Origin: Bacteroidales bacterium
Lineage (GTDB): Bacteria > Bacteroidota > Bacteroidia > Bacteroidales > UBA932
Direction: 5' to 3'
NCBI GenBank assembly: GCA_017429475.1
Contig: JAFROX010000007.1
Span: forward strand, 1 to 60,889
DNA length: 60,889 nt
Shown here: in pieces, positions 1 to 60,889 of the stretch
Layout of the letters: every line of letters begins with the position of its first letter
How positions within the stretch are numbered: the first letter of the stretch is position 1
Program-made: the position numbers and the translations under genes
Notes under the pieces: model-generated
Told to the model about the DNA's origin: nothing
Seen by the model: only the letters and a program-made list of their open reading frames with translations
Database searches by the model: none

Positions 1-207
1 AAGGATAGTGATTGGGCATGTGACGAGGTGTTCAATAACCGGGAGCAGCCATTAAAGTGGTCAAGTCGCCAATCTTGGGAAAAGATACTGGCCCAGATGG
101 AGTCTCATTTGAGGAAGTACCTGAAGAAGGGGAAGTACGCCTCCTTGCTCCGCAGCAAGCAAGGCCTTGGCTTGGGCTTTGTCGATGGTGATCTCATCCT
201 ATTATAG
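1..207 (+). CDS. 3' end of an unrecognised protein (partial)
   Basis: Frame 1 is open from the window edge for 68 codons and stops with TAG at 205-207. The visible tail is rich in Lys, Ser and Gln and contains WSSRQSWEKILAQ and ends GLGFVDGDLILL. There is no signal peptide, membrane helix or catalytic motif in this piece. I do not recognise the family. The reading frame is open without gaps and has plausible composition, but coding status is only moderately certain because the start lies outside the window. Confidence 0.45.
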   Translation, partial: KDSDWACDEVFNNREQPLKWSSRQSWEKILAQMESHLRKYLKKGKYASLLRSKQGLGLGFVDGDLILL

Positions 208-381
208 CATTTCCATCCTCAAAATAGGCCGATATTGAGGAGGAAACGTTTTTCGTTCTGATTCCTTAAACGCTATATGGCTGATATTGAGATAATTAAG
301 ATTTCACGTTTTTTGCCTTTCCGAGGTTGTTTTCCTGGGTCCTCGAACTATGATGAGGGCAAAATACTTGTGATTCTCTCG
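208..381. other. Short intergenic stretch between two convergent genes
   Basis: About 170 bases separating the partial gene at the window edge from the convergent lipoprotein gene. It is AT-rich and carries a short direct repeat, GATATTGAG, at 231-239 and 283-291, embedded in similar flanks (GGCCGATATTGAG and GGCTGATATTGAG). No hairpin with a T run, promoter or small ORF stands out. Confidence 0.4.
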
Positions 382-1431
382 TTAATAATGTAGGTGGTGG
401 AAACGGAGGGTGTCACCCAGTTCGATGATGCCGATGTTGGTGGTGTCATCCTGATAGCAAAGCTGGTCTTGGCCAACACGCCAGGCATCATACCGTTTTT
501 CTAAGTTCACAATCCGTTTTAAGCCTTGGCCGGTAACTTGAGCGATCCAGGTGGTTTCCGGGTCGGTAACGATTTGATACATGGACTTCTGCGCCTTAAA
601 AGATGCGTTGAAAACTGTGTCGGGACATTGCCAGACATATTCGCACCCGTTATAGCCGTCATTACCTTCCCCAAAAGCATAGATGGTTCCAAATACCTTC
701 ATTTCCCAGTAACGGGACCTGAGGGCGGAAGGCATCATGGGGTGTGATTCCGTAAGTGTTGACGCATAATCAGACAGGCTATCACATAGGATGCCGACCT
801 TCGGATCGGCCAATCCGCGGAAGCGTGCAAGGTCCGTGAAATAGAAATAGCCATTGAAGCGGAGAACTTGTCCTGCTGCCACTGGAAACACATACTGATT
901 TCCTGTCTGCTTGTCTAAAAACCAAGTATGATCTGGGGAGTAATGCATCCCCCTGCTATAAACCCGATAGTCCTCATCTTCATAGACGACATCCCGATAC
1001 TCGGTCGCGTCCTCCCAGGCTTCCTGTTCCGGAATGAAGCGCCACATCGTATCACACCACTCGGGGTAAACCATATAAACATCACCGCCCCTTTCCTTGA
1101 TGTTCCAATGAAGATGTTGTCTCTCCGGAAAAACGACGGCGTGGGTTTTTCCAGTTTCTCGGTCAACTCTCAGTAGGTATCTTTGGGGGTAAGGAGAATA
1201 GGGTCCTGGTTTCATCTGCTCGAATGCACACAAATACTCGTCATCCAAGGGCACAACGTTCACAAATTCCAACGGAAAATCCGAACGAAAGTCGATATCG
1301 CTCACGTCAAAAGCCAAAGTGTCGTAAATGAGCGTAAAGCCCTCCTTTTGTACGACACGGGGGCCTTTGGGGCCGCACGCGGCCATAATCAACAGGCATG
1401 CCTGCAAGAAAATGATTTGCAACGACTTCAT
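382..1431 (-). CDS. Hypothetical lipoprotein, possible beta-propeller
   Basis: A 349-residue protein with a type II signal peptide: charged start MKSLQ, a hydrophobic stretch, and lipobox MAAC at about residues 16-19, so it is probably lipidated and membrane-anchored. The mature part is rich in aromatic residues and Asp, with alternating short strands (for example QRYLLRVDRETGKTHAVVF). This resembles the single-copy six-bladed propeller lipoproteins common in Bacteroidota, but no family motif is decisive. It stands alone on the minus strand, downstream of the tRNA-fMet region. Function unknown. Confidence 0.65.
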   Translation of the reverse strand: MKSLQIIFLQACLLIMAACGPKGPRVVQKEGFTLIYDTLAFDVSDIDFRSDFPLEFVNVVPLDDEYLCAFEQMKPGPYSPYPQRYLLRVDRETGKTHAVVFPERQHLHWNIKERGGDVYMVYPEWCDTMWRFIPEQEAWEDATEYRDVVYEDEDYRVYSRGMHYSPDHTWFLDKQTGNQYVFPVAAGQVLRFNGYFYFTDLARFRGLADPKVGILCDSLSDYASTLTESHPMMPSALRSRYWEMKVFGTIYAFGEGNDGYNGCEYVWQCPDTVFNASFKAQKSMYQIVTDPETTWIAQVTGQGLKRIVNLEKRYDAWRVGQDQLCYQDDTTNIGIIELGDTLRFHHLHY

Positions 1432-1490
1432 ACTTTAGAAAACTACAAAAATCGCACCCCGCCTCTACACCTTCAATCAAGAAAAGAATA

Positions 1491-1516
1491 ATGGCTACCC
1501 TCGAAAGGATAGCCAT
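1491..1516 (-). terminator. Hairpin with T-rich tail, probable terminator
   Basis: ATGGCTA and TAGCCAT pair around a short loop with one internal mismatch. On the minus strand the stem is followed by TATTCTTTTC. It lies just beyond the duplicated tRNA tail and is consistent with an end point for leftward transcripts from the tRNA region. Confidence 0.45.
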
Positions 1517-1524
1517 TGATTATC

Positions 1525-1538
1525 AAGCACTTGTGCTT
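1525..1538 (-). terminator. Perfect palindrome beyond the duplicated tRNA tail
   Basis: AAGCAC-TT-GTGCTT is a perfect 14-base palindrome. It directly follows, in the minus-strand sense, the second copy of the tRNA-fMet 3' tail. With the hairpin at 1491-1516 it makes a double stem downstream of that copy. A role as processing or termination stem is inference. Confidence 0.35.
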
Positions 1539-1543
1539 TTCTG

Positions 1544-1672
1544 TAGTAGCGGAGGCAGGACTAACCCGCCTGCGGCGGCTTTTCCTCCTGGCGCCTCGGC
1601 AATGGAAGCGAGCTCCCATTGCACTCGGCTGCTGCGTCGGTTCGAACCTTCGGTTCTCGTCCTGCCCCATTA
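1544..1672 (-). repeat. Duplicated tRNA-fMet 3' tail plus folded spacer element
   Basis: The 19 bases at 1544-1562 (TAGTAGCGGAGGCAGGACT) are identical to 1710-1728, the 3' acceptor and T-arm part of the tRNA-fMet gene. Between the copies lies a GC-rich segment closed by an inverted repeat (GGCAGGAC at 1554-1561, GTCCTGCC at 1659-1666). It contains further stems: CAATGG/CCATTG around 1601-1622, CCGCC/GGCGG near 1566-1577, and a T-loop-like GGTTCGAACC at 1639-1648. It looks like a structured RNA segment or a remnant of an insertion at the tRNA, not a protein gene; frames crossing it are accidental. Confidence 0.55.
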
Positions 1673-1710
1673 GAAAACAAACCAACCGATGAACGGCTGG
1701 TTTGTTTTCT
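1672..1710 (-). terminator. Rho-independent terminator of tRNA-fMet
   Basis: A perfect 13-base inverted repeat, AGAAAACAAACCA at 1672-1684 and TGGTTTGTTTTCT at 1698-1710, lies directly after the tRNA 3' end. The second arm supplies the U-rich tail in the minus-strand sense. Confidence 0.75.
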
Positions 1711-1712
1711 AG

Positions 1713-1785
<73 letters not shown>

Positions 1786-1796
1786 GTATTGGACTG

Positions 1797-1828
1797 CAAA
1801 GGTAAGGACTTTTTTTGAATTGACCAAA
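1797..1828 (-). promoter_or_regulatory. Bacteroidota-type promoter of tRNA-fMet
   Basis: On the minus strand: TTTG (1825-1828), 20-base spacer, TACCTTTG (1797-1804). This is a near-perfect match to the Bacteroidota housekeeping promoter TTTG-N19-TAnnTTTG, ending 11 bases before the tRNA 5' end. Confidence 0.8.
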
Positions 1829-1842
1829 TCTTTTTGCCGTCC

Positions 1843-3213
1843 TCAGGCCAAAAAGGCCAGGAGGGCGTCCGGATCGGCAGCGGGGAAGGCCTTTTGCTCG
1901 CCGGTGATGAGGTTTTTGACGTTGACGGTCCCCGCGGCGATTTCGTCCGTACCGTTGATGGAGATGAAGGGGATGTTCTTCCGGGCGGCATAGTCGAACT
2001 GCTTCTTGAGTTTGCCGGCGTCGGGCCAGACCTCGACGGAGACGCCGCGTTCCCGCAGCGTCCGGGCGAGCGGAAGGACGTAGCGGAGTTCCTCCGCGCC
2101 CATGACCGCGAAAAGCAGCCGGGTGCCGGTGGCGAGGTCGGCGGGGAATTTGCCGAGCCCTTTGAGGACGTCGTAGATGCGGTCGGCGCCGAAGGAAATG
2201 CCGACGCCGGACAGGTCCGGGAGGCCGAAGATGCCGGTGAGATTGTCATAACGACCGCCGCCACAGATACTTCCGATCGGGAAATCGAGGGCCTTGACCT
2301 CGAAGATGGCACCGGTGTAATAGTTGAGGCCGCGGGCGAGGGAGAGGTCGATCTCGACCCCCTGGGCAATCCCTGCCGCCGCGATGAGACCGAAGAGCTC
2401 CTCGAGTTCGTCGAGGCCTTTGAGGCCGGTCTCGGATACGATGCCGGAGGCGGAACCGCCGTTCATGAGCCCCCGCATGGTGGAAAGCTTCTCTTCCGTA
2501 GAGCCGGAAAGGAGGAGGATCGGGCGCAGCACGGCGACGGCTTCGGCGCTGAGTCCCTTGTCCATCATCTCTTCCTCGACCTTCTCCAGGCCGATCTTGT
2601 CGAGCTTGTCGATGGCGACGGTGATGTCGACCACCCGCTCCGGGAATCCGCAGATTTCCGCGAAGCCGGTGAGGACCTTGCGGTTGTTGACCTTGATGAG
2701 CACACGGACATCCAGCAGGGAGAACACGCGGTCCACGATCTGGACCAGTTCGAGTTCGTTGACCTGGGACCGCGAACCGACGACGTCCACGTCGCACTGG
2801 TAGAATTCGCGGTAGCGGCCTTTCTGCGGCCGGTCGGCCCGCCAGACGGGCTGGATCTGGAAACGCTTGAACGGGAAGGAGATCTCGTTCTGGTGCTGGA
2901 CGACAAAGCGGGCGAACGGCACGGTCAGGTCGTACCGCAGCCCCTTTTCGCAGATCTGGGGCACGACCGGCCTATCCGGGTCGATGCCGGCGAAAGCGTC
3001 CCCGGAATTGAGGATCCGGAACAGGAGCTTGTCGCCCTCGTCGCCGTATTTGCCGAGCAGGGTGGAGAGGTTCTCCATGGCCGGCGTCTCGATCTGGCGG
3101 TAGCCGTAGGTCCGGAACACGCTCCGGATGGTGTCGAAGATATAGTTCCGTTCGGCCATTTCCTGCTGGCCGAAGTCGCGGGTCCCCTTGGGGATGGAAG
3201 GTTTCTGTGCCAT
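1843..3213 (-). CDS. hisS: Histidyl-tRNA synthetase
   Basis: A 456-residue class II aminoacyl-tRNA synthetase that charges tRNA-His in the cytoplasm. Typical signatures are visible: [10 protein letters not shown] near the start, the ATP-binding segment YDLTVPFAR at 94-102, motif 2 [11 protein letters not shown] at 133-143, the histidine A-type signature [11 protein letters not shown] at 291-301, and motif 3 region CGGGRYD at 317-323, followed by an anticodon-binding domain. Length is normal for bacterial HisS. A minus-strand -7 element TATCTTTG at 3236-3243 lies 22 bases before the start, in a short divergent region shared with the esterase gene. Confidence 0.96.
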
Positions 3214-3235
3214 TCGTCTTTGTCGTTTCGAACTG

Positions 3236-3273
3236 CAAAGATAGGCAAATTCGGTCGATTTTTCTTATCTTTG
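3236..3273. promoter_or_regulatory. Divergent -7 elements for hisS and the esterase operon
   Basis: TATCTTTG occurs on both strands: 3236-3243 (minus, facing hisS) and 3266-3273 (plus, 12 bases before the esterase ATG). Both match the Bacteroidota -7 consensus TAnnTTTG. Clear -33 TTTG boxes at the right spacing are not obvious. Confidence 0.55.
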
Positions 3274-3285
3274 TCCTTCTCTCTG

Positions 3286-4116
3286 ATGCAGATGGGTAAA
3301 TGGCTCTCTTTCCTGGCGGCGCTGCTGCTGCCCCTTGCCGCCGCGGCGCAGTCGTCCGCGGCAGGGGAGGAGCAGCTCCTGCAGTACCGCGATTCTGTCA
3401 AGAACGGCTATAATTTCCTGCTGTACCTGCCGGCGTCCTATGCGACACGGACCGATCTCCCGCTGATCCTCTGCCTGCACGGCGGCAGCCTGATCGGCAG
3501 CGATCTCAACACGGTCACCCACTATGGCTGCGTGGATGCCCTTCGCCGCGGGCGGGACATCAATGCGGTCATCATCTCCCCGCAATGCCCGTCCATGGGG
3601 TGGAATCCCGAGCGCCTGATGCGGGTGGTGGACTGGGTCCGCGAACGCTACCATACGGATCTGAACCGCTTCTATGTCATGGGTTTAAGCATGGGCGGCT
3701 GGGGCACCTTCAAGATGGTCGCGGCCTATCCGGACAAGATTGCGGCCGCCATCGCGATGTGCGGCGGCTACACCGGACCCGTCGAACCGCTGACGGAGGT
3801 CCCGCTCTGGATCATCCACGGCACGGAGGACGAGGTGACCTCCTTCTCCCATTCCAATTCGCTCGTGAAAAAGATGATCCGCACCGGCCAGGCCGACCGC
3901 GTCCATTTCTCCTGGCTGTATGGCTGCAACCATTCCATCCTCGCGCGGATCTATCTCCTGCCCCAGCCCTATGACTGGCTTTTCTCGCATTCGCTCCGGG
4001 ATTACCGCCGCCCGGCGAACCACGAAGCCGAGATCGACCCTTCCGACCTGGACGCGGCCTACATGCGCCTCGATCCGGCCAAGGCGCGGAAACTGCCGGT
4101 CCGGAAACCCCGTTAG
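3286..4116 (+). CDS. Secreted alpha/beta-hydrolase (esterase-like)
   Basis: 276 residues from ATG 3286; a -7 promoter element just upstream excludes the longer open frame. The N-terminus MGKWLSFLAALLLPLAAAAQ is a Sec signal peptide, so the enzyme is probably periplasmic. An oxyanion-type HGGS follows in LILCLHGGS, the nucleophile elbow is GLSMGG, the acid lies near IIHGTEDEV, and a late His is in CNHSIL. This fits the dienelactone hydrolase/PHB-depolymerase-like esterases often acting on acylated carbohydrates. The substrate is unknown. It is followed after 32 bases by sppA. Confidence 0.85.
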   Translation: MQMGKWLSFLAALLLPLAAAAQSSAAGEEQLLQYRDSVKNGYNFLLYLPASYATRTDLPLILCLHGGSLIGSDLNTVTHYGCVDALRRGRDINAVIISPQCPSMGWNPERLMRVVDWVRERYHTDLNRFYVMGLSMGGWGTFKMVAAYPDKIAAAIAMCGGYTGPVEPLTEVPLWIIHGTEDEVTSFSHSNSLVKKMIRTGQADRVHFSWLYGCNHSILARIYLLPQPYDWLFSHSLRDYRRPANHEAEIDPSDLDAAYMRLDPAKARKLPVRKPR

Positions 4117-4148
4117 CACTACGCTGTAAATAATTAATATGCAATAAG

Positions 4149-5939
4149 ATGAAAGATTTTGTCAAAATGGTGCTGGCCGTCCTTTGCGGCCTGTTCATCG
4201 TCTGGATCCTCGGATTCATCTTCCTCGTCGGCATGGCCGGTTCGGCCGCGCTTTCCGGCGGCTCCAAGCCGGTCCTTCCGCGCGAAGGGGTCCTGGACAT
4301 CAATTATGACGAATTCGTCCTCGCCGAACAGACGCAGGAGCTCTCCTTCAGCGGCCCTGCCGTGTTCATGGGCGGCGCCCAGATTCCCACCGTCGGCCTC
4401 TGGGATGCGGTCCAGTCGATCAAGGCGGCCGCCGCGGACCCTTCCGTCAAATACATCCTCCTGCGCGGCGACGCCGTCATCGGCGGCATTTCTGACCTCG
4501 AGGAATTCCGGGCGGCCCTGGTGGACTTCCGCAAGAGCGGCAAGGCCGTCGTCGCCTACACGGAAAACCCGGGCAACGGGACCTACTACCTGAACACGGC
4601 GGCCGACAGGATCTTCATGTGCGAGACCCATGGCGGCATGTCCCAGCTCATCGGACTCTCCGGCCGGATGGTTTTCCTGAAGGACCTGCTTGACAAGTTC
4701 GGCGTCCACTACCAGCTCATCCGCCACGGCAAATTCAAGTCTGCCGGGGAGATGTTCATCAAGAATGCCCCGAGCGAGGAGAACCTCCTGCAGCACAAGG
4801 AGATGATCCAGTCCATCTGGAAGACCTGCTCGGGCGTGATGGCCGAGAGCCGCGGCATCGAAGAGGCGGCGTTCAACGACCTCATCGACAACCTCAAGCT
4901 CAATTTCCCGGAGGATTTCCTGCTCTCCGGGCTCGTGGATTCCCTGGTGAACCATGAGAAACTCGTCGACAAGCTCTGCACCCTGGCGATGGTTGAAAGC
5001 AAGGATGACCTCCACCTGATCCCGTTCGCGGATTATGTCGCGGCGAAGGCTCCTTCCGCCACCGGCGGCAAGACCAACGTCGCCGTCATTTTCGCCGATG
5101 GTGACATTGTCGACGGGGATGAGCTCCAGAATATGGCCGGCGACCGTTTCGTCCGCGTCATTGATGAAGTCCGCCGCGACAAGTCCGTCAAGGCGGTGGT
5201 CCTGCGGGTCAATTCCCCGGGCGGCAGCGTCATGGCGTCCGCCAAGATCAAGGACGCCCTCGACCTGCTGAAGGCGGAGAAGCCCCTGGTTGCCTCCTAT
5301 GGAAACTACGCAGCATCAGGCGGTTATTGGATTTCCAACGGCTGTGAGAAGATCTATTCGGATGCGACCTGCCTGACCGGTTCCATCGGCGTTTTCAGCC
5401 TGATCCCGGAATTCAGCAAGACCGTCAAGGATGTCGCCCACGTCAATGTCGTCACGGTCGGCTCCAACAAGCACAGCGACATGTTCTCCCTGGTCCGTCC
5501 TTTCGACGGGGAGGAGACAGCCTATCTCCAGGCCTATGTCGAGGATATCTACACGCAGTTCGTGAACATGGTCGCCGAAGGCCGCGACATGACCCCGGAA
5601 GCGGTCGACGAGATCGCCCAGGGCCGTGTCTGGACGGGGGCGGAGGCCCTTGGCATCGGGCTGGTGGATGAGATCGGCACGCTCGGCGATGCGGTGGCGT
5701 ATGCCGCCTCCCTCGCCGGCCTGGTCTCCGAGTCCGATTACCAGGTGGCCGCTTTCCCGCGTCCGCTGACGGCGATGGAGCAGATCATGGAGATGATGGG
5801 GAAGAGCAAGCGCGACAAGTCCATCCTTGCCGGGACGCCTTTCGCCGCCATCGGCCGTACGCTCGAAATAGTCGCCAGGGACGCCGAACAGCCGGCCCGG
5901 GTCTTCGCCGCAATGCCTTACAGCATCGAGATCCGCTAA
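4149..5939 (+). CDS. sppA: Signal peptide peptidase SppA, 67 kDa type
   Basis: 596 residues with one N-terminal membrane helix ([20 protein letters not shown]). SppA is a membrane-bound Ser-Lys protease that degrades leftover signal peptides in the periplasm. The long form has two tandem ClpP-like domains. The catalytic Lys lies in the N-terminal domain ([11 protein letters not shown], around residue 197) and the nucleophile Ser in the C-terminal domain ([11 protein letters not shown], around 386). Length matches E. coli-type SppA. It precedes the HAD gene by 27 bases, suggesting one transcript from the esterase through the phosphatase. Confidence 0.93.
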
Positions 5940-5966
5940 CTCCGGAAACGCCTGTCCGACAGCATA

Positions 5967-6647
5967 ATGGATACCAGCCGCATCCGCCTTGTCGCCGTGG
6001 ACGCCGACGACACGCTCTGGGATTGCCAGTCCTATTTCACCGCCGCCGAGCAGGTGTTCAAGGAGACCCTGCTCCCGTACGGGCCGCCGGAGGAGACCTT
6101 CGCGCAGCTCACCCGGCGGGAACTGGCCAACATGGATTCCCTCGGCTTCGGCGGCAAGGCCTTTACCCTGTCCCTGGTGGAAACGGCCATCTCCTATGGC
6201 GCCTCCACCGGTGAAATCCACACCATCCTGCAGGCGGGGCGGGCGGTCATCGACCTGCCCGCCACGCCGCTGGACGGCGTCGTGGAGACGCTGGAGGCCC
6301 TTCGCGGCCGCTACCGGCTCATTCTCTACACCAAGGGGGACCTGCAGGAGCAGACGGCGAAAATCCGCCGCAGCGGCCTTGCTCCGCTCTTCGACGACGT
6401 CCTCATCGTCGCCCACAAGGACGAATCGTCCTACCGGCGCCTCTGCGGGGCGAACGGCTGCCCGCCGGAGGCGTTCCTGATGGTCGGCAATTCCTTCCGC
6501 TCCGACATCGACCCGGTCCTCCGGATCGGCGGCAGCGGCATCCATATCCCTTTCCACCTCTCCTGGGCCTACGAGGAGGTAGAAGAATATGACCACCCCC
6601 GCCTGGCGAAGGTGGCCACATTCAAGGAAATCCTCCGGTTCCTCTAA
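5967..6647 (+). CDS. HAD-superfamily phosphatase
   Basis: 226 residues. HAD motif I is VDADDTLWD (Asp nucleophile at about 10 and Asp at 12), followed by a helical cap, motif II around LILYTKGD, and a motif III/IV region with the conserved Lys and acidic pair in VGNSFRSDIDP. This is a cytoplasmic phosphoglycolate-phosphatase-like (subfamily IA) hydrolase; the substrate cannot be told. Its stop codon overlaps the stop of the convergent GDPD-GH31 gene by four bases. Confidence 0.85.
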   Translation: MDTSRIRLVAVDADDTLWDCQSYFTAAEQVFKETLLPYGPPEETFAQLTRRELANMDSLGFGGKAFTLSLVETAISYGASTGEIHTILQAGRAVIDLPATPLDGVVETLEALRGRYRLILYTKGDLQEQTAKIRRSGLAPLFDDVLIVAHKDESSYRRLCGANGCPPEAFLMVGNSFRSDIDPVLRIGGSGIHIPFHLSWAYEEVEEYDHPRLAKVATFKEILRFL

Positions 6648-9600
6648 TAGACGCGGATCTGCGCCTTGAGCTTCGTCTTGAAGTCCGGCGTCAGGTTCTG
6701 GGCGTCGATTTCCCGGTCCAACTCATCCACGTTGATCATTTCCAGGTACTTCCCGGCATGGAAGCAGTCCTCCAGGATGAAACTGGAGCACTGCGCCAGG
6801 TGCATGATCGGCTGCGGGAGCGTCTTCCACGGGTCTTCCGTCGCCGCGAAGACCATCTTGGATTCCGGCGTCAGGATCATCATCCGCTTGATCATGGCCT
6901 TCTTGCCGCGCAGCAAAGACTCGTGCGTGGCGGCATAGTCGTCATACGTCGCCTCGAGGGTGACCGCCTGGGCGGCGTCCGCCTCGGCGAGATAGATGAC
7001 GGCCGCGAGTTCCTTCCCGTCATAGCCCCATACGCTCTTGCCCTCCTTCGCCTCTTTCCCGGCGAAACGGGAGTAGGGGACTTCGGCGCCGTTGACGCGG
7101 ACGGAGACGGGGGCGAAGACCCCTTCGAGCACGACGCGGAGCGTGCGCTTCGTGTCGATGCCGAGGTAGGAGCCCTCCCGGGCGCCGACGGTCAGTTTCA
7201 GCGCCGCGGCGTCGGATTCCTTGGCCACATGGGTGACGGCATAGTCGGTATGGTAGGCCTGCGTCGATCCATCGTCCTCATAGACAGTCGTTTCTGACTT
7301 TCCGTGGCCCGGGGCGACGTAGAGGACGAGGGTGTTGTCCTTGTCCTGGAGGGACGCGATTTCGGGGGAAGCCATCGGGATGATGGCACCGGCCTTGACG
7401 AAATACGGGTTCTCGTCGATGGTGTACTCGAGGTCCGCCGTCGTGCCGCCCTTGTACATCATGCCGGTCGCGGCGTCGTACCAGTCGTTCCCGGCGGGGA
7501 ACCACATGCTGCGCGGGGCGAGGCCGGTGACCTTGTCCACCGGCGTGCAGACCGTCGTGGCGAGGATGTCGTCACCGAAGAGGAATTCTTCCTTCCAGGT
7601 GTAGGCATTTTCCTCTTCCGGATACGCATAATAGAGGGGCCGGCACATGGAAATGCCTGTATCATAGGTCTGCCGGGCCGCGCCGTAGATGTACGGGGAA
7701 AGGTCGTAGCGGAGCCGGATGGCCTTGCGCATGGCGTCGAAATGGTCCGGGAAGACCCAGAAGCGCTTCTCCATGGTCATGTCCTTGGTGGAGTGGGTCT
7801 TGAAGATCGGGGTGAAGACGCCGCTCTGGAGCCAGCGCGTGTAGAGTTCGGGATCCGTTTCCTTCACGCCGGCGGGCTGCATGTGGCCGCCGATATCATG
7901 GCCCCAGTAGCCGTAACCGACGTTGGAAGAGGTGGCGGTGAACCAGGGAAGGCAGGAGAGGACCTTCCAACTGGCCTGGGTATCGCCGGAGAAGCCGATC
8001 TGGTACCGGTGGCTCCCGATGCCGCCCCAGCGGTGATAGATGATCGGGCGGCGGGCATACACGCCCTCGTGCGCGCTCTGGCGGACGATGTCGTTGAAGA
8101 AGGTGTAGTTGAGCCAGAAGGTGTTGGAGAGGCCTTCCGTGTAGTTGCTGAGCCGCCACTGCTGCCAGTCGAGCCACCAGAAATCGACGCCCTGCCGCTC
8201 GAAGGGACGGATGACGGAATTGAAGTAGGCGTCGGCCCAGGCTTCCTGGTCGATGCGGAAAGGGACCGGGGCCTTGGTGCCGTCCTCCTTGATGTAACCC
8301 TTGGGTCCGTCGTAGTCGGAAGTCCTTGACAGATAGTCTTTCACGAAGCGGTCATAGGGCTCTTCATACGGCTGGATGCCGGAGGCGGGGTGGAGGTTGA
8401 GGGTCGTTTTGAGACCGAGGTCGTGGAGGTCCTGCAGGTGGTTGGCCGGGTTCGGGAAGAGGGTGGCATTCCAGGTGTAGCCGGTCCAGCCGATGCGCTG
8501 GCCGAATTCATCCTTGGGCGGGTTCGAGCGCCGGAGCGACCAGGTCTCGTGCCAGTCCATGTCGAGGACCATCACGTCGATCGGGATGCCGAAGGAGCGG
8601 ATCTGCTTGCCGAGGTCCACGAATTCGAAGTCGGAATACTGCCAGAACCGGCACCACCAGTAGCCGAGGGAATACTTCGGCGGCAGGGGAATGCGCCCGG
8701 CCACCTTCGTGAAATCGCTGACGGCAGCCTTGTAATCATGGCCGTAGGCGAACATGTAGAGGTCCTGCCGGTCGCCGGCCGGGCGGTTGGCAACCCAGTT
8801 CTTCCAGTCGCTCTTCACGGGGACGAACACCTGGCGGGTGCTCTCGTCGATGACGGCCCAGCCGTCACGGGAAGCGACGCCTTTGTCGAAGGGATCCCGT
8901 GTCTTGGTGTTGTCACCCGAATAGCCGTCGAGCGTGCGGGTCGTGCCGAGCAGGTTTCCGCTGTCGTCCATGCCGGGATGCCAGGTGACCTCCTTGGAAA
9001 CGGGCCTGCCCTTCTTGTCGGTACCCGCGGGGAGGCTGAATGCAACGGACAGGTTCCCTTCGTCGAACTTGCCGTCGCCTTTGTAGGTCAGGGTCACATC
9101 GGCGGTCCTGATGGTGACTTTCTTCCCGGAGCGGCTGACCTTGAAGGCCGGGACGGGCAGCCGGCGGTTCACGATGCCGAGCGTCGCCCGGTCCTCGAAC
9201 AGCCCGTCCTCCGCCCATTCCATCCGGATCAGCCGGGAAGTCAGGACGGTGAAGCGGGCGTTGCCGGCCGTGACGACGGCGCTGGGGTTGGCCAGCGGGT
9301 CATCCGTCACGGCAGGGATGTTGCGAAGCTCCTGTTCTCCAAGGATCTGGCGGACGAGTCCGGGCTCATTGGTCGTGATACAGTCCACGCCGAGGCCGAT
9401 CATCGCGCGGATGTCCTCCTCCCGGTCCACGGTCCAGACATTGACGCTCATGCCGAGGTCATGGGCTTCCGCGACCCACTCGGGATGCTTGTAGAAGTTC
9501 TTGTAGTGGTAGTCGATGCCGTTGATGCCTTTGGCGTGGAGCGCTGCCGGGGCGATGTCGCCGTCGAGGTACTGGACCGTAAAGCCGGGGGCCTTGGTGA

Positions 9601-10117
9601 CCAGCTGTTCGCAGATATTCATGCTGAAGGAGATGAAGATCGCCCGGGCCGGGTCGAAGAGCCCGTGCGCCTTCAGCGCGGCGATGGTCTTGTCGGTCAG
9701 CCGGTCCTCGCGCGCCTTGTCCTTCTGTTTCTTCAATTCGACGACGAGGACGGTCTCCGGTGCCTTTTCGCCCTGGGCGAGGTATTCGTCCAGGGTCGGG
9801 ACCGGCTCGCCGTCCTTCAGGCGGAAGCCCTGGAACGCCGCGTGGGGATTGTCCCAGATCCGGACCCCTTCGTGGTTGTTGTCGTGATGGACCAGGACAA
9901 TGTCGTCGCTGGTCAGCTGGAGGTCGAACTCGCTGCCCCACAGGTTCTTTTCCTGGGCCGCCCGGAGGGACGCGATGGAGTTCTGGGCCCCTTGGGCCGC
10001 CTCTGATTTCCAGTCGCCGCGGTGCGCGGCAATCTGTACCTTGTGCTGGCCGGAAGCCGCGCATGCGCCGAGAAGCGCCGCCGCGACAAGGGCCGTTTTC
10101 CGGAGAGAAAGGATCAT
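6644..10117 (-). CDS. Secreted GDPD-GH31 fusion enzyme
   Basis: A single 1157-residue frame. Residues 1-23 are a signal peptide. About 28-260 form a glycerophosphodiester phosphodiesterase: catalytic His in AAHRGDW, SEFDLQLT metal ligands, VLVHHD second catalytic His, VVELKKQ metal Glu, NVWTVD. From about 285 to 970 is a glycoside hydrolase family 31 enzyme: N-terminal beta domain, VMVLDMDWHETW, nucleophile region DFWWLDWQQW, acid/base region GFSGDTQASW, and KTHSTKD. Then come beta domains, and a C-terminal piece of about 100 residues (MMILTPESKMV) that I cannot assign. GH31 enzymes cleave alpha-linked sugars; the WLDWQ form is seen in atypical subfamilies, possibly alpha-N-acetylgalactosaminidases. 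GDPD cleaves glycerophosphodiesters. A -7 element TATATTTG lies at 10167-10174. Confidence 0.9.
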   Translation of the reverse strand: MILSLRKTALVAAALLGACAASGQHKVQIAAHRGDWKSEAAQGAQNSIASLRAAQEKNLWGSEFDLQLTSDDIVLVHHDNNHEGVRIWDNPHAAFQGFRLKDGEPVPTLDEYLAQGEKAPETVLVVELKKQKDKAREDRLTDKTIAALKAHGLFDPARAIFISFSMNICEQLVTKAPGFTVQYLDGDIAPAALHAKGINGIDYHYKNFYKHPEWVAEAHDLGMSVNVWTVDREEDIRAMIGLGVDCITTNEPGLVRQILGEQELRNIPAVTDDPLANPSAVVTAGNARFTVLTSRLIRMEWAEDGLFEDRATLGIVNRRLPVPAFKVSRSGKKVTIRTADVTLTYKGDGKFDEGNLSVAFSLPAGTDKKGRPVSKEVTWHPGMDDSGNLLGTTRTLDGYSGDNTKTRDPFDKGVASRDGWAVIDESTRQVFVPVKSDWKNWVANRPAGDRQDLYMFAYGHDYKAAVSDFTKVAGRIPLPPKYSLGYWWCRFWQYSDFEFVDLGKQIRSFGIPIDVMVLDMDWHETWSLRRSNPPKDEFGQRIGWTGYTWNATLFPNPANHLQDLHDLGLKTTLNLHPASGIQPYEEPYDRFVKDYLSRTSDYDGPKGYIKEDGTKAPVPFRIDQEAWADAYFNSVIRPFERQGVDFWWLDWQQWRLSNYTEGLSNTFWLNYTFFNDIVRQSAHEGVYARRPIIYHRWGGIGSHRYQIGFSGDTQASWKVLSCLPWFTATSSNVGYGYWGHDIGGHMQPAGVKETDPELYTRWLQSGVFTPIFKTHSTKDMTMEKRFWVFPDHFDAMRKAIRLRYDLSPYIYGAARQTYDTGISMCRPLYYAYPEEENAYTWKEEFLFGDDILATTVCTPVDKVTGLAPRSMWFPAGNDWYDAATGMMYKGGTTADLEYTIDENPYFVKAGAIIPMASPEIASLQDKDNTLVLYVAPGHGKSETTVYEDDGSTQAYHTDYAVTHVAKESDAAALKLTVGAREGSYLGIDTKRTLRVVLEGVFAPVSVRVNGAEVPYSRFAGKEAKEGKSVWGYDGKELAAVIYLAEADAAQAVTLEATYDDYAATHESLLRGKKAMIKRMMILTPESKMVFAATEDPWKTLPQPIMHLAQCSSFILEDCFHAGKYLEMINVDELDREIDAQNLTPDFKTKLKAQIRVY

Positions 10118-10194
10118 ATCGTCAGAAATTGGTTGTCAGTTTCGCCGGGGGCTGTACCCGGGACAACAAATATACGAAAAAATGAAGGAAGCTC

Positions 10195-10225
10195 TTGCAG
10201 ATTCAAAAAAAAAACCGTACCTTTG
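10195..10225 (+). promoter_or_regulatory. Promoter of tRNA-Asp
   Basis: TTG (10195-10197), 20-base spacer and TACCTTTG (10218-10225), matching the Bacteroidota consensus, 38 bases upstream of the tRNA. Confidence 0.65.
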
Positions 10226-10263
10226 TATCCGCTTTCCCAATGAAAGTACGTTCATTTCATCAC

Positions 10264-10341
10264 GGTGCGGTAGTTCAGTTTGGTTAGAATACCGGCCTGT
10301 CACGCCGGGGGTCGCGAGTTCGAGCCTCGTCCGCACCGCCA
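10264..10341 (+). tRNA. tRNA-Asp (GTC)
   Basis: Acceptor arms GGTGCGG and CCGCACC pair, discriminator G at 10338, D arm with GTTCAGTTTGGTTAGAAT, anticodon loop CTGTCAC giving GTC, and T arm GCGAGTTCGAGCCTCGT. The bases after the discriminator read CCA, so CCA may be encoded. A terminator follows at once. Confidence 0.95.
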
Positions 10342-10380
10342 AAAACGCCTTTGCAGATATCTGCGAGGCGTTTTTTTGTT
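10341..10380 (+). terminator. Terminator of tRNA-Asp
   Basis: AAAAACGCCT and AGGCGTTTTTTT flank an inner palindromic segment (GCAGATATCTGC), ending in a long T run. This is a classic intrinsic terminator placed directly after the tRNA. Confidence 0.85.
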
Positions 10381-10384
10381 TTTA

Positions 10385-10404
10385 GTGCCCCAAATAATGC
10401 CCCA
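10385..10404. repeat. Tandem TGCCCCA repeats beside tRNA-Asp
   Basis: TGCCCCA occurs at 10386-10392 and 10398-10404 (12-base period), a few bases past the tRNA-Asp terminator. Paired heptamers at this position recall arm-type or attachment-region repeats left by integrative elements. No integrase gene is present in the window. The rest of 10405-10572 holds an inverted repeat, TCTGCAC and GTGTGCAGA at about 10427-10455, and no gene. Confidence 0.35.
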
Positions 10405-10572
10405 GTTTTAAGCTAAAATATGAAATCTGCACGTGTCTGAATATGTGTGCAGACTGTCGACTCCAGCACCGGGATTCTTTTCTATTGACTCGGTTCGTAT
10501 TTGTCACTTAATCAAGGTTTTCGTAGATTTGTATTCGATAAATCGGAATATCTCGGGACAATATCCATCTGA

Positions 10573-11010
10573 TTAAAGTGCAGATAGAACTGTTCCATCT
10601 GCAAGGATGCTGATCTGTTTGGTGGAAAAAGGTGTTTCTTGTTTGTATTCCACCATGTAGTATGCTGCGGCTCCGTTTGATTGCTCAAACAGGTAGACAT
10701 CATCTATTTTACGATTGCTATATTTGCGTGCCGTTTCCATAACGGGTACCGGGACCTCATAGATGGACATTCTCGTTCTGGAACGCAGCCAGGTGCCAGT
10801 ACTGTCGAATTGAACATGCTTTTCGTGCTGATCGTGATAGAAATCGGCCGTAAAAGTGGAGATTTGTCTACTCCATTCAACCTCGATGGCGCCAGGAAAC
10901 ATCGTTCCAAAGGCACTGAAGACTTCTTCCGGAGCTTGCTCTATCCTCTGCTTGCACCCCGTGAAAAGGGAAGCCATTATGACTAAAGCAAATAGGAGCA
11001 TCTTTTTCAT
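10573..11010 (-). CDS. PepSY-like lipoprotein
   Basis: 145 residues with a lipoprotein signal (MKKMLLFALVIMASLFTGC, Cys at 19). The rest matches the Bacteroidota PepSY-like family once named putative beta-lactamase-inhibitor-like: PEEVFSAFGTMFPGAIEVEW at the start and repeated two-strand units such as ADFYHDQHEKHVQF and YYMVEYKQET. Such proteins are periplasmic or outer-membrane-attached and of unknown role. It is divergent from the Na/Pi transporter-regulator, whose candidate operator lies between the two starts, so it is a possible target of that regulator. Confidence 0.75.
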   Translation of the reverse strand: MKKMLLFALVIMASLFTGCKQRIEQAPEEVFSAFGTMFPGAIEVEWSRQISTFTADFYHDQHEKHVQFDSTGTWLRSRTRMSIYEVPVPVMETARKYSNRKIDDVYLFEQSNGAAAYYMVEYKQETPFSTKQISILADGTVLSAL

Positions 11011-11057
11011 ATTACATCAAGTTTTCCGAAAGATAGGATATGGATGTTTCGAAGTGA

Positions 11058-11098
11058 TTACAATGGCATCTGATGCGGTTAAAATTCAGTTACAATTG
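11058..11098. promoter_or_regulatory. Candidate operator: three phased TTAnAAT repeats
   Basis: TTACAAT at 11058-11064, TTAAAAT at 11079-11085 and TTACAAT at 11090-11096. The last two are in direct orientation with a 4-base gap, an 11-base period, which is the geometry of PhoB/OmpR-type boxes. The first lies 21 bases (two helical turns) before the second. They sit just upstream of the -33 element of the gene that itself encodes an OmpR-type DNA-binding domain. Binding is inference from spacing and position. Confidence 0.4.
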
Positions 11099-11108
11099 AT
11101 TTGACGCC

Positions 11109-11139
11109 TTGAGAGAATCGACCCCGGAGTGTATCTTTA
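11109..11139 (+). promoter_or_regulatory. Promoter of the Na/Pi transporter-regulator
   Basis: TTG at 11109-11111, 20-base spacer, TATCTTTA at 11132-11139, a good Bacteroidota-type promoter 18 bases before the ATG at 11158. Confidence 0.6.
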
Positions 11140-11157
11140 CACTGAATTTTATTGATT

Positions 11158-13119
11158 ATGCTGATTGTATTGAAACTCCTTGGCTCTATCGCCATCCTGA
11201 TATTCGGTATGAAAATGACCAGCGAGGCCTTGCAGAAAATGGCCGGTCCACAGCTTCGTCATTTGTTTGGAGCGATGACTGGAAATCGTTTCTCCGGTGT
11301 GGCCACCGGTGCTTTGATTACTGTAGCCGTACAGTCATCGTCGGCAACAACCGTGATGACGGTGTCCTTCGTGAATGCAGCGTTGCTTACCTTGACGCAG
11401 GCAATATCGGTTATTATGGGCGCCAATATCGGCACCACGCTTACAGCGTGGATTCTTTCGGCTGGTTTCTCTTTCAATATCGTCAATATCGTCTGGCCTG
11501 TTCTGGTCGTCGGTATCGCTTTTATTCAACTCGGAAGGCATCGGTATTTCGGCGACTTCCTGATTGGCCTGGGTTTCTTGCTCTATGCGATGGTCCTTCT
11601 GAAGAGCACAGGGGTGGAGATGGATCTGGCCAGCAAACCTGCCGTCGTTGATTTCTTCTCCAGTTTCAAGACCAATTACGCCACCATCCTGCTTTTCCTG
11701 CTCATTGGCACTATCCTTACCGCTATACTCCAGAGTTCTGCCGCGCTGATGGCCATTACGATGGTCCTTTGCGCCACGGGAGCCATTTCCATCTATCAGG
11801 GTATCGCGCTGGTCATGGGTGAGAACATCGGCACCACGTCCACGGCCAATCTGGCGGCTCTGAATGCAAACACACAGGCCCGACGTACGGCAATGGCACA
11901 TCTGGTGTTCAACGTGTTCGGTGTTATCTGGATGCTCATTGTTTTCTTCCCTTTTGTGAGGATGGTCTGCGGCATCGTTGGGCTCGATCCCGAAGCGCCA
12001 CAGCAAGATACCACGTTGCTTTCCTTCACGCTGGCGGCTTTCCATACCGGATTCAATGTCATCAATACAGCTCTCTTGATTTGGTTCATCCCGCAGATTG
12101 AAAAGCTGGTTTGCAAGATTGTCCGGCCCCGCAAGTCTGACGAGGAGGATGAATTCCGCCTTCAATATATCCGCGGCGGAATTATGAAAACACCGGAAAT
12201 CTCCGTGCTTCAGGCGCAGAAAGAGATTGTCGTTTATGGAGAAAAGACTCAGCATATGTTCGCGCTGGTCCGGGAACTTTATGCTGCGAAAGACGAGCAG
12301 AGTTTCTCCAGACTTTATGACCGCATCGAGAAGGGAGAGGAAGGCAGCGACCGGATGGAGAACGAGATTGGCCGATACCTGGGAGATCTCGGGTCAGCCC
12401 ATCTGTCCGATGATACGAAAGAGATGATCCGGGCGATGCTCCGGCAGATCGGGGAACTGGAGTCCGTGGGTGACAGCTGCTTCAACCTGGCCCGTATCCT
12501 TCGGCGGAAGAGGAACAACAAGATTGAGTTTTCCGAGCAGCAGGATTCTGGTATCCAGGGGATGTTCTCGCTGGTTAATGAAGCCCTTTCCCGGATGAAT
12601 GTCCTTCTTTCCGGACGCAAGGAAGAACTGGACCTGGCGCTGTCCGAAGACATCGAACGCAGGATCAATGCCTGCCGCAATAAACTCAAACAGCAGAATA
12701 TTGATAGCCTGGACGACAATCTTTACGGTTACGACAAGGGGACCGTGTATGCAGACCTCGTCAGTGAATGCGAAAAGACGGGAGACTACATCATCAATGT
12801 CGTGGAAGCCAGGCTCGGCGCGGTCCGAAATGGAATCCGATATCTGGGCATCCAGATGGATACTGATGCCAAGAAGGTGACCGTGGACGGAGCAGATGTC
12901 TCCTTCACAAAGACCGAGTATGAACTCTTGAAACTCTTTCTTGAGAACCGGGGAAAGGTGTTTTCACGGGAGCAGCTGCTGTCAGCTGTGTGGCCGGATG
13001 ATGTCATAGTCACGCCCCGCACGGTGGACGTGAACATAACCCGCATTCGAAAGAAAATCGGTCCTTATGGAGATGCTCTTGTCGCCAAGGCTGGGTTCGG
13101 GTATTCTTTTCAGGAATAA
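11158..13119 (+). CDS. Na/Pi cotransporter-PhoU-OmpR-type wHTH fusion
   Basis: 653 residues in one uninterrupted frame, starting at the first ATG after the promoter. Residues 1-315 are a Na+/phosphate symporter of the NptA/PNaS family, with both inverted repeat signatures: QSSSATT at 59-65 with GANIGTT at 88-94, and QSSAALMAIT at 192-201 with GENIGTTSTA at 221-230. Residues about 350-556 form a cytoplasmic PhoU-like helical domain, usual for the family. The unusual part is 565-653: a complete winged-helix DNA-binding domain of the OmpR/PhoB class (FTKTEYELLKLF, SREQLLSAVW, RTVDVNITRIRKKIG, AKAGFGYSFQE). No receiver domain is present. It may be a membrane-tethered one-component regulator that couples phosphate transport to transcription. 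Function is inferred from domains. Confidence 0.93.
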   Translation: MLIVLKLLGSIAILIFGMKMTSEALQKMAGPQLRHLFGAMTGNRFSGVATGALITVAVQSSSATTVMTVSFVNAALLTLTQAISVIMGANIGTTLTAWILSAGFSFNIVNIVWPVLVVGIAFIQLGRHRYFGDFLIGLGFLLYAMVLLKSTGVEMDLASKPAVVDFFSSFKTNYATILLFLLIGTILTAILQSSAALMAITMVLCATGAISIYQGIALVMGENIGTTSTANLAALNANTQARRTAMAHLVFNVFGVIWMLIVFFPFVRMVCGIVGLDPEAPQQDTTLLSFTLAAFHTGFNVINTALLIWFIPQIEKLVCKIVRPRKSDEEDEFRLQYIRGGIMKTPEISVLQAQKEIVVYGEKTQHMFALVRELYAAKDEQSFSRLYDRIEKGEEGSDRMENEIGRYLGDLGSAHLSDDTKEMIRAMLRQIGELESVGDSCFNLARILRRKRNNKIEFSEQQDSGIQGMFSLVNEALSRMNVLLSGRKEELDLALSEDIERRINACRNKLKQQNIDSLDDNLYGYDKGTVYADLVSECEKTGDYIINVVEARLGAVRNGIRYLGIQMDTDAKKVTVDGADVSFTKTEYELLKLFLENRGKVFSREQLLSAVWPDDVIVTPRTVDVNITRIRKKIGPYGDALVAKAGFGYSFQE

Positions 13120-13240
13120 CTCCGAATCGCTGGTATGAAGTAATTAGAGCACTAAATTCCAATTTATTTGTCTCACTCCGCATCATCTTGATAGATAACA
13201 AATAGCCCCAGAGCATCGGTGCAGTGGGGAAGGCTGAGAA

Positions 13241-13260
13241 GTGACCAAAAAGTGACCAAA
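13241..13260. repeat. Tandem GTGACCAAA repeats
   Basis: GTGACCAAA at 13241-13249 and 13252-13260, 11-base period, lying between the transporter-regulator and tRNA-Leu. It resembles the TGCCCCA pair after tRNA-Asp and could be the other edge of an old insertion. No integrase is nearby. Confidence 0.35.
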
Positions 13261-13296
13261 TCTGGGGGATTGAAAAGAAATAATCTTGTAATTCAA

Positions 13297-13372
13297 GGCT
13301 GCTTCTGCAGCCCGGCCGGCGGCCGCGGGGGCTCGGGGGTGTCCCCCGTAGACAAAGGAGGCGCTTTGCGCC
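13297..13372. repeat. Array of three GC-rich hairpins
   Basis: Three perfect stems in 76 bases: GGCTGC-TTCT-GCAGCC (13297-13312), CGGGGG-TGT-CCCCCG (13334-13348) and GGCGC-TTT-GCGCC (13360-13372), with a GGCCGGCGGCCG stretch between the first two. It is non-coding, far more GC-rich than its flanks, and lies downstream (minus sense) of the tRNA-Leu terminator and downstream (plus sense) of the transporter-regulator. It could be a REP-like dispersed element or a small structured RNA. Confidence 0.5.
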
Positions 13373-13378
13373 GACTGG

Positions 13379-13417
13379 TACTAAAATAGCTTGGCATTGA
13401 GCCAAGCTATTTTAGTA
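13379..13417 (-). terminator. Terminator of tRNA-Leu
   Basis: TACTAAAATAGCTTGGC and GCCAAGCTATTTTAGTA form a 17-base perfect stem starting at the tRNA 3' end. The arm supplies a TTTT-containing tail on the minus strand. Confidence 0.75.
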
Positions 13418-13500
13418 CCCGGAGCCGGGGTCGAACCGGCACAGCCATTACAGCCACTGGTGTTTGAGACCAGCGCGTCTACCGATTCCGCCATCCGGGC
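13416..13500 (-). tRNA. tRNA-Leu (CAA)
   Basis: 85 bases with a long variable arm, as expected for Leu. Acceptor GCCCGGA pairs with TCCGGGT, anticodon loop CTCAAAC gives CAA, and the T arm reads GCCGGTTCGACCCCGGC. Confidence 0.94.
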
Positions 13501-13534
13501 GTCAGGCGACAGTATTTGCGCTGTCAACGGACTG

Positions 13535-13577
13535 CAAAAGTAGCAATATCTTTGATAAATCAAAAGTGTTATATTTG
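13535..13577. promoter_or_regulatory. Overlapping divergent promoters: tRNA-Leu and GH27
   Basis: Minus strand: TTTG (13561-13564), 18-base spacer, TACTTTTG (13535-13542), driving tRNA-Leu. Plus strand: -7 element TATATTTG (13570-13577), 18 bases before the GH27 ATG, with a possible TTTG at 13551-13554 at short (15-base) spacing. The two promoters interleave, so polymerase binding may be mutually exclusive. Confidence 0.6.
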
Positions 13578-13595
13578 TAATAATAACTCCCTGAC

Positions 13596-14960
13596 ATGAA
13601 AAAGATTTCAGTTCTTATTGCAGCAATGGCACTGTCAGTGCTGGCTGCCTGCACCCCCAAGACAGTAGAGATTCAACAATTCGGCGATTTCCGCGACTGG
13701 AGCCTGACACCCCCGATGGGCTGGAACAGCTGGGACTGCTACGGCCCGACCGTCGTGGAGAGCGAAGTCAAGGCAAACGCCGACTATATGGCGGCCAATC
13801 TCAAAAAGTACGGCTGGGAATATATCGTCGTCGACATCCGCTGGTTCGTGGAGAACGACAAGGCCGGCGGCTACAACCAGACCGACCCCCGCTACGTGAT
13901 CGACGAATGGGGCCGCTACCAGCCCGCAGTCAACCGCTTCCCTTCAGCCGCTGACGGCAAAGGCTTCAAGGAATTGGCTGACTATGTCCACGGCAAAGGC
14001 CTGAAATTCGGCATCCACATAATGCGCGGCATCCCCCGCATAGCAGTTGACGCCAAGATGCCCGTCAAGGGCACCGACGGCATCACCGCCGACCAGATAT
14101 TCAACACCGAGCATCTTTGTATGTGGCTACGCGACAACTACACCGTCGACGCTACCAAGCCCGGCGCCCAGGAATACTACAACTCGATCTTCGACCTGTA
14201 TGCCAGCTGGGGTGTAGACTACATCAAGATAGACGACCTCTCGGCCCCGTTCTACCACGAGGACGAAATCGATATGATTCGCAAGGCCATCGACCAGTGT
14301 GGCCGCTCCATCGTGCTCAGCACTTCTCCCGGAGCCACTCCGGTCGCAGCGGCGCAGCACGTCAGCACCCACGCTAACCTGTGGCGTATGGTCAATGATG
14401 TATGGGACATCTGGAGGGACGTTACCCATCTGATGAGAGTCGCCAAGGACTGGTATCCCTACATCGGCGACGGCACCTGGCCCGACTGCGATATGATTCC
14501 GCTCGGACATATCTCCATCCGCGGAGAGAGGGGAGCGGAGCGCGACACCCGCCTCACAAAGGACGAGCAGTACAGCCTGATGACCTTCTTCACCATCTTC
14601 CGCAGCCCCCTGATGTTCGGTGGAGACCTGCCGAGCAACGACGAGTTCACGCTCTCGCTGCTGACCAACGAGGAGGTTCTGAAGATGCACCGCGAAGGCA
14701 CCGGCGTGCACGAAGTGTCTGACGAGAACGGCATCCTGGCCGTCAGCTCGACAAACAGCCGTACCGGCGAGGTCTATCTTGCCGTGTTCAACAAGAACAA
14801 CGATGAGACGCCCTTCAACTTCAGCCTCGAAGATGCCCTTGCCCTCAAGGGCGCGCACAAGGTCGTAACTATGTGGGACGGACAGAAGGTAGGCAAGGTG
14901 CGCGAACTGTCCGGCACCCTGCGTCCCCACGCCTGCCAGCTTTACGAGATTAGCAAGTAA
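13596..14960 (+). CDS. Alpha-galactosidase, GH27
   Basis: 454 residues. Lipoprotein signal ending LSVLAAC (Cys at 19). The GH27 fold is clear: LTPPMGWNSWDCYG near the start, YIVVDIRW, and the nucleophile segment DYIKIDD around residue 213; the later RSPLMFGGDLP and a C-terminal beta domain complete the family pattern. GH27 retaining enzymes release alpha-galactose (or related alpha-linked sugars) from oligosaccharides; a lipid-anchored form would act in the periplasm or at the outer membrane. Convergent with the esterase gene, with only five bases between the stops. Confidence 0.92.
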   Translation: MKKISVLIAAMALSVLAACTPKTVEIQQFGDFRDWSLTPPMGWNSWDCYGPTVVESEVKANADYMAANLKKYGWEYIVVDIRWFVENDKAGGYNQTDPRYVIDEWGRYQPAVNRFPSAADGKGFKELADYVHGKGLKFGIHIMRGIPRIAVDAKMPVKGTDGITADQIFNTEHLCMWLRDNYTVDATKPGAQEYYNSIFDLYASWGVDYIKIDDLSAPFYHEDEIDMIRKAIDQCGRSIVLSTSPGATPVAAAQHVSTHANLWRMVNDVWDIWRDVTHLMRVAKDWYPYIGDGTWPDCDMIPLGHISIRGERGAERDTRLTKDEQYSLMTFFTIFRSPLMFGGDLPSNDEFTLSLLTNEEVLKMHREGTGVHEVSDENGILAVSSTNSRTGEVYLAVFNKNNDETPFNFSLEDALALKGAHKVVTMWDGQKVGKVRELSGTLRPHACQLYEISK

Positions 14961-14965
14961 TCGTT

Positions 14966-16591
14966 TTACTGAGCCATCAGCGTTTCGAGGACGGTGCGGC
15001 ACTCGCGGTCGGGATCGTTCTTGACCTCGCAGACATCGTTGAGCACCATAACTTCTCCGTTCTCTGCAGTGTATTTCGGCCAGGCCGGGAGAGATTTGCA
15101 GTTCGGGTCGCCCGTGCGCATAAATGCAAGCAGCGCGTCGGCCATCTTGTCTGACAGCGCCATAGGCCTCGGTCCGCCGCCGGTATGGGTGATCATCGTG
15201 TCTGTGTTGTGCAGCCAGAAGCAGATGTCCAGGCAGTGGAAGGCACGCATACGGCCGTCGAACAGAGGCGGCTGCCAGCCGAACCAGGCCATATATACCG
15301 GAGATTTCTGCTGAAGCTTGGTGTTGGCAGCGCGGATGACGTTGCTGCGGACTCCGGTCAGCAGCGCCCAGATTTCGATGGGACGGCAGTCAGGGAAGGT
15401 TTTGGCGTAGGCTTCGACTATCTGGCGGGTGTTGGCGCCGTAACGCGAGCTCAGCTGCTGCACTACGCCGTCCATCGTGATGTTTTCAAGCGAAGCGTCT
15501 GTGCGGTTGGGGTTGCTCTCCTGGAACACCGTGCAGTAGAGCATCGGGATGTCGGGAACGTTCGGGTCGTTGGGGTCGAAGAAGTTGAAAGGAAGGTCGA
15601 TGCCGTCGGAAACCGGGCTGAAGCCGGCACGCATTCCTGTCTCAGCTGCCATACGGCGGGAAGCGCGGTTCGCAAGGGCATAATATTCTTCCCAGGGCAT
15701 CTCCTGCAGTTTGTCGATCTGCGAGGCCTTGAGCCCTGCTTCCTTGAGGATGTATTCACCGAGTTTTTCGGCAGAAGCCTTGTCAGCGCCGCGGACAGAG
15801 TTGCCTGAGAGGGCTACGCCTTTGTGCACAAGACCCTTGGCTGCGGGCATTGCAGCTATGATGCTGACTTTGGAGCCGCCGCCAGACTGGCCGATGACGG
15901 TCACGTTGCCCGGGTCGCCGCCGAAGTTGGCGATATTGTCGTGTATCCACTGCAGTGCGGCCACGATGTCCAGCATTCCGACATTGCCAGAGTGTTTGTA
16001 TTTCTCACCGCCGACGGCAGCGAAATCAGAGAAGCCGAAGGCGTTCAGACGGTGGTTGACAGAGCAGAAGACGATGTCGCCATAGCGAGAAAGGTTCTCT
16101 CCGCCATATCCGTCCTGCTCGATGGCGTTGCCGCTGGAGAATCCACCTCCGTGAAGCCAGACGATCACCGGCCTCTTGCCGGCGTCGAGATTGGGAGTCC
16201 AGACGTTCAGGCGGAGGCAGTCTTCACCGATGAGGTCGTAGTTCCAGTTGTCTACGAGATATGCGGCAGATTCGGGCTCACGGGGATAGCCGACCACCTG
16301 GGGCGCAGACTCGGCGTAGTTGTAGGCGTTGCGGATGCCGTCCCAGGGCTCTGGTTTCTGGGGAGGCATGAAGCGGTTCTTACCGCTGGTAGGGGCACCG
16401 TAGGGAATGCCTTTGAACTGATAGATACCGTCGAGGATATATCCCCGGACTTTGCCGTATTGGGTCTGTGCGACAGCAATGTCGTCGCCGATGAACAGTC
16501 GCTGGCCGTCATTCGCCGCCCCCTTTTGTGAGGGAGAGCCGCAGGCTGCAGCAGCAAGCACGACGGCTGCAAGAAGCAGAATCTTTTTCAT
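14966..16591 (-). CDS. Lipoprotein type B carboxylesterase
   Basis: 541 residues. Signal peptide with lipobox AAAC (Cys at 18). The carboxylesterase/cholinesterase family pattern is visible: FKGIPYGAP, EDCLRLNVWTP, the oxyanion strand VIVWLHGGGFSSGN, the nucleophile elbow GQSGGGSK (a Gln replaces the usual Glu of GESAG), and a late His in FHCLDICFWLHN. It hydrolyses esters of unknown kind; with GH27 next door it may remove acyl groups from glycans. Confidence 0.88.
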   Translation of the reverse strand: MKKILLLAAVVLAAAACGSPSQKGAANDGQRLFIGDDIAVAQTQYGKVRGYILDGIYQFKGIPYGAPTSGKNRFMPPQKPEPWDGIRNAYNYAESAPQVVGYPREPESAAYLVDNWNYDLIGEDCLRLNVWTPNLDAGKRPVIVWLHGGGFSSGNAIEQDGYGGENLSRYGDIVFCSVNHRLNAFGFSDFAAVGGEKYKHSGNVGMLDIVAALQWIHDNIANFGGDPGNVTVIGQSGGGSKVSIIAAMPAAKGLVHKGVALSGNSVRGADKASAEKLGEYILKEAGLKASQIDKLQEMPWEEYYALANRASRRMAAETGMRAGFSPVSDGIDLPFNFFDPNDPNVPDIPMLYCTVFQESNPNRTDASLENITMDGVVQQLSSRYGANTRQIVEAYAKTFPDCRPIEIWALLTGVRSNVIRAANTKLQQKSPVYMAWFGWQPPLFDGRMRAFHCLDICFWLHNTDTMITHTGGGPRPMALSDKMADALLAFMRTGDPNCKSLPAWPKYTAENGEVMVLNDVCEVKNDPDRECRTVLETLMAQ

Positions 16592-16722
16592 ATCGTATAG
16601 TTTAAGTTTATGATAGAATAACCGTTCCGAAGGAAGTATCAGTAAATTTAATGAAAAGTGATATTCTTTCTACATTCGTTAAGATGTAATTATGAATTAA
16701 TACAAGTAAATTTGCAGCGGGT

Positions 16723-17244
16723 ATGAAAAGAATACTGACACTTATCCTCATTAGTATTTCTGCGGCGATGGCGACATCCTGCAGTAAGGATTTGTTTACG
16801 CCGGACGGTTTTCTCATCGACAAGTCGTTGGTTGCCAAAACCACGATACAGCCAAAAGGCTCGATCCAATCAGGTCAGGAAGAGTTTAAGACCACAATTG
16901 TTGATTTCAGCGACGGAACCGTCCAGCGGACCTCCGAGGTGGAAGGGCAGTCATTGCTTATGGCGCACAGTACGGGCATAATGGTTTACGATGCCTTCTG
17001 GCTCAGCGCGTATTTCGACTGCATCGACAATATGAAAGACGGAGATGTTCTGAAACCTTCCACTTGCTGTTTCTCATTGATCTTATCTAGTTCCAGCAGT
17101 ACCTGGGCCTTCTCTTATGCCGGAAAGATAACCCTGGCCGCAAAGGGTGACGACTATGTCGTATTTTACTTCGACAAAGTCACATTCAAGACAGACTGCT
17201 ATGAATATGTAATGGACGGGTATCTCCGCTGCGAACTTAATTGA
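16723..17244 (+). CDS. Hypothetical lipoprotein
   Basis: 173 residues. MKRILTLILISISAAMATSC is a lipoprotein signal (Cys at 20), followed by SKDLFTPDG. The mature domain is beta-rich with alternating polar and aromatic residues (DYVVFYFDKVTFKTDCYEYVMDG). I do not recognise the family. It is a lone gene between the divergent esterase and the Dcu transporter; the 170 bases before the transporter hold no other gene. Confidence 0.6.
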   Translation: MKRILTLILISISAAMATSCSKDLFTPDGFLIDKSLVAKTTIQPKGSIQSGQEEFKTTIVDFSDGTVQRTSEVEGQSLLMAHSTGIMVYDAFWLSAYFDCIDNMKDGDVLKPSTCCFSLILSSSSSTWAFSYAGKITLAAKGDDYVVFYFDKVTFKTDCYEYVMDGYLRCELN

Positions 17245-17415
17245 ATTGGCTGCTGCTATCTTCGCAAGTCTGTGGAACGTCTTCTTCATGTGCGCGTGTG
17301 CGTGCAAACCGAAAAAATACGAAATTTCTTGTAGCGAGGAAAACAATCGAAGGCGATACGGGCAATTGCATAATAAAGATATTCTTCTTATATTGAAGAA
17401 AATTACGCACATACC

Positions 17416-18792
17416 ATGACTTTTATCATGATTATTGAGCTGCTGATTGTTCTGGCAGCACTATACGTAGGATCCCGCTACGGATCCCTGGCACTCGGCG
17501 CCATCTCCGGCATCGGCTTGGCAATCCTGGTTTTCGGCTTCGGTCTCAAGCCCGGCACTCCGCCCACCGACGTTATCTACATAATCATCGCAGCCGTTAC
17601 CTGCGCTGGCACCCTGCAGGCTTCAGGCGGCATGGACTGGATGATTCAGATAGCAGAAAAGATGCTGCGCAAGCATCCTGACCACATCACGTTCCTCGGC
17701 CCGCTGGTGACATTCTTCCTCACCGTGCTGGTGGGAACCGGCCACGTGGTATATACCGTGATGCCGATTATCTGCGATATCTCCCTCAAGAAAAATATCC
17801 GTCCCGAACGGCCTTGCGGCGTGTCCTCCATCGCATCGCAGGTGGGTATCACATGCTCGCCCATCGCAGCGGCGGTCGTGGCGTTCGTGACCATCTCCAA
17901 TGCCAATGGATATATGGTCACCATACCGCAGGTGCTGATGGTCACCATCCCGGCTTGCCTCTGCGGCCTGATGTGCGCTGCCGCCGCTTCCTTCAAGCGG
18001 GGCAAAGATCTTGACAAGGATCACGAATTCCTCAGCCGTAAAGCCGATGCCGAACAGTACCAATACATGTACGGCAATACAGCCACAACCCTTAATAAGG
18101 TTATCACCAAAGAGGCGAAGGCTTCTGTGTTCGTGTTCCTGGGTTCGCTGCTGGTCATCGTCGGCTTTGCCTTCTGCCAGATGTTCCACACTGCTGGCGG
18201 ACAGACAGTGGCCGAGGCGATTTCGCTGCCCAAGATGAACATCTGCATCCAGATCATCATGTTGATGGCTGCCGCATGCAACATTATGTTCTGCAAGGCC
18301 TCTCCCAAGAAAGCAGTGTCCGGCGCTGTTTGGCAGAGCGGAATGGTGGCTGTTGTCGCCATCTATGGCATCGCGTGGCTGGCCGATACGTATTTCGGCA
18401 ATTACATGGATCAGATGAAGGAGATGCTCTCCGGCCTGGTCTCCAATTATCCCTGGGCCATAGCCTTCGTGTTTTTTGTAGTGTCGGTGCTTATCAATTC
18501 ACAGGGCGCGGTTGTGGTGGCCATGCTGCCGCTGGCCTATGAACTTGGCATCGCCGGACCGGTACTGCTGGGCGTTCTTCCCAGCGTATACGGGTATTTC
18601 TTCATTCCCAACTACCCTTCAGACATCGCCACGGTCAACTTTGACCGCAGCGGCACGACTGTCATCGGAAAATACCTGCTCAACCACAGTTTCATGATGC
18701 CGGGCCTGATTTGCGTCGGTGTATCCACCATCATTGGTTACCTGCTGACCAATGTAGTGTTTGCCGGCTATTTCGCAAGTTTCATTCGCTGA
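17416..18792 (+). CDS. Anaerobic C4-dicarboxylate transporter, Dcu family
   Basis: 458 residues with about ten to twelve hydrophobic helices. Family hallmarks: LLIVLAALYVGSRYGSLALG at the start, ASGGMDWMIQIAEK, LTVLVGTGHVVYTVMPIICD, RPERPCGVSSIASQVGITCSP (split here by context), and a final GRSGTT-like segment (FDRSGTTVIGKYLLNHSF). DcuA/DcuB proteins exchange fumarate, malate or aspartate for succinate in anaerobic metabolism. Which of DcuA or DcuB cannot be told. It is convergent with an outer-membrane porin gene, six bases apart. Confidence 0.92.
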   Translation: MTFIMIIELLIVLAALYVGSRYGSLALGAISGIGLAILVFGFGLKPGTPPTDVIYIIIAAVTCAGTLQASGGMDWMIQIAEKMLRKHPDHITFLGPLVTFFLTVLVGTGHVVYTVMPIICDISLKKNIRPERPCGVSSIASQVGITCSPIAAAVVAFVTISNANGYMVTIPQVLMVTIPACLCGLMCAAAASFKRGKDLDKDHEFLSRKADAEQYQYMYGNTATTLNKVITKEAKASVFVFLGSLLVIVGFAFCQMFHTAGGQTVAEAISLPKMNICIQIIMLMAAACNIMFCKASPKKAVSGAVWQSGMVAVVAIYGIAWLADTYFGNYMDQMKEMLSGLVSNYPWAIAFVFFVVSVLINSQGAVVVAMLPLAYELGIAGPVLLGVLPSVYGYFFIPNYPSDIATVNFDRSGTTVIGKYLLNHSFMMPGLICVGVSTIIGYLLTNVVFAGYFASFIR

Positions 18793-18798
18793 GTTATA

Positions 18799-19884
18799 TC
18801 AGAAACGCACGTAATACTCGAACCAGATTTCGTTGAACTTCTGGCCGGTGGGCTTGTTGTCGTTGTAGCGGTATTCAAGCTGGAACATCAGGTTCTTGTG
18901 GAGGCGGAACTGGGGAGCGATGGAATAGATGACGGATTGACTGTCCGTAGTGGCGTTGTCACGATACGCGTCATATTTGAGGAATACCTTAAACCAGTCG
19001 ACCACGGGCACACCGACAGTTGCATAGTATGCATCTGCGATACCGGAATCGGTTGCAGTTGGATATAACTTGCCGGTCGACGGGTCGATTGAAGAAGCCT
19101 TATATCCCTTTGAGTGGACATATTCGGCCCTGGCAGACCAGTTGTTGTGTTCGTACTTTGCGCCGAAGGCATAACGCTTGCGGTCGACCGTTACCTTGCC
19201 GTCCGACCAGTCACCATCCCATGCAAAAGCGCCTATATAGAGATCTTTTATCGGTTGAATCTGGATTGTTCCGATAATGTCTTTCCTGGCATTATTGTCG
19301 GCCCTGTTGATACCGTTACCGTTATATAAGCCCAGCTGGTAGTGGATAAGCCTATGCTGGTCCTCTCCTACAGGGAACAGGTCTCCTTGTATTTGAATGC
19401 CCAAGTCACGCCCTCCCATGGAAACCTCTCCGCAGCGGTCCCCCATTCCGGCCAACTTCTTGATGGCCTGGGAGTAATCACCGACGCCCACGTCCCAGGG
19501 ATTCATGGGGTTCTCAAAGGTGAAGGCACGCTTGAATTCACCCATCTTGATGCTGAATTCCTTGTATCTGGCCCATTCCAGATAAAAATCCTTGACGTGC
19601 GGGGTACCGTTGATTTCAAACTGAATACGATAGTTGAAATCGCGCAGGACGGTTCCGTCGACATAAGTACGGATAAGCCGTACGCCCAGGCCCGGGCCGT
19701 TGTTTGCGCCTTCTTGGCTTGAATACTTGTATGACCCGATGATAAAGGCACCGAATTTAGGCTTGCTCGCAAAATCCGTCAACTTATAGCCATATTGGGG
19801 AGAAAAATCCTCTTCCTCTTGGGCGAATGCGGTGAATGACAGCAACAAAGAGCCAATCAATAATAAAAATCTCTTCATCTTCAT
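18799..19884 (-). CDS. OprP/OprO-like outer-membrane porin
   Basis: 361 residues with a cleavable signal peptide ([20 protein letters not shown]). The mature protein is a run of amphipathic beta strands ([39 protein letters not shown]) ending with the outer-membrane C-terminal aromatic pattern FEYYVRF. The [15 protein letters not shown] segment is typical of the phosphate-selective porin O/P family of Bacteroidota. The substrate is uncertain; the neighbouring Dcu transporter suggests a role with anions such as dicarboxylates. A -7 element TATATTTG lies at 19924-19931 (minus). Confidence 0.85.
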
Positions 19885-19957
19885 TGGAAATAGTATAAGT
19901 GGCAGACAATCAATATACCATTACAAATATACGATATTCAGATTGTTTCACCATAGG

Positions 19958-20211
19958 TCAGGGAAATGGTCTCACTATTTGCCTCATTCCCCGGGGGTTT
20001 ACCGTTTCCTCAACGAGGAAGGGACGGTGATTTATGTGGGAAAGGCGAAGGACCTCAAGCGCCGCATGTCGCAGTATTTCCGGCCGCCTGAGTCGCTGGA
20101 CCGCAAGACCCGCGCCATGGTGAGCAAGATTGCCGACCTGATGCACACCGTCGTGGCTTTCGAGGAGGATGCATTCCTGCTTGAAAAAACCTCATAATCG
20201 AGGCTGCGTAA
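19958..20211 (+). pseudogene. uvrC: uvrC N-terminal remnant, truncated and frameshifted
   Basis: The translation [32 protein letters not shown] is the GIY-YIG nuclease start of excinuclease subunit UvrC. Homology ends after about 80 codons at EEDAFLLEK. There a run of six A (20184-20189) appears to have lost one base: adding one A restores the expected EKNLI before the sequence diverges. No usable ATG precedes the domain in close proximity, and the remaining 500 or so codons are absent; the sigma-factor gene starts 50 bases on. This looks like a leftover copy; a complete uvrC is expected elsewhere. Confidence 0.8.
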
Positions 20212-20229
20212 AATTTTCTTAAATTTTAT

Positions 20230-20259
20230 GCAGTATTTCCGACATCTTGTCGTTATATA
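20230..20259 (+). promoter_or_regulatory. ECF-type promoter motif, copy A (sigma gene)
   Basis: GCAGTATTT (20230-20238), 12-base spacer, CGTTATATA (20251-20259). The same pair precedes two more genes in this locus and differs from the housekeeping TTTG/TAnnTTTG type. The ATG of the sigma gene begins five bases after the -10-like part, so the transcript may be nearly leaderless. Confidence 0.65.
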
Positions 20260-20263
20260 ATAA

Positions 20264-20812
20264 ATGACCGAGCAAGAACTGGCCAGCAGATGTGCGCGTG
20301 GCGATGATGCTGCACGCAAGGAACTGTATATGACATACAGTCCCCGCCTGCTTTCGCTTTGCCGGCGCTATGCAGACAATGCTGCCGAGGCCGAAGATAT
20401 GATGCAGGACGCCTTCATCAAAATCTTCAGCGTCATAGGAAGGTTTGTGTGGACCCGCCCGGGGTCTCTCTATTCCTGGATGGCCAGGGTGGCACTCAAT
20501 CAGGCTTTTGACTCAGCAAGGAAACGGCGCAGGCTGGCCCGCGAGATGATGGATATAGAAGTTCTGCCCGATGTCCCGTCAGATGAACCGGATTATGACG
20601 AGGCAGCTGCCGTTCCTATCGATGAACTGCAGAAGATGATCGCCGCTTTGCCTGAAGGCTGCCAGACCATTTTCAAACTCTATTGCATTGATGGCTTGTC
20701 ACACAAGGAGATCGCATCCTTGCTCGATATTAAAGAGAAAAGTTCTTCCTCTGGCCTGGCAAGGGCACGAGCCTTACTTGCACGGGCCATTCGTAAATAT
20801 CTTGATAAATAA
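20264..20812 (+). CDS. ECF-family RNA polymerase sigma factor
   Basis: 182 residues with sigma region 2 (YADNAAEAEDMMQDAFIKIF at about 44-63) and region 4 (LPEGCQTIFKLYCIDGLSHKEIASLLDI at about 131-158, shown here only by its ends LPEGCQTIF and IASLLDI), and no regions 1 or 3. This is the minimal extracytoplasmic-function form. It is followed after 44 bases by a membrane anti-sigma candidate and by lipoprotein genes, and promoter copies A, B and C in the locus suggest autoregulation. The signal it responds to is unknown. Confidence 0.92.
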   Translation: MTEQELASRCARGDDAARKELYMTYSPRLLSLCRRYADNAAEAEDMMQDAFIKIFSVIGRFVWTRPGSLYSWMARVALNQAFDSARKRRRLAREMMDIEVLPDVPSDEPDYDEAAAVPIDELQKMIAALPEGCQTIFKLYCIDGLSHKEIASLLDIKEKSSSSGLARARALLARAIRKYLDK

Positions 20813-20840
20813 GCAGTATTTTAATAATTTGACGTTATAA
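20813..20840 (+). promoter_or_regulatory. ECF-type promoter motif, copy C (anti-sigma gene)
   Basis: GCAGTATTT (20813-20821), 11-base spacer, CGTTATAA (20833-20840), 16 bases before the anti-sigma ATG. It starts at the stop codon of the sigma gene. The spacer is one base shorter than in copies A and B. Confidence 0.5.
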
Positions 20841-20856
20841 ATATGTAAGTAATGCA

Positions 20857-22095
20857 ATGGAACTAAAACCTAATAAAGACTGGACCGATGCCATCCGGGA
20901 GAAATATCTCTCGGAACTTCCCGAAAGTACACCTGCCGTCGGGTGGGAGGCAATAGGACGTCGCCTGCACCGCAGAACTGTGCTTCGCCGCAGCGCAGTA
21001 GCCGCAGCCATCCTGTTGCCTTTCACTGCGCTGCTCATCTGGAGTCCCTGGCACAACGCAGTCCCTGCACTGGAAAGCCCTGTCGCAATTGCAGAAGAGG
21101 CCCCCTCAGTTCCGGATGCTGATGAGGAACCAACTGTTGCCCCCGATTCAACGGCAATCCGTAATGCGCTCCAGCAAGCAGAAAAGCCTGTGTTCATCGC
21201 TCAGCCAGAGCAGTCCCCAGTTGCTGACGATCTGTCCCTTGAGCAGCAACTACCCTCCGCTCCTTCTGCCGATACTGAAACCGCAATCCCTGACTCTTCT
21301 GCCACAAACACTCAGGGCCCCTCAGAGCAACCCGCACCTCGCCAGATCCGGGAACTCGTGCCGGATGACCTTCTGGCCTTTGCCGAGCCTGAGCCCAGGC
21401 AGCGCCTGAAAGTTTCTGTCGGCTTGAGTGCCGGAACCGTGGCTGGGCAGCGTGATATGAGGCTCAACACAATGTCTGCACCATATTTTGCTAAACTTGC
21501 CTACATGAACTATGGACCATCCATTCAAACGGCAGGCAAGATCAGTCTCTCAAATATAGACAGACAGTATTACAGTTATTTGCAGACTAAGTCGGCGAGC
21601 AATGTCTTCATGCCGAACCCTTCAACACCATCCGATGTGCAGTACAGGCACGACCTCCCCCTCACATTCGGCTTGTTGGCAAAAGTCGGTCTGCTTCCCT
21701 GGCTGGGTGTCGAGAGCGGTGTGGAATATACATACCTGCACTCGGTCGCCGATTCGTATACCGGCACCTTGGACCAGCGGCTCCATTTTATCGGCGTTCC
21801 TGTCAGGCTCGATGCCAGAATCTGGTCAAACTCTTCTTTTGAACTCTATGCTGCGCTTGGAGGCAAAGCTGAAAAGTGCGTCTCGGCAATCCTGGGACAG
21901 ATACAATGTGACGAACCCAGGCTTCAATGGGCAGCAGAATTGGCCAGTAGGGTACGATACAATGTCTGGGACAATGTAAGTGTTTATATTCAGCCAGAGT
22001 TATCCTGGTATTTTACGCAGACGGACCTTCTAACCTACCGCACCGATCATCCGCTGTGTTTCTCAGTGAACGTCGGATTTGGCTTTGATTTGTAA
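20857..22095 (+). CDS. Dual-membrane anti-sigma factor with outer-membrane barrel
   Basis: 412 residues. Residues 1-45 are a charged cytoplasmic segment (NKDWTDAIREKYLSELPE, VGWEAIGRRLHRR) like a short anti-sigma domain. About 46-62 is one membrane helix (SAVAAAILLPFTALLIW). About 65-182 is a Pro/Glu/Ala/Ser-rich, probably disordered linker. From about 184 to 412 is an outer-membrane beta-barrel (RLKVSVGLSAGTVAG, LGVESGVEYTYLHS, end FSVNVGFGFDL). This matches the Dma family of dual membrane-spanning anti-sigma factors described in Bacteroides thetaiotaomicron, where the founding member controls outer-membrane vesiculation. It probably binds the preceding sigma factor and passes an outer-membrane signal to it; that pairing is inference. 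Confidence 0.88.
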   Translation: MELKPNKDWTDAIREKYLSELPESTPAVGWEAIGRRLHRRTVLRRSAVAAAILLPFTALLIWSPWHNAVPALESPVAIAEEAPSVPDADEEPTVAPDSTAIRNALQQAEKPVFIAQPEQSPVADDLSLEQQLPSAPSADTETAIPDSSATNTQGPSEQPAPRQIRELVPDDLLAFAEPEPRQRLKVSVGLSAGTVAGQRDMRLNTMSAPYFAKLAYMNYGPSIQTAGKISLSNIDRQYYSYLQTKSASNVFMPNPSTPSDVQYRHDLPLTFGLLAKVGLLPWLGVESGVEYTYLHSVADSYTGTLDQRLHFIGVPVRLDARIWSNSSFELYAALGGKAEKCVSAILGQIQCDEPRLQWAAELASRVRYNVWDNVSVYIQPELSWYFTQTDLLTYRTDHPLCFSVNVGFGFDL

Positions 22096-22100
22096 GGAGT

Positions 22101-22760
22101 ATGAAAGTTGTAAGATATATGATATGTTTTGCTCTTGCTGCGTTCCTGCTGTCAAGTTGCACATCTGAGCTTAAGGAGCATGATCCAGGCCCGCAGATTC
22201 CCGGCTTGGATGTCTACCGCATCAACATCAGTTTCAAGGATGCTGCAGGCCGTGATTTGCTGGAACAGTTTGCTTACTACAGATCTGACCCGACCAATCC
22301 GAAATACCTGGGAGAAGTGGATCCCGAAAAATATAATCTCAGAATAGTGTCCTCATACCATTATTCATATGAATACTATAATTTCACTATGGCGAAATTC
22401 GATGAACTTCACAGCTGGATGCGTACAGACAAGAATGGAGTATATCCCAACAGGGGAACCTGGTACTTCTCAAACGATTTCGTCATTAAGACAAAGAATA
22501 ATGGGGCTCCGTACAGTCCATTGAGATACCAAATCAATTGTCTGGATCTATTTGGAGCAAATTATCATGAAATCGTCACCTGGTGGGAAGAAGGAACAGT
22601 AGATAAGGAAACAGGTCAACACTTCCCCAAATGTGTAAAAGCCACTTTTAACGGTAAAGAAGTAAAAGTGGTACAAGGCATCACCTTCAACGAGAAGGCT
22701 GAACCCTATTATGTAGGATACTTCCTGGACATAGTTATTTCCGGGTCATTATATCGATGA
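22101..22760 (+). CDS. Lipoprotein of the ECF locus (paralog 1)
   Basis: 219 residues. Lipobox LSSC (Cys at 20). It starts five bases after the anti-sigma stop, so it is cotranscribed. It shares a series of blocks with the gene at 23064-23924: YRINISFKDAAGRD (there YRIAFNFKDADGNE), LGEVDPEKYNL (WGEINPDKYKL), RGTWYFSNDF, RYQINCLDLFGANYHEIVTWW (shown in part) and VKATFNGKEVKVVQGITF. The family is not one I recognise. Its place behind the anti-sigma suggests a target or effector at the outer membrane. Confidence 0.75.
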   Translation: MKVVRYMICFALAAFLLSSCTSELKEHDPGPQIPGLDVYRINISFKDAAGRDLLEQFAYYRSDPTNPKYLGEVDPEKYNLRIVSSYHYSYEYYNFTMAKFDELHSWMRTDKNGVYPNRGTWYFSNDFVIKTKNNGAPYSPLRYQINCLDLFGANYHEIVTWWEEGTVDKETGQHFPKCVKATFNGKEVKVVQGITFNEKAEPYYVGYFLDIVISGSLYR

Positions 22761-22769
22761 ATTTTAATT

Positions 22770-23000
22770 ATGAAGACTCTTATTCGGCGTTATTTCTGTC
22801 TGGTGCTGGTTTTATTGCTTGTCTGGGGCTGTTCTGAAAAGTGGAATGGTGTCGATCCCAACGCCGTCGGAGATTTTGAAATCAAAGGCTTGACTCTTGA
22901 CAATTTCCCTTTCAAGGCAGATCTACAAGTGGCTCTCTACCCCCAGGGCAAAGGATATCATCGACGAGAGCGGATATATATCCATAAGGTAATTTTATGA
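22770..23000 (+). CDS. Short lipoprotein, possibly truncated family member
   Basis: 76 residues. MKTLIRRYFCLVLVLLLVWGC is a lipoprotein signal (Cys at 21) and the N-terminus MKTLI is shared with the next lipoprotein gene. The mature part is only about 55 residues (SEKWNGVDPNAVGDFEIKG, then a basic tail) and lacks the conserved blocks of its neighbours. It may be a truncated copy or a genuine small lipoprotein. It lies nine bases after the previous gene and ends just before promoter copy B. Confidence 0.55.
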   Translation: MKTLIRRYFCLVLVLLLVWGCSEKWNGVDPNAVGDFEIKGLTLDNFPFKADLQVALYPQGKGYHRRERIYIHKVIL

Positions 23001-23008
23001 TTTTTGAT

Positions 23009-23038
23009 GCAGTATTTCGCAAATCGATGCGTTATATA
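23009..23038 (+). promoter_or_regulatory. ECF-type promoter motif, copy B (lipoprotein gene)
   Basis: GCAGTATTT (23009-23017), 12-base spacer, CGTTATATA (23030-23038), identical in both boxes and spacing to copy A before the sigma gene. It lies 25 bases upstream of the lipoprotein ATG at 23064. Confidence 0.7.
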
Positions 23039-23063
23039 GGTAGAATCATTATTAAACATCGCT

Positions 23064-23924
23064 ATGAAAACACTTATTAAATTTATCCTTGCGGCTGCGC
23101 TCGTCTTTACTGCTTCGTGCTCGAAGGATAATTTAGATTTATCTCAACAATCTGACTACCTGTCAGCCATTGTTGCCCTTGCCAAAGCATCTGATGAGTC
23201 TACAGAGTATGATCCTTCTGAGTCTACAGAGTATGATCCTTCAGCTCCTTTTACTGTAGATGATGTGTTGGATCATATTTTTAATTCATCGAATCAGGTA
23301 AGGACATATAGAATTGCTTTTAATTTTAAAGATGCCGACGGTAACGAGCTGTCCGAACCTTTCGTAGAAGAGCAGTGGATAAGAAAAGGCGACAGCCGCT
23401 GGTGGGGAGAAATCAATCCTGATAAATACAAGTTGGACTTTATATTGCCCAATCCTCCTGCTTGGTGGGACAATACGATTTACAATCACAGAGCCGCCCC
23501 TGGTTTTATCCCTGACGTCAATCGTCCAAGACTGTCGATGTGTAGATTTGACGATAAAGGTGTAATGAGTGACAATACCCTCGTCGCCGAGGAAAATGAT
23601 AATTGCAGCTGGTATTTATGCAACGAATTTGGCTACATGATAGATGATTTCGCGTTGCAGGAGACCATAAAATACCAATTAACTTGCCCGACTATTTTCG
23701 GTGACAATGCAGTTCACGAGTTTATAACTTACTGGAAGGAAGATGAGGATTTAAATCCTGATGCTGCCCAACGATTTGCCACTTGCACCAAAGTAGAATA
23801 TGACGGCAAGGAAATTACCCCCATAAAAGGAGTAACTATCATGCATTACGAATTCCCCGATCCTTACGAAGACGTGGATGTCAGATATGTCCATTATCTG
23901 GTCGACATCGTCGTAGACAAGTAA
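23064..23924 (+). CDS. Lipoprotein of the ECF locus (paralog 2)
   Basis: 286 residues. Lipobox TASC (Cys at 19), then a low-complexity acidic stretch holding a perfect 24-base tandem duplication (23196-23219 and 23220-23243, giving ESTEYDPS twice). The domain from about residue 90 onward is the same as in the gene at 22101, block by block, ending VEYDGKEITPIKGVTI and VHYLVDIVVD. It has its own copy of the ECF-type promoter, so it is a strong candidate target of the sigma factor. No function is known to me. Confidence 0.75.
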   Translation: MKTLIKFILAAALVFTASCSKDNLDLSQQSDYLSAIVALAKASDESTEYDPSESTEYDPSAPFTVDDVLDHIFNSSNQVRTYRIAFNFKDADGNELSEPFVEEQWIRKGDSRWWGEINPDKYKLDFILPNPPAWWDNTIYNHRAAPGFIPDVNRPRLSMCRFDDKGVMSDNTLVAEENDNCSWYLCNEFGYMIDDFALQETIKYQLTCPTIFGDNAVHEFITYWKEDEDLNPDAAQRFATCTKVEYDGKEITPIKGVTIMHYEFPDPYEDVDVRYVHYLVDIVVDK

Positions 23925-23937
23925 TCGGAACTGACAC

Positions 23938-23972
23938 AAAAAAGGGAAGCATCAAACGATGCTTCCCTTTTT
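23938..23972. terminator. Bidirectional terminator between lipoprotein gene and rpsC
   Basis: AAAAAGGGAAGCATC (23939-23953), loop AAAC, GATGCTTCCCTTTTT (23958-23972): a perfect 15-base stem with T runs in both directions, placed between convergent genes. It ends the ribosomal-protein transcript after rpsC. Confidence 0.9.
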
Positions 23973-23989
23973 CATTTATGCGAAACAGG

Positions 23990-24754
23990 TTATTCTGCCC
24001 TGCGTGAATCACGACGCTGGCCACCCCTGCGCTCGCCGCCACGGCGGTCACCGCCACGACGCTCACGACGCTCGCCGCCACGGTCGGCAGAAACTGCAGA
24101 AGCAGAAACGCCTGCGTTGGGGCTGAGGTCACGCTTGCCGTAAACTTCGCCGTTGCAGATCCAAACTTTCACGCCGAGAACGCCGACTTTGGTGTGAGCC
24201 TCTGCCAGTGCGTAGTCGATGTCAGCGCGGAAAGTGTGAAGAGGAGTACGACCCTCTTTGTAGAGTTCGCTGCGAGCCATTTCGGCGCCGCCCAGACGAC
24301 CGCTGATGAGAACCTTGATGCCTTCTGCACCTACCCTCATGGTAGAAGCGATGGCCATCTTGATGGCGCGACGGTATGAAACGCGGCCTTCAACCTGACC
24401 GGCAATGTTGTTGGCAACGATGTTGGCGTCAACCTCGGGGCGCTTAACCTCGAAGATGTTGATCTGGACATCCTTACCGCAAACCTTGCGGAGTTCTTCT
24501 TTCAGCTTGTCAACTTCCTGACCACCCTTGCCGATGATGAAACCGGGGCGGGCGGTATGGATAGTAACAGTGATGACCTTCAAAGTGCGCTCGATGACGA
24601 TCTTGCTCAGGCTGGCCTTTGCGAGACGGGCATTCAGATATTCGCGGATCTTTGCGTCATCCTGGATTCTTTCAGGGTAATTACCACACCAGTTGGAGTC
24701 CCAACCACGGATAATACCAATACGGTTGCTGATAGGATTAGTTTTCTGTCCCAT
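23990..24754 (-). CDS. rpsC: 30S ribosomal protein S3
   Basis: 254 residues. [13 protein letters not shown] and the KH-domain segment [16 protein letters not shown] (about 59-74) followed by [10 protein letters not shown] identify S3, which binds 16S rRNA at the mRNA entry site. The C-terminus is an extended Arg/Gly-rich tail ([17 protein letters not shown]). It is the last gene of this cluster: a strong terminator follows, whereas S3 is normally followed by rplP, rpmC and rpsQ. Confidence 0.97.
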
Positions 24755-24759
24755 AATTA

Positions 24760-25182
24760 TTATTCTTCCTCCTTAACTGGTTGTTTCTTGGTGTCGAGAA
24801 CGATGGTGACGTGGTTGCTGCGCTTGCGGATGCGTGCTGCACGACCCTGAGGGGCGGTGCGGATACGCTTCAGAGTGCGGCCTTCATTGACCATGATGGT
24901 CTTGATGTATACGTTGCCGTTCTCAAGTTCTTTACGGCTTTCTTCGTTCTTGGCCTCCCAGTTGGCGATGGCGCTGCGCAGGAGTTTGCCCATACGGTTA
25001 GAAGCCTCTTTCTTAGAGTACTTGAGCACATCGAGAGCGTGGTTGACTTCCATTCCACGGACCATGTCAGCTACAAGGCGTGACTTGCGCGGAGAAGTCG
25101 GAACGTTGTTCAGCTTCGCGATGGCTGTCTGTTTCTTTATTGCTTTCTGCCTTTCGGCCATTTCTCTTTTTCTTGCTCCCAT
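24760..25182 (-). CDS. rplV: 50S ribosomal protein L22
   Basis: 140 residues from ATG 25182 ([12 protein letters not shown]); an in-frame ATG three codons upstream is possible, but the family in Bacteroidota normally begins MGARK. The conserved [19 protein letters not shown] and the hairpin-loop region [20 protein letters not shown] identify L22, which lines the peptide exit tunnel. Five bases separate it from rpsC. Confidence 0.96.
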
Positions 25183-25194
25183 GGTAGTCAATTA

Positions 25195-25461
25195 TTAACG
25201 GTTACCACTATGACCTCTGAAAGTACGTGTAGGAGCAAACTCGCCGAGTTTGTGACCGACCATGTTTTCAGTTACATATACCGGAATAAATCTGTTACCG
25301 TTATGAACTGCGATAGTATGGCCGACAAAGTCAGGTGAAATCATGCTAGCACGTGACCAGGTCTTGATTACTTCTTTTTTCATTGTACCCTCATTCATGG
25401 CAAGTACTCGTTTTTCGAGAGCTTCCTGGATGTAGGGACCTTTTCTAAGTGAACGACTCAT
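25195..25461 (-). CDS. rpsS: 30S ribosomal protein S19
   Basis: 88 residues, full length. [32 protein letters not shown] and [16 protein letters not shown] are the usual S19 blocks. It binds 16S rRNA in the small-subunit head with S13. Internal to the rplC-rpsC transcript. Confidence 0.97.
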
Positions 25462-25484
25462 AATTTCTCAAAAAATTTATTCCG

Positions 25485-26309
25485 TTATTTCTTTCTTCTT
25501 TCGATGATGAACTTGTTGCTGGTCTTCTTAGGATTACGAGTCTTGTAGCCCTTAGCAGGGAGGCCCTTGCGGCTGCGAGGATGTCCACCAGATGCGCGGC
25601 CTTCACCACCACCCATAGGGTGATCAACAGGGTTCATAACAACACCACGGTTGTGAGGACGACGGCCGAGCCAGCGGCGGCGACCTGCCTTACCGTGAGA
25701 TTCGAGGTTGTGTTCAGTATTGGATACGATGCCGACTGTAGCACGGCAAGAAACCAGCACCATACGGGTCTCGCCTGAAGGGAGACGGAGGATAGCGTGG
25801 TTGCCTTCACGTGCGGTGAGCTGTGCGTAAGCACCGGCTGAACGTGCCATTGCAGCACCTGTGCCGGGACGGAGCTCGATGCAGTGTACGAGGGTACCCA
25901 GAGGAATTTCACCGAGAGGAAGAGAGTTTCCGATTTCGGGAGCGACACCGCTTCCTGAAGAAATCTTCTGACCTACTTTCAGTCCGTTCGGAGCAATGAT
26001 ATAACGTTTCTCGCCATCTTCATACTGTACCAGAGCGATACGTGCTGTACGGTTCGGGTCGTACTCGATGGTTTTCACTGTTGCAGAATATTTGTCTTTG
26101 TCGCGAAGGAAATCGACTACGCGGTACATCTGCTTGTGGCCACCGCCGATATAGCGGACGGTCATCTTACCCTGGTTGTTGCGGCCACCGCTCTTGCGGA
26201 GGGGCTTCAGGAGGGATTTTTCGGGAGTCGTGCAAGTGATGTCATCATATGCACTGATAACTTTATTTCTCTGACCGGGAGTTACCGGTTTGAATTTACG
26301 AACTGCCAT
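25485..26309 (-). CDS. rplB: 50S ribosomal protein L2
   Basis: 274 residues. [34 protein letters not shown] and [20 protein letters not shown] (which holds the peptidyl-transferase-proximal His) identify L2, a core large-subunit protein. Normal length. Confidence 0.97.
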
Positions 26310-26313
26310 GACC

Positions 26314-26604
26314 TTAAATGTTACTGTAGAAATCTATTTTATCATCTGCGGCCAAAGTCACGAAAGCTTTCTTGTAGTTATTAGTGCGGCCTGTCAACAT
26401 ACCTGCTTTTGTATAGCGGCTTTTTACTTTACCATGGTATCTTACGGTATTGACTGACAATACAGAGACACCATACATCTGCTCGACCGCTTTCTTGATC
26501 TCCACCTTGTTGGCGTCGCGGTCAACTATAAAACCGTAACGGTTCATCTTATCGCCTAGAACCGTCATCTTTTCAGTTACAACTGGCTTAATTAATATTC
26601 CCAT
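26314..26604 (-). CDS. rplW: 50S ribosomal protein L23
   Basis: 96 residues. [10 protein letters not shown] at the start and [19 protein letters not shown] identify L23, which sits at the tunnel exit and docks trigger factor and SRP. Four bases from rplB. Confidence 0.95.
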
Positions 26605-26612
26605 CGCTCAAA

Positions 26613-27239
26613 TTATTTGCGTCTTTCAACAAGGATATCCTGAACGCCGTCAACCATTACCAGATGATTTGCATTCATGATGGTGTAGGTGTTGATCTCG
26701 TCAACAGTGATGACCTTGACCTCAGGAAGATTGCGAGACGATAAGTAAATGTTGTTTGAATTTTCAGGGAGCACCACGAGGGTCTTGCGGCCGTTGGCCT
26801 TGATTGCATCGAGAATCTTGATGAAATCCTTGGTCTTCGGGGCTTCCATTGCGAAAGGTTCAACCATAGTGATGGCATTTTCCTGAGCCTTGTATGACAA
26901 AGCTGAGAAACGTGCGAGCTGTTTAACCTTCTTGTTGAGCTTGAAGCTGTAATCACGGGGTTTGGGACCGAACACGCGGCCACCGCCTACGTAGATGTTA
27001 GCCTTGATGCTGCCGTGACGAGCACCGCCGCCGCCTTTCTGGCGACCCATTTTCTTGGTGCTGTACGATACTTCCCAGCGCTCTTTTGACTTGTGAGTGC
27101 CCTGACGCTGGTCGGCGAGGTATTGTTTCACGTCCAGATAGATGGCGTGATCGTTGGGTTCAATCGCGAAGATTGAATCATCAAGGATGGCTTCCTTTCC
27201 AGAAGCTGATCCGTCGATTTTGTATACTGCCAATTTCAT
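26613..27239 (-). CDS. rplD: 50S ribosomal protein L4
   Basis: 208 residues. The tunnel-loop region [13 protein letters not shown] (about 65-77) and [16 protein letters not shown] mark L4. In many bacteria L4 regulates its own operon; no E. coli-like S10 leader is recognisable here. Confidence 0.96.
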
Positions 27240-27244
27240 AGACG

Positions 27245-27877
27245 TTAATCCTCCACAATTACATATGAACCTTTAGCACCGGGAACAGAACCCTTCAAAA
27301 TGAGAAGGTTGCTTTCAGGAACGACTTTCATTACCTGAAGATTCTGCACCTTGACGCGGTCGCCACCCATGTGGCCACCCATCCTCATACCAGGGAATAC
27401 CCTTGACGGCCAAGAAGATGCACCCAGAGAACCCGGCTTGCGGAGTCTGTTGTGCTGACCGTGGGTAACACCGCCGACACCCTGGAAACCGTGACGCTTC
27501 ACAACGCCCTGGAATCCCTTGCCTTTGGAGATACCTGTTACGTCAACCCAGTCGATTTCCCCGTCGTTAAGATCGAGGTCACCAACGGTGATAGTGTCAC
27601 CCAAATTCACCTTAGTCATGTCAAAACCCTTGAACTCGACAAGTTTGCGTTTGGGAGTGGTTCCTGCCTTTTTGAAATGGCCCTGGAGGGCCTTGCTGGC
27701 GTGTTTCTCTGTGGTTTCGTCATAGGCAAGTTGTACAGCGGCATAACCATCTTTTTCTACTGTACGAATCTGCGTAACAACACACGGTCCAGCCTCAATG
27801 ACGGTGCAGGGGATGTTTTTTCCGTCTGCATCGAAGAACGAAGTCATTCCGACTTTCTTTCCAATTAATCCAGGCAT
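27245..27877 (-). CDS. rplC: 50S ribosomal protein L3
   Basis: 210 residues. [14 protein letters not shown] at the start, [20 protein letters not shown] and KRRPGSLG-like [11 protein letters not shown] mark L3. It is the first gene of the transcript here; rpsJ, which usually precedes it, is absent, and a consensus promoter lies directly upstream. Confidence 0.96.
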
Positions 27878-27908
27878 AGATAAATTGTTATATATTAATT
27901 AATTAAGT

Positions 27909-27930
27909 AGCCCGCGCATTTTTGCGGGGC
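27909..27930 (-). promoter_or_regulatory. GC-rich hairpin at the rplC transcript start
   Basis: GCCCCGC and GCGCGGGC flank AAAAAT in the minus-strand sense, beginning three bases after the -7 element. It would form at or near the 5' end of the rplC mRNA. It has no T run after it. Role unknown; it could also stop readthrough from the PPTase gene. Confidence 0.35.
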
Positions 27931-27932
27931 TG

Positions 27933-27963
27933 CAAATGTACAATAATATTAACAAATAGCAAA
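27933..27963 (-). promoter_or_regulatory. Promoter of the rplC-rpsC operon
   Basis: Minus strand: TTTG (27960-27963), exactly 19 bases, TACATTTG (27933-27940). A full consensus Bacteroidota promoter placed so that rplC is the first gene, which supports a genuine operon start here. Confidence 0.8.
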
Positions 27964-27975
27964 AATAATTGTTGA

Positions 27976-28611
27976 TTATCCTACCACCCAGACCATCACG
28001 TGGTTCTCGAAGACCATATATTCGAGCTCGAATTCGTCTTCAGTACCGTCCTTGTGGTAGAATGTGGCTTCAAGCCAGCCTTCGTCGTGAACCCTGAACT
28101 TGTCCACTTCGATCTGCTCTGCGAAGTCCACTTCCATAAGTGACATCCTCTTGAACAGGGCTTCCTTGGTGCACCAGTATATGGCCAGCTGGATGTTGCG
28201 CTTGTTGTCGGCCAGGTCGTCGATCTCATCCTCCGAAAGGGCCTTCGCCTCTACTGCTGAGAAATCTCTGTCCAGGCATTCGATGTCGATGCCCAGGTCT
28301 TCGCTTGGATGGGTGATGATGGCCACGAAACGGCGGCTGTGGGTGATGCTGATCTCCCTGAGGGAATTCTGGAGGAAAGGCTTGCCGTTGTCGTGATGGC
28401 CGAGATAGACCTTGTCTTCGAAAATGGTGTTGAGCAGCGCCCTTTCAGCCAGTTTCTCCTTGCGTCTTGATTCGCTGCGTATCAGACTGAGCTCTTCCAG
28501 CTCTTCGCTCGGGATGGAACCCATTGCAAGAAGTTCCTCCTCGGTCTCAGTGATGTCCCACACGTAAATCGATGCGCCGTTGTCAAGGTCTTTTGTAAGG
28601 AATAGAGCCAT
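27976..28611 (-). CDS. 4'-phosphopantetheinyl transferase superfamily protein
   Basis: 211 residues. The two diagnostic motifs are present: LGIDIECLDRD (about 107-117, Mg-binding Asp/Glu) and IYWCTKEALFKR (about 145-156, WxxKEA). These enzymes move the phosphopantetheine arm from CoA to carrier proteins such as ACP. The length fits the Sfp/AcpT type rather than the short AcpS. No carrier-protein gene is adjacent, so the partner is unknown. tRNA-Gln lies just upstream on the same strand. Confidence 0.88.
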   Translation of the reverse strand: MALFLTKDLDNGASIYVWDITETEEELLAMGSIPSEELEELSLIRSESRRKEKLAERALLNTIFEDKVYLGHHDNGKPFLQNSLREISITHSRRFVAIITHPSEDLGIDIECLDRDFSAVEAKALSEDEIDDLADNKRNIQLAIYWCTKEALFKRMSLMEVDFAEQIEVDKFRVHDEGWLEATFYHKDGTEDEFELEYMVFENHVMVWVVG

Positions 28612-28624
28612 ATAGTTAAATGTG

Positions 28625-28695
28625 TTGAGATACGAGGATTCGAACCTCGACAGACAGAACCAAAATCTGTAGTGCTACCATTACACCATATCTCA
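28625..28695 (-). tRNA. tRNA-Gln (TTG)
   Basis: Acceptor TGAGATA pairs with TATCTCA, D arm GGTGTAATGGTAGCAC, anticodon loop TTTTGGT giving TTG, T arm CGAGGTTCGAATCCTCG. The U1-A72 start is usual for tRNA-Gln. A -7 element TATATTTG lies at 28705-28712 (minus). Confidence 0.94.
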
Positions 28696-28744
28696 GTGCC
28701 GCGGCAAATATACAAAGAATTTGATATTTGCTATGAATCTGAAA

Positions 28745-29179
28745 TTATCTTTTCTCTTTGAAGAAATTGGTAACTAGGGCGCTGCACTCTTCCTGGAGCA
28801 CGCCTTTGTGGGTCTGTGTCTTGGGATGCAGCAGCGACGGAGTGAAGAGGGTGAACCCCCTTTTCGGGTCGTCGGCTCCCCACACCAGCCGTCCGAGCTG
28901 GGCCCAGGCAAGAGCGGCCGCGCACATAGGGCAGGGTTCGATGGTCACATAGAGGGTGCAGTCGTTGAGGTAGCGGCCGCCGAGGTAGTCGCAAGCCATC
29001 GTGACGGCCTGCATCTCGGCGTGGGCGGTCGGGTCGTGGAGGGGCAGGGTAAGGTTGTGTGCCCGGGCAATGACTTTGCCGTCGCAGACCACCACGCAGC
29101 CGATGGGCACTTCGTTGCAGTCGCGGGCAGCGTGCGCCTGGTCGAGCGCGAGTTTCATATATTTTATGTCGTCGTCCAT
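28745..29179 (-). CDS. tadA: tRNA-specific adenosine deaminase-like (TadA/CDA fold)
   Basis: 144 residues from ATG 29179 (MDDDIKYMKLALDQAHAA). Zinc-site motifs HAEMQAV (His/Glu) and EPCPMCAAAL (two Cys), plus GCVVVCDGKVIARAHN, identify the TadA/guanine-deaminase branch of the cytidine deaminase fold. TadA converts A34 to inosine in tRNA-Arg. A related nucleoside deaminase cannot be ruled out. The upstream 110 bases hold a leader-peptide and terminator arrangement resembling an attenuator, whose T run ends eight bases before the ATG. Confidence 0.88.
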   Translation of the reverse strand: MDDDIKYMKLALDQAHAARDCNEVPIGCVVVCDGKVIARAHNLTLPLHDPTAHAEMQAVTMACDYLGGRYLNDCTLYVTIEPCPMCAAALAWAQLGRLVWGADDPKRGFTLFTPSLLHPKTQTHKGVLQEECSALVTNFFKEKR

Positions 29180-29186
29180 AACAAAC

Positions 29187-29223
29187 AAAAAAAAGGGCCG
29201 ATCCTCTGCCAGAATCGAGCCCC
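29187..29223 (-). terminator. Intrinsic terminator/attenuator before tadA
   Basis: In the minus sense GGGCTCGAT and ATCGGCCC pair around a loop and are followed by eight T. It lies after the ThiL-like gene and directly before tadA. It may simply end the upstream transcript or act as an attenuator with the leader peptide beside it. Confidence 0.75.
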
Positions 29224-29233
29224 TTCTCGTGTA

Positions 29234-29290
29234 CTAAAACCTAAACCTGTAATAATGATGCAAGACTCGACCGAAACGTTGCAGCGGCAA
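29234..29290 (-). promoter_or_regulatory. Putative leader peptide ending HHYYRFRF
   Basis: Minus-strand codons read MPLQRFGRVLHHYYRFRF then TAG, if TTG 29288-29290 is the start; the same frame is open further upstream but has no ATG. The cluster His-His-Tyr-Tyr-Arg-Phe-Arg-Phe immediately before a terminator hairpin is the layout of amino-acid attenuators. The missing good start codon and the unrelated downstream gene suggest either an unusual start or a relic. Confidence 0.45.
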
Positions 29291-29307
29291 CTGAAAAATT
29301 TTGATTT

Positions 29308-30309
29308 TTACAGAGATTTTATTTCAATCTCCGCTCCTTCCGGAGTGACCAGCTGGCAACCCACGTCCGGCTGGCACAGATGTCCGATCACATCATAGGT
29401 CTGGATCTCGCGGCTGAGCACCTCGTGCTTGTCGATGGGAACGGTGAAAAGCATACGGTAGTCGTCTCCTCCGTTCAGCACTGCGGTGAACACATCCATA
29501 TTGATTTCTTCGGCCATATCGAAGGTGTGTGACGAGATGGGGATTTTGTCAACGTATATCTTGGCTCCCAGTCCGGTGGCGGCGCTGAGCCTCTTGACGG
29601 CCTCGGCCAGCCCCTTGGTGACGAAAGCACCCGCCGACGGAACGATGTCCTGCTCGAGGAAGCGGTCGATGGTGTTGGCCTGGACTTCGGGGCAGAGGTA
29701 CTGCGCAAGTATATATTTGTATTTGCTCAGGTCGGGCTGCTTGGCATTGGGGGCGTCGACGAACGAAGATTTCTCCCTCTCAAGCACGTGCTGTCCCATA
29801 TAGGCGGCACCGACGTTGCCGGAAAGGCAGATCAGGTCCATCGACTTGGGCTGCGGGCGCGAGTCCAGCACTTTCTTCTTCTGGCTGCCGAAGGCTCCGA
29901 GGCTTATGTTCAGGCCGTTTACTGAAGGGTTGAGTTCCAGCGACAGGTTTTTCAGGGAGTGCTCCTTTGCTGCGGCGACCATTCCTGCCCAGAGCTCGGC
30001 AATGTCCTCAAGGCAGAAGCGGGCCGAGATTCCGAGCACCACGGAAAGGGCCGTCGGCCTGTAGAATGCCGCATACACCTCTCCGAGGACGTTAAGCACG
30101 GCCTTGTAGCCGAGATGGCGCAGAGGGTTGTAGACGAGGTCGAAGTCGACGCCTTCGCTCATCACCTTGTGGGCGAAGAATTCCCCGCTCTTGAGGCCGG
30201 CGGGCTTGTTGTCGAAGCCGCTGTCCTTGAAAAGGGCCTCGATTGCCGCCGCTCTGCCTATTTCCGAAAATTCAGTGCGCTTTTTGTCCTTGCCAGCCAT
30301 AGAAGTCAT
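29308..30309 (-). CDS. ThiL-like (AIR synthase-related) protein, divergent
   Basis: 333 residues. The fold of thiamine-monophosphate kinase is suggested by EGVDFDLVYNPLRHLGYKAV (ThiL: EGVHFD...GxKA) and NGGDDYRMLFTVP (ThiL: SGGEDYELLFT) near the C-terminus. However, the N-terminal ATP/Mg motif GDDAA and the SDLAAMGA segment of true ThiL are not seen (FSEIGRAAAIEALF and LNVLGEVYAAFYRP stand there). Activity as a thiamine kinase is therefore doubtful. An in-frame ATG at 30300 is an alternative start. Confidence 0.75.
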   Translation of the reverse strand: MTSMAGKDKKRTEFSEIGRAAAIEALFKDSGFDNKPAGLKSGEFFAHKVMSEGVDFDLVYNPLRHLGYKAVLNVLGEVYAAFYRPTALSVVLGISARFCLEDIAELWAGMVAAAKEHSLKNLSLELNPSVNGLNISLGAFGSQKKKVLDSRPQPKSMDLICLSGNVGAAYMGQHVLEREKSSFVDAPNAKQPDLSKYKYILAQYLCPEVQANTIDRFLEQDIVPSAGAFVTKGLAEAVKRLSAATGLGAKIYVDKIPISSHTFDMAEEINMDVFTAVLNGGDDYRMLFTVPIDKHEVLSREIQTYDVIGHLCQPDVGCQLVTPEGAEIEIKSL

Positions 30310-30350
30310 TTTTTACAAAAATAATGGAAAACGATTAACTTTGCCCCTCT

Positions 30351-31787
30351 ATGGGTAAAAATCAGCAGATAATAAACGACTTCACCCGGAAGGATTATGC
30401 CGAGGGTTTCGAGACCGACATAGAGCAGCATTTGCTCGAAAAGGGCCTGAACGAGGACATAATCCGCCAGCTCTCCGCCCTCAAGGAAGAGCCGCAGTGG
30501 CTGCTTGACTTCCGTCTTGAAGCGTTCCGCAAGTGGCAGAAGATGAAGATGCCGCACTGGGCCCATCTGCAGATTCCGCCCATCGACTTCCAGGACATCA
30601 TCTATTTCGCGGCCCCCCGCAAGCCCAAGAGCCGTGACGAGATCGATCCTGAGCTCTACAAGACCTTCGACAAACTGGGCATTCCCCTCCACGAAAGGGA
30701 CGTGCTGAGCGGCGTGGCCGTCGACGCGGTGTTCGACTCCGTGTCTGTGAAGACCACCTTCAAGAAGACACTTGCCGAGAAAGGCATCATCTTCTGCTCG
30801 TTCAGCGAGGCTGTGCGTGACTGCCCCGAGCTCGTGCGCAAGTATCTTGCGAGCGTGGTGCCTTCGGGCGACAATTTCTATGCAGCCCTGAACTCAGCCG
30901 TTTTCAGCGACGGTTCGTTCTGCTACATTCCCAAGGGTGTCCGCTGCCCGATGGAGCTTTCGAGCTATTTCCGCATCAACGCCCGTGGCACCGGCCAGTT
31001 CGAGCGCACGCTGATCGTGGCCGACGAGGGCTCGTACGTGAGCTACCTCGAGGGCTGCACCGCCCCGATGCGCGACGAGAACCAGCTGCACGCCGCAGTC
31101 GTGGAGATAGTGGTGGAGAAGGATGCGGAAGTCAAGTATTCTACCGTGCAGAACTGGTATCCTGGCGACGCCCAGGGACGCGGAGGCATCTTCAACTTCG
31201 TGACCAAGCGAGGCATCTGCAAGGGCGACGGCAGCCGCCTGTCGTGGACCCAGGTGGAGACCGGCAGCGCCATCACCTGGAAATACCCCAGCACCATCCT
31301 CAAGGGAGACAACTCGTCTTCGGAGTTCTATTCCGTGGCCCTGACGAACAATTACCAGCAGGCCGACACGGGCACGAAGATGATACACATAGGAAAGAAC
31401 ACCGTCAGCAACATCGTGAGCAAGGGTATCTCCGCAGGCCACAGCCAGAACAGCTACCGCGGCCTGGTGAAGGTGGCCCCGAACGCAAGCGGGGTGCGCA
31501 ACCACTCCCAGTGCGACTCGCTGCTGATCGGCGACAAGTGCGGGGCCCACACTTTCCCCGTGATTGAATGTGCAAACGACGACGCGGTGCTCGAGCACGA
31601 GGCCACGACGTCCAAGATAAGCGAAGACCAGCTCTTCTACTGCCGCCAGAGAGGCATATCGGAAGAAGACGCCGTAGGTCTGATTGTTAACGGATATGCC
31701 CGCGAGGTGCTGGCCAAGCTGCCGATGGAGTTCGCAGTGGAGGCCCAGAAACTGCTGGCACTGTCACTTGAAGGAAGCGTAGGATGA
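30351..31787 (+). CDS. sufB: Fe-S cluster assembly scaffold SufB
   Basis: 478 residues, full length. [20 protein letters not shown]-type segment (here [14 protein letters not shown]), [20 protein letters not shown], and the C-terminal [19 protein letters not shown] with the conserved Cys and Glu identify SufB. It forms the SufBC2D scaffold that builds Fe-S clusters in the cytoplasm. Its stop overlaps the pnuC start (ATGA at 31784-31787), so the two are translationally coupled. Confidence 0.97.
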
Positions 31788-32419
31788 CAGACTGGATCAA
31801 TTATTCTCTTTTCACTCTCGGGAACGACTATCCGGTGCTGCTGATCGACCTGATAGCGTCGGTACTCGGCCTGACCTGCGTGTTCCTGGCCGGCCGCAAC
31901 TCAAAGTACAACTTCTGGGTAGGATATCTGTACACCGTAGCTCTCTTCCTGATGTTCTGGAACAAGAACCTCTACGCGAGCCTGCTGCTCCAGCCCGTGT
32001 CGCTGGCCATCAATATCCTCGGACACTGGAGATGGACGCATCCCAGACAGAACGAAGAGAGTTCCGAAGACAGCACTGCCCTCAAGGTGAGCATGCTCAG
32101 CTGGCCGGAGCGCATATTGTGCCTGCTGTCGGTCTTCATCATCGCCGGCCTCTGGGGCTGGACTCTGAATGCGCTGTTCCCCGAAGACCCGCACCCTTAC
32201 CTGGATTCCTGCGTGACAGTGCTGATTCTGGTGGCCCAACTGCTCTCCGCCCTCAAGAAGTGGGACTGCTGGATAGCCTGGCTGCTGGTCAACATAACCC
32301 AGATATTCCTGCACCTGTCGGTAGGTCACGTCTTTATGCCGATAGTCTGCGCGCTGTATCTCGTCAACGGACTGTGGTCCCTTTCAACCTGGTCGAAACT
32401 GTATAAGAAAAAAGCCTGA
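31784..32419 (+). CDS. pnuC: PnuC-family nicotinamide riboside/NMN transporter
   Basis: 211 residues with about seven membrane helices. The family motif region [14 protein letters not shown] and the C-terminal [19 protein letters not shown] (KxxxxWixWixvN) are typical of PnuC, which takes up NAD precursors by facilitated diffusion. It is inserted between sufB and sufC, overlapping both (ATGA with sufB, TGATG with sufC), which is not the usual suf order. It may respond to the same regulation as Fe-S assembly. Confidence 0.85.
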
Positions 32420-33174
32420 TGAACACAATGCTCAAAATAGAGAATCTGCACGCCGCGGTCGGTGAGAAGGAAATCCTCCGGGGCATCGACCTTGAAATAA
32501 AGGCCGGCGAGGTGCACGCCATTATGGGCCCGAACGGAGCCGGCAAAAGCACCCTGGCCGCAACCCTTGCCGGAAGGGACAACATCACGGTGACGGATGG
32601 AACCATCCGCTTCGAGGGTGAGGACCTGGTGCCGATGAGTCCTGAGGAACGCTCGTGGAAAGGAATCTTCCTGGGTTTCCAGTATCCCGTGGAGATTCCC
32701 GGCCTGACCAACGCCAACTTTATGAAGGCCGCCGTCAACGAACACCGCAAGCAGCGCGGTCTCGGTCCCGTCTCGGCCGTCGAGTTCCTGCGTATGATGA
32801 AGGAGAAGATGGCGCTGGTGGAGATGGACTCGAGTTTCTCGTCACGCGCCGTGAACGCCGGTTTCTCAGGCGGCGAGAAGAAGCGCAACGAAGTGTTCCA
32901 GATGGCGATGCTCGACCCTAAGCTGGCCATACTCGACGAGTCCGACTCAGGCCTCGACGTCGACGCCCTCCGCATAGTGGGCACGGGAGTCGACAAGCTC
33001 CGCCGCCCGGACAACGCGACGATTCTCATCACGCACTACCAGCGTCTGCTCGACTATATCGTCCCAGACTATATTCACGTTCTCTATAAAGGCCGCATAG
33101 TGATGACGGGCGACAAGGACCTTGCCCGCGAGATCGAAGAGCGCGGCTATGACTGGATCATCAATGCTCTGTAG
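32419..33174 (+). CDS. sufC: Fe-S assembly ATPase SufC
   Basis: 251 residues. ABC ATPase with Walker A GPNGAGKSTLAATL, SufC-specific signature FSGGEKKRNEVFQM, Walker B LAILDESDSGLDVDAL and the switch His in ILITHYQRLL. It drives the SufB-SufD scaffold. The ATG overlaps the pnuC stop (TGATG at 32417-32421); a second in-frame ATG follows at codon 4. Confidence 0.97.
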   Translation: MNTMLKIENLHAAVGEKEILRGIDLEIKAGEVHAIMGPNGAGKSTLAATLAGRDNITVTDGTIRFEGEDLVPMSPEERSWKGIFLGFQYPVEIPGLTNANFMKAAVNEHRKQRGLGPVSAVEFLRMMKEKMALVEMDSSFSSRAVNAGFSGGEKKRNEVFQMAMLDPKLAILDESDSGLDVDALRIVGTGVDKLRRPDNATILITHYQRLLDYIVPDYIHVLYKGRIVMTGDKDLAREIEERGYDWIINAL

Positions 33175-33175
33175 G

Positions 33176-33850
33176 ATGGAAACTCTCGAACTCAAGGAAG
33201 GCGGTGCAAGACTGAGCGTCGAAAGAGGCTCGAGCCGCAGCTGGCTGGTGATGCAGCGCAGCGGCGGGGATTTCCCGGTGGAGATTACCGTGGAGGAAGA
33301 CGCTTCGCTGGAGCTTGCCTTCATAGTTCTTGGGGATGTCCGTGTGCGCAACAGCCTCACCGTAAACCTTGTGGGACGGGACGCCAACTGCCGTCTGAGG
33401 GGCCTGTGGCTGCTGGGAGGCAATGCCGACGTTAAGTTTGAGGTGCGGATGAACCACGAAGTGCCGCAGTGCAACTCCGAGCAGATATTCAAGGGCATAT
33501 GCGGCGGCAGCGCCCGCAGCGATTTCTTCGGCCTGATCAAGGTGGCTCCTGACGCCCAGAAGACCGATGCCCGTCAGCAATGCCATAATCTGCTGCTGAC
33601 CGAGGCTGCGAGGGCGAACGCGAAGCCTCAGCTCGAAATTTATGCCGACGACGTGATCTGTACCCACGGAGCTACGGTAGGCCGCCTGCGCGACGAGGAA
33701 CTGTTCTATATGCGCTCCCGCGGAATCTCCCTGGAGGAGGCAAAGAAAATCCAGCTGACGGTGTTTGCCGCCGAGGCGCTGGATATCGTGCCTGAAGATG
33801 TTTCAGCCGGACTGCAGGGCTGGATCGACGCTATAACCCTTTCAGAATAG
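33176..33850 (+). CDS. sufD: SufD, short form
   Basis: 224 residues from ATG 33176, one base after the sufC stop. It has the SufB/SufD beta-helix core (RMNHEVPQCNSEQIFKGIC, LIKVAPDAQKTDARQQCHNL, the conserved His in ICTHGATVGR) and the C-terminal DEELFYMRSRGIS. SufD is usually about 420-450 residues; the N-terminal helical domain is missing here. No remnant of it is seen upstream since sufC fills the space, so this seems a natural minimal form. The last 20 bases overlap the convergent HerA-like gene. Confidence 0.9.
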   Translation: METLELKEGGARLSVERGSSRSWLVMQRSGGDFPVEITVEEDASLELAFIVLGDVRVRNSLTVNLVGRDANCRLRGLWLLGGNADVKFEVRMNHEVPQCNSEQIFKGICGGSARSDFFGLIKVAPDAQKTDARQQCHNLLLTEAARANAKPQLEIYADDVICTHGATVGRLRDEELFYMRSRGISLEEAKKIQLTVFAAEALDIVPEDVSAGLQGWIDAITLSE

Positions 33851-35477
33851 ACTTGAGCACCTCGTTGGTGATGGTGCGGGTGACCTTGTTGGCTGCCGAC
33901 TTGGTGGCTTTCTGCACTGCCGTGCCTGCCTTGCTGGATGATGTCTTCTTGCTTGAAGAAGTTGACTTCGAAGAAGATGTCTTCTTGCCGGTGGTAATGC
34001 TCTTTGCAGCTGAATTGGCAAGGCTGCGGGCGAAAGTGGTGGCTGCAGCTGTGGCAAGTGTGCCGAGGATCGTGCGGCTCACCTTCTTGCTGCCGCTCTT
34101 CTTGGAGGCTGCCTTTTCCTTTTCTTTGGCTGCCTTGGCTTCTTCCTTCTCCTTTTCCTGGAGGGCTTTCTCCGCAGCCTCGGCTTCTGCCTCATACTGA
34201 GCCGTCAGGATTTCGTATGCGCTCTCGCGGTCGATGACGGAGTTGTATTCCTTGATCTTTGCCGGCGCTGCATTCTGGATGTCCATCCTCTGCCCGGCGG
34301 TGATGGCTCCGATCTGGCTCAGAGGGAAGAGTATGCGGGCGCGCTCCACCACTGAAGGAGCACCCTTCTCGTCGAGGAACGACACGAGAGCCTCACCTGT
34401 GGCGAGTTCTGTGATCACGTCGGCAGTCTTGAACTCCGGATTGGCGCGGAAAGTGTCGGCAACAGTCCTGACGACTTTCTGGTCCTTCGGGGTGTATGCC
34501 CTCAGGGCGTGCTGGATCCTGTTACCGAGCTGCCCGAGGACGTTGTCCGGAAGGTCGGTGGGAGCCTGCGTCACGAAATATATGCCGACGCCCTTTGAGC
34601 GGATGAGTCGGATGACCTGCTCGATTTTGTCGGTGAGGGCCTTGGATGTGCCTTCGAAGAGGGTGTGGGCCTCGTCGAAGAAGAACACCAGCTTGGGAAG
34701 GGCCATATCGCCTACCTCAGGCATCTTGGAGTACAACTCTGTGATGAGCCACAGCAGGAAGGTGGAATACAGCTTGGGCTGGAGCATCAGCTTGTCGGCC
34801 ACGAGGACGTTCATCACGCCGCGGCCGTTCTCGGTGTCGAGGAGGTCTTCCACGTCGAAGGCAGGTTCGCCGAAGAACTGCTGTCCGCCCTGGTTCTCAA
34901 GTGTCAGGATGGCGCGCTGGATGGCTCCGACGCTGGCTGTGGAGATATTGCCGTACTGGGTGGTGAAGTTGGCTGCGTTCTTGCCCACGAAATCGAGCAT
35001 CATACGCAGGTCCTTGAGGTCCAGGAGCAGCAGGTTGGCCTCGTCGGCTATCCTGAAGAGGATGTTCAGGACGCCTTCCTGGGTGTCGTTGAGCTCAAGT
35101 ATCCTCGACAGCAACTGGGGACCCATCGCTGACACGGTGGTGCGCATAGGGAAACCCTGCTCTCCGAATACGTCATAGAATCGGGTGGGGTTGCCGGCAA
35201 ACTTCGGGTCTTCGATTCCGAACTCGGCGCAGCGCTTCTCGATGAAGCCTGACATCTTGCCGGTCTGGCTGATGCCGGACAGGTCGCCTTTCATATCGGC
35301 CATGAAGCAGGGGACTCCTGCCTGCGAGAAGGTTTCAGCGATTACCTGCAGGGAGACGGTCTTACCTGTACCGGTCGCTCCGGCAATGAGGCCGTGCCTG
35401 TTGGCCATTTCACCGTTGATGCATATGGGGCCGTTCGCGCTGTGGGCCACGTAGAGTTTGTTGTCAGGAGATAACAT
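33831..35477 (-). CDS. HerA-like ATPase (DUF853 type)
   Basis: 548 residues from ATG 35477 (MLSPDNKLYVAHS). Walker A is GATGTGKTVSLQV at about 32-44, Walker B-like KLVFFFDEAHTLFEG, and an arginine-finger-type region GVGIYFVTQAPTDLPDNVLGQ (split here by family context) follows. These match the DUF853/HerA-like helicase family of unknown role, found alone in many genomes. The C-terminal 110 residues are a Lys/Glu coiled-coil stretch and a Ser/Lys-rich low-complexity segment (KSTSSSKKTSSSK). It is distinct from defence-type HerA-NurA pairs; no nuclease partner is adjacent. Confidence 0.88.
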   Translation of the reverse strand: MLSPDNKLYVAHSANGPICINGEMANRHGLIAGATGTGKTVSLQVIAETFSQAGVPCFMADMKGDLSGISQTGKMSGFIEKRCAEFGIEDPKFAGNPTRFYDVFGEQGFPMRTTVSAMGPQLLSRILELNDTQEGVLNILFRIADEANLLLLDLKDLRMMLDFVGKNAANFTTQYGNISTASVGAIQRAILTLENQGGQQFFGEPAFDVEDLLDTENGRGVMNVLVADKLMLQPKLYSTFLLWLITELYSKMPEVGDMALPKLVFFFDEAHTLFEGTSKALTDKIEQVIRLIRSKGVGIYFVTQAPTDLPDNVLGQLGNRIQHALRAYTPKDQKVVRTVADTFRANPEFKTADVITELATGEALVSFLDEKGAPSVVERARILFPLSQIGAITAGQRMDIQNAAPAKIKEYNSVIDRESAYEILTAQYEAEAEAAEKALQEKEKEEAKAAKEKEKAASKKSGSKKVSRTILGTLATAAATTFARSLANSAAKSITTGKKTSSSKSTSSSKKTSSSKAGTAVQKATKSAANKVTRTITNEVLKSILKGL

Positions 35478-35528
35478 AAGCTGTATTGTTTCGCATTGTT
35501 GAGATAAGGACAAATTTAACAAATTCCA

Positions 35529-35536
35529 TATATTTG
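35529..35536 (+). promoter_or_regulatory. -7 element of the esterase gene
   Basis: TATATTTG, 19 bases before the ATG at 35556. A good -33 box is not evident. Confidence 0.45.
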
Positions 35537-35555
35537 TAAGACACAATTCGACATT

Positions 35556-36374
35556 ATGAAGAAAATCCTCTTATCATTCCTGGCCGTGATGGTGGCTTTT
35601 TCAGCCTTCGCACAGCGGCAGCAGCGCAGTCAGGTCGAGTACGCTACCGAAGAAAACATTTTCTATTCGCAGAACACCGATGCTTATTCCCTCGAGCGCT
35701 GCGTGCTCGACGTCTATTTCCCTGCCGGCGTTATGGACTGCCCGGTGATAGTGTGGTTCCACGGCGGCGGACTTACTTCGGGCAACAAGTTCATCCCGGA
35801 GCAGCTCAAGAACCGCGGATATGTGGTGGTGGCAGCCAACTACCGTCTTATGCCCAAGGTTGAGGTGACGGAATGCATCGACGATGCCGCAGCGGCCGTG
35901 GCCTGGGTGTTCGACAATGCCAGGAAATACGGAGGTGACCCCGACAACATCTATGTCAGCGGCCACTCCGCTGGAGGATATCTCACCAGTATGATAGGTC
36001 TCGACAAGAAGTGGCTTGCGAAATACGGCAAGGACGCCGACCGCCTGGCTGCCCTGATACCCTTCAGTGGACAGGTGATGACGCACTACGAGTACCGCAA
36101 GCGCCACGGAGGCCAGGAACTCCTGCCGACCATCGACGACACGGCTCCCATAGCGCACATCCGTGCCGACGGCCCGCCCTACGTCATCGTCTCAGGCGAC
36201 CGCGAGCAGGAACTCTACGGCCGCTACGAGGAGAACGCCTATATGTGGCGTATGATGAAGCTCATAGGCCACGAGCAGACTTTCATCTACGAACTTGACG
36301 GATACAGCCACGGTGCGATGGCAGATCCTGCCTTTCATATCCTGAGGCAGTATGTGAAAAGAAGAGTCAACTAG
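35556..36374 (+). CDS. Secreted alpha/beta-hydrolase, HSL/feruloyl-esterase-like
   Basis: 272 residues with a Sec signal peptide (MKKILLSFLAVMVAFSAFAQ). Catalytic pattern: oxyanion motif WFHGGGLTSGN, nucleophile elbow GHSAGGYL, Asp in VSGDRE, and His in DGYSHGAM. It resembles bifunctional feruloyl/acetyl-xylan esterases of gut Bacteroidota. The substrate is not determinable. Its stop overlaps the convergent murB stop by four bases. Confidence 0.87.
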   Translation: MKKILLSFLAVMVAFSAFAQRQQRSQVEYATEENIFYSQNTDAYSLERCVLDVYFPAGVMDCPVIVWFHGGGLTSGNKFIPEQLKNRGYVVVAANYRLMPKVEVTECIDDAAAAVAWVFDNARKYGGDPDNIYVSGHSAGGYLTSMIGLDKKWLAKYGKDADRLAALIPFSGQVMTHYEYRKRHGGQELLPTIDDTAPIAHIRADGPPYVIVSGDREQELYGRYEENAYMWRMMKLIGHEQTFIYELDGYSHGAMADPAFHILRQYVKRRVN

Positions 36375-37348
36375 ACAGTCTCGACCTCGGGCCTGAGGGT
36401 TACTCCGAAGGTTTCTTCCACCTTTTTGATGATATTGTCGGCGAGCCGGATGATGTCGGCTGCGCAGGCGTGTCCGCGGTTCACCAGGATCAGCGCGTGC
36501 TTTTCGTATACCGCCGCGTCACCCACAGTCATCCCCTTGCATCCGCTGCGGTCGATGAGCCAGCCTGCGGAGAGTTTCACGCCTCTGCCTGTGCCCGTAG
36601 GATAGTGGGGCATATCGGGATATCGCTTCTGCAGGGCGGTGAACGTCTTCTTGCTGACCACCGGGTTCATAAAGAAACTGCCAGCGCTTCCGATGACTTC
36701 CGGGTCGGGAAGTTTGGACTGCCTGGTGGCGATGACTGCTTCCCTCACTTTCTGAAGGGTCGGCTCGCCTTCGATCCTGGCGGCCAGGTTGCCGTATTCC
36801 AACGAGAACGACGGGATGAGCGAAAGCTTGAACACCACCTTCAGCACGAAATATCGCTTGCCGTTCTTCTTGAAGATGCTGGAGCGGTAGCCATATTCAC
36901 ATTCGTCGGGAAAGAACACCCTGGGATGCCCTGCTACCGTGTCATAGACCTCCACCGAACTCACCAGGCTGCCGGCCTCGACGCCGTAGGCTCCTATATT
37001 CTGCACGGCGGCGGCCCCCACGTCACCGGGAATCAGGGAGAGATTCTCGGCCCCATACCAACCATTCTCCACACAAAGCGCTACAAAGTTGTCCCAGCGC
37101 ATACCTGCGCCGACCCGCACGCGTACATATCCGTTGCCGCGGGAGGCTTCCCAGCTTGTGTCGGTGCAGCGGAACACGCTGCCTTCGACTGCCGGTTTCG
37201 AAAACAGCAGGTTGCTGCCGGCTCCTACAGGGAGCCAGGGCTTGGGAGCCTTGGTCAGGCAGGCCTCCAGCTGCTCCGCGTCCGCATATTCGAACCAGTT
37301 GTCGGTGCTGGCCTCGAGGCCCAGCGTGTTCGGAATCCTGACGGCCAT
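36371..37348 (-). CDS. murB: UDP-N-acetylenolpyruvoylglucosamine reductase
   Basis: 325 residues. FAD-binding segment PWLPVGAGSNLLFS (about 38-51), SLIPGDVGAAAVQNIGAYG (about 103-121) and the proton-donor Ser in IGSAGSFFMNP (about 216-226) identify type I MurB, which makes UDP-MurNAc for peptidoglycan in the cytoplasm. It lies seven bases after the C1 peptidase gene on the same strand, an unexpected pairing. Confidence 0.96.
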   Translation of the reverse strand: MAVRIPNTLGLEASTDNWFEYADAEQLEACLTKAPKPWLPVGAGSNLLFSKPAVEGSVFRCTDTSWEASRGNGYVRVRVGAGMRWDNFVALCVENGWYGAENLSLIPGDVGAAAVQNIGAYGVEAGSLVSSVEVYDTVAGHPRVFFPDECEYGYRSSIFKKNGKRYFVLKVVFKLSLIPSFSLEYGNLAARIEGEPTLQKVREAVIATRQSKLPDPEVIGSAGSFFMNPVVSKKTFTALQKRYPDMPHYPTGTGRGVKLSAGWLIDRSGCKGMTVGDAAVYEKHALILVNRGHACAADIIRLADNIIKKVEETFGVTLRPEVETV

Positions 37349-37355
37349 AGCCAGA

Positions 37356-38732
37356 TTAGAACATATAGTCCCAGCAGGGGAGCATCACGTGCTCGCCGCT
37401 GAGGGCATTGATGGATTTGCTGTCGAGATATTTGCGGTTGATGACGATGCGGAAGAGATATTCGTCAAACCAGCGGTCGGTGAATGTGAGGTAGCCGTGG
37501 TCGCCCGATGCGGCACCCCAGCTGTTCTCGAACTGCCATTTGACGGGCACGTCATTGTCGTCGGTGTCGCAGGCCACTATCAGCATTGCGTGCGACGAAC
37601 CGCTCTGGCGGGTGAGGATGCGGGCTTTCTTGTCCATAGCCAGCTTCACGCCCATAAGGCTCTCGTAATCGTAGGTACCGGGGTCGAGGATGCCGGCGCC
37701 TGAGGCGGTGTTGCTCTGCTTGCCCACGTCGCAAGATGCGTACATCGGCTCGTCAGCCTTGATGGACTTCAGGGCGGCGACCTTGATAACGTCGTTGGGC
37801 AGGTTGAGGTAGTACCAGTTGATGCCTTCCACACTGTTGCGGTAGTTCTCTATCTCGTAGACCTTGTAGTAGGGCCTGGTGGGGTCGTTCATTATCATCA
37901 CGTAGGTGTCCGGGTTGTAGTTTGCCGGAATTACGCTCTTGTAGAACTCGGCGGGGGTGGTCTTCACGGTCTGCACCTTGCCGTCCTTGTCCTTGTAGCG
38001 CCAGGTGAATTCTGCCGGGGGTTCGCCGAGGCAGAGGGCAAGCACGCGGTAGACGTCCTTGAGGATCTCGACCTTCTGGTCGCGCACTGCGGCGATTGAC
38101 TTGCCGGCGGCGCACATCTCGCGGAGTTCATATCCGCCTGCGCGCAGCCTTTCGTTGAGGATGCTCAGCATCTGGCTGGTGTTGTTGGAATGCTCGGTTT
38201 CGGGCATAATCTCGGCAGGCACCACGCCATATTTCTCACCGATGTTCCAGAACAGGTTCCATACGCCGCCGTCGCTCACCGGGCTCTTGAAATAGGTCAC
38301 GACCTCGCGGTCGTCGAACGAGCGGTCGGCAGTGGCTATGATGTCCTCCAGGAAGAGGTTTGCCTTCTCGAACATATCCCAGAAATAGCTGAAGTTGTGC
38401 GAGAAGTCGAAGCTGTTGACATTGTAGCGCTTCATCGCGATGGGGCGCAGCTGGTTCATCGAAGTGAACATCCAGCAGCGGCCGGAGCTCATCTGGTCGG
38501 TGATGCCTTTGACGGAGGTGGTGTATTTGAAGAAATGGTCCACCGGCTCCGCCGAATGGTTCAGGGCGAGGGCCTTGATGCTCTTGTTGTTGACAAGTAT
38601 GTTCTGGATAGCGGCAGTGGAGCCGTCCTTGACGAAGCTCGACTGGATCTTGCTCAGCTCTGACGGAGAGATGGTCTGGGCGAAGACCGTTGCGCAGATA
38701 AGCAGCGCAGGCAATGACAATATCTTTTTCAT
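37356..38732 (-). CDS. Secreted bleomycin-hydrolase-like cysteine peptidase (C1B)
   Basis: 458 residues. Signal peptide MKKILSLPALLICATVFAQ. Papain-fold catalytic set: Gln and Cys in DQMSSGRCWMF, His in GSSHAMLIV, Asn in FENSWGAASGDHGY. This matches PepC/bleomycin hydrolase aminopeptidases. Most bacterial PepC are cytoplasmic; the signal peptide makes this an exported form, as seen in several Bacteroidota. It starts a short operon with murB and is divergent from the M24B peptidase. Confidence 0.92.
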   Translation of the reverse strand: MKKILSLPALLICATVFAQTISPSELSKIQSSFVKDGSTAAIQNILVNNKSIKALALNHSAEPVDHFFKYTTSVKGITDQMSSGRCWMFTSMNQLRPIAMKRYNVNSFDFSHNFSYFWDMFEKANLFLEDIIATADRSFDDREVVTYFKSPVSDGGVWNLFWNIGEKYGVVPAEIMPETEHSNNTSQMLSILNERLRAGGYELREMCAAGKSIAAVRDQKVEILKDVYRVLALCLGEPPAEFTWRYKDKDGKVQTVKTTPAEFYKSVIPANYNPDTYVMIMNDPTRPYYKVYEIENYRNSVEGINWYYLNLPNDVIKVAALKSIKADEPMYASCDVGKQSNTASGAGILDPGTYDYESLMGVKLAMDKKARILTRQSGSSHAMLIVACDTDDNDVPVKWQFENSWGAASGDHGYLTFTDRWFDEYLFRIVINRKYLDSKSINALSGEHVMLPCWDYMF

Positions 38733-38781
38733 AATGGTACAAAGTTAATTAACTTTACACGTTACATAAAAACTTAAATCT

Positions 38782-40176
38782 ATGTTCAGCAGAAATATTT
38801 ACGTCTCACGCAGACAGAAACTCATAAAGAGCGTCAAGGAAGGCCTGCTTCTTTTCCTTGGCAACGGCGAAGCACCCCTAAACTACAGCGACAACCAGTA
38901 CACCTTCCGTCAGGACAGCACCTGGCTGTACTACTTCGGCATAGACAAGCCTGATATGGCAGCCATCATCGATGTCGAGAGCGGTGAGGAGAAAATCTTC
39001 GGCGACGACGTCGACATCGACGACATCATCTGGATGGGTCCCCAGCCCTCTGTAGCAAGCCAGGCGGAAGAAGTGGGTGTGTCCAGGACAGCACCTCTGT
39101 CAGACCTTGACAGGGTGGTGAAGGCGGCATTGGCCAGGGGCCGCAAGGTTCATTTCCTGCCTCCTTACCGTTTCCGCAATATGATATGGCTGAACTCCCT
39201 GCTGGGCGTGGGCTTCGACAGGATGAAGGAAGCGGCCAGCGTGGAGTTCATCAAGGCAGTCGTCGAGATGCGCCTTGTCAAGGAGCCCTGCGAGATACAG
39301 CAGATAGACCTTGCCTGCAACCTCGGATATGCGATGCATATGGCCGCAACCAAGCTGATGAAGCCCGGGTTGCTAGAGCAGGACCTCGTGGGCGTGATGG
39401 AAGGCGTGGTTATCAGCGGGGGCTATATGCCTTCGTTCCCCACTATCCTGTCGCAGAACGGTGAGACGCTGCACAACCATTCGCATCACCAGGTACTGAC
39501 CGAAGGCCGCCTGACAGTGATCGACGCCGGAGCGGAGATAGCAAGCCACTACTGCTCCGACTTCACCCGCACGCTGCCCTGCAGCGGCCGTTTCACAGAA
39601 CAGCAGAAGGCTGTCTACACCATAGTTTCGGAAGGCAACAACCTGGCGCTGGGCCTTGCCCGTCCTGGCATCAGCTATCGCGAGGTGCATCTGGCAGTGT
39701 GCCGCCTTATGCTCCAGGGGCTCAAGAACCTCGGCCTGGTGAAGGGTGACGTGGACGAAGCCCTCGCCGCCGGAGCCGCCGGACTGTTCATGCCTCACGG
39801 CCTGGGCCACAATATGGGCCTCGACGTGCACGATATGGAGAACCTCGGAGAGAACTACGTGGGTTACGACGAGACCGTCACCCGCTCAACCCAGCTCGGC
39901 CTCGGGTCGCTGCGTATGGCCAGGGTGCTGAAGCCCGGCAACGTGGTGACCGACGAACCCGGCATATATTTCATCCCCGCCCTCATCGACAAGTGGAAAG
40001 CCGAAGGCACCTGCCGTGACTTCATCGCTTTCGACAAGCTGGACGCATACCGCACATTCGGCGGCATCCGCATCGAGGATGATCTGCTAATCACCGAGAA
40101 CGGAGCACGCCTGCTCGGCTCGAAACGCCTCCCGAGGACGGTTGAAGAAGTTGAAAACGCAATGGCACAGGAATAA
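38782..40176 (+). CDS. Xaa-Pro aminopeptidase, M24B
   Basis: 464 residues with no signal peptide. An N-terminal creatinase-like domain is followed by the pita-bread fold with metal ligands in TVIDAGAEI, HYCSDFTRT, the His of MPHGLGHNMGLDVHD, VTDEPGIYF and the last Glu in GGIRIEDDLL. It removes the first residue before proline, in the cytoplasm. Two bases separate it from the S9 peptidase gene, so both are one transcript for Pro-rich peptide breakdown. Confidence 0.94.
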   Translation: MFSRNIYVSRRQKLIKSVKEGLLLFLGNGEAPLNYSDNQYTFRQDSTWLYYFGIDKPDMAAIIDVESGEEKIFGDDVDIDDIIWMGPQPSVASQAEEVGVSRTAPLSDLDRVVKAALARGRKVHFLPPYRFRNMIWLNSLLGVGFDRMKEAASVEFIKAVVEMRLVKEPCEIQQIDLACNLGYAMHMAATKLMKPGLLEQDLVGVMEGVVISGGYMPSFPTILSQNGETLHNHSHHQVLTEGRLTVIDAGAEIASHYCSDFTRTLPCSGRFTEQQKAVYTIVSEGNNLALGLARPGISYREVHLAVCRLMLQGLKNLGLVKGDVDEALAAGAAGLFMPHGLGHNMGLDVHDMENLGENYVGYDETVTRSTQLGLGSLRMARVLKPGNVVTDEPGIYFIPALIDKWKAEGTCRDFIAFDKLDAYRTFGGIRIEDDLLITENGARLLGSKRLPRTVEEVENAMAQE

Positions 40177-40178
40177 TT

Positions 40179-42272
40179 ATGAAAAAAGCACTCATCATAG
40201 CCTCGATTATGGCAATCTTATCTATGACGGCCTGCAAGACGCAGCAGGCAGACAGCGGCGAGATCGCAAAACCCGAAAACCTTGCAGCAGGAGGCCATTT
40301 CACAGCCGAAATAATGCACCAGCTAGGCAAGGTGTCCGACCCTCAGGTGAGTCCCGACGGCAGCCGCATCCTCTTCGGAGTCACATATACCAGCATAGAA
40401 CAGAACAAAGGCGTCCGCCAGCTGTTCGTGATGGACATAGACGGAAGCGGCCGCACCCAGATCACACATTCTGGCAAAAGCTGCTCGAATGCACGCTGGC
40501 TTGATGACAAGACAATCGTATACCTTTGCGGAGGACAGATGTACAAGATGCCCGCAGCCGGAGGCGCTGCAGTGCAGGTAAGCAATGTTGAAGGAGGTAT
40601 GTCCGAGTTCAAGCTGTCCGACGACTTCAGCAAGGTGATGTATGCCGGTACGGTGAAGAACTACACCGCCCCGACCGACGTATATCCCGACCTGGACAAG
40701 GCTACGGTCCGCACCATCGACGGCCTTATGTACCGTCACTGGGACCATTTCGTGGAGGATATCCCCCACACGTTCGTGGCTTCTTTCGACGGCGGCAAGG
40801 TCGGTGAGGGCAGGGACATCCTCGAAGGCCAGCCCTTCGAACTGCCCACCGAGCCCTTCGGAGGCCTGGAGCAGCTGAGTTGGAGCCCCGACGGCAGCAA
40901 GATCGCCTACTCCTGCCGCAAGCTGACAGGAATCGACTATGCTTTCTCCACAAATACCGACATCTATCTCTATGACGTGGCCACCGGAGCCTGCGAGAAC
41001 CTCACCGATGGTATGCCTGGCTACGACACCGAGCCCGTGTTCAGCCCCAAGGGCGATATGATAGCCTGGTGCAGTATGGAGAGAGCCCGCTATGAGGCTG
41101 ACAAGGTGCGCATCTTCGTTATGGACCTTGCCACCCGCAGCAAGAGAGAGCTGACTGCCGATTTCAAATACAACGGCTCGATACCGGTGTGGAGCGCCGA
41201 CCAGCGCTACATCTATTTTGCATCGCTCGTGGAAGGCGTCCAGGAAATCTGGCGCTGCGACCTAGCCTCTTCAAAGATGGAGCGTGTCACCCCTCAGCAC
41301 GAATGGTATGATTTCGATACTCCGGCAGTGCTTGCAGACCGTATCATCACCACCAACCAGTCGATGATGCGTCCTTCGGAGATCGTTTCCGTGTCGCTTG
41401 CCGACGGCAGCTGGAAGCAGCTTACCCACGAGAACGACGATATCCTCGCCAAGCTGGAGCAGCCCAAAGTCGAGGAGCGCTGGATCACCACCACCGACGG
41501 CAAGAAGATGCTCACCTGGGTGCTCTATCCTGACGGCTTCGACGCTTCGAAGACCTATCCGGCCATCCTTGTATGCCTCGGAGGCCCCCAGGGCACGCTG
41601 AGCCAGGGCTGGTCGACCCGCTGGAACTATCGTCTTATGTGCTCGCAGGGCTATATAATGGTGCTGCCCAACCGTCGCGGAACGACCGCCTTCGGACAGG
41701 AATGGACAGAGCAGATATCCGGTGACTACATCGGTCAGAACATGCAGGACTACCTGCGCGCCGCAGACGTTATGGTTGCAGAGCCTTATGTTGGCAAGAT
41801 GGCCGCAGTCGGAGCAAGCTACGGCGGATATTCTGTTTACTATCTGGCCGGCATACACCAGGGCCGTTTCAGCGCTTTCATAGCACACGCAGGCATCTTC
41901 AACGAAGAGCATATGTATGAGATGACCGAGGAGATGTGGTTCCCCGACTGGGACAACGGCGGAATAGCCCGTCCCGACGAGGTGATGGCCGGATCTCCGT
42001 GGAGCGACAATCCCGTTGCCCGCCGCCACTACGCCAACTCTCCGCACACTCTCATCAAGAACTGGGACACTCCCATAATGGTCATCCACGGAGAGCTTGA
42101 CTACCGTGTTCCGGTCGACCAGGGAATGGCAGCCTTCAACTCGGCCCAGATGATGGGCGTGCCTTCGAAGATGCTGCTCTTCCCCGACGAGAACCACTGG
42201 GTGCTCAAGCCGCAGAACTCTGTGTACTGGCACCGGCAGTTCTTCGACTGGCTCGACCGCTGGTGCAAGTAG
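40179..42272 (+). CDS. Lipoprotein S9 peptidase (prolyl oligopeptidase family)
   Basis: 697 residues. Lipobox MTAC (Cys at 19). Residues about 45-400 are WD40-like propeller repeats (SPDGSRILFG, SPDGSKIAYS, SPKGDMIAWC). The catalytic domain carries the Ser in GASYGGYSVYY (about 547-557), the Asp in HGELDYRVPV and the His in DENHWVL. It matches the S9C acylaminoacyl/dipeptidyl peptidase group and is probably periplasmic. A terminator follows. Confidence 0.93.
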   Translation: MKKALIIASIMAILSMTACKTQQADSGEIAKPENLAAGGHFTAEIMHQLGKVSDPQVSPDGSRILFGVTYTSIEQNKGVRQLFVMDIDGSGRTQITHSGKSCSNARWLDDKTIVYLCGGQMYKMPAAGGAAVQVSNVEGGMSEFKLSDDFSKVMYAGTVKNYTAPTDVYPDLDKATVRTIDGLMYRHWDHFVEDIPHTFVASFDGGKVGEGRDILEGQPFELPTEPFGGLEQLSWSPDGSKIAYSCRKLTGIDYAFSTNTDIYLYDVATGACENLTDGMPGYDTEPVFSPKGDMIAWCSMERARYEADKVRIFVMDLATRSKRELTADFKYNGSIPVWSADQRYIYFASLVEGVQEIWRCDLASSKMERVTPQHEWYDFDTPAVLADRIITTNQSMMRPSEIVSVSLADGSWKQLTHENDDILAKLEQPKVEERWITTTDGKKMLTWVLYPDGFDASKTYPAILVCLGGPQGTLSQGWSTRWNYRLMCSQGYIMVLPNRRGTTAFGQEWTEQISGDYIGQNMQDYLRAADVMVAEPYVGKMAAVGASYGGYSVYYLAGIHQGRFSAFIAHAGIFNEEHMYEMTEEMWFPDWDNGGIARPDEVMAGSPWSDNPVARRHYANSPHTLIKNWDTPIMVIHGELDYRVPVDQGMAAFNSAQMMGVPSKMLLFPDENHWVLKPQNSVYWHRQFFDWLDRWCK

Positions 42273-42286
42273 GACTTACTGAGTAA

Positions 42287-42312
42287 TGCCACCTTCGGGT
42301 GGCATGCTTTTA
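42287..42312 (+). terminator. Terminator after the peptidase operon
   Basis: ATGCCACC, stable TTCG tetraloop, GGTGGCAT, then GCTTTT. An intrinsic terminator 14 bases after the S9 peptidase stop. Confidence 0.8.
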
Positions 42313-42346
42313 GCTAATATGACTGTCAAATCAATATTGACTAGTT

Positions 42347-45300
42347 ATGGTAACTCTTTATTTACTCCTCGGACTAGTGTACAATACCCAAAACCCCCAA
42401 TGGAACACGGCGCAGTATGCGCAATTGTGGAACCAGGTAGAGAAGGCTCTCAATGACGGGAAGCCGCAGACTGCCGCAAAATATCTCGGAGAACTCGAAG
42501 AGATGACCCGCAACGCAGGGGACGAACTCGAGCGCCTCGAGGTGATGCGCCAGAGATACGACTGTATGTCGCGCTACAACTGGAAAGAAGCTCGGGAATA
42601 CTATGACGGCTACACCTCCTTCAGGGACTCCGTGTTCAGGGACCTCGATTCCAACATAGAAAAATACAACAGGCACCCGAGGGTCATAATGCTCATCACA
42701 GAGAAGATCTCGCGTCTCTACAATGCCGAGAATTCCAAGGATGAGAAGGACCAGAGCGAGGATGTATTCAAGAATATCCGCAAGATGTGCCAGGAAGCCA
42801 TCAATGCTTTCCCGAAATCGGACCATACGAACAGGCTGAAGAGCATCATCTCCAATATGGATTCCGCCTGGCTGAACTTCAGCGGTCCAGACAGGGGATA
42901 TCCCGGCTCCGAGTTCACCTATGAGGTGAATGCAAAGAACATCGCTTCCGCCGACTTCAAGGTCTACAGGCTCACCGGCCGCTATAGAATCGGGGACGGG
43001 GAGAAGTTCGCGAAATATGACAGCGGATCTTCACGCTGCGTGCTGGTCGGCTCCAGGAAGCTCGACTCTTTCAAGAACAGGTACAATATCCGCGAAGAGT
43101 TGAAGACCAGCTGGAAATTCGAGCAGGAAGGCCTGTATATCGTCAAGATCGTTTCAGGAGACCAATACTCATACGAGGAGGTCTATATCAGCCGCGTTGC
43201 AGTCGCCACCCGGGATGTGGGTGGCAAGCACGAAGTCTACGCTGCCGATGCAATGAGCGGCAAGCCTTATGACAAGATTGCCGTCACGACCTACCGCGAA
43301 GGCCGCGGCAGCGGCATTTTCCTGTCGCCGGTGATCTTCGCGACAAAGGAATATGCCCAAGACGGCTTCGTCACGCTGAACCAGAAGTTCTATGAGTCTC
43401 CCCAGAACTACGCTATGCTCGCCGTGGAGGCCGAAGGCGACTCTTTCTCAGCCCCGATGGGCATCAGCAAGCCCTACGTCAGAAACTATCGCGAAGAAAG
43501 GATCGAAGAAGGCGTCTATGTCTATACCGACCGCAGGCTGTACAAGCCTTCGGATGAGATTCATTTCAAGGTGATAGCCTACCGTTCCGACGGCAAGGAA
43601 GGCAAGGTGCTCGAAGGCAAGACCCTGGAGGTCGAGCTCTACGCTCCAGCAGAGAGCAAGCCAGTGGCCAGGGTGAATGTGGTGACAAACGCCTACGGCT
43701 CTGCCAGCGGCACGTTCAAGATTCCTGAGGGAAGCCGCAACGGCAGCTACTCCATCCGCACCGACTGGGGTGGCACGAGCGTGCACGTCGAGGAATATGT
43801 CACTCCCGATTTCTATCTTGAGATGCCGACCCTCGAAGGCCTCTACACCTTCGACGACATCATCACCCAGACAGGTGAGGTCAAGGGCTATGCAGGCGTC
43901 GCTATGGCAGGTGCGAAAGTGGAATATACAGTGCACCGCCAACCCCGCTGGAGGATCTGGCGTCCCGGCCAGAGCTATGAGTGGAAACTTATCGACGAGG
44001 GCAGCGTGACCGCCGATGCCGAAGGCCGCTTCTCCATTTCGTTCAAGGCAGAAAGGCCCGAAACTGCGGAGGATGACGATGATTTAAGCGCATCTTTCAT
44101 CGTTGAGGTGAAAGTCACCGACCGTCAGGGCGAGACCCACGAAGCGTCTCAGAGCGTGATGGTGGCTGACATTCCGCTTGAACTCAGCACGGCTTTCGCC
44201 AGCGAAGTGACCGTCAACGACACGGTGATCGCAGTCAACCGCGACGCCGAGAAATATATCCTCATCAAAGGCAACAACCGTAACGGCATACCTCAGACCG
44301 TCGACGGAACCTTCAGGCTGCTGCGCGACGGCAAGCTCGTGACAGAAGGCGACTTCACCACCGGCCAGGCCCGTGACCTCGATTTCAGCACCCTGCCTTC
44401 AGGCAGCTACAAGCTCGAATACCAGGTGATCTGGCGCGGCCGCACCATCTCCGGCGACAGGGAAGTGGCCCTGTTCTCGCCTTCCGACACCAAGGTGCCC
44501 GTGGAGAGCAAGCTGTTCTTCTATCCGCTCGAGACCGAAGGCGGCATCGAGTTCTTCGTCGGAACCACTGAGGATGACCTCTACGTCGAGGTCGAGCTTT
44601 TCGACCGCGACAAAAAGCTGTACAGGATGCCTCTGCACCTGCGCGGCGAGGCCCGCAGGATAAGCCTGCCCTATCTCGACAAGTACAACGACTGCGTGGA
44701 GCTGTCGCTGTTCACCATAAGAGGATGCAAGAGCTATAGCGAAACCCATACTTTCAACCGTCCCGTCAGTCCTGTGAAGTTCGGCCTCGAGATCGAGTCG
44801 TTCCGCGACCGCACCGCTCCCGAGACAGAGGAGAGCTTCATCGTGAAGGGCCCGGCCAGCGAGCTCACGGTATCTATCTTCGACGTCACTACCGACCGCT
44901 ACGGTGCCAATCATTTCTGGTTCTCTCCTTTCCGTGCATATTATACCTACAGTCCTTCGATTTCTACCAACCTCCCCGATGGAAGGGGCAGGCTGTACCA
45001 CGAGGTGATGGGTTATGGTGCCACCGGTGGAAGGATGCTGAGCCGCAGCGTTTCGATGAACACTATGGCCAAGAACGGAATGGAAGAAGAGATGGAGATG
45101 ATGGACGATATGATGGTGGTAGAGGAGGCCGTGATGGCTCCCGCTTCAGCCGATATGCAGAGTATGGATGAAGGTGAGCAGCAGGCGGATGTCCGCAGCG
45201 ACTTCGGCGAGACCATAGCCTTCTATCCTCACCTTACAATAGGCGAAGACGGAAGAGCCGAAGTGAAATATACCACCCGACAGGCCTTCGGAACCTTCAG

Positions 45301-47101
45301 GGTTCTGATACTTGCGCACGACAAGAACCTGCACAACGGCAGTGCAGAGCAGAAGTTCATTGTGCAGAAAGAACTTATGGTGATGCCTTCGCTCCCTCTG
45401 TTCGCCACCGAAGGTGACAAGATCACCCTCAAGACCGTGGTTGCCAACGTGGGAGGCCGCGAGATCAAAGGCACCGCACATATCGCCTTCGAGGATGCCG
45501 TCACAGGCAAAAAGATAGACCTCGGCACCAAGGACAAGAAGGTTACGCTTGCCGCCGGAGCCCAGAGCGAACTCGAGTGGACGGTGACCGTGCCTGCGGC
45601 CCAAAAGATGAACGTGACCATCGACGTCACTGCCGACGGCGTTTCTGACGGCGAGAAGAATGTCATAGAGATAGTTCCCGGCATCAGGGAGATCACCGAG
45701 ACCGCTTCGTTCGTGATCGGTGGCCCTCACGGCCGCAGCTATTACGAGCGCCAGCTTCAGGACCGCATAGGCGCGAAGGATGCGAAGATCAGATACGAAG
45801 AGTACAGCACCCTTGATGCAGTGCGTGCCGCCCTCGTCGCCCCGAAACGTCCGACCAACGACAATATGATCAGCTGGCTCAACGTGCTCTATGTGTCAAA
45901 GGTAAGGCAGAAACTGGGCGAAACTGTGGACAAGGACCTCACCGATGCCGCAGTTGCCAAACTGCTCTCGTTGCAGCGCACTGACGGCAGCTTCAGCTGG
46001 TTCCCCTGCATGTACGGCTCCGACGTGCTCACGCTGCTCTTCCTCGAGAAGATGAGCCAGCTCGACCGGATGGGAGTCCGTCCCGCAGGTGTCGATGCAA
46101 GCGTTCGCAAGGCCCTTCGTTTCATCGACGGCCGCATCGCTTCGATAGCTTCCGTGAAGAACTGGAGCTACACTTCGCTGATCGATTACTTCGAAGTCAG
46201 GAGCCACTATCTGGACATCTCGATGTCAGACAAGGTGAAAGACATTTTCAACCAGTTCCTGACAGCATCCGAGAAAGACTGGCAGACTCTGTCGATACAG
46301 TCAAAGGCCCAGCTCAGCAACACGCTGCTGCGCACCAAGGGCACCGGATTCTGGCGCAGCGCATTCTCCGGCAGGGTGGACAAGCTCATCGAGTCGCTCG
46401 TCGACCACGCAGTGGTCAACCGCACCGTGGGCTGCTATTTCCCCAATGCCGTGATGCCTTACCGAGGCCTGATGAGCAACGAGATCTACGCACACGCAGA
46501 GCTCCAGGAACTGTTCTGGCTCGTAGGCGAGAAAGAGACCGTAAAGGGCCTGCAGCAGTGGCTGCTTCTGCAGAAGCACAACCAAGCCTGGGAGAGCGAT
46601 ATGGCCACGGCCGACGCCGTGTTCGCGCTGCTCACCCACGAAGCCGAGGACCTGCGTCTCGGTGCAGTCTACTATACCTACAAGGCTCCGATGAAGGAAG
46701 TCAAGGAGTTTGGCAACGATATGACGGTCAAGCGTACGTTCTGGCGCGACGGCAAGGAGCTTGCCGATGGAGAAGTGCTGCACGTGGGCGACCGCATAGA
46801 AGTGCGCTATGACCTGTGGAACGGCGAGAACCGCTCGTTCGTGCAGATCCACGCTATGCGTCCTGCCTGCTTCTATCCTGTGGACGAACGCTCATACGGC
46901 TCTTCATATTTCTACAAGGAACAGACAGCTTCCGGCACGGAATATTACTACCAGTTGCTGCCGGAGGAAGACACACACCTCGTGGAGTCATTCTACGTGA
47001 CTCAGGAGGGAGTGTTCGACAAGGGTCTTGTGGAAATGGAGTCGCTCTACGCCCCTGAATACAGGGCCCACACCGCAGGCGGAACGGTCATCAGTGAGTA
47101 G
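42347..47101 (+). CDS. Alpha-2-macroglobulin family protein, no thioester motif
   Basis: 1584 residues. The order of macroglobulin domains is visible: an MG2-like VYTDRRLYKPSDEIHFKV (about 388-405), bait-region-like Met/Glu-rich stretch with EEEMEMMDDMM near 913, then the A2M domain (FRVLILAHDKN) and a C-terminal alpha/alpha toroid (RTDGSFSWFP, FNQFLTASEKDW). The CxEQ thioester of classical A2M is absent; PTNDNMISWLNV stands in its place. Start 42347 follows an in-frame stop, leaving only a short hydrophobic N-terminus (MVTLYLLLGLVYN) as export signal. Bacterial A2Ms are thought to trap or block proteases in the periplasm. The last 11 bases overlap murA. Confidence 0.88.
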   Translation: MVTLYLLLGLVYNTQNPQWNTAQYAQLWNQVEKALNDGKPQTAAKYLGELEEMTRNAGDELERLEVMRQRYDCMSRYNWKEAREYYDGYTSFRDSVFRDLDSNIEKYNRHPRVIMLITEKISRLYNAENSKDEKDQSEDVFKNIRKMCQEAINAFPKSDHTNRLKSIISNMDSAWLNFSGPDRGYPGSEFTYEVNAKNIASADFKVYRLTGRYRIGDGEKFAKYDSGSSRCVLVGSRKLDSFKNRYNIREELKTSWKFEQEGLYIVKIVSGDQYSYEEVYISRVAVATRDVGGKHEVYAADAMSGKPYDKIAVTTYREGRGSGIFLSPVIFATKEYAQDGFVTLNQKFYESPQNYAMLAVEAEGDSFSAPMGISKPYVRNYREERIEEGVYVYTDRRLYKPSDEIHFKVIAYRSDGKEGKVLEGKTLEVELYAPAESKPVARVNVVTNAYGSASGTFKIPEGSRNGSYSIRTDWGGTSVHVEEYVTPDFYLEMPTLEGLYTFDDIITQTGEVKGYAGVAMAGAKVEYTVHRQPRWRIWRPGQSYEWKLIDEGSVTADAEGRFSISFKAERPETAEDDDDLSASFIVEVKVTDRQGETHEASQSVMVADIPLELSTAFASEVTVNDTVIAVNRDAEKYILIKGNNRNGIPQTVDGTFRLLRDGKLVTEGDFTTGQARDLDFSTLPSGSYKLEYQVIWRGRTISGDREVALFSPSDTKVPVESKLFFYPLETEGGIEFFVGTTEDDLYVEVELFDRDKKLYRMPLHLRGEARRISLPYLDKYNDCVELSLFTIRGCKSYSETHTFNRPVSPVKFGLEIESFRDRTAPETEESFIVKGPASELTVSIFDVTTDRYGANHFWFSPFRAYYTYSPSISTNLPDGRGRLYHEVMGYGATGGRMLSRSVSMNTMAKNGMEEEMEMMDDMMVVEEAVMAPASADMQSMDEGEQQADVRSDFGETIAFYPHLTIGEDGRAEVKYTTRQAFGTFRVLILAHDKNLHNGSAEQKFIVQKELMVMPSLPLFATEGDKITLKTVVANVGGREIKGTAHIAFEDAVTGKKIDLGTKDKKVTLAAGAQSELEWTVTVPAAQKMNVTIDVTADGVSDGEKNVIEIVPGIREITETASFVIGGPHGRSYYERQLQDRIGAKDAKIRYEEYSTLDAVRAALVAPKRPTNDNMISWLNVLYVSKVRQKLGETVDKDLTDAAVAKLLSLQRTDGSFSWFPCMYGSDVLTLLFLEKMSQLDRMGVRPAGVDASVRKALRFIDGRIASIASVKNWSYTSLIDYFEVRSHYLDISMSDKVKDIFNQFLTASEKDWQTLSIQSKAQLSNTLLRTKGTGFWRSAFSGRVDKLIESLVDHAVVNRTVGCYFPNAVMPYRGLMSNEIYAHAELQELFWLVGEKETVKGLQQWLLLQKHNQAWESDMATADAVFALLTHEAEDLRLGAVYYTYKAPMKEVKEFGNDMTVKRTFWRDGKELADGEVLHVGDRIEVRYDLWNGENRSFVQIHAMRPACFYPVDERSYGSSYFYKEQTASGTEYYYQLLPEEDTHLVESFYVTQEGVFDKGLVEMESLYAPEYRAHTAGGTVISE

Positions 47102-48413
47102 GTAAGTCGTTTATGCGGCGTATCTTCGCACCGAGGGCCGAAAGCCTTTCCTCGATGTTTTCATAACCGCGGTCGATCTGCTCGACGTTGTGGATGATGC
47201 TCCTGCCTTCTGCGCCCAGCGCTGCGATAAGCAGTGCGATGCCGGCGCGGATGTCGGGAGACGTCATCTCGCGTCCTTTCAGCTGGCGGGTGTGGTTGTG
47301 CCCGATGACGACGGCCCTGTGCGGGTCGCAGAGGATTATCTGGGCGCCCATATCGATCAGCTTGTCGACGAAGAACAGACGGCTCTCGAACATCTTCTGG
47401 TGAATCAGCACGCTGCCCTTCGACTGGGTGGCGACAACCAGCATCACGCTGAGAAGGTCAGGCGTCAGGCCGGGCCAGGGGGCGTCGGCAATCTTGAGTA
47501 TTGAGCCGTCGATGTATGTTTCCACTGCGTTCTGCTTCTGGGCAGGAATATATATGTCGTCGTCCTTCTGGATGATCTTTATGCCGAGGCGGCGGAAGCT
47601 GTCGGGAATGATGCCGAGGTTCTTGTACGACACGTTCTTGATGGTGAGTTCGCTGCAGGTCATCGCAGCCATTCCGATGAAGCTGCCGACCTCGATCATA
47701 TCGGGCAGTATGGTGTGCTGCGCTCCGTGGAGCGACTCTACGCCGTCGATGGTAAGCAGGTTGGAGCCGATGCCTTCGATGCGGGCGCCCATACCGGTCA
47801 GCAGACGGCACAGCTGCTGCACATAGGGCTCGCAGGCTGCATTGTAGATCACGGTGCGGCCTTTGGCCATCACGGCGGCCATTATGACGTTGGCCGTGCC
47901 GGTGACTGAAGCTTCAGAAAGCAGAATGTCGGCACCTTTGAGTTTCTTCGCAGTGATGATGTAAGCAGCCTTGTCCGTGTCATAGACGGCCTTGGCTCCC
48001 AGTTTGGCAAATCCGTCGAAGTGGGTGTCGAGATGACGGCGGCCTATCTTGTCTCCTCCCGGCTTGGCGGCAATGGCATAGCCGATGCGCGAGAGCAGCG
48101 GGCCGATCAGCATCACGGAACCGCGGAGGGCGGCGTTGTCGTGGCGGAACTTGTCGCTGCGCAGGAAATCGAGGTCGATTTCTTCAGCGCGGAAAGACCA
48201 TTTCTTGTCGCCGACCTTCTCCACCTTGCTGCCCATCTCCTGCAGAAGACCGATGAGATTGCGCACGTCGGCAATGTCGGGAACGTTGTCGATGGTGACT
48301 TCCTCTCTGGTGAGCAGGGTGGCGCAGAGCACCTGCAGAGCTTCGTTTTTCGCACCCTGAGGAGTGATTGAGCCGTGCAGGGGATGACCGCCTTCTATTT
48401 CAAAAGATGCCAT
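47091..48413 (-). CDS. murA: UDP-GlcNAc 1-carboxyvinyltransferase, Asp-type MurA
   Basis: 440 residues. PQGAKNEALQVL (catalytic-site KN) near the start and the active-site loop IAAKPGGDKIGRRHLDTH identify MurA, the first committed step of peptidoglycan synthesis. In E. coli the loop carries Cys115 (PGGC); here the residue is Asp (PGGD). This substitution is known to keep activity and to remove the target of fosfomycin. A minus-strand -7 element TATCTTTG lies at 48440-48447. Confidence 0.95.
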   Translation of the reverse strand: MASFEIEGGHPLHGSITPQGAKNEALQVLCATLLTREEVTIDNVPDIADVRNLIGLLQEMGSKVEKVGDKKWSFRAEEIDLDFLRSDKFRHDNAALRGSVMLIGPLLSRIGYAIAAKPGGDKIGRRHLDTHFDGFAKLGAKAVYDTDKAAYIITAKKLKGADILLSEASVTGTANVIMAAVMAKGRTVIYNAACEPYVQQLCRLLTGMGARIEGIGSNLLTIDGVESLHGAQHTILPDMIEVGSFIGMAAMTCSELTIKNVSYKNLGIIPDSFRRLGIKIIQKDDDIYIPAQKQNAVETYIDGSILKIADAPWPGLTPDLLSVMLVVATQSKGSVLIHQKMFESRLFFVDKLIDMGAQIILCDPHRAVVIGHNHTRQLKGREMTSPDIRAGIALLIAALGAEGRSIIHNVEQIDRGYENIEERLSALGAKIRRINDLPTH

Positions 48414-48424
48414 TGTTAATACTG

Positions 48425-48457
48425 TTGATAAAGATTACCCAAAGATAATTATTTTTG
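48425..48457. promoter_or_regulatory. Overlapping divergent promoters of murA and dusB
   Basis: Within 49 bases: TATCTTTG on the minus strand (48440-48447, for murA) and TATTTTTG on the plus strand (48450-48457) with a TTG at 48425-48427. The dusB ATG is at 48463, about where transcription should begin, so dusB mRNA may be leaderless or nearly so. Confidence 0.45.
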
Positions 48458-48462
48458 CTCTT

Positions 48463-49437
48463 ATGAAAATCGGAGATGTCGATTTAGGGGAAAAACCCCT
48501 CTTGCTGGCCCCTATGGAGGACGTGACGGATGTGTCGTTCAGATATGTCTGCAAGAAATTCGGCGCCGATATGATGTACACCGAGTTCATCTCTTCCGAC
48601 GGCCTGATCCGCGATGCGGCAGGCTGCCTCGACAAGATGGTGGTCTACGATTACGAGCGCCCTATAGGGATGCAGGTATACGGCAACCTTCCCGATGCGA
48701 TGGTCGAGTCCGCCAGGAAGATGGATGCGGCCGGAGCGGATGTCATCGACATCAATTTCGGCTGCCCGGTGAGCAAGATTGCCCGTCGCGGAGCCGGAAG
48801 CGGAATGATGAAGGAGCCGGACAAGATGGTCGAGATCACCCGCCGGATCGTAGATGCTGTTTCGAGGCCGGTGACCGTCAAGACCCGCCTTGGATGGGAC
48901 GAGAACTCGAAGATAATCGTGGAGCTGGCGGAGCGCTTGCAGGATGCGGGCATCGCCGCCCTCACCATCCACGGCCGCACGCGCTGCCAGATGTACAAGG
49001 GCGAGGCGGACTGGACGCTCATCGGTGAAGTGAAGAACAATCCGCGGATGCACATCCCCATCATAGGCAACGGGGACATAAAGACTCCGCAGGATGCCGC
49101 AAATGCCTTTGACCGCTATGGAGTGGACGGTGTGATGATAGGCCGCGCGAGCTTCGGACATCCCTGGATTTTCAAAGAGATAAGGCACTACCTTGAAACC
49201 GGCGAGGAACTTCCGCCTATGTCGGTGGCCGACCGGGTGGCCCTGGCCAAGGACCATCTTGCCAAGTCCATCGAGGTGAAGGGTCCGCGCACCGGCATCC
49301 TTGAAATGCGCCGCCATCTGAGCTGCTATTTCAAGTCGCTGGTCAACTTCAAGGAGACGAGGCTGAAACTGGTGACGTCGATGGACGTCGATGAGATAAA
49401 TACAATACTGGACGATATTCAAGAACACTGGGGGTAA
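48463..49437 (+). CDS. dusB: tRNA-dihydrouridine synthase
   Basis: 324 residues. FMN-barrel signatures LLAPMEDVTD, the catalytic Cys in INFGCPVSKIARRGAG, KTRLGWDEN, LTIHGRTRCQMY and IGNGDIKTPQDA identify a Dus enzyme, closest to DusB. It reduces uridine in tRNA D-loops. lpxK follows after nine bases. Confidence 0.94.
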   Translation: MKIGDVDLGEKPLLLAPMEDVTDVSFRYVCKKFGADMMYTEFISSDGLIRDAAGCLDKMVVYDYERPIGMQVYGNLPDAMVESARKMDAAGADVIDINFGCPVSKIARRGAGSGMMKEPDKMVEITRRIVDAVSRPVTVKTRLGWDENSKIIVELAERLQDAGIAALTIHGRTRCQMYKGEADWTLIGEVKNNPRMHIPIIGNGDIKTPQDAANAFDRYGVDGVMIGRASFGHPWIFKEIRHYLETGEELPPMSVADRVALAKDHLAKSIEVKGPRTGILEMRRHLSCYFKSLVNFKETRLKLVTSMDVDEINTILDDIQEHWG

Positions 49438-49446
49438 CTTTATTCC

Positions 49447-50487
49447 ATGTCAAATTTTGTAAACAAGGTTCTTCTTTTCCCGTACTACGTGGCTCTGGCT
49501 GCCCGCAACCGGGCTTATGACAAAGGGCGCCGCAAGGTGATGGACTACCGCAGCTTCGGCGACCGCGTCGTTTCGATTGGCAACATTGCGATGGGAGGCA
49601 CCGGCAAGACCCCTCACGTGGAGATGTTCATCAGGCATTACCTCGAAGAAGGGAAGACCGTCGCCGTGGTGTCCAGAGGCTATAAGAGGAAGACGAAGGA
49701 GTGCATCGAAGTGAGCGTGGATTCTTCGGCGCTGGAAGTCGGAGACGAACCTCTTCAGATCAAGCGCAAGTTCCCGCAGGTCCGCGTGTTCGTGGACAGG
49801 CGCAGGGAAGTCCCCACCGAGCAGGTCATCAACCCGCCCCTCGGAACCCCTGTGGATGTGGTGCTTCTCGACGACGCCCACCAGTACCGCAAGCTGGTGC
49901 CCGGCCGTTCCATAGTCCTCATCGACTATAACCATCCGGTTTTCAAGGACAACCTTTTCCCGTTCGGAAGGCTGCGTGACCTGCCGACTCAGATCAAGCG
50001 TGCCGACACCATCATCATCACCCGCAGCCCGGCCTGGCTCGACGAATGGCAGAAGGAGAAGATAATCGCTGCGAACCGCATCAACCAGAACCAGAAGGTG
50101 TTCTTCACAAAGGTGGATTACCTCAAGCCCGTGAAGGTGTTCGAAGATGCCGACGGAAGGTTCATCTACAGCCAGGAAGCAATCCTTTTCAGCGGAATAG
50201 CCGACCAGATAGAACTGCGCAACTATCTCACCACGCGCTATGCCGAAATCTACGAGGTGAAATACCCCGACCACCATTTCTATACGAAGAAAGATATAAA
50301 GGATCTGGCCCGTCTGGCCAAAAAGTATCCAGCCGCCGTGCTCCTCACTACCGAGAAGGATGCACAACGGCTGAAACTTGTAGAGGAAGCCTGCCAGGCT
50401 ATCAGCACCCGTCTCTTCTATGTTCCGATAGAGACGAAGATGATAGAAGGCGAGAACGACCTACTTCTCTACAAAAGTCACAATTGA
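49447..50487 (+). CDS. lpxK: Tetraacyldisaccharide 4'-kinase
   Basis: 346 residues. Walker [18 protein letters not shown] (about 47-63), [12 protein letters not shown], and [11 protein letters not shown] (LpxK usually has DDGFQHR) identify the kinase that phosphorylates the lipid A precursor at the inner membrane. It shows that the organism makes lipopolysaccharide. The gene overlaps the convergent GH51 gene by 27 bases. Confidence 0.93.
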
Positions 50488-52026
50488 GTGGGCCGGAATC
50501 TTGAAGGTCAGAGATGAGCCGTCGACGCTGAATGCGCTGAAGGCTTTCGTCCCCACTTTGTCAGGCACGTCGAAAGAGTTGTAGTCCTTGATGTCGGGAC
50601 TTGTCAGGATCTCTGCGGTGAAGGCCTTGCCGCTGCCGCCGAGGTCTACCGTCACGTCCACGTCGTTGTCGAGGTTGACGTTGGTCACGGAAATGCTGAG
50701 CTTGCCGGAATCGGAGATCGATGTGGTAGAGCTGATAGCGTGTACGTCGGCCAGCTTGCCGTCGGCGCTCTGGAGCAGGTCGGACTTGACGTCGGCCGGG
50801 ACATATTTGTTCCTGCGGTGGGTGTTGTACATCTTATATACAAAGTATGTAGGAGTCTTGACCATCTTGTCGTCCTGGGTGAGGAGCATAGCCTGCAGCA
50901 CGTTCACCATCTGTGCGATGTTGGTCATATTGATGCGCTCGGTGTACTTGTGGAAGATGTCGAAGGTGGTTGCGGCCACAACGGCGTCGCGCATCGTGTT
51001 CTGCTGGAAGAGGTGGCCGGGATTGGTGCCGGGCTCTACGTCCCACCAGGTGCCCCACTCGTCGATGAGCAGCTTGACGTGGTTCTCGGGGTCATATTTG
51101 TCCATAATGGCGATGTGCTTCTGGATGACCGGTTCGATGCCCATCGACTTGGCGACGGTCCAGTAGTAGAAGTCAGCGTCGAAATCGGTGGCCGAGCCGT
51201 GGCTGGGCTTGCTGAAGTCGGTAGAATAATAGTGTACGCCTACGCCGTCCATCTGCTGGCCGATGCCCGACATAAGGACTTCAGTCCAGTTGTAGTCATA
51301 GTCCGAAGCGCCGCTGGCGATCTTGAACAGATGGTTTCCGCCGTAGTCGCGGCAATACTCCGCATAGCGGCGGTATTCTCCTGCATAGTATTCGGGAGTC
51401 ATCTGTCCACCGCAGCCCCAGCTTTCGTTGCCCACTCCAAGGTATTTCACCTTCCAGGGTTCTTTGCGGCCGTTCTTGGCCCTGAGGTCAGCCCATTTGC
51501 CGCCGTCTGCAGTCATATAGAGCACCCAGTTGGCAAGTTCCTGGACGCTGCCGCTGCCCACGTTGCCGCTGATATAGGGTTCGCATCCAAGCATCTCGCA
51601 GAGGTTGAGGAATTCGTGGGTTCCGAAACTGTTGTTCTCCACGGTGCCTCCCCAGGACGAGTTGACCATCGTGGGACGGTTGTCACCGATGCCGTCTTCC
51701 CAGTGGTAGTAGTCGGCGAAGCAGCCTCCCGGCCAGCGGATCACGGGGACTTTCAGTTCGCGCAGGGCTTCCAGCACGTCATTGCGGTAGCCGTCCGTGT
51801 TGGGAATGGGTGAATTCTTGCCTACCCAGATGCCGCCGTAGATGCCGGCTCCAAGGTGTTCTGCAAACTGTCCGTAGAGTTCGTCGGGGATGACGTTGGC
51901 CGCCTGGTCCGGGTGGATCGTGATGGTGGCCTTGTTTGTTCCGGTAGTCTCGGTAGTGCCGCCGGCGCAGGATGTCAGCAGGACACCGGCGATTGCGGCG
52001 AGAGATGCCAAAATGAGTTTTTTCAT
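50461..52026 (-). CDS. Alpha-L-arabinofuranosidase, GH51 lipoprotein
   Basis: 521 residues from ATG 52026. Lipobox LTSC (Cys about 20). GH51 signatures: [34 protein letters not shown], acid/base Glu in [13 protein letters not shown], and the nucleophile Glu in [12 protein letters not shown]-terminal beta-sandwich ends SIVTFVEK. It releases arabinofuranose from arabinan or arabinoxylan. A -7-like TATCTTTA lies at 52051-52058 (minus). Confidence 0.94.
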
Positions 52027-52068
52027 AGTATTCAATAGGTTAACGGGGAGTAAAGATAGGAAAAATGA

Positions 52069-52099
52069 TTTGCTTATAATGAAATAATGGCTATCTTTG
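52069..52099 (+). promoter_or_regulatory. Promoter of rplM-rpsI
   Basis: TTTG (52069-52072), 19 bases, TATCTTTG (52092-52099): a perfect consensus. The transcript would begin near a weak hairpin (CCCCC, AAAAA, GTGGG at 52102-52117), a layout similar to the rplC leader. Confidence 0.8.
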
Positions 52100-52160
52100 C
52101 AGCCCCCAAAAAGTGGGAAAATCGCAACATTTAAGTATTAACTAATTAACAATCAAGACT

Positions 52161-52613
52161 GTGGACACACTTAGCTACAAAACACTGTCGGTCAACAAAG
52201 AGAACTCCTCTAAAGAGTGGGTTGTCATCGATGCTACCGATCAGGTCCTCGGCCGTCTTGCTAGCAGGGTTGCAATTTTGCTCCGTGGCAAAAACAAACC
52301 CAACTTCACTCCGAACGCTGACTGTGGTGACAACGTCATCATCCTCAACGCAGACAAAGTTCGTCTGACCGGAAAGAAGTTTACCCAGAAGCAGTACGTC
52401 CGCCACACCGGTTATCCCGGAGGTCAGCGTTTCTCTACGCCGAAGGAGCTGTTTGAACGCAAACCGTTGGCCGTTCTCGAGCACGCCGTGAAAGGTATGC
52501 TTCCCAAAACCCGTCTGGGTGAGAAACAGTTCCACAACCTGTATCTTTATATGGGTAACGAACATCCTCACGCAGCACAGAACCCTAGAACTATTACATT
52601 AAACGAAATCTAA
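52161..52613 (+). CDS. rplM: 50S ribosomal protein L13
   Basis: 150 residues from a GTG start (MDTLSYKT), the form seen in related Bacteroidota; no ATG is available nearby. WVVIDATDQVLGRLAS, KPNFTPNADCGDNVI and YVRHTGYPGG identify L13, an early large-subunit assembly protein. rpsI follows after seven bases. Confidence 0.96.
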   Translation: MDTLSYKTLSVNKENSSKEWVVIDATDQVLGRLASRVAILLRGKNKPNFTPNADCGDNVIILNADKVRLTGKKFTQKQYVRHTGYPGGQRFSTPKELFERKPLAVLEHAVKGMLPKTRLGEKQFHNLYLYMGNEHPHAAQNPRTITLNEI

Positions 52614-52620
52614 ACAGAGC

Positions 52621-53010
52621 ATGGAAGTAATCAACGCCCTTGGAAGACGTAAATCAGCTGTTGCTCGCGTTTATGTAAACACTGGAAAAGGCAACATCAC
52701 GATCAACGACCGTCCCCTCGAAGAGTACTTCAGGGAGGACACTCTCCGTTATATCGTGCAGCAGCCTCTGGAACTCACAGGTACCCTTGCTTCATTCGAC
52801 ATCAAGGTAACTCTTGACGGCGGTGGAATCAAAGGTCAGGCCGAAGCTCTCCGCCTTGCAATCGCCCGCGCGCTTTGCAAGATCGACAAGGAAGCTTACC
52901 GTCCTATTCTCAAGTCTAACGGCTTCCTTACCCGTGACAGCCGCGAGGTCGAGAGAAAGAAACCTGGTCAGCCCGGTGCACGCAGACGCTTCCAATTCAG
53001 CAAACGTTAA
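52621..53010 (+). CDS. rpsI: 30S ribosomal protein S9
   Basis: 129 residues. NALGRRKSAVARVYV, GGGIKGQAEALRLAIARAL and the C-terminal KKPGQPGARRRFQFSKR identify S9, whose tail touches P-site tRNA. Normal length. Confidence 0.97.
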   Translation: MEVINALGRRKSAVARVYVNTGKGNITINDRPLEEYFREDTLRYIVQQPLELTGTLASFDIKVTLDGGGIKGQAEALRLAIARALCKIDKEAYRPILKSNGFLTRDSREVERKKPGQPGARRRFQFSKR

Positions 53011-53038
53011 CATTTATTTACGCTTTACCACAATTGCA

Positions 53039-53173
53039 CAGATGGTTTACGGTAAAATGACCGGACCTGCCTATCAATAGCTACCAGTCGTTTGGCCATC
53101 TGCGGAAAATCTGCAAGACCGCCGCTAGCGCTACTTGCAGGATTGACAAAAAGAGAATCCTCCGAGCGAGGAT
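53039..53173 (+). promoter_or_regulatory. Folded leader of rpsB-tsf
   Basis: The 190 bases between rpsI and rpsB hold three consecutive stems: CAGATGG (53039-53045) with CCATCTG (53096-53102); CTGCAAG (53111-53117) with CTTGCAG (53134-53140), which encloses the palindrome CGCTAGCG; and ATCCTC (53157-53162) with GAGGAT (53168-53173). An A-rich unstructured stretch then leads to the ATG. It is likely a structured 5' leader; autoregulation by S2 is known in other bacteria through different structures, so that role is inference. Confidence 0.5.
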
Positions 53174-53200
53174 CAGAAACACAAACAAAAACAAACCAAA

Positions 53201-54055
53201 ATGTCTAGAACAAATTTCCAAGACTTACTCGATGCAGGTGTTCACTTCGGTCACCAGAAGAGAAAATGGAATCCTAAAATGGCTCCTTATATCTATATGG
53301 AGAAGAACGGGATTCACATCATTGACCTGCATAAGACTGTTGTCAAAATAGATGAAGCTGCAGCAGTTATGAAACAGCTTGCCCTCGCAGGCCGCAAGAT
53401 ACTGTTCGTAGCCACCAAGAAACAAGCCAAAGAGATCGTCGCCGCACAGGCACAGTCAGTGAACATGCCGTTCGTGACCGAGCGCTGGGCTGGTGGAATG
53501 CTCACCAACTTCCCGACCATCCGCAAGGCTGTCAAGAAGATGAATACCATCGACAAGATGATCAGCGACGGTACCTTCGAGACTCTTGCCAAGAGGGAAC
53601 GTCTCCAGATCACCCGTCAGAGGGCCAAACTCGAGAAGAACCTCGGTTCTATCGCCGACCTCAACCGCCTCCCTTCAGCACTCTTCGTAGTTGACGTACA
53701 GAAAGAGATCAACGCTGTCAAGGAAGCCAACCGCCTCAACATTCCCGTAATCGCAATGGTTGATACTTGTTGCGACCCCACCAACATTGATTATGTGATT
53801 CCGGCAAATGATGATGCTGCAAAATCTATCGCCCTCGTTACAGAAGTGCTTTGCAAGGCTGTAGCAGAAGGTCTTGAAGAGCGCAAGCTTGAGAAGGACA
53901 AAGCTCAGGACGATAGCGAGGAGGCCGCCGAGGCTGCTCCCGCTCCTGCAAGAAGGGTTCGCGCCCGCAGGGCACCGAAAGCAGAGGCTAAGCCCGAAGA
54001 AGTTAAACAGGAAGAGAGCGCTCCCGCCGCTGAAGCTGCTCCTGCCAATGAATAA
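53201..54055 (+). CDS. rpsB: 30S ribosomal protein S2
   Basis: 284 residues. LLDAGVHFGHQKRKWNPKM, MKQLALAGRKILFVATKKQA and DTCCDPTNIDYVIPANDDA identify S2. The C-terminal 50 residues are an Ala/Glu/Lys/Arg-rich extension (PAPARRVRARRAPKAEAKP) beyond the E. coli length. tsf follows after 18 bases, the usual pairing. Confidence 0.97.
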   Translation: MSRTNFQDLLDAGVHFGHQKRKWNPKMAPYIYMEKNGIHIIDLHKTVVKIDEAAAVMKQLALAGRKILFVATKKQAKEIVAAQAQSVNMPFVTERWAGGMLTNFPTIRKAVKKMNTIDKMISDGTFETLAKRERLQITRQRAKLEKNLGSIADLNRLPSALFVVDVQKEINAVKEANRLNIPVIAMVDTCCDPTNIDYVIPANDDAAKSIALVTEVLCKAVAEGLEERKLEKDKAQDDSEEAAEAAPAPARRVRARRAPKAEAKPEEVKQEESAPAAEAAPANE

Positions 54056-54073
54056 CATTTAAAACTTATTGAC

Positions 54074-55063
54074 ATGGAAATCAAAGCAGCAGATGTCGCT
54101 AAATTGCGCAAAATGACAGGTGCGGGAATGATGGATTGCAAGAACGCACTTGTAGAGGCTGAAGGAGACTTCAACCGTGCACAGGAAATCATCCGTGAGA
54201 AAGGCAAGCTCGTAGCAGCCAAACGTGCTGACCGCGAGACTACCGAGGGTGCAGTTGTTGCCCGTATCAACGGCAACAAGGCTATCCTGGTAAGCCTTGG
54301 TTGCGAGACTGACTTCGTTGCCGCCAACGCTGAGTTCAAGGCTCTGGCAGAGGCTATCGCAGACGCAGCAATCGCAACTTTCCCTGCTGACAAGGAAGGT
54401 TTGATGGCTGCCAAGATGGCTGATGGCCGCACTGTTGAAGCGGCTATCACCGAGCAGACCGGTAAGAGCGGCGAGAAGCACGTGATTGCTTACTACGCTA
54501 CTCTTGAGGCTCCCTGCATCGGTTCATACATTCACTTCACTCACAAGGACGGTGCTATCGTCGGCTTCAACAAAGAGGTTTCAGCTGAACTTGGCAAGCA
54601 CATCGCTATGCAGGTTACTTCTATGAAACCCGTTGCTGTCAACGCCGAAAGCGTTCCCGCTGAAATCGTTAAGCAGGAACTCGAGGTTGCTACCGAGAAG
54701 ACCAAAGAGGAGCAGATCCAGAAGGCCGTCGATGCAGCTCTCAAGAAGGCTGGCATCAACCCGGCTCACTGCGACAGCGAGGACCACATCGAGTCCAACA
54801 CCGCTAAAGGCTGGCTCACTCCCGCTCAGGCAGTTCAGGCTCGCGAGATTATCAAGACCGTCTCTGCAGAGAAGGCCGCCAATCTTCCCGCAGCTATGAT
54901 CGAGAACATTGCGAAAGGCCGTCTGGCCAAGTTCTTCAAGGAGCAGACTCTTGAGGAGCAGGAGTTCGTGATGGAAGGCAAGATCGCTGTCAAGGATTAT
55001 ATCGCAGGCATCGACAAGGACGCTAAGGTTGTGGCTTTCCGCCGCTTCTCACTCAGCGACTAA
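54074..55063 (+). CDS. tsf: Elongation factor Ts
   Basis: 329 residues. VAKLRKMTGAGMMDCKNAL at the start and LVSLGCETDFVAANAEF (core TDFVA) identify EF-Ts, the guanine nucleotide exchange factor of EF-Tu. It is longer than the E. coli protein (283), as is common in Bacteroidota. A strong terminator follows. Confidence 0.97.
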   Translation: MEIKAADVAKLRKMTGAGMMDCKNALVEAEGDFNRAQEIIREKGKLVAAKRADRETTEGAVVARINGNKAILVSLGCETDFVAANAEFKALAEAIADAAIATFPADKEGLMAAKMADGRTVEAAITEQTGKSGEKHVIAYYATLEAPCIGSYIHFTHKDGAIVGFNKEVSAELGKHIAMQVTSMKPVAVNAESVPAEIVKQELEVATEKTKEEQIQKAVDAALKKAGINPAHCDSEDHIESNTAKGWLTPAQAVQAREIIKTVSAEKAANLPAAMIENIAKGRLAKFFKEQTLEEQEFVMEGKIAVKDYIAGIDKDAKVVAFRRFSLSD

Positions 55064-56338
<1,275 letters not shown>

Positions 56339-56341
56339 CAG

Positions 56342-57058
56342 CTATTCCACGCAGGCAAGTGTCGCTGCAGCCAGACGGAAGTCCGACGGAAGTACCGAAG
56401 CGGCTGCTGTGATGGTGCTGCCGGTGGTCAGGACGTCATCTACCAGAAGAATATGAAAAGCCCCTGCGCTCCTCAAACGGCGCAGGGCTTTTTCGTTCAC
56501 CGCGAAAGCTCCGGCCATATTGCTGCGGCGGTCCCTGGCTCTGGTTTGAGTGCGGGTGAAGCGGCGCCGTCGGATGAGCTTCGGTTCGAAAGCTGCTCCC
56601 AGCGCCGAGGCAAGCTCCCGTGCGATGACGTCGCTCTGGTTGAAGCCGCGGCGGAACTTCTTCAGGGGATGCAGCGGCACCGGCACGACTGCGTCTATGT
56701 CTGCGAAGCGTCCTGAAGCCGCCATTTCTCCGGCCAGCATCCCTGCAAGCCGGCGGCCGAGACGTATGTCGCCATCATATTTGAACTGGTGGATGAGTTT
56801 GCCGTAACCGCTGTCACGCCGGTAGAAGAACAGGCTGCAGGCCTGCTCCACGTGGGCGTCTGCCAGCCGTTGCTCGGCAGGGTTGCCGTCCCAGCTCCAG
56901 AAGTAAGTCAGGGGAATGTCGTCGGCGCAGCGGGGGCAGAGATGCTGCTCGCCGATGTCCAGTTTCGCCCCGCAGACAAGGCAGAAACGTGGAAAAAAAA
57001 GGTCGCCCAGGGAGGCGACGCACAGTCTGAAGATATGTCCAACCCCACTGCCCATCAC
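56342..57058 (-). CDS. ComF-family phosphoribosyltransferase-like protein
   Basis: 238 residues. N-terminal zinc-finger-like pair CLVCGAKL and CPRCADD, then the phosphoribosyltransferase fold with the PRPP-binding motif ILLVDDVLTTGSTITAAA (about 209-226) and FRRGFNQSDVIAREL. ComF proteins take part in DNA uptake or recombination in naturally competent species; the biochemical role is not settled. Convergent with the CE1 esterase, three bases apart. Confidence 0.9.
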   Translation of the reverse strand: MMGSGVGHIFRLCVASLGDLFFPRFCLVCGAKLDIGEQHLCPRCADDIPLTYFWSWDGNPAEQRLADAHVEQACSLFFYRRDSGYGKLIHQFKYDGDIRLGRRLAGMLAGEMAASGRFADIDAVVPVPLHPLKKFRRGFNQSDVIARELASALGAAFEPKLIRRRRFTRTQTRARDRRSNMAGAFAVNEKALRRLRSAGAFHILLVDDVLTTGSTITAAASVLPSDFRLAAATLACVE

Positions 57059-57110
57059 TTTCGTTTTGTCAAAGATAATAATTACCTTTGAAAGTTATCA
57101 ATGTCAGCTT

Positions 57111-57896
57111 ATGATAGATTTTGTCAACATAACATTCATCGACGTCCTCGACATCCTGCTCGTGGCTCTGCTCATCTATGAGTTCTACCGGCTCATCCGC
57201 GGAACGTCGGCGATGTCGATATTCATCGGAATCCTGCTGCTCTACGTGCTGTGGATAGTGGTGAGAGCCCTGGATATGAAGCTCCTGTCGACGATTCTCG
57301 GGCAGGTGCTGGGAGTGGGAGTGATCGCGATGATTGTGATATTCCAGCAGGAGATACGCCAGTTCCTGCTGCATTTCGGAAACCGCTACATCCTTGGCCG
57401 CAAGAAGTTGACCAAGCGGCGCCGCGCCTGGTTCAAGAACGAGATAGCCATCAGCCAGGAAGTACTCGAGGAGATCACAGCCGCCTGCCAGTATATGTCG
57501 GAGACACACACCGGAGCGCTCATAGTCTTCAAGCACCAGTCTTCTCTCGACAGCTTCATCGACACTGGTGACCGAATCGACGCAGCTGTCCACCGCCGCC
57601 TCATCGAGAACCTCTTCTTCAAGAATTCCCCCCTGCACGACGGCGCCATCATAATGACCCAGAACAGGATAGTGGCAGCCCGCTGCATCCTGCCACTCAC
57701 AGACCGTGCGGACATCAACCCCCAGTACGGAATGCGTCACCGCGCAGCCATCGGCATCTCGGAGATTACCGATGCGGAGGTGGTAGTGGTGTCTGAAGAG
57801 ACGGGCAACATATCATACGTGGCCGACGGCCAGATAACTACAATGCAGAGCATAGCCGAGCTCCGACTGAAGCTCGAGAACTCATACGGCAAATGA
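57111..57896 (+). CDS. cdaA: Membrane diadenylate cyclase (c-di-AMP synthase)
   Basis: 261 residues from ATG 57111; a -7-like TACCTTTG lies at 57083-57090, which excludes a longer start. Three N-terminal membrane helices (DVLDILLVALLIYEFYRL, MSIFIGILLLYVLWIV, VLGVGVIAMIVIF) precede the DAC domain with its DGA motif (LHDGAIIM) and RHR motif (GMRHRAAIG). It makes c-di-AMP, which controls osmolyte transport and cell-wall homeostasis. Its stop overlaps the mutS2 start (ATGA). Confidence 0.95.
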   Translation: MIDFVNITFIDVLDILLVALLIYEFYRLIRGTSAMSIFIGILLLYVLWIVVRALDMKLLSTILGQVLGVGVIAMIVIFQQEIRQFLLHFGNRYILGRKKLTKRRRAWFKNEIAISQEVLEEITAACQYMSETHTGALIVFKHQSSLDSFIDTGDRIDAAVHRRLIENLFFKNSPLHDGAIIMTQNRIVAARCILPLTDRADINPQYGMRHRAAIGISEITDAEVVVVSEETGNISYVADGQITTMQSIAELRLKLENSYGK

Positions 57897-60421
57897 TAGA
57901 ACAAAAGATAGGCTTCGACAAGGTCCGCTCCCAGGTCCGCTCCAAGTGTATGTCGAAATACGCTGTGGCCAGGGTTGACGGTGAGCAGTTCTGCACCGAC
58001 AGGCAGCAGATACTGCACCGTCTGCAGCTCACCGACGAGATGAGGCTTATCTGTATGTTCGAGGACACTTTCCCCTCAGAAGGCTTCACCGACTCTCGCG
58101 AACTGCTGCTTCCGCTGACTTCGGAGAGCACTTCAATCTCCCTGCCGGCCCTGGTGACGCTGCGCACAACCCTCGATACGGTGCGCAAGGTGGTGACCTT
58201 TTTCGACCGCAGCAAGGACGGAGTCTATCCCAACCTTAAGGAAATGTCACGGCCCGTGGCTTATTTCCCCGAAGTCAGCCGCCGCATCGACTCCATCATC
58301 GACCGTTACGGCAATGTCCGGGACAACGCTTCCGACGCCCTTGCCGGCATCAGAAGGCTGATCAGGGAGAAGGAAAAGTCAGTTTCCAAAGTCATCGCCG
58401 CCATCCTGAAGAAGGCGCAGGGCGAAGGTTATGTGGACGAGGACGCCGGGGTTGCGATGAGGGACGGAAAGACCCTTATACCGGTGTCTGCGGCCAACAA
58501 GCACCGCATCGCCGGCATCGTGTATGACCAGAGCGCCAGCGGCAAGACTGTCTTCATCGAGCCGATAGAGATCGTGGAGATGAACAACCGCCTCTACGAA
58601 CTGCATCAGGACGAGCAGGCCGAGATAGCCCGCATCCTGGCCCAGTTCACGGAGTTTCTGCGTCCTTACCTTCCGGAGCTCCTGCAGGCCGCGGAGTTCC
58701 TCGGAGAGATAGATTTCATACGCGCCAAGGCTCTTGTGGCCCTCGATATGATTGCAGGAATGCCGGTCATCTCCGAAGACGGAGAGCTGTGGCTGCGCAA
58801 GGCACGTCACCCCATCCTGGAGAAGGCCCTGGCCCGCGAAGGCAAGAAGATAGTTCCGCTGAACCTGCACTTGGACAGAAACAAGCGCATCCTCGTAATC
58901 TCAGGCCCTAACGCCGGCGGCAAGTCGGTCTGCCTCAAGACTGTGGGCCTGCTGCAGTATATGTTCCAGTGGGGTATGCTGATTCCCACATCCGAGGTGT
59001 CGGAATTCGTGATTTTCGACGACATTTTCATAGATATCGGCGACGACCAGTCGCTGGAGAACGACCTCTCTACATACAGTTCGCACCTGCAGAACCTCAA
59101 GGAGATAGTGATACGCTCCGGCAAGAAGTCGCTGGTGCTCATCGACGAGTTCGGCAGCGGCACCGAGCCTGCAGCCGGAGGAGCGATAGCCGAGGCCGTG
59201 CTGGCCCAGATCGAGGAGAACGGAGCCTACGGAGTGATAACCACCCACTATACGAACCTCAAGCTTTACGCCGAGAACAGCAAGGGCTGCGCCAACGGTG
59301 CGATGATGTTCGACGTGGAGAACATACAGCCTCTGTTCCAACTGGAGCAGGGACTGCCCGGCAACTCCTTCGCATTCGAGCTGGCCCGCAAGATAGGCTT
59401 CCCCGAGTTCATAGTGAAGAGCGCCCAGGAAAAGGCCGGCAGCGACTTCGTGGATATGGAGCGACAGCTGCGCAAGATAGCCCGCAACCGCAAGGCCCTG
59501 GACGAGAAGCTCACCAAGGTGCGTTCGGCCGACAAGACCCTCGAAGGCCTGACGGACCGCTACCAGAAAGAGCTCTCGGAGATAAAGGCCCTCAAGAAGA
59601 GCATACTCGACGAGGCCCGCGCCGAGGCCAAGGCCATTGTAAAGGAGGCCAATAAGCAGGTGGAGCGCACGGTGCGCGAAATCCGCGAGAGCCAGGCCGA
59701 GAAGGAAAAGACAAAGGCTGCCCGTGCGGAACTGTCGGAATATGCTGCCAAACTTGAGGAGGAGAACGTTTCGAAGAGCGACCGCGACATCGAGAAGAAG
59801 ATGGAGCAGATAGCCGCCCGCAAGGAACGCGAACGCAAGCGCAAGGAAGCCCGTGCCCGCAGGCAGGGCATCGAGGCTGCCACCGAGGCCGAAAAGCAGG
59901 CCAAGGCTGCCGAGGAGGAGGCAAAGCGCCCGCTTCAGGTCGGTGACAAGGTGAAGGTCATCGGCAGCGACCTCATCGGCGAGGTGTCCAAGCTCACCGC
60001 CCGCAAGGTGTCGGTATCCATCGGCTCGATCACGTCCACGATGGCCCGCGAGAGGGTTCAGCGCATATCCGCCACAGAATACAAGAATGCTATGAAGACC
60101 AACGCTGCGGCTTCCGGCCACGTGACATATTCGTCGGACGTCTACAGCAACGACTCAGTGAATGAGCGCAGGCTGCGTTTCACCCCGTCCATCGACGTGC
60201 GCGGCGAACGCGTGAACGACGCCATCGACAAGGTGCTGCATTTTATGGACGACGCACTGATGGTCGGTGTCGGGCAGGTGACCATCCTCCACGGCAAAGG
60301 CAACGGAGTGCTGCGGGAGGAGATCCGCAAGTATCTCAGGACCATCGGCGGAGTGGATTCTTTCAGCGACGCTCCACTGGACCAGGGAGGTGCCGGCATC
60401 ACGGTCGTTAAGCTCCAATAA
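57893..60421 (+). CDS. mutS2: Endonuclease MutS2
   Basis: 842 residues. The MutS-type ATPase has Walker A GPNAGGKSVCLKT (about 340-352), VFDDI-like IFDDIFIDIGDDQS, Walker B LVLIDEFGSGTEP and the TTHYTNLK switch. A long coiled coil (about 520-680) leads to a KOW-like segment and the C-terminal Smr nuclease domain (SIDVRGERVNDAI, ILHGKGNGVLREEI). MutS2 suppresses homologous recombination and, in some bacteria, rescues collided ribosomes. Coupled to cdaA by a 4-base overlap. Confidence 0.95.
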   Translation: MIEQKIGFDKVRSQVRSKCMSKYAVARVDGEQFCTDRQQILHRLQLTDEMRLICMFEDTFPSEGFTDSRELLLPLTSESTSISLPALVTLRTTLDTVRKVVTFFDRSKDGVYPNLKEMSRPVAYFPEVSRRIDSIIDRYGNVRDNASDALAGIRRLIREKEKSVSKVIAAILKKAQGEGYVDEDAGVAMRDGKTLIPVSAANKHRIAGIVYDQSASGKTVFIEPIEIVEMNNRLYELHQDEQAEIARILAQFTEFLRPYLPELLQAAEFLGEIDFIRAKALVALDMIAGMPVISEDGELWLRKARHPILEKALAREGKKIVPLNLHLDRNKRILVISGPNAGGKSVCLKTVGLLQYMFQWGMLIPTSEVSEFVIFDDIFIDIGDDQSLENDLSTYSSHLQNLKEIVIRSGKKSLVLIDEFGSGTEPAAGGAIAEAVLAQIEENGAYGVITTHYTNLKLYAENSKGCANGAMMFDVENIQPLFQLEQGLPGNSFAFELARKIGFPEFIVKSAQEKAGSDFVDMERQLRKIARNRKALDEKLTKVRSADKTLEGLTDRYQKELSEIKALKKSILDEARAEAKAIVKEANKQVERTVREIRESQAEKEKTKAARAELSEYAAKLEEENVSKSDRDIEKKMEQIAARKERERKRKEARARRQGIEAATEAEKQAKAAEEEAKRPLQVGDKVKVIGSDLIGEVSKLTARKVSVSIGSITSTMARERVQRISATEYKNAMKTNAAASGHVTYSSDVYSNDSVNERRLRFTPSIDVRGERVNDAIDKVLHFMDDALMVGVGQVTILHGKGNGVLREEIRKYLRTIGGVDSFSDAPLDQGGAGITVVKLQ

Positions 60422-60422
60422 A

Positions 60423-60452
60423 TTTGCGATTGGATAAAAATTACTATCTTCG
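60423..60452 (+). promoter_or_regulatory. Promoter of metK
   Basis: TTTG (60423-60426), 18-base spacer, TATCTTCG (60445-60452). Transcription would start near 60459, just before the riboswitch aptamer. Confidence 0.65.
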
Positions 60453-60466
60453 CGCCGCAAACATAC

Positions 60467-60519
60467 GAGGAGGACAGATTTGACTGCTTGCAACCTCCAC
60501 CTTAAAAAATGCTAAAATG
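60467..60519 (+). promoter_or_regulatory. SAM-II (SAM-alpha) riboswitch of metK
   Basis: The 50 bases before metK have the SAM-II layout: P1 stem GGAGG (60469-60473) with CCTCC (60494-60498), enclosing the conserved loop ACAGATTTGACTGCTTGCAA (family: GAUUUAA...UUGCAA), then an A-rich linker and the conserved GCTAAA (60511-60516) ending at the ATG. In SAM-II the 3' part pairs with the loop to form an H-type pseudoknot when S-adenosylmethionine is bound, hiding the translation start. Feedback on SAM synthetase is the expected logic. Confidence 0.82.
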
Positions 60520-60889
60520 AAAAAGAATTATCTCTTTACATCCGAGTCCGTTTCAGAAGGACATCCCGACAAAGTCGCCGATCAGATTTCAGACGCCATC
60601 CTTGACGATTTCCTGCGTCAGGACCCCGCAAGCCATGTGGCCTGCGAAACTTTCGTAAGCACCGGCCTGGTGGTACTGGGCGGTGAAGTGTCTTCAGCCG
60701 ACGCTTATGTAGACATCCAGCAGGTGGCCCGCGACGTGATCCGCCGCATCGGCTACACCAAGAGCGAGTACAAGTTCGACTCAGAGAGCTGCGCCGTGAT
60801 TTCGGCCATCCACGAACAGAGCTCCGACATAGCGCAGGGCGTGAACAGGGCCGATGCCCTCGAACAGGGCGCCGGCGACCAGGGCATAA
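60517..60889 (+). CDS. metK: S-adenosylmethionine synthetase (5' part)
   Basis: 124 codons before the window ends. [20 protein letters not shown] and [15 protein letters not shown], then [10 protein letters not shown] and GAGDQG identify MetK, which makes S-adenosylmethionine from methionine and ATP in the cytoplasm. The gene is truncated by the window edge, not by mutation. The start is fixed by the riboswitch and by the [12 protein letters not shown] consensus. Confidence 0.96.

What the first reader, a model, noticed from the sequence alone, without database searches (positions are those of the whole stretch)
11158..13119. Phosphate symporter that carries its own OmpR/PhoB-type DNA-binding domain
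One uninterrupted frame joins a Na+/Pi symporter (both QSS repeats intact), a PhoU-like domain and a complete C-terminal winged helix (residues about 565-653) with the recognition-helix segment RTVDVNITRIRKKIG. There is no receiver domain and no histidine kinase nearby. Established: wHTH domains of this class normally sit on response regulators, and membrane-tethered versions (CadC, ToxR) exist with other sensors. Inference: transport flux or PhoU state may directly control DNA binding, giving a one-protein phosphate-sensing system that replaces PhoR-PhoB.
Basis: partly seen in the sequence, partly recalled or inferred. Interest (0 to 1): 0.9.

Follow-up and report, generated by a model that had tools for sequence, protein, structure and literature searches.

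The report
Phosphate pump with built-in gene switch
In many uncultured gut Bacteroidales, a sodium-driven phosphate pump carries, in one protein, the DNA-binding half of the classic phosphate regulator PhoB, and its own gene bears the matching landing site, so the pump probably switches its own gene on when phosphate is short.

Summary
The fusion is real and conserved. One frame (11158-13119) encodes a Na+/Pi symporter (NptA type), a PhoU domain and the DNA-binding half of Bacteroidota PhoB. Full-length fusions occur in 10 of 26 genus genomes, 30 of 299 family genomes, and 74 of 80 loci from named records, including Prevotella aff. ruminicola strain Tc2-24. Relatives keep nptA, phoB and a histidine kinase as adjacent separate genes; on the transporter tree these operons lie among the fusions, so fusion probably happened more than once. 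In the window's genus the 10 fusion genomes each hold exactly one OmpR/PhoB-type winged helix, the fusion itself; none has PhoB or PstB over cut-off. The fused gene carries an 11-bp direct repeat at a fixed distance from its -7 element. The same repeat, with matching spacing, precedes pst genes in 12 of 20 loci of PhoB-bearing relatives: a Pho box. Other exact sites in the genus do not exceed a control, which suggests an autoregulatory loop rather than a regulon-wide replacement of PhoR-PhoB. DNA binding and phosphate gating are inferred, not shown. No description of this architecture turned up in the nine paper searches made.

The parts
11158..13119 (+). fusion gene: NptA-type Na+/Pi symporter + PhoU + PhoB effector domain, 653 aa (alternative start TTG 11152)
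   Evidence: full length in 30 of 299 family genomes and 74 of 80 named-record loci
11158..12147 (+). membrane symporter part, residues 1-330, two QSS repeats (11332-11340, 11731-11739)
   Evidence: Pfam PF02690, two stretches; TIGR00704 1-325; QSS positions, invariant in A3
12175..12825 (+). PhoU region, residues 340-556 (Pfam core 361-447), with three ExxxD motifs; no hydrophobic segment, presumably cytoplasmic
   Evidence: motifs and hydropathy; invariant columns
12829..13116 (+). PhoB-type winged-helix DNA-binding domain, residues 558-653; recognition helix RTVDVNITRIRKK at 13018-13056
   Evidence: aligns with E. coli PhoB DNA-binding domain chains 1gxp and 1qqi
11078..11094 (-). Pho box: TGTAACTGAATTTTAAC, two TKTAAC half-sites 11 bp apart
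   Evidence: same motif type before pst genes in 12 of 20 loci of PhoB-bearing relatives
11109..11139 (+). putative promoter: TTG at 11109-11111 (-33), TATCTTTA at 11132-11139 (-7, one mismatch), 37 bp downstream of the box
   Evidence: sequence; spacing class kept in 48 of 50 box-bearing fused genes. The -33/-7 consensus is recalled

Best explanation
It is a self-regulating phosphate transporter. An ancestral operon nptA-phoB-histidine kinase lost the nptA stop, the PhoB receiver and the kinase. The PhoB DNA-binding domain became the C-terminus of the transporter, directly after its PhoU domain (supported by comparison). When phosphate is plentiful, the PhoU domain, reading transporter occupancy or internal phosphate, holds the winged helices inactive. 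When phosphate is short, neighbouring subunits present two winged helices that bind the tandem 11-bp Pho box upstream of the gene and activate its promoter, so the transporter makes more of itself (inferred). Because the factor is anchored in the membrane, its own gene, tethered there by co-translational insertion, may be its natural target (inferred).
For: Conserved architecture: 30 of 299 family genomes, 33 genes; 74 of 80 named-record loci; strain Tc2-24 (L163). Precursor: nptA-phoB-kinase gene rows in G212, G235, G253, G278, G329; Pfam checked phoB and kinase of L197 and L198 and phoB of L199, the others rest on tblastn and reading. Purifying selection on the winged helix. In the genus Trans_reg_C occurs in 10 of 26 genomes, once each, always the fusion. 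PhoB over cut-off: 0 of 26 in the genus, 183 of 299 in the family; of the 30 fusion genomes only G221, judged from its E-value since its row was not listed. PstB: 51 of 299, 0 of the 30. Box: of 76 deduplicated fused genes 50 have it at 2 mismatches or fewer; 46 of 52 with a canonical recognition helix, 4 of 24 with a degenerate one; unfused 1 of 13. Spacing to the -7 element is kept (36-39 bp minus, 31-34 plus) in 48 of 50, about 2.7 expected. Independent check: 20 pst loci of relatives, 19 boxes at one mismatch or fewer against 12 reversed-pattern controls, 17 against 5 intergenic, 4 against 0 exact; spacing 32 bp in 6 of 6 plus-oriented loci. S. aureus: the PhoU domain of NptA contributes to control of PhoPR (PMC13170248, passages).
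Against: No binding, expression or transport was measured; no structure could be predicted. The box consensus was read by eye from these promoters, and the spacing windows were set; the pst test is independent, the box/helix count is not. Controlled for relatedness the box/helix association rests on 5-7 independent pairs and is not significant. Six canonical-helix fusions lack the box, as do two of three operons tested; 8 of 20 pst loci show none before a pst gene. G021, a genus genome without any Trans_reg_C, has an exact site before an NptA-like frame (L239). PhoB coexists with a fusion locus in G221, G306, G324 and G329, and G244 and G246 have strong PhoB-model matches below cut-off (E 1e-71 and 6e-71). 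Several lineages lack the winged helix, so it is dispensable. In clades B and P and some second copies dN/dS of the winged helix exceeds that of the membrane part. One clade of all fused winged helices is not rejected (p 0.221).
Confidence: 0.7

Rival explanations
1. The fusion binds its own promoter but as a brake: DNA-bound transporter represses its gene when phosphate is plentiful, a negative loop.
For: Binding, box and autoregulation evidence is the same.
Against: The box lies upstream of the -33 element at a spacing also seen in pst promoters of PhoB-bearing relatives; in B. fragilis PhoB binds the pst promoter fragment and its mutant shows only a trace of pstC expression at low phosphate (PMC3547664, passages), so this looks like an activating geometry.
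Confidence: 0.12
2. The DNA-binding domain is cut from the membrane by a protease and acts as a soluble factor.
For: Regulated proteolysis is a known way to activate membrane-anchored regulators (recalled); the joint between PhoU and winged helix is a short linker.
Against: Linker sequences differ between clades; no test for cleavage motifs was made.
Confidence: 0.08
3. The winged helix no longer binds DNA and is a relic or a protein-protein module.
For: Several fusions have degenerate recognition helices and no box (for example the second copies of G262 and G265); some lineages lack the domain.
Against: In the window's close relatives the helix is canonical, dN/dS is low, and box and spacing are kept although no other Trans_reg_C protein was found in the genome.
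Confidence: 0.08
4. Assembly-made chimera.
For: The window and most relatives are metagenome assemblies.
Against: The same frame occurs as 33 genes in 30 genomes of the family and in a strain genome on a 1-Mb contig (L163).
Confidence: 0.01

Closest known systems
NptA with PhoU domain (Staphylococcus aureus)
   Same: same transporter-PhoU protein; its PhoU domain contributes to control of the PhoB-type system PhoPR (PMC13170248, passages)
   Different: acts through a separate kinase and regulator; no DNA-binding domain is described for it in the passages seen
PhoB of Bacteroidota (B. fragilis BF1576)
   Same: C-terminal half homologous (NF053854); B. fragilis PhoB binds the pst promoter fragment (PMC3547664, passages), and relatives of the window carry the same box type before pst genes
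   Different: has a receiver and works with PhoR; the fusion lacks the receiver and sits in the membrane
CadC/ToxR-type transmembrane transcription regulators
   Same: membrane-anchored OmpR-type winged helix (recalled; review PMC10269533, passages)
   Different: there an N-terminal winged helix, one membrane pass and a periplasmic sensor (recalled); here a multi-pass transporter, PhoU and a C-terminal winged helix
Rsp of Neisseria gonorrhoeae
   Same: chimera of a two-component sensor and the partner's DNA-binding domain (PMC10269533, passages)
   Different: sensor is the membrane receptor of PilS, not a transporter
CbrA (SLC5 transporter-histidine kinase)
   Same: transporter domain covalently joined to a signalling output (PMC8871633, passages)
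   Different: output is a kinase, DNA binding is in a separate protein CbrB; the same review says transport may not be needed for its signalling

Membership tests
NptA-type Na+/Pi symporter | two Na_Pi_cotrans repeats with QSS motifs | tested here: met
   invariant
NptA-type Na+/Pi symporter | sodium-dependent phosphate transport | not testable with these tools
   needs uptake assay
PhoU domain | Pfam PhoU match and ExxxD motifs (motif role recalled) | tested here: met
   34.1 bits over cut-off 23.5; motifs
PhoB response regulator | OmpR/PhoB-type effector domain | tested here: met
PhoB response regulator | receiver domain with phospho-acceptor | tested here: not met
   no Response_reg match in the protein; only positions 131-225 of the PhoB model matched
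PhoB response regulator | binds a Pho box | tested here: inconclusive
   box and pst-like spacing present; binding not measured
PhoR-PhoB two-component system | cognate histidine kinase adjacent | tested here: not met
   downstream are tRNA-Leu 13415-13500 and an alpha-galactosidase; no kinase match at E below 1e-10 in fusion loci of the window's clade; matches in other clades' loci: L065 (G244), L074 (G221, beside a PhoB), L176
one-component transmembrane transcription regulator | sensor, membrane part and DNA-binding domain in one protein | tested here: met
   (architecture only)
one-component transmembrane transcription regulator | regulates transcription from the membrane | not testable with these tools
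   needs reporter and localisation tests

The most novel reading that the evidence does not exclude
A two-component phosphate pathway collapsed, more than once, into a single protein in which an active transporter is its own transcription factor. The pump, still in the membrane, binds and activates its own promoter as its main or only target, making a closed one-gene homeostat in genomes that keep no other OmpR/PhoB-type regulator.
Probability: 0.5. Interest if true: 0.92.

Novelty: new variant of a known kind. Interest (0 to 1): 0.82.

Why it matters
How PhoU-type proteins pass transporter state to gene control is a long-standing question. Here transporter, PhoU and DNA-binding output are one chain, so the link can be dissected in one purified protein. 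Recurrent fusions beside surviving intact operons show a possible step-by-step route from a two-component to a one-component system. A natural transporter/transcription factor that may control mainly itself would be a minimal feedback module and a strong test of how membrane-tethered factors find DNA.

Tried and rejected
Assembly artefact: rejected. Canonical E. coli Pho box TGTCA-N6-TGTCA: searched upstream, only sporadic matches; the repeat actually conserved is TKTAAC-N5-TKTAAC. Wide regulon: exact sites in the 26 genus genomes were 26 against 22 for the reversed pattern. Five are fused-gene promoters; of the other 21, 16 lie inside called frames and 5 do not (L229, L231, L239, L246, L248), and L239 (G021) lies before an NptA-like frame in a genome without Trans_reg_C, which I cannot explain. 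One-mismatch sites were 13, 9 and 13 against 18, 12 and 16 controls in G000, G008, G020; 30 of these 35 were read with their neighbours, by eye, without annotation. Single origin of the fusion: not rejected on the 102-column winged-helix alignment (p 0.221, 81 rows); rejected on the transporter part (p 0.031, 56 rows, 3 operons; p 1.6e-5, 45 rows, 5 operons). The groups were named after earlier trees had been seen, and gene exchange is not excluded. A possible fusion in another family (G370) was only a tail without a winged helix. Rows dropped: of 132 proteins 100 were kept after removing those over 96.5% identical; the outgroup rows gave misplaced long branches and were replaced; 23 rows were left out of the 81-row tree and further rows of the smaller trees to save time; L106 and L154 had too little upstream sequence for the box table, and the operon starts of G278 and G235 were approximate there. 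In one search ties hid some -7 elements; one search recounted. PstB scoring covered the best 8 candidates of each genome.

Full report
WHAT IS THERE. The frame at 11158-13119 is open and encodes 653 residues. Pfam gives two Na_Pi_cotrans stretches, a PhoU domain (361-447) and a full-length Trans_reg_C domain (579-651). Residues 558-652 match positions 131-225 of the Bacteroidota PhoB model, so the piece is the effector half of PhoB with the receiver missing. QSS motifs of the transporter and ExxxD motifs of PhoU are present. No hydrophobic segment follows residue 335, so PhoU and the winged helix should lie in the cytoplasm (inference). The helix RTVDVNITRIRKK aligns with RTVDVHIRRLRKA of E. 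coli PhoB in the PDB chains 1gxp and 1qqi.

IT IS CONSERVED. In the genus 10 of 26 genomes carry the full-length fusion. In the family 30 of 299 genomes carry 33 fused genes, in four genus groups; G262, G265 and G292 have two each. A scan of the named genome collection with the last 118 residues gave 80 loci, the cap, so there are more. Of these 74 are full-length fused frames. The other six are L111 and L143 (cut by contig ends), L140 (N-terminus in another frame), L148 and L158 (short frames) and L184, a plain PhoB. Many record titles name ruminant hosts; labels are Bacteroidales, Bacteroidia, Prevotella, Prevotellaceae, Bacteroidaceae and one Muribaculaceae. L163 is the strain Prevotella aff. 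ruminicola Tc2-24 (that it is in culture is inferred from the record title). Among 295 genomes spread over the order, the window's own was the only listed full-length match; how many Prevotella that draw held is not told. dN/dS of the winged helix is 0.03-0.08 in the computable pairs closest to the window, comparable with the rest of the protein; in clades B and P and in second copies it is mostly 0.08-0.21, above the membrane part.

WHERE IT CAME FROM. In G212, G235, G253, G278 and G329 an unfused nptA is followed at once (overlapping or within about 30 bases) by a complete phoB and then a short histidine kinase gene (Pfam for phoB and kinase of L197 and L198 and for the L199 PhoB). Fusing nptA to the C-terminal half of that phoB gives the observed protein. 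On the transporter part, fused rows cannot be held together apart from intact operons: p-AU 0.031 with three operons, 1.6e-5 with five. Clade B (G244, G281, G291 and others) is sister to the operons of G235 and G278 with 100/99 support, and the operon of G329 groups with two Prevotella-type fusions (100/99). Since a lost receiver is unlikely to return, at least two independent fusions are the simplest reading. The winged-helix tree points the same way but its 102 columns do not reject one origin (p 0.221). Exchange of parts between genes is not excluded, and the groups were chosen after seeing earlier trees.

WHAT ELSE THE GENOMES HAVE. Trans_reg_C, the hallmark of OmpR/PhoB-type regulators, occurs in 10 of 26 genus genomes, exactly once in each, and each time it is this fusion. 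These include G008 (100% complete) and G020 (99%); the window's own assembly is 80% complete. PhoB passes its cut-off in 0 of 26 genus genomes and 183 of 299 family genomes; of the 30 with the fusion only G221 does, judged from its E-value, while G244 and G246 have strong matches below cut-off. Of 47 genomes reached through named loci (45 with full-length fusions, two with the partial loci L148 and L158), 3 pass: G306, G324, G329; some of the 47 may repeat family genomes. PstB passes in 51 of 299, none of the 30. Relatedness is not corrected in these counts.

THE PHO BOX. Upstream of the window gene lies TGTAACTGAATTTTAAC (11078-11094, minus strand), two TKTAAC half-sites one turn apart. Among 76 fused genes deduplicated at 96.5% identity, 50 have the repeat with at most two mismatches within 250 bp. 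The spacing to the -7 element (TAnnTTTG, up to one mismatch; consensus recalled) falls at 36-39 bp when the box is on the minus strand (20 of 20) and at 31-34 bp on the plus strand (28 of 30), with about 2.7 of 50 expected from other offsets in the same sequences (the windows were set). In the Prevotella-type group the box begins 82-126 bp before the start codon (L169, off the spacing, 136) while the spacing hardly varies. Independent test: in 20 pst loci of PhoB-bearing relatives the motif gave 19 hits at one mismatch or fewer against 12 for the reversed pattern, 17 against 5 intergenic, 4 against 0 exact. Twelve of 20 have it before a pst gene (gene start of L272 guessed). The -7 element follows at 32 bp in all six plus-oriented loci, at 37 bp in two of six minus-oriented ones, and at 48, 58 or 59 bp, one or two turns further, in the other four. 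PhoB of B. fragilis binds the pst promoter fragment and its mutant shows only a trace of pstC expression at low phosphate (PMC3547664, passages). I therefore take the repeat as the Bacteroidales Pho box; in the window's genus the fusion is the only OmpR/PhoB-type protein found that could read it.

BOX AND HELIX GO TOGETHER. With a canonical recognition helix (11 or more of 13 positions) 46 of 52 deduplicated fused genes have the box; with a degenerate helix 4 of 24. In G262 and G265 the copy with a canonical helix has the box and the copy with a degenerate helix does not. Against this: only 5 to 7 independent comparisons exist on the tree, mostly uninformative, none significant; the consensus was read from these same promoters; two of three operons tested lack the box; and G021, with no Trans_reg_C at all, has an exact site before an NptA-like frame.

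HOW IT PROBABLY WORKS. Supported by sequence: architecture, origin from an operon, selection, box, spacing, no other reader found. Inferred: two winged helices of neighbouring subunits bind the tandem half-sites; the position upstream of the -33 element is that of an activator; PhoU couples transporter or phosphate state to DNA binding. The last step has a precedent: in S. aureus the PhoU domain of NptA contributes to control of PhoPR (PMC13170248, passages). Exact sites in the genus are 26 against 22 controls, one-mismatch sites in three genomes do not exceed controls, and of the 30 of 35 sites read none but the fused gene's own promoter preceded a gene I recognised as a phosphate gene. So the main target is probably the gene itself.

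COMPARISON AND NOVELTY. Known relatives are transporter-kinase fusions such as CbrA (PMC8871633, passages), membrane-anchored regulators and the sensor/DNA-binding chimera Rsp (PMC10269533, passages). I found no description of a transporter fused to a DNA-binding domain of this kind in the listings or the passages read; these cover open PMC papers only, and no supplementary tables were seen. I file it as a new variant of one-component membrane regulators, not as PhoB, because the receiver was tested and is absent.

Noticed in passing
window 6644-10117 (-): One 1157-aa frame joins a glycerophosphodiester phosphodiesterase (GDPD) domain to a family 31 glycoside hydrolase, close to the phosphate gene.
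   Followed up: no
window 18799-19884 (-): Porin-like protein (Porin_4 match at 25.9 bits, below its cut-off of 27); by eye, from memory, it resembles phosphate-selective porins O/P; about six kilobases from the fusion.
   Followed up: no
window 10573-11010 (-): Divergent 145-aa predicted lipoprotein with no Pfam match; its start is close to the Pho box, which might also serve it.
   Followed up: no
L259 (G303:C70) 388-988: A phoB gene that reads in two frames in a genome that also has the fusion, beside a kinase gene and a more distant nptA; possibly a decaying phoB or an assembly error.
   Followed up: partly
L239 (G021:C29) 747-763: Exact box-like site just upstream of an NptA-like frame in a genus genome that has neither the fusion nor any Trans_reg_C domain.
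   Followed up: no
L075, L076, L088, L089 (G262, G265): Two fused copies per genome, one with a canonical recognition helix and box, one with neither: a possible diverged-target pair.
   Followed up: partly
L065-L073 (clade B): Recognition helices of clade B differ strongly between species while the transporter is conserved, suggesting changing DNA targets or relaxed selection.
   Followed up: no
G292 loci L084 and L073: A genome of another genus group carries a copy 95% identical to the window's besides its own 57% copy, which suggests gene transfer between genera.
   Followed up: no
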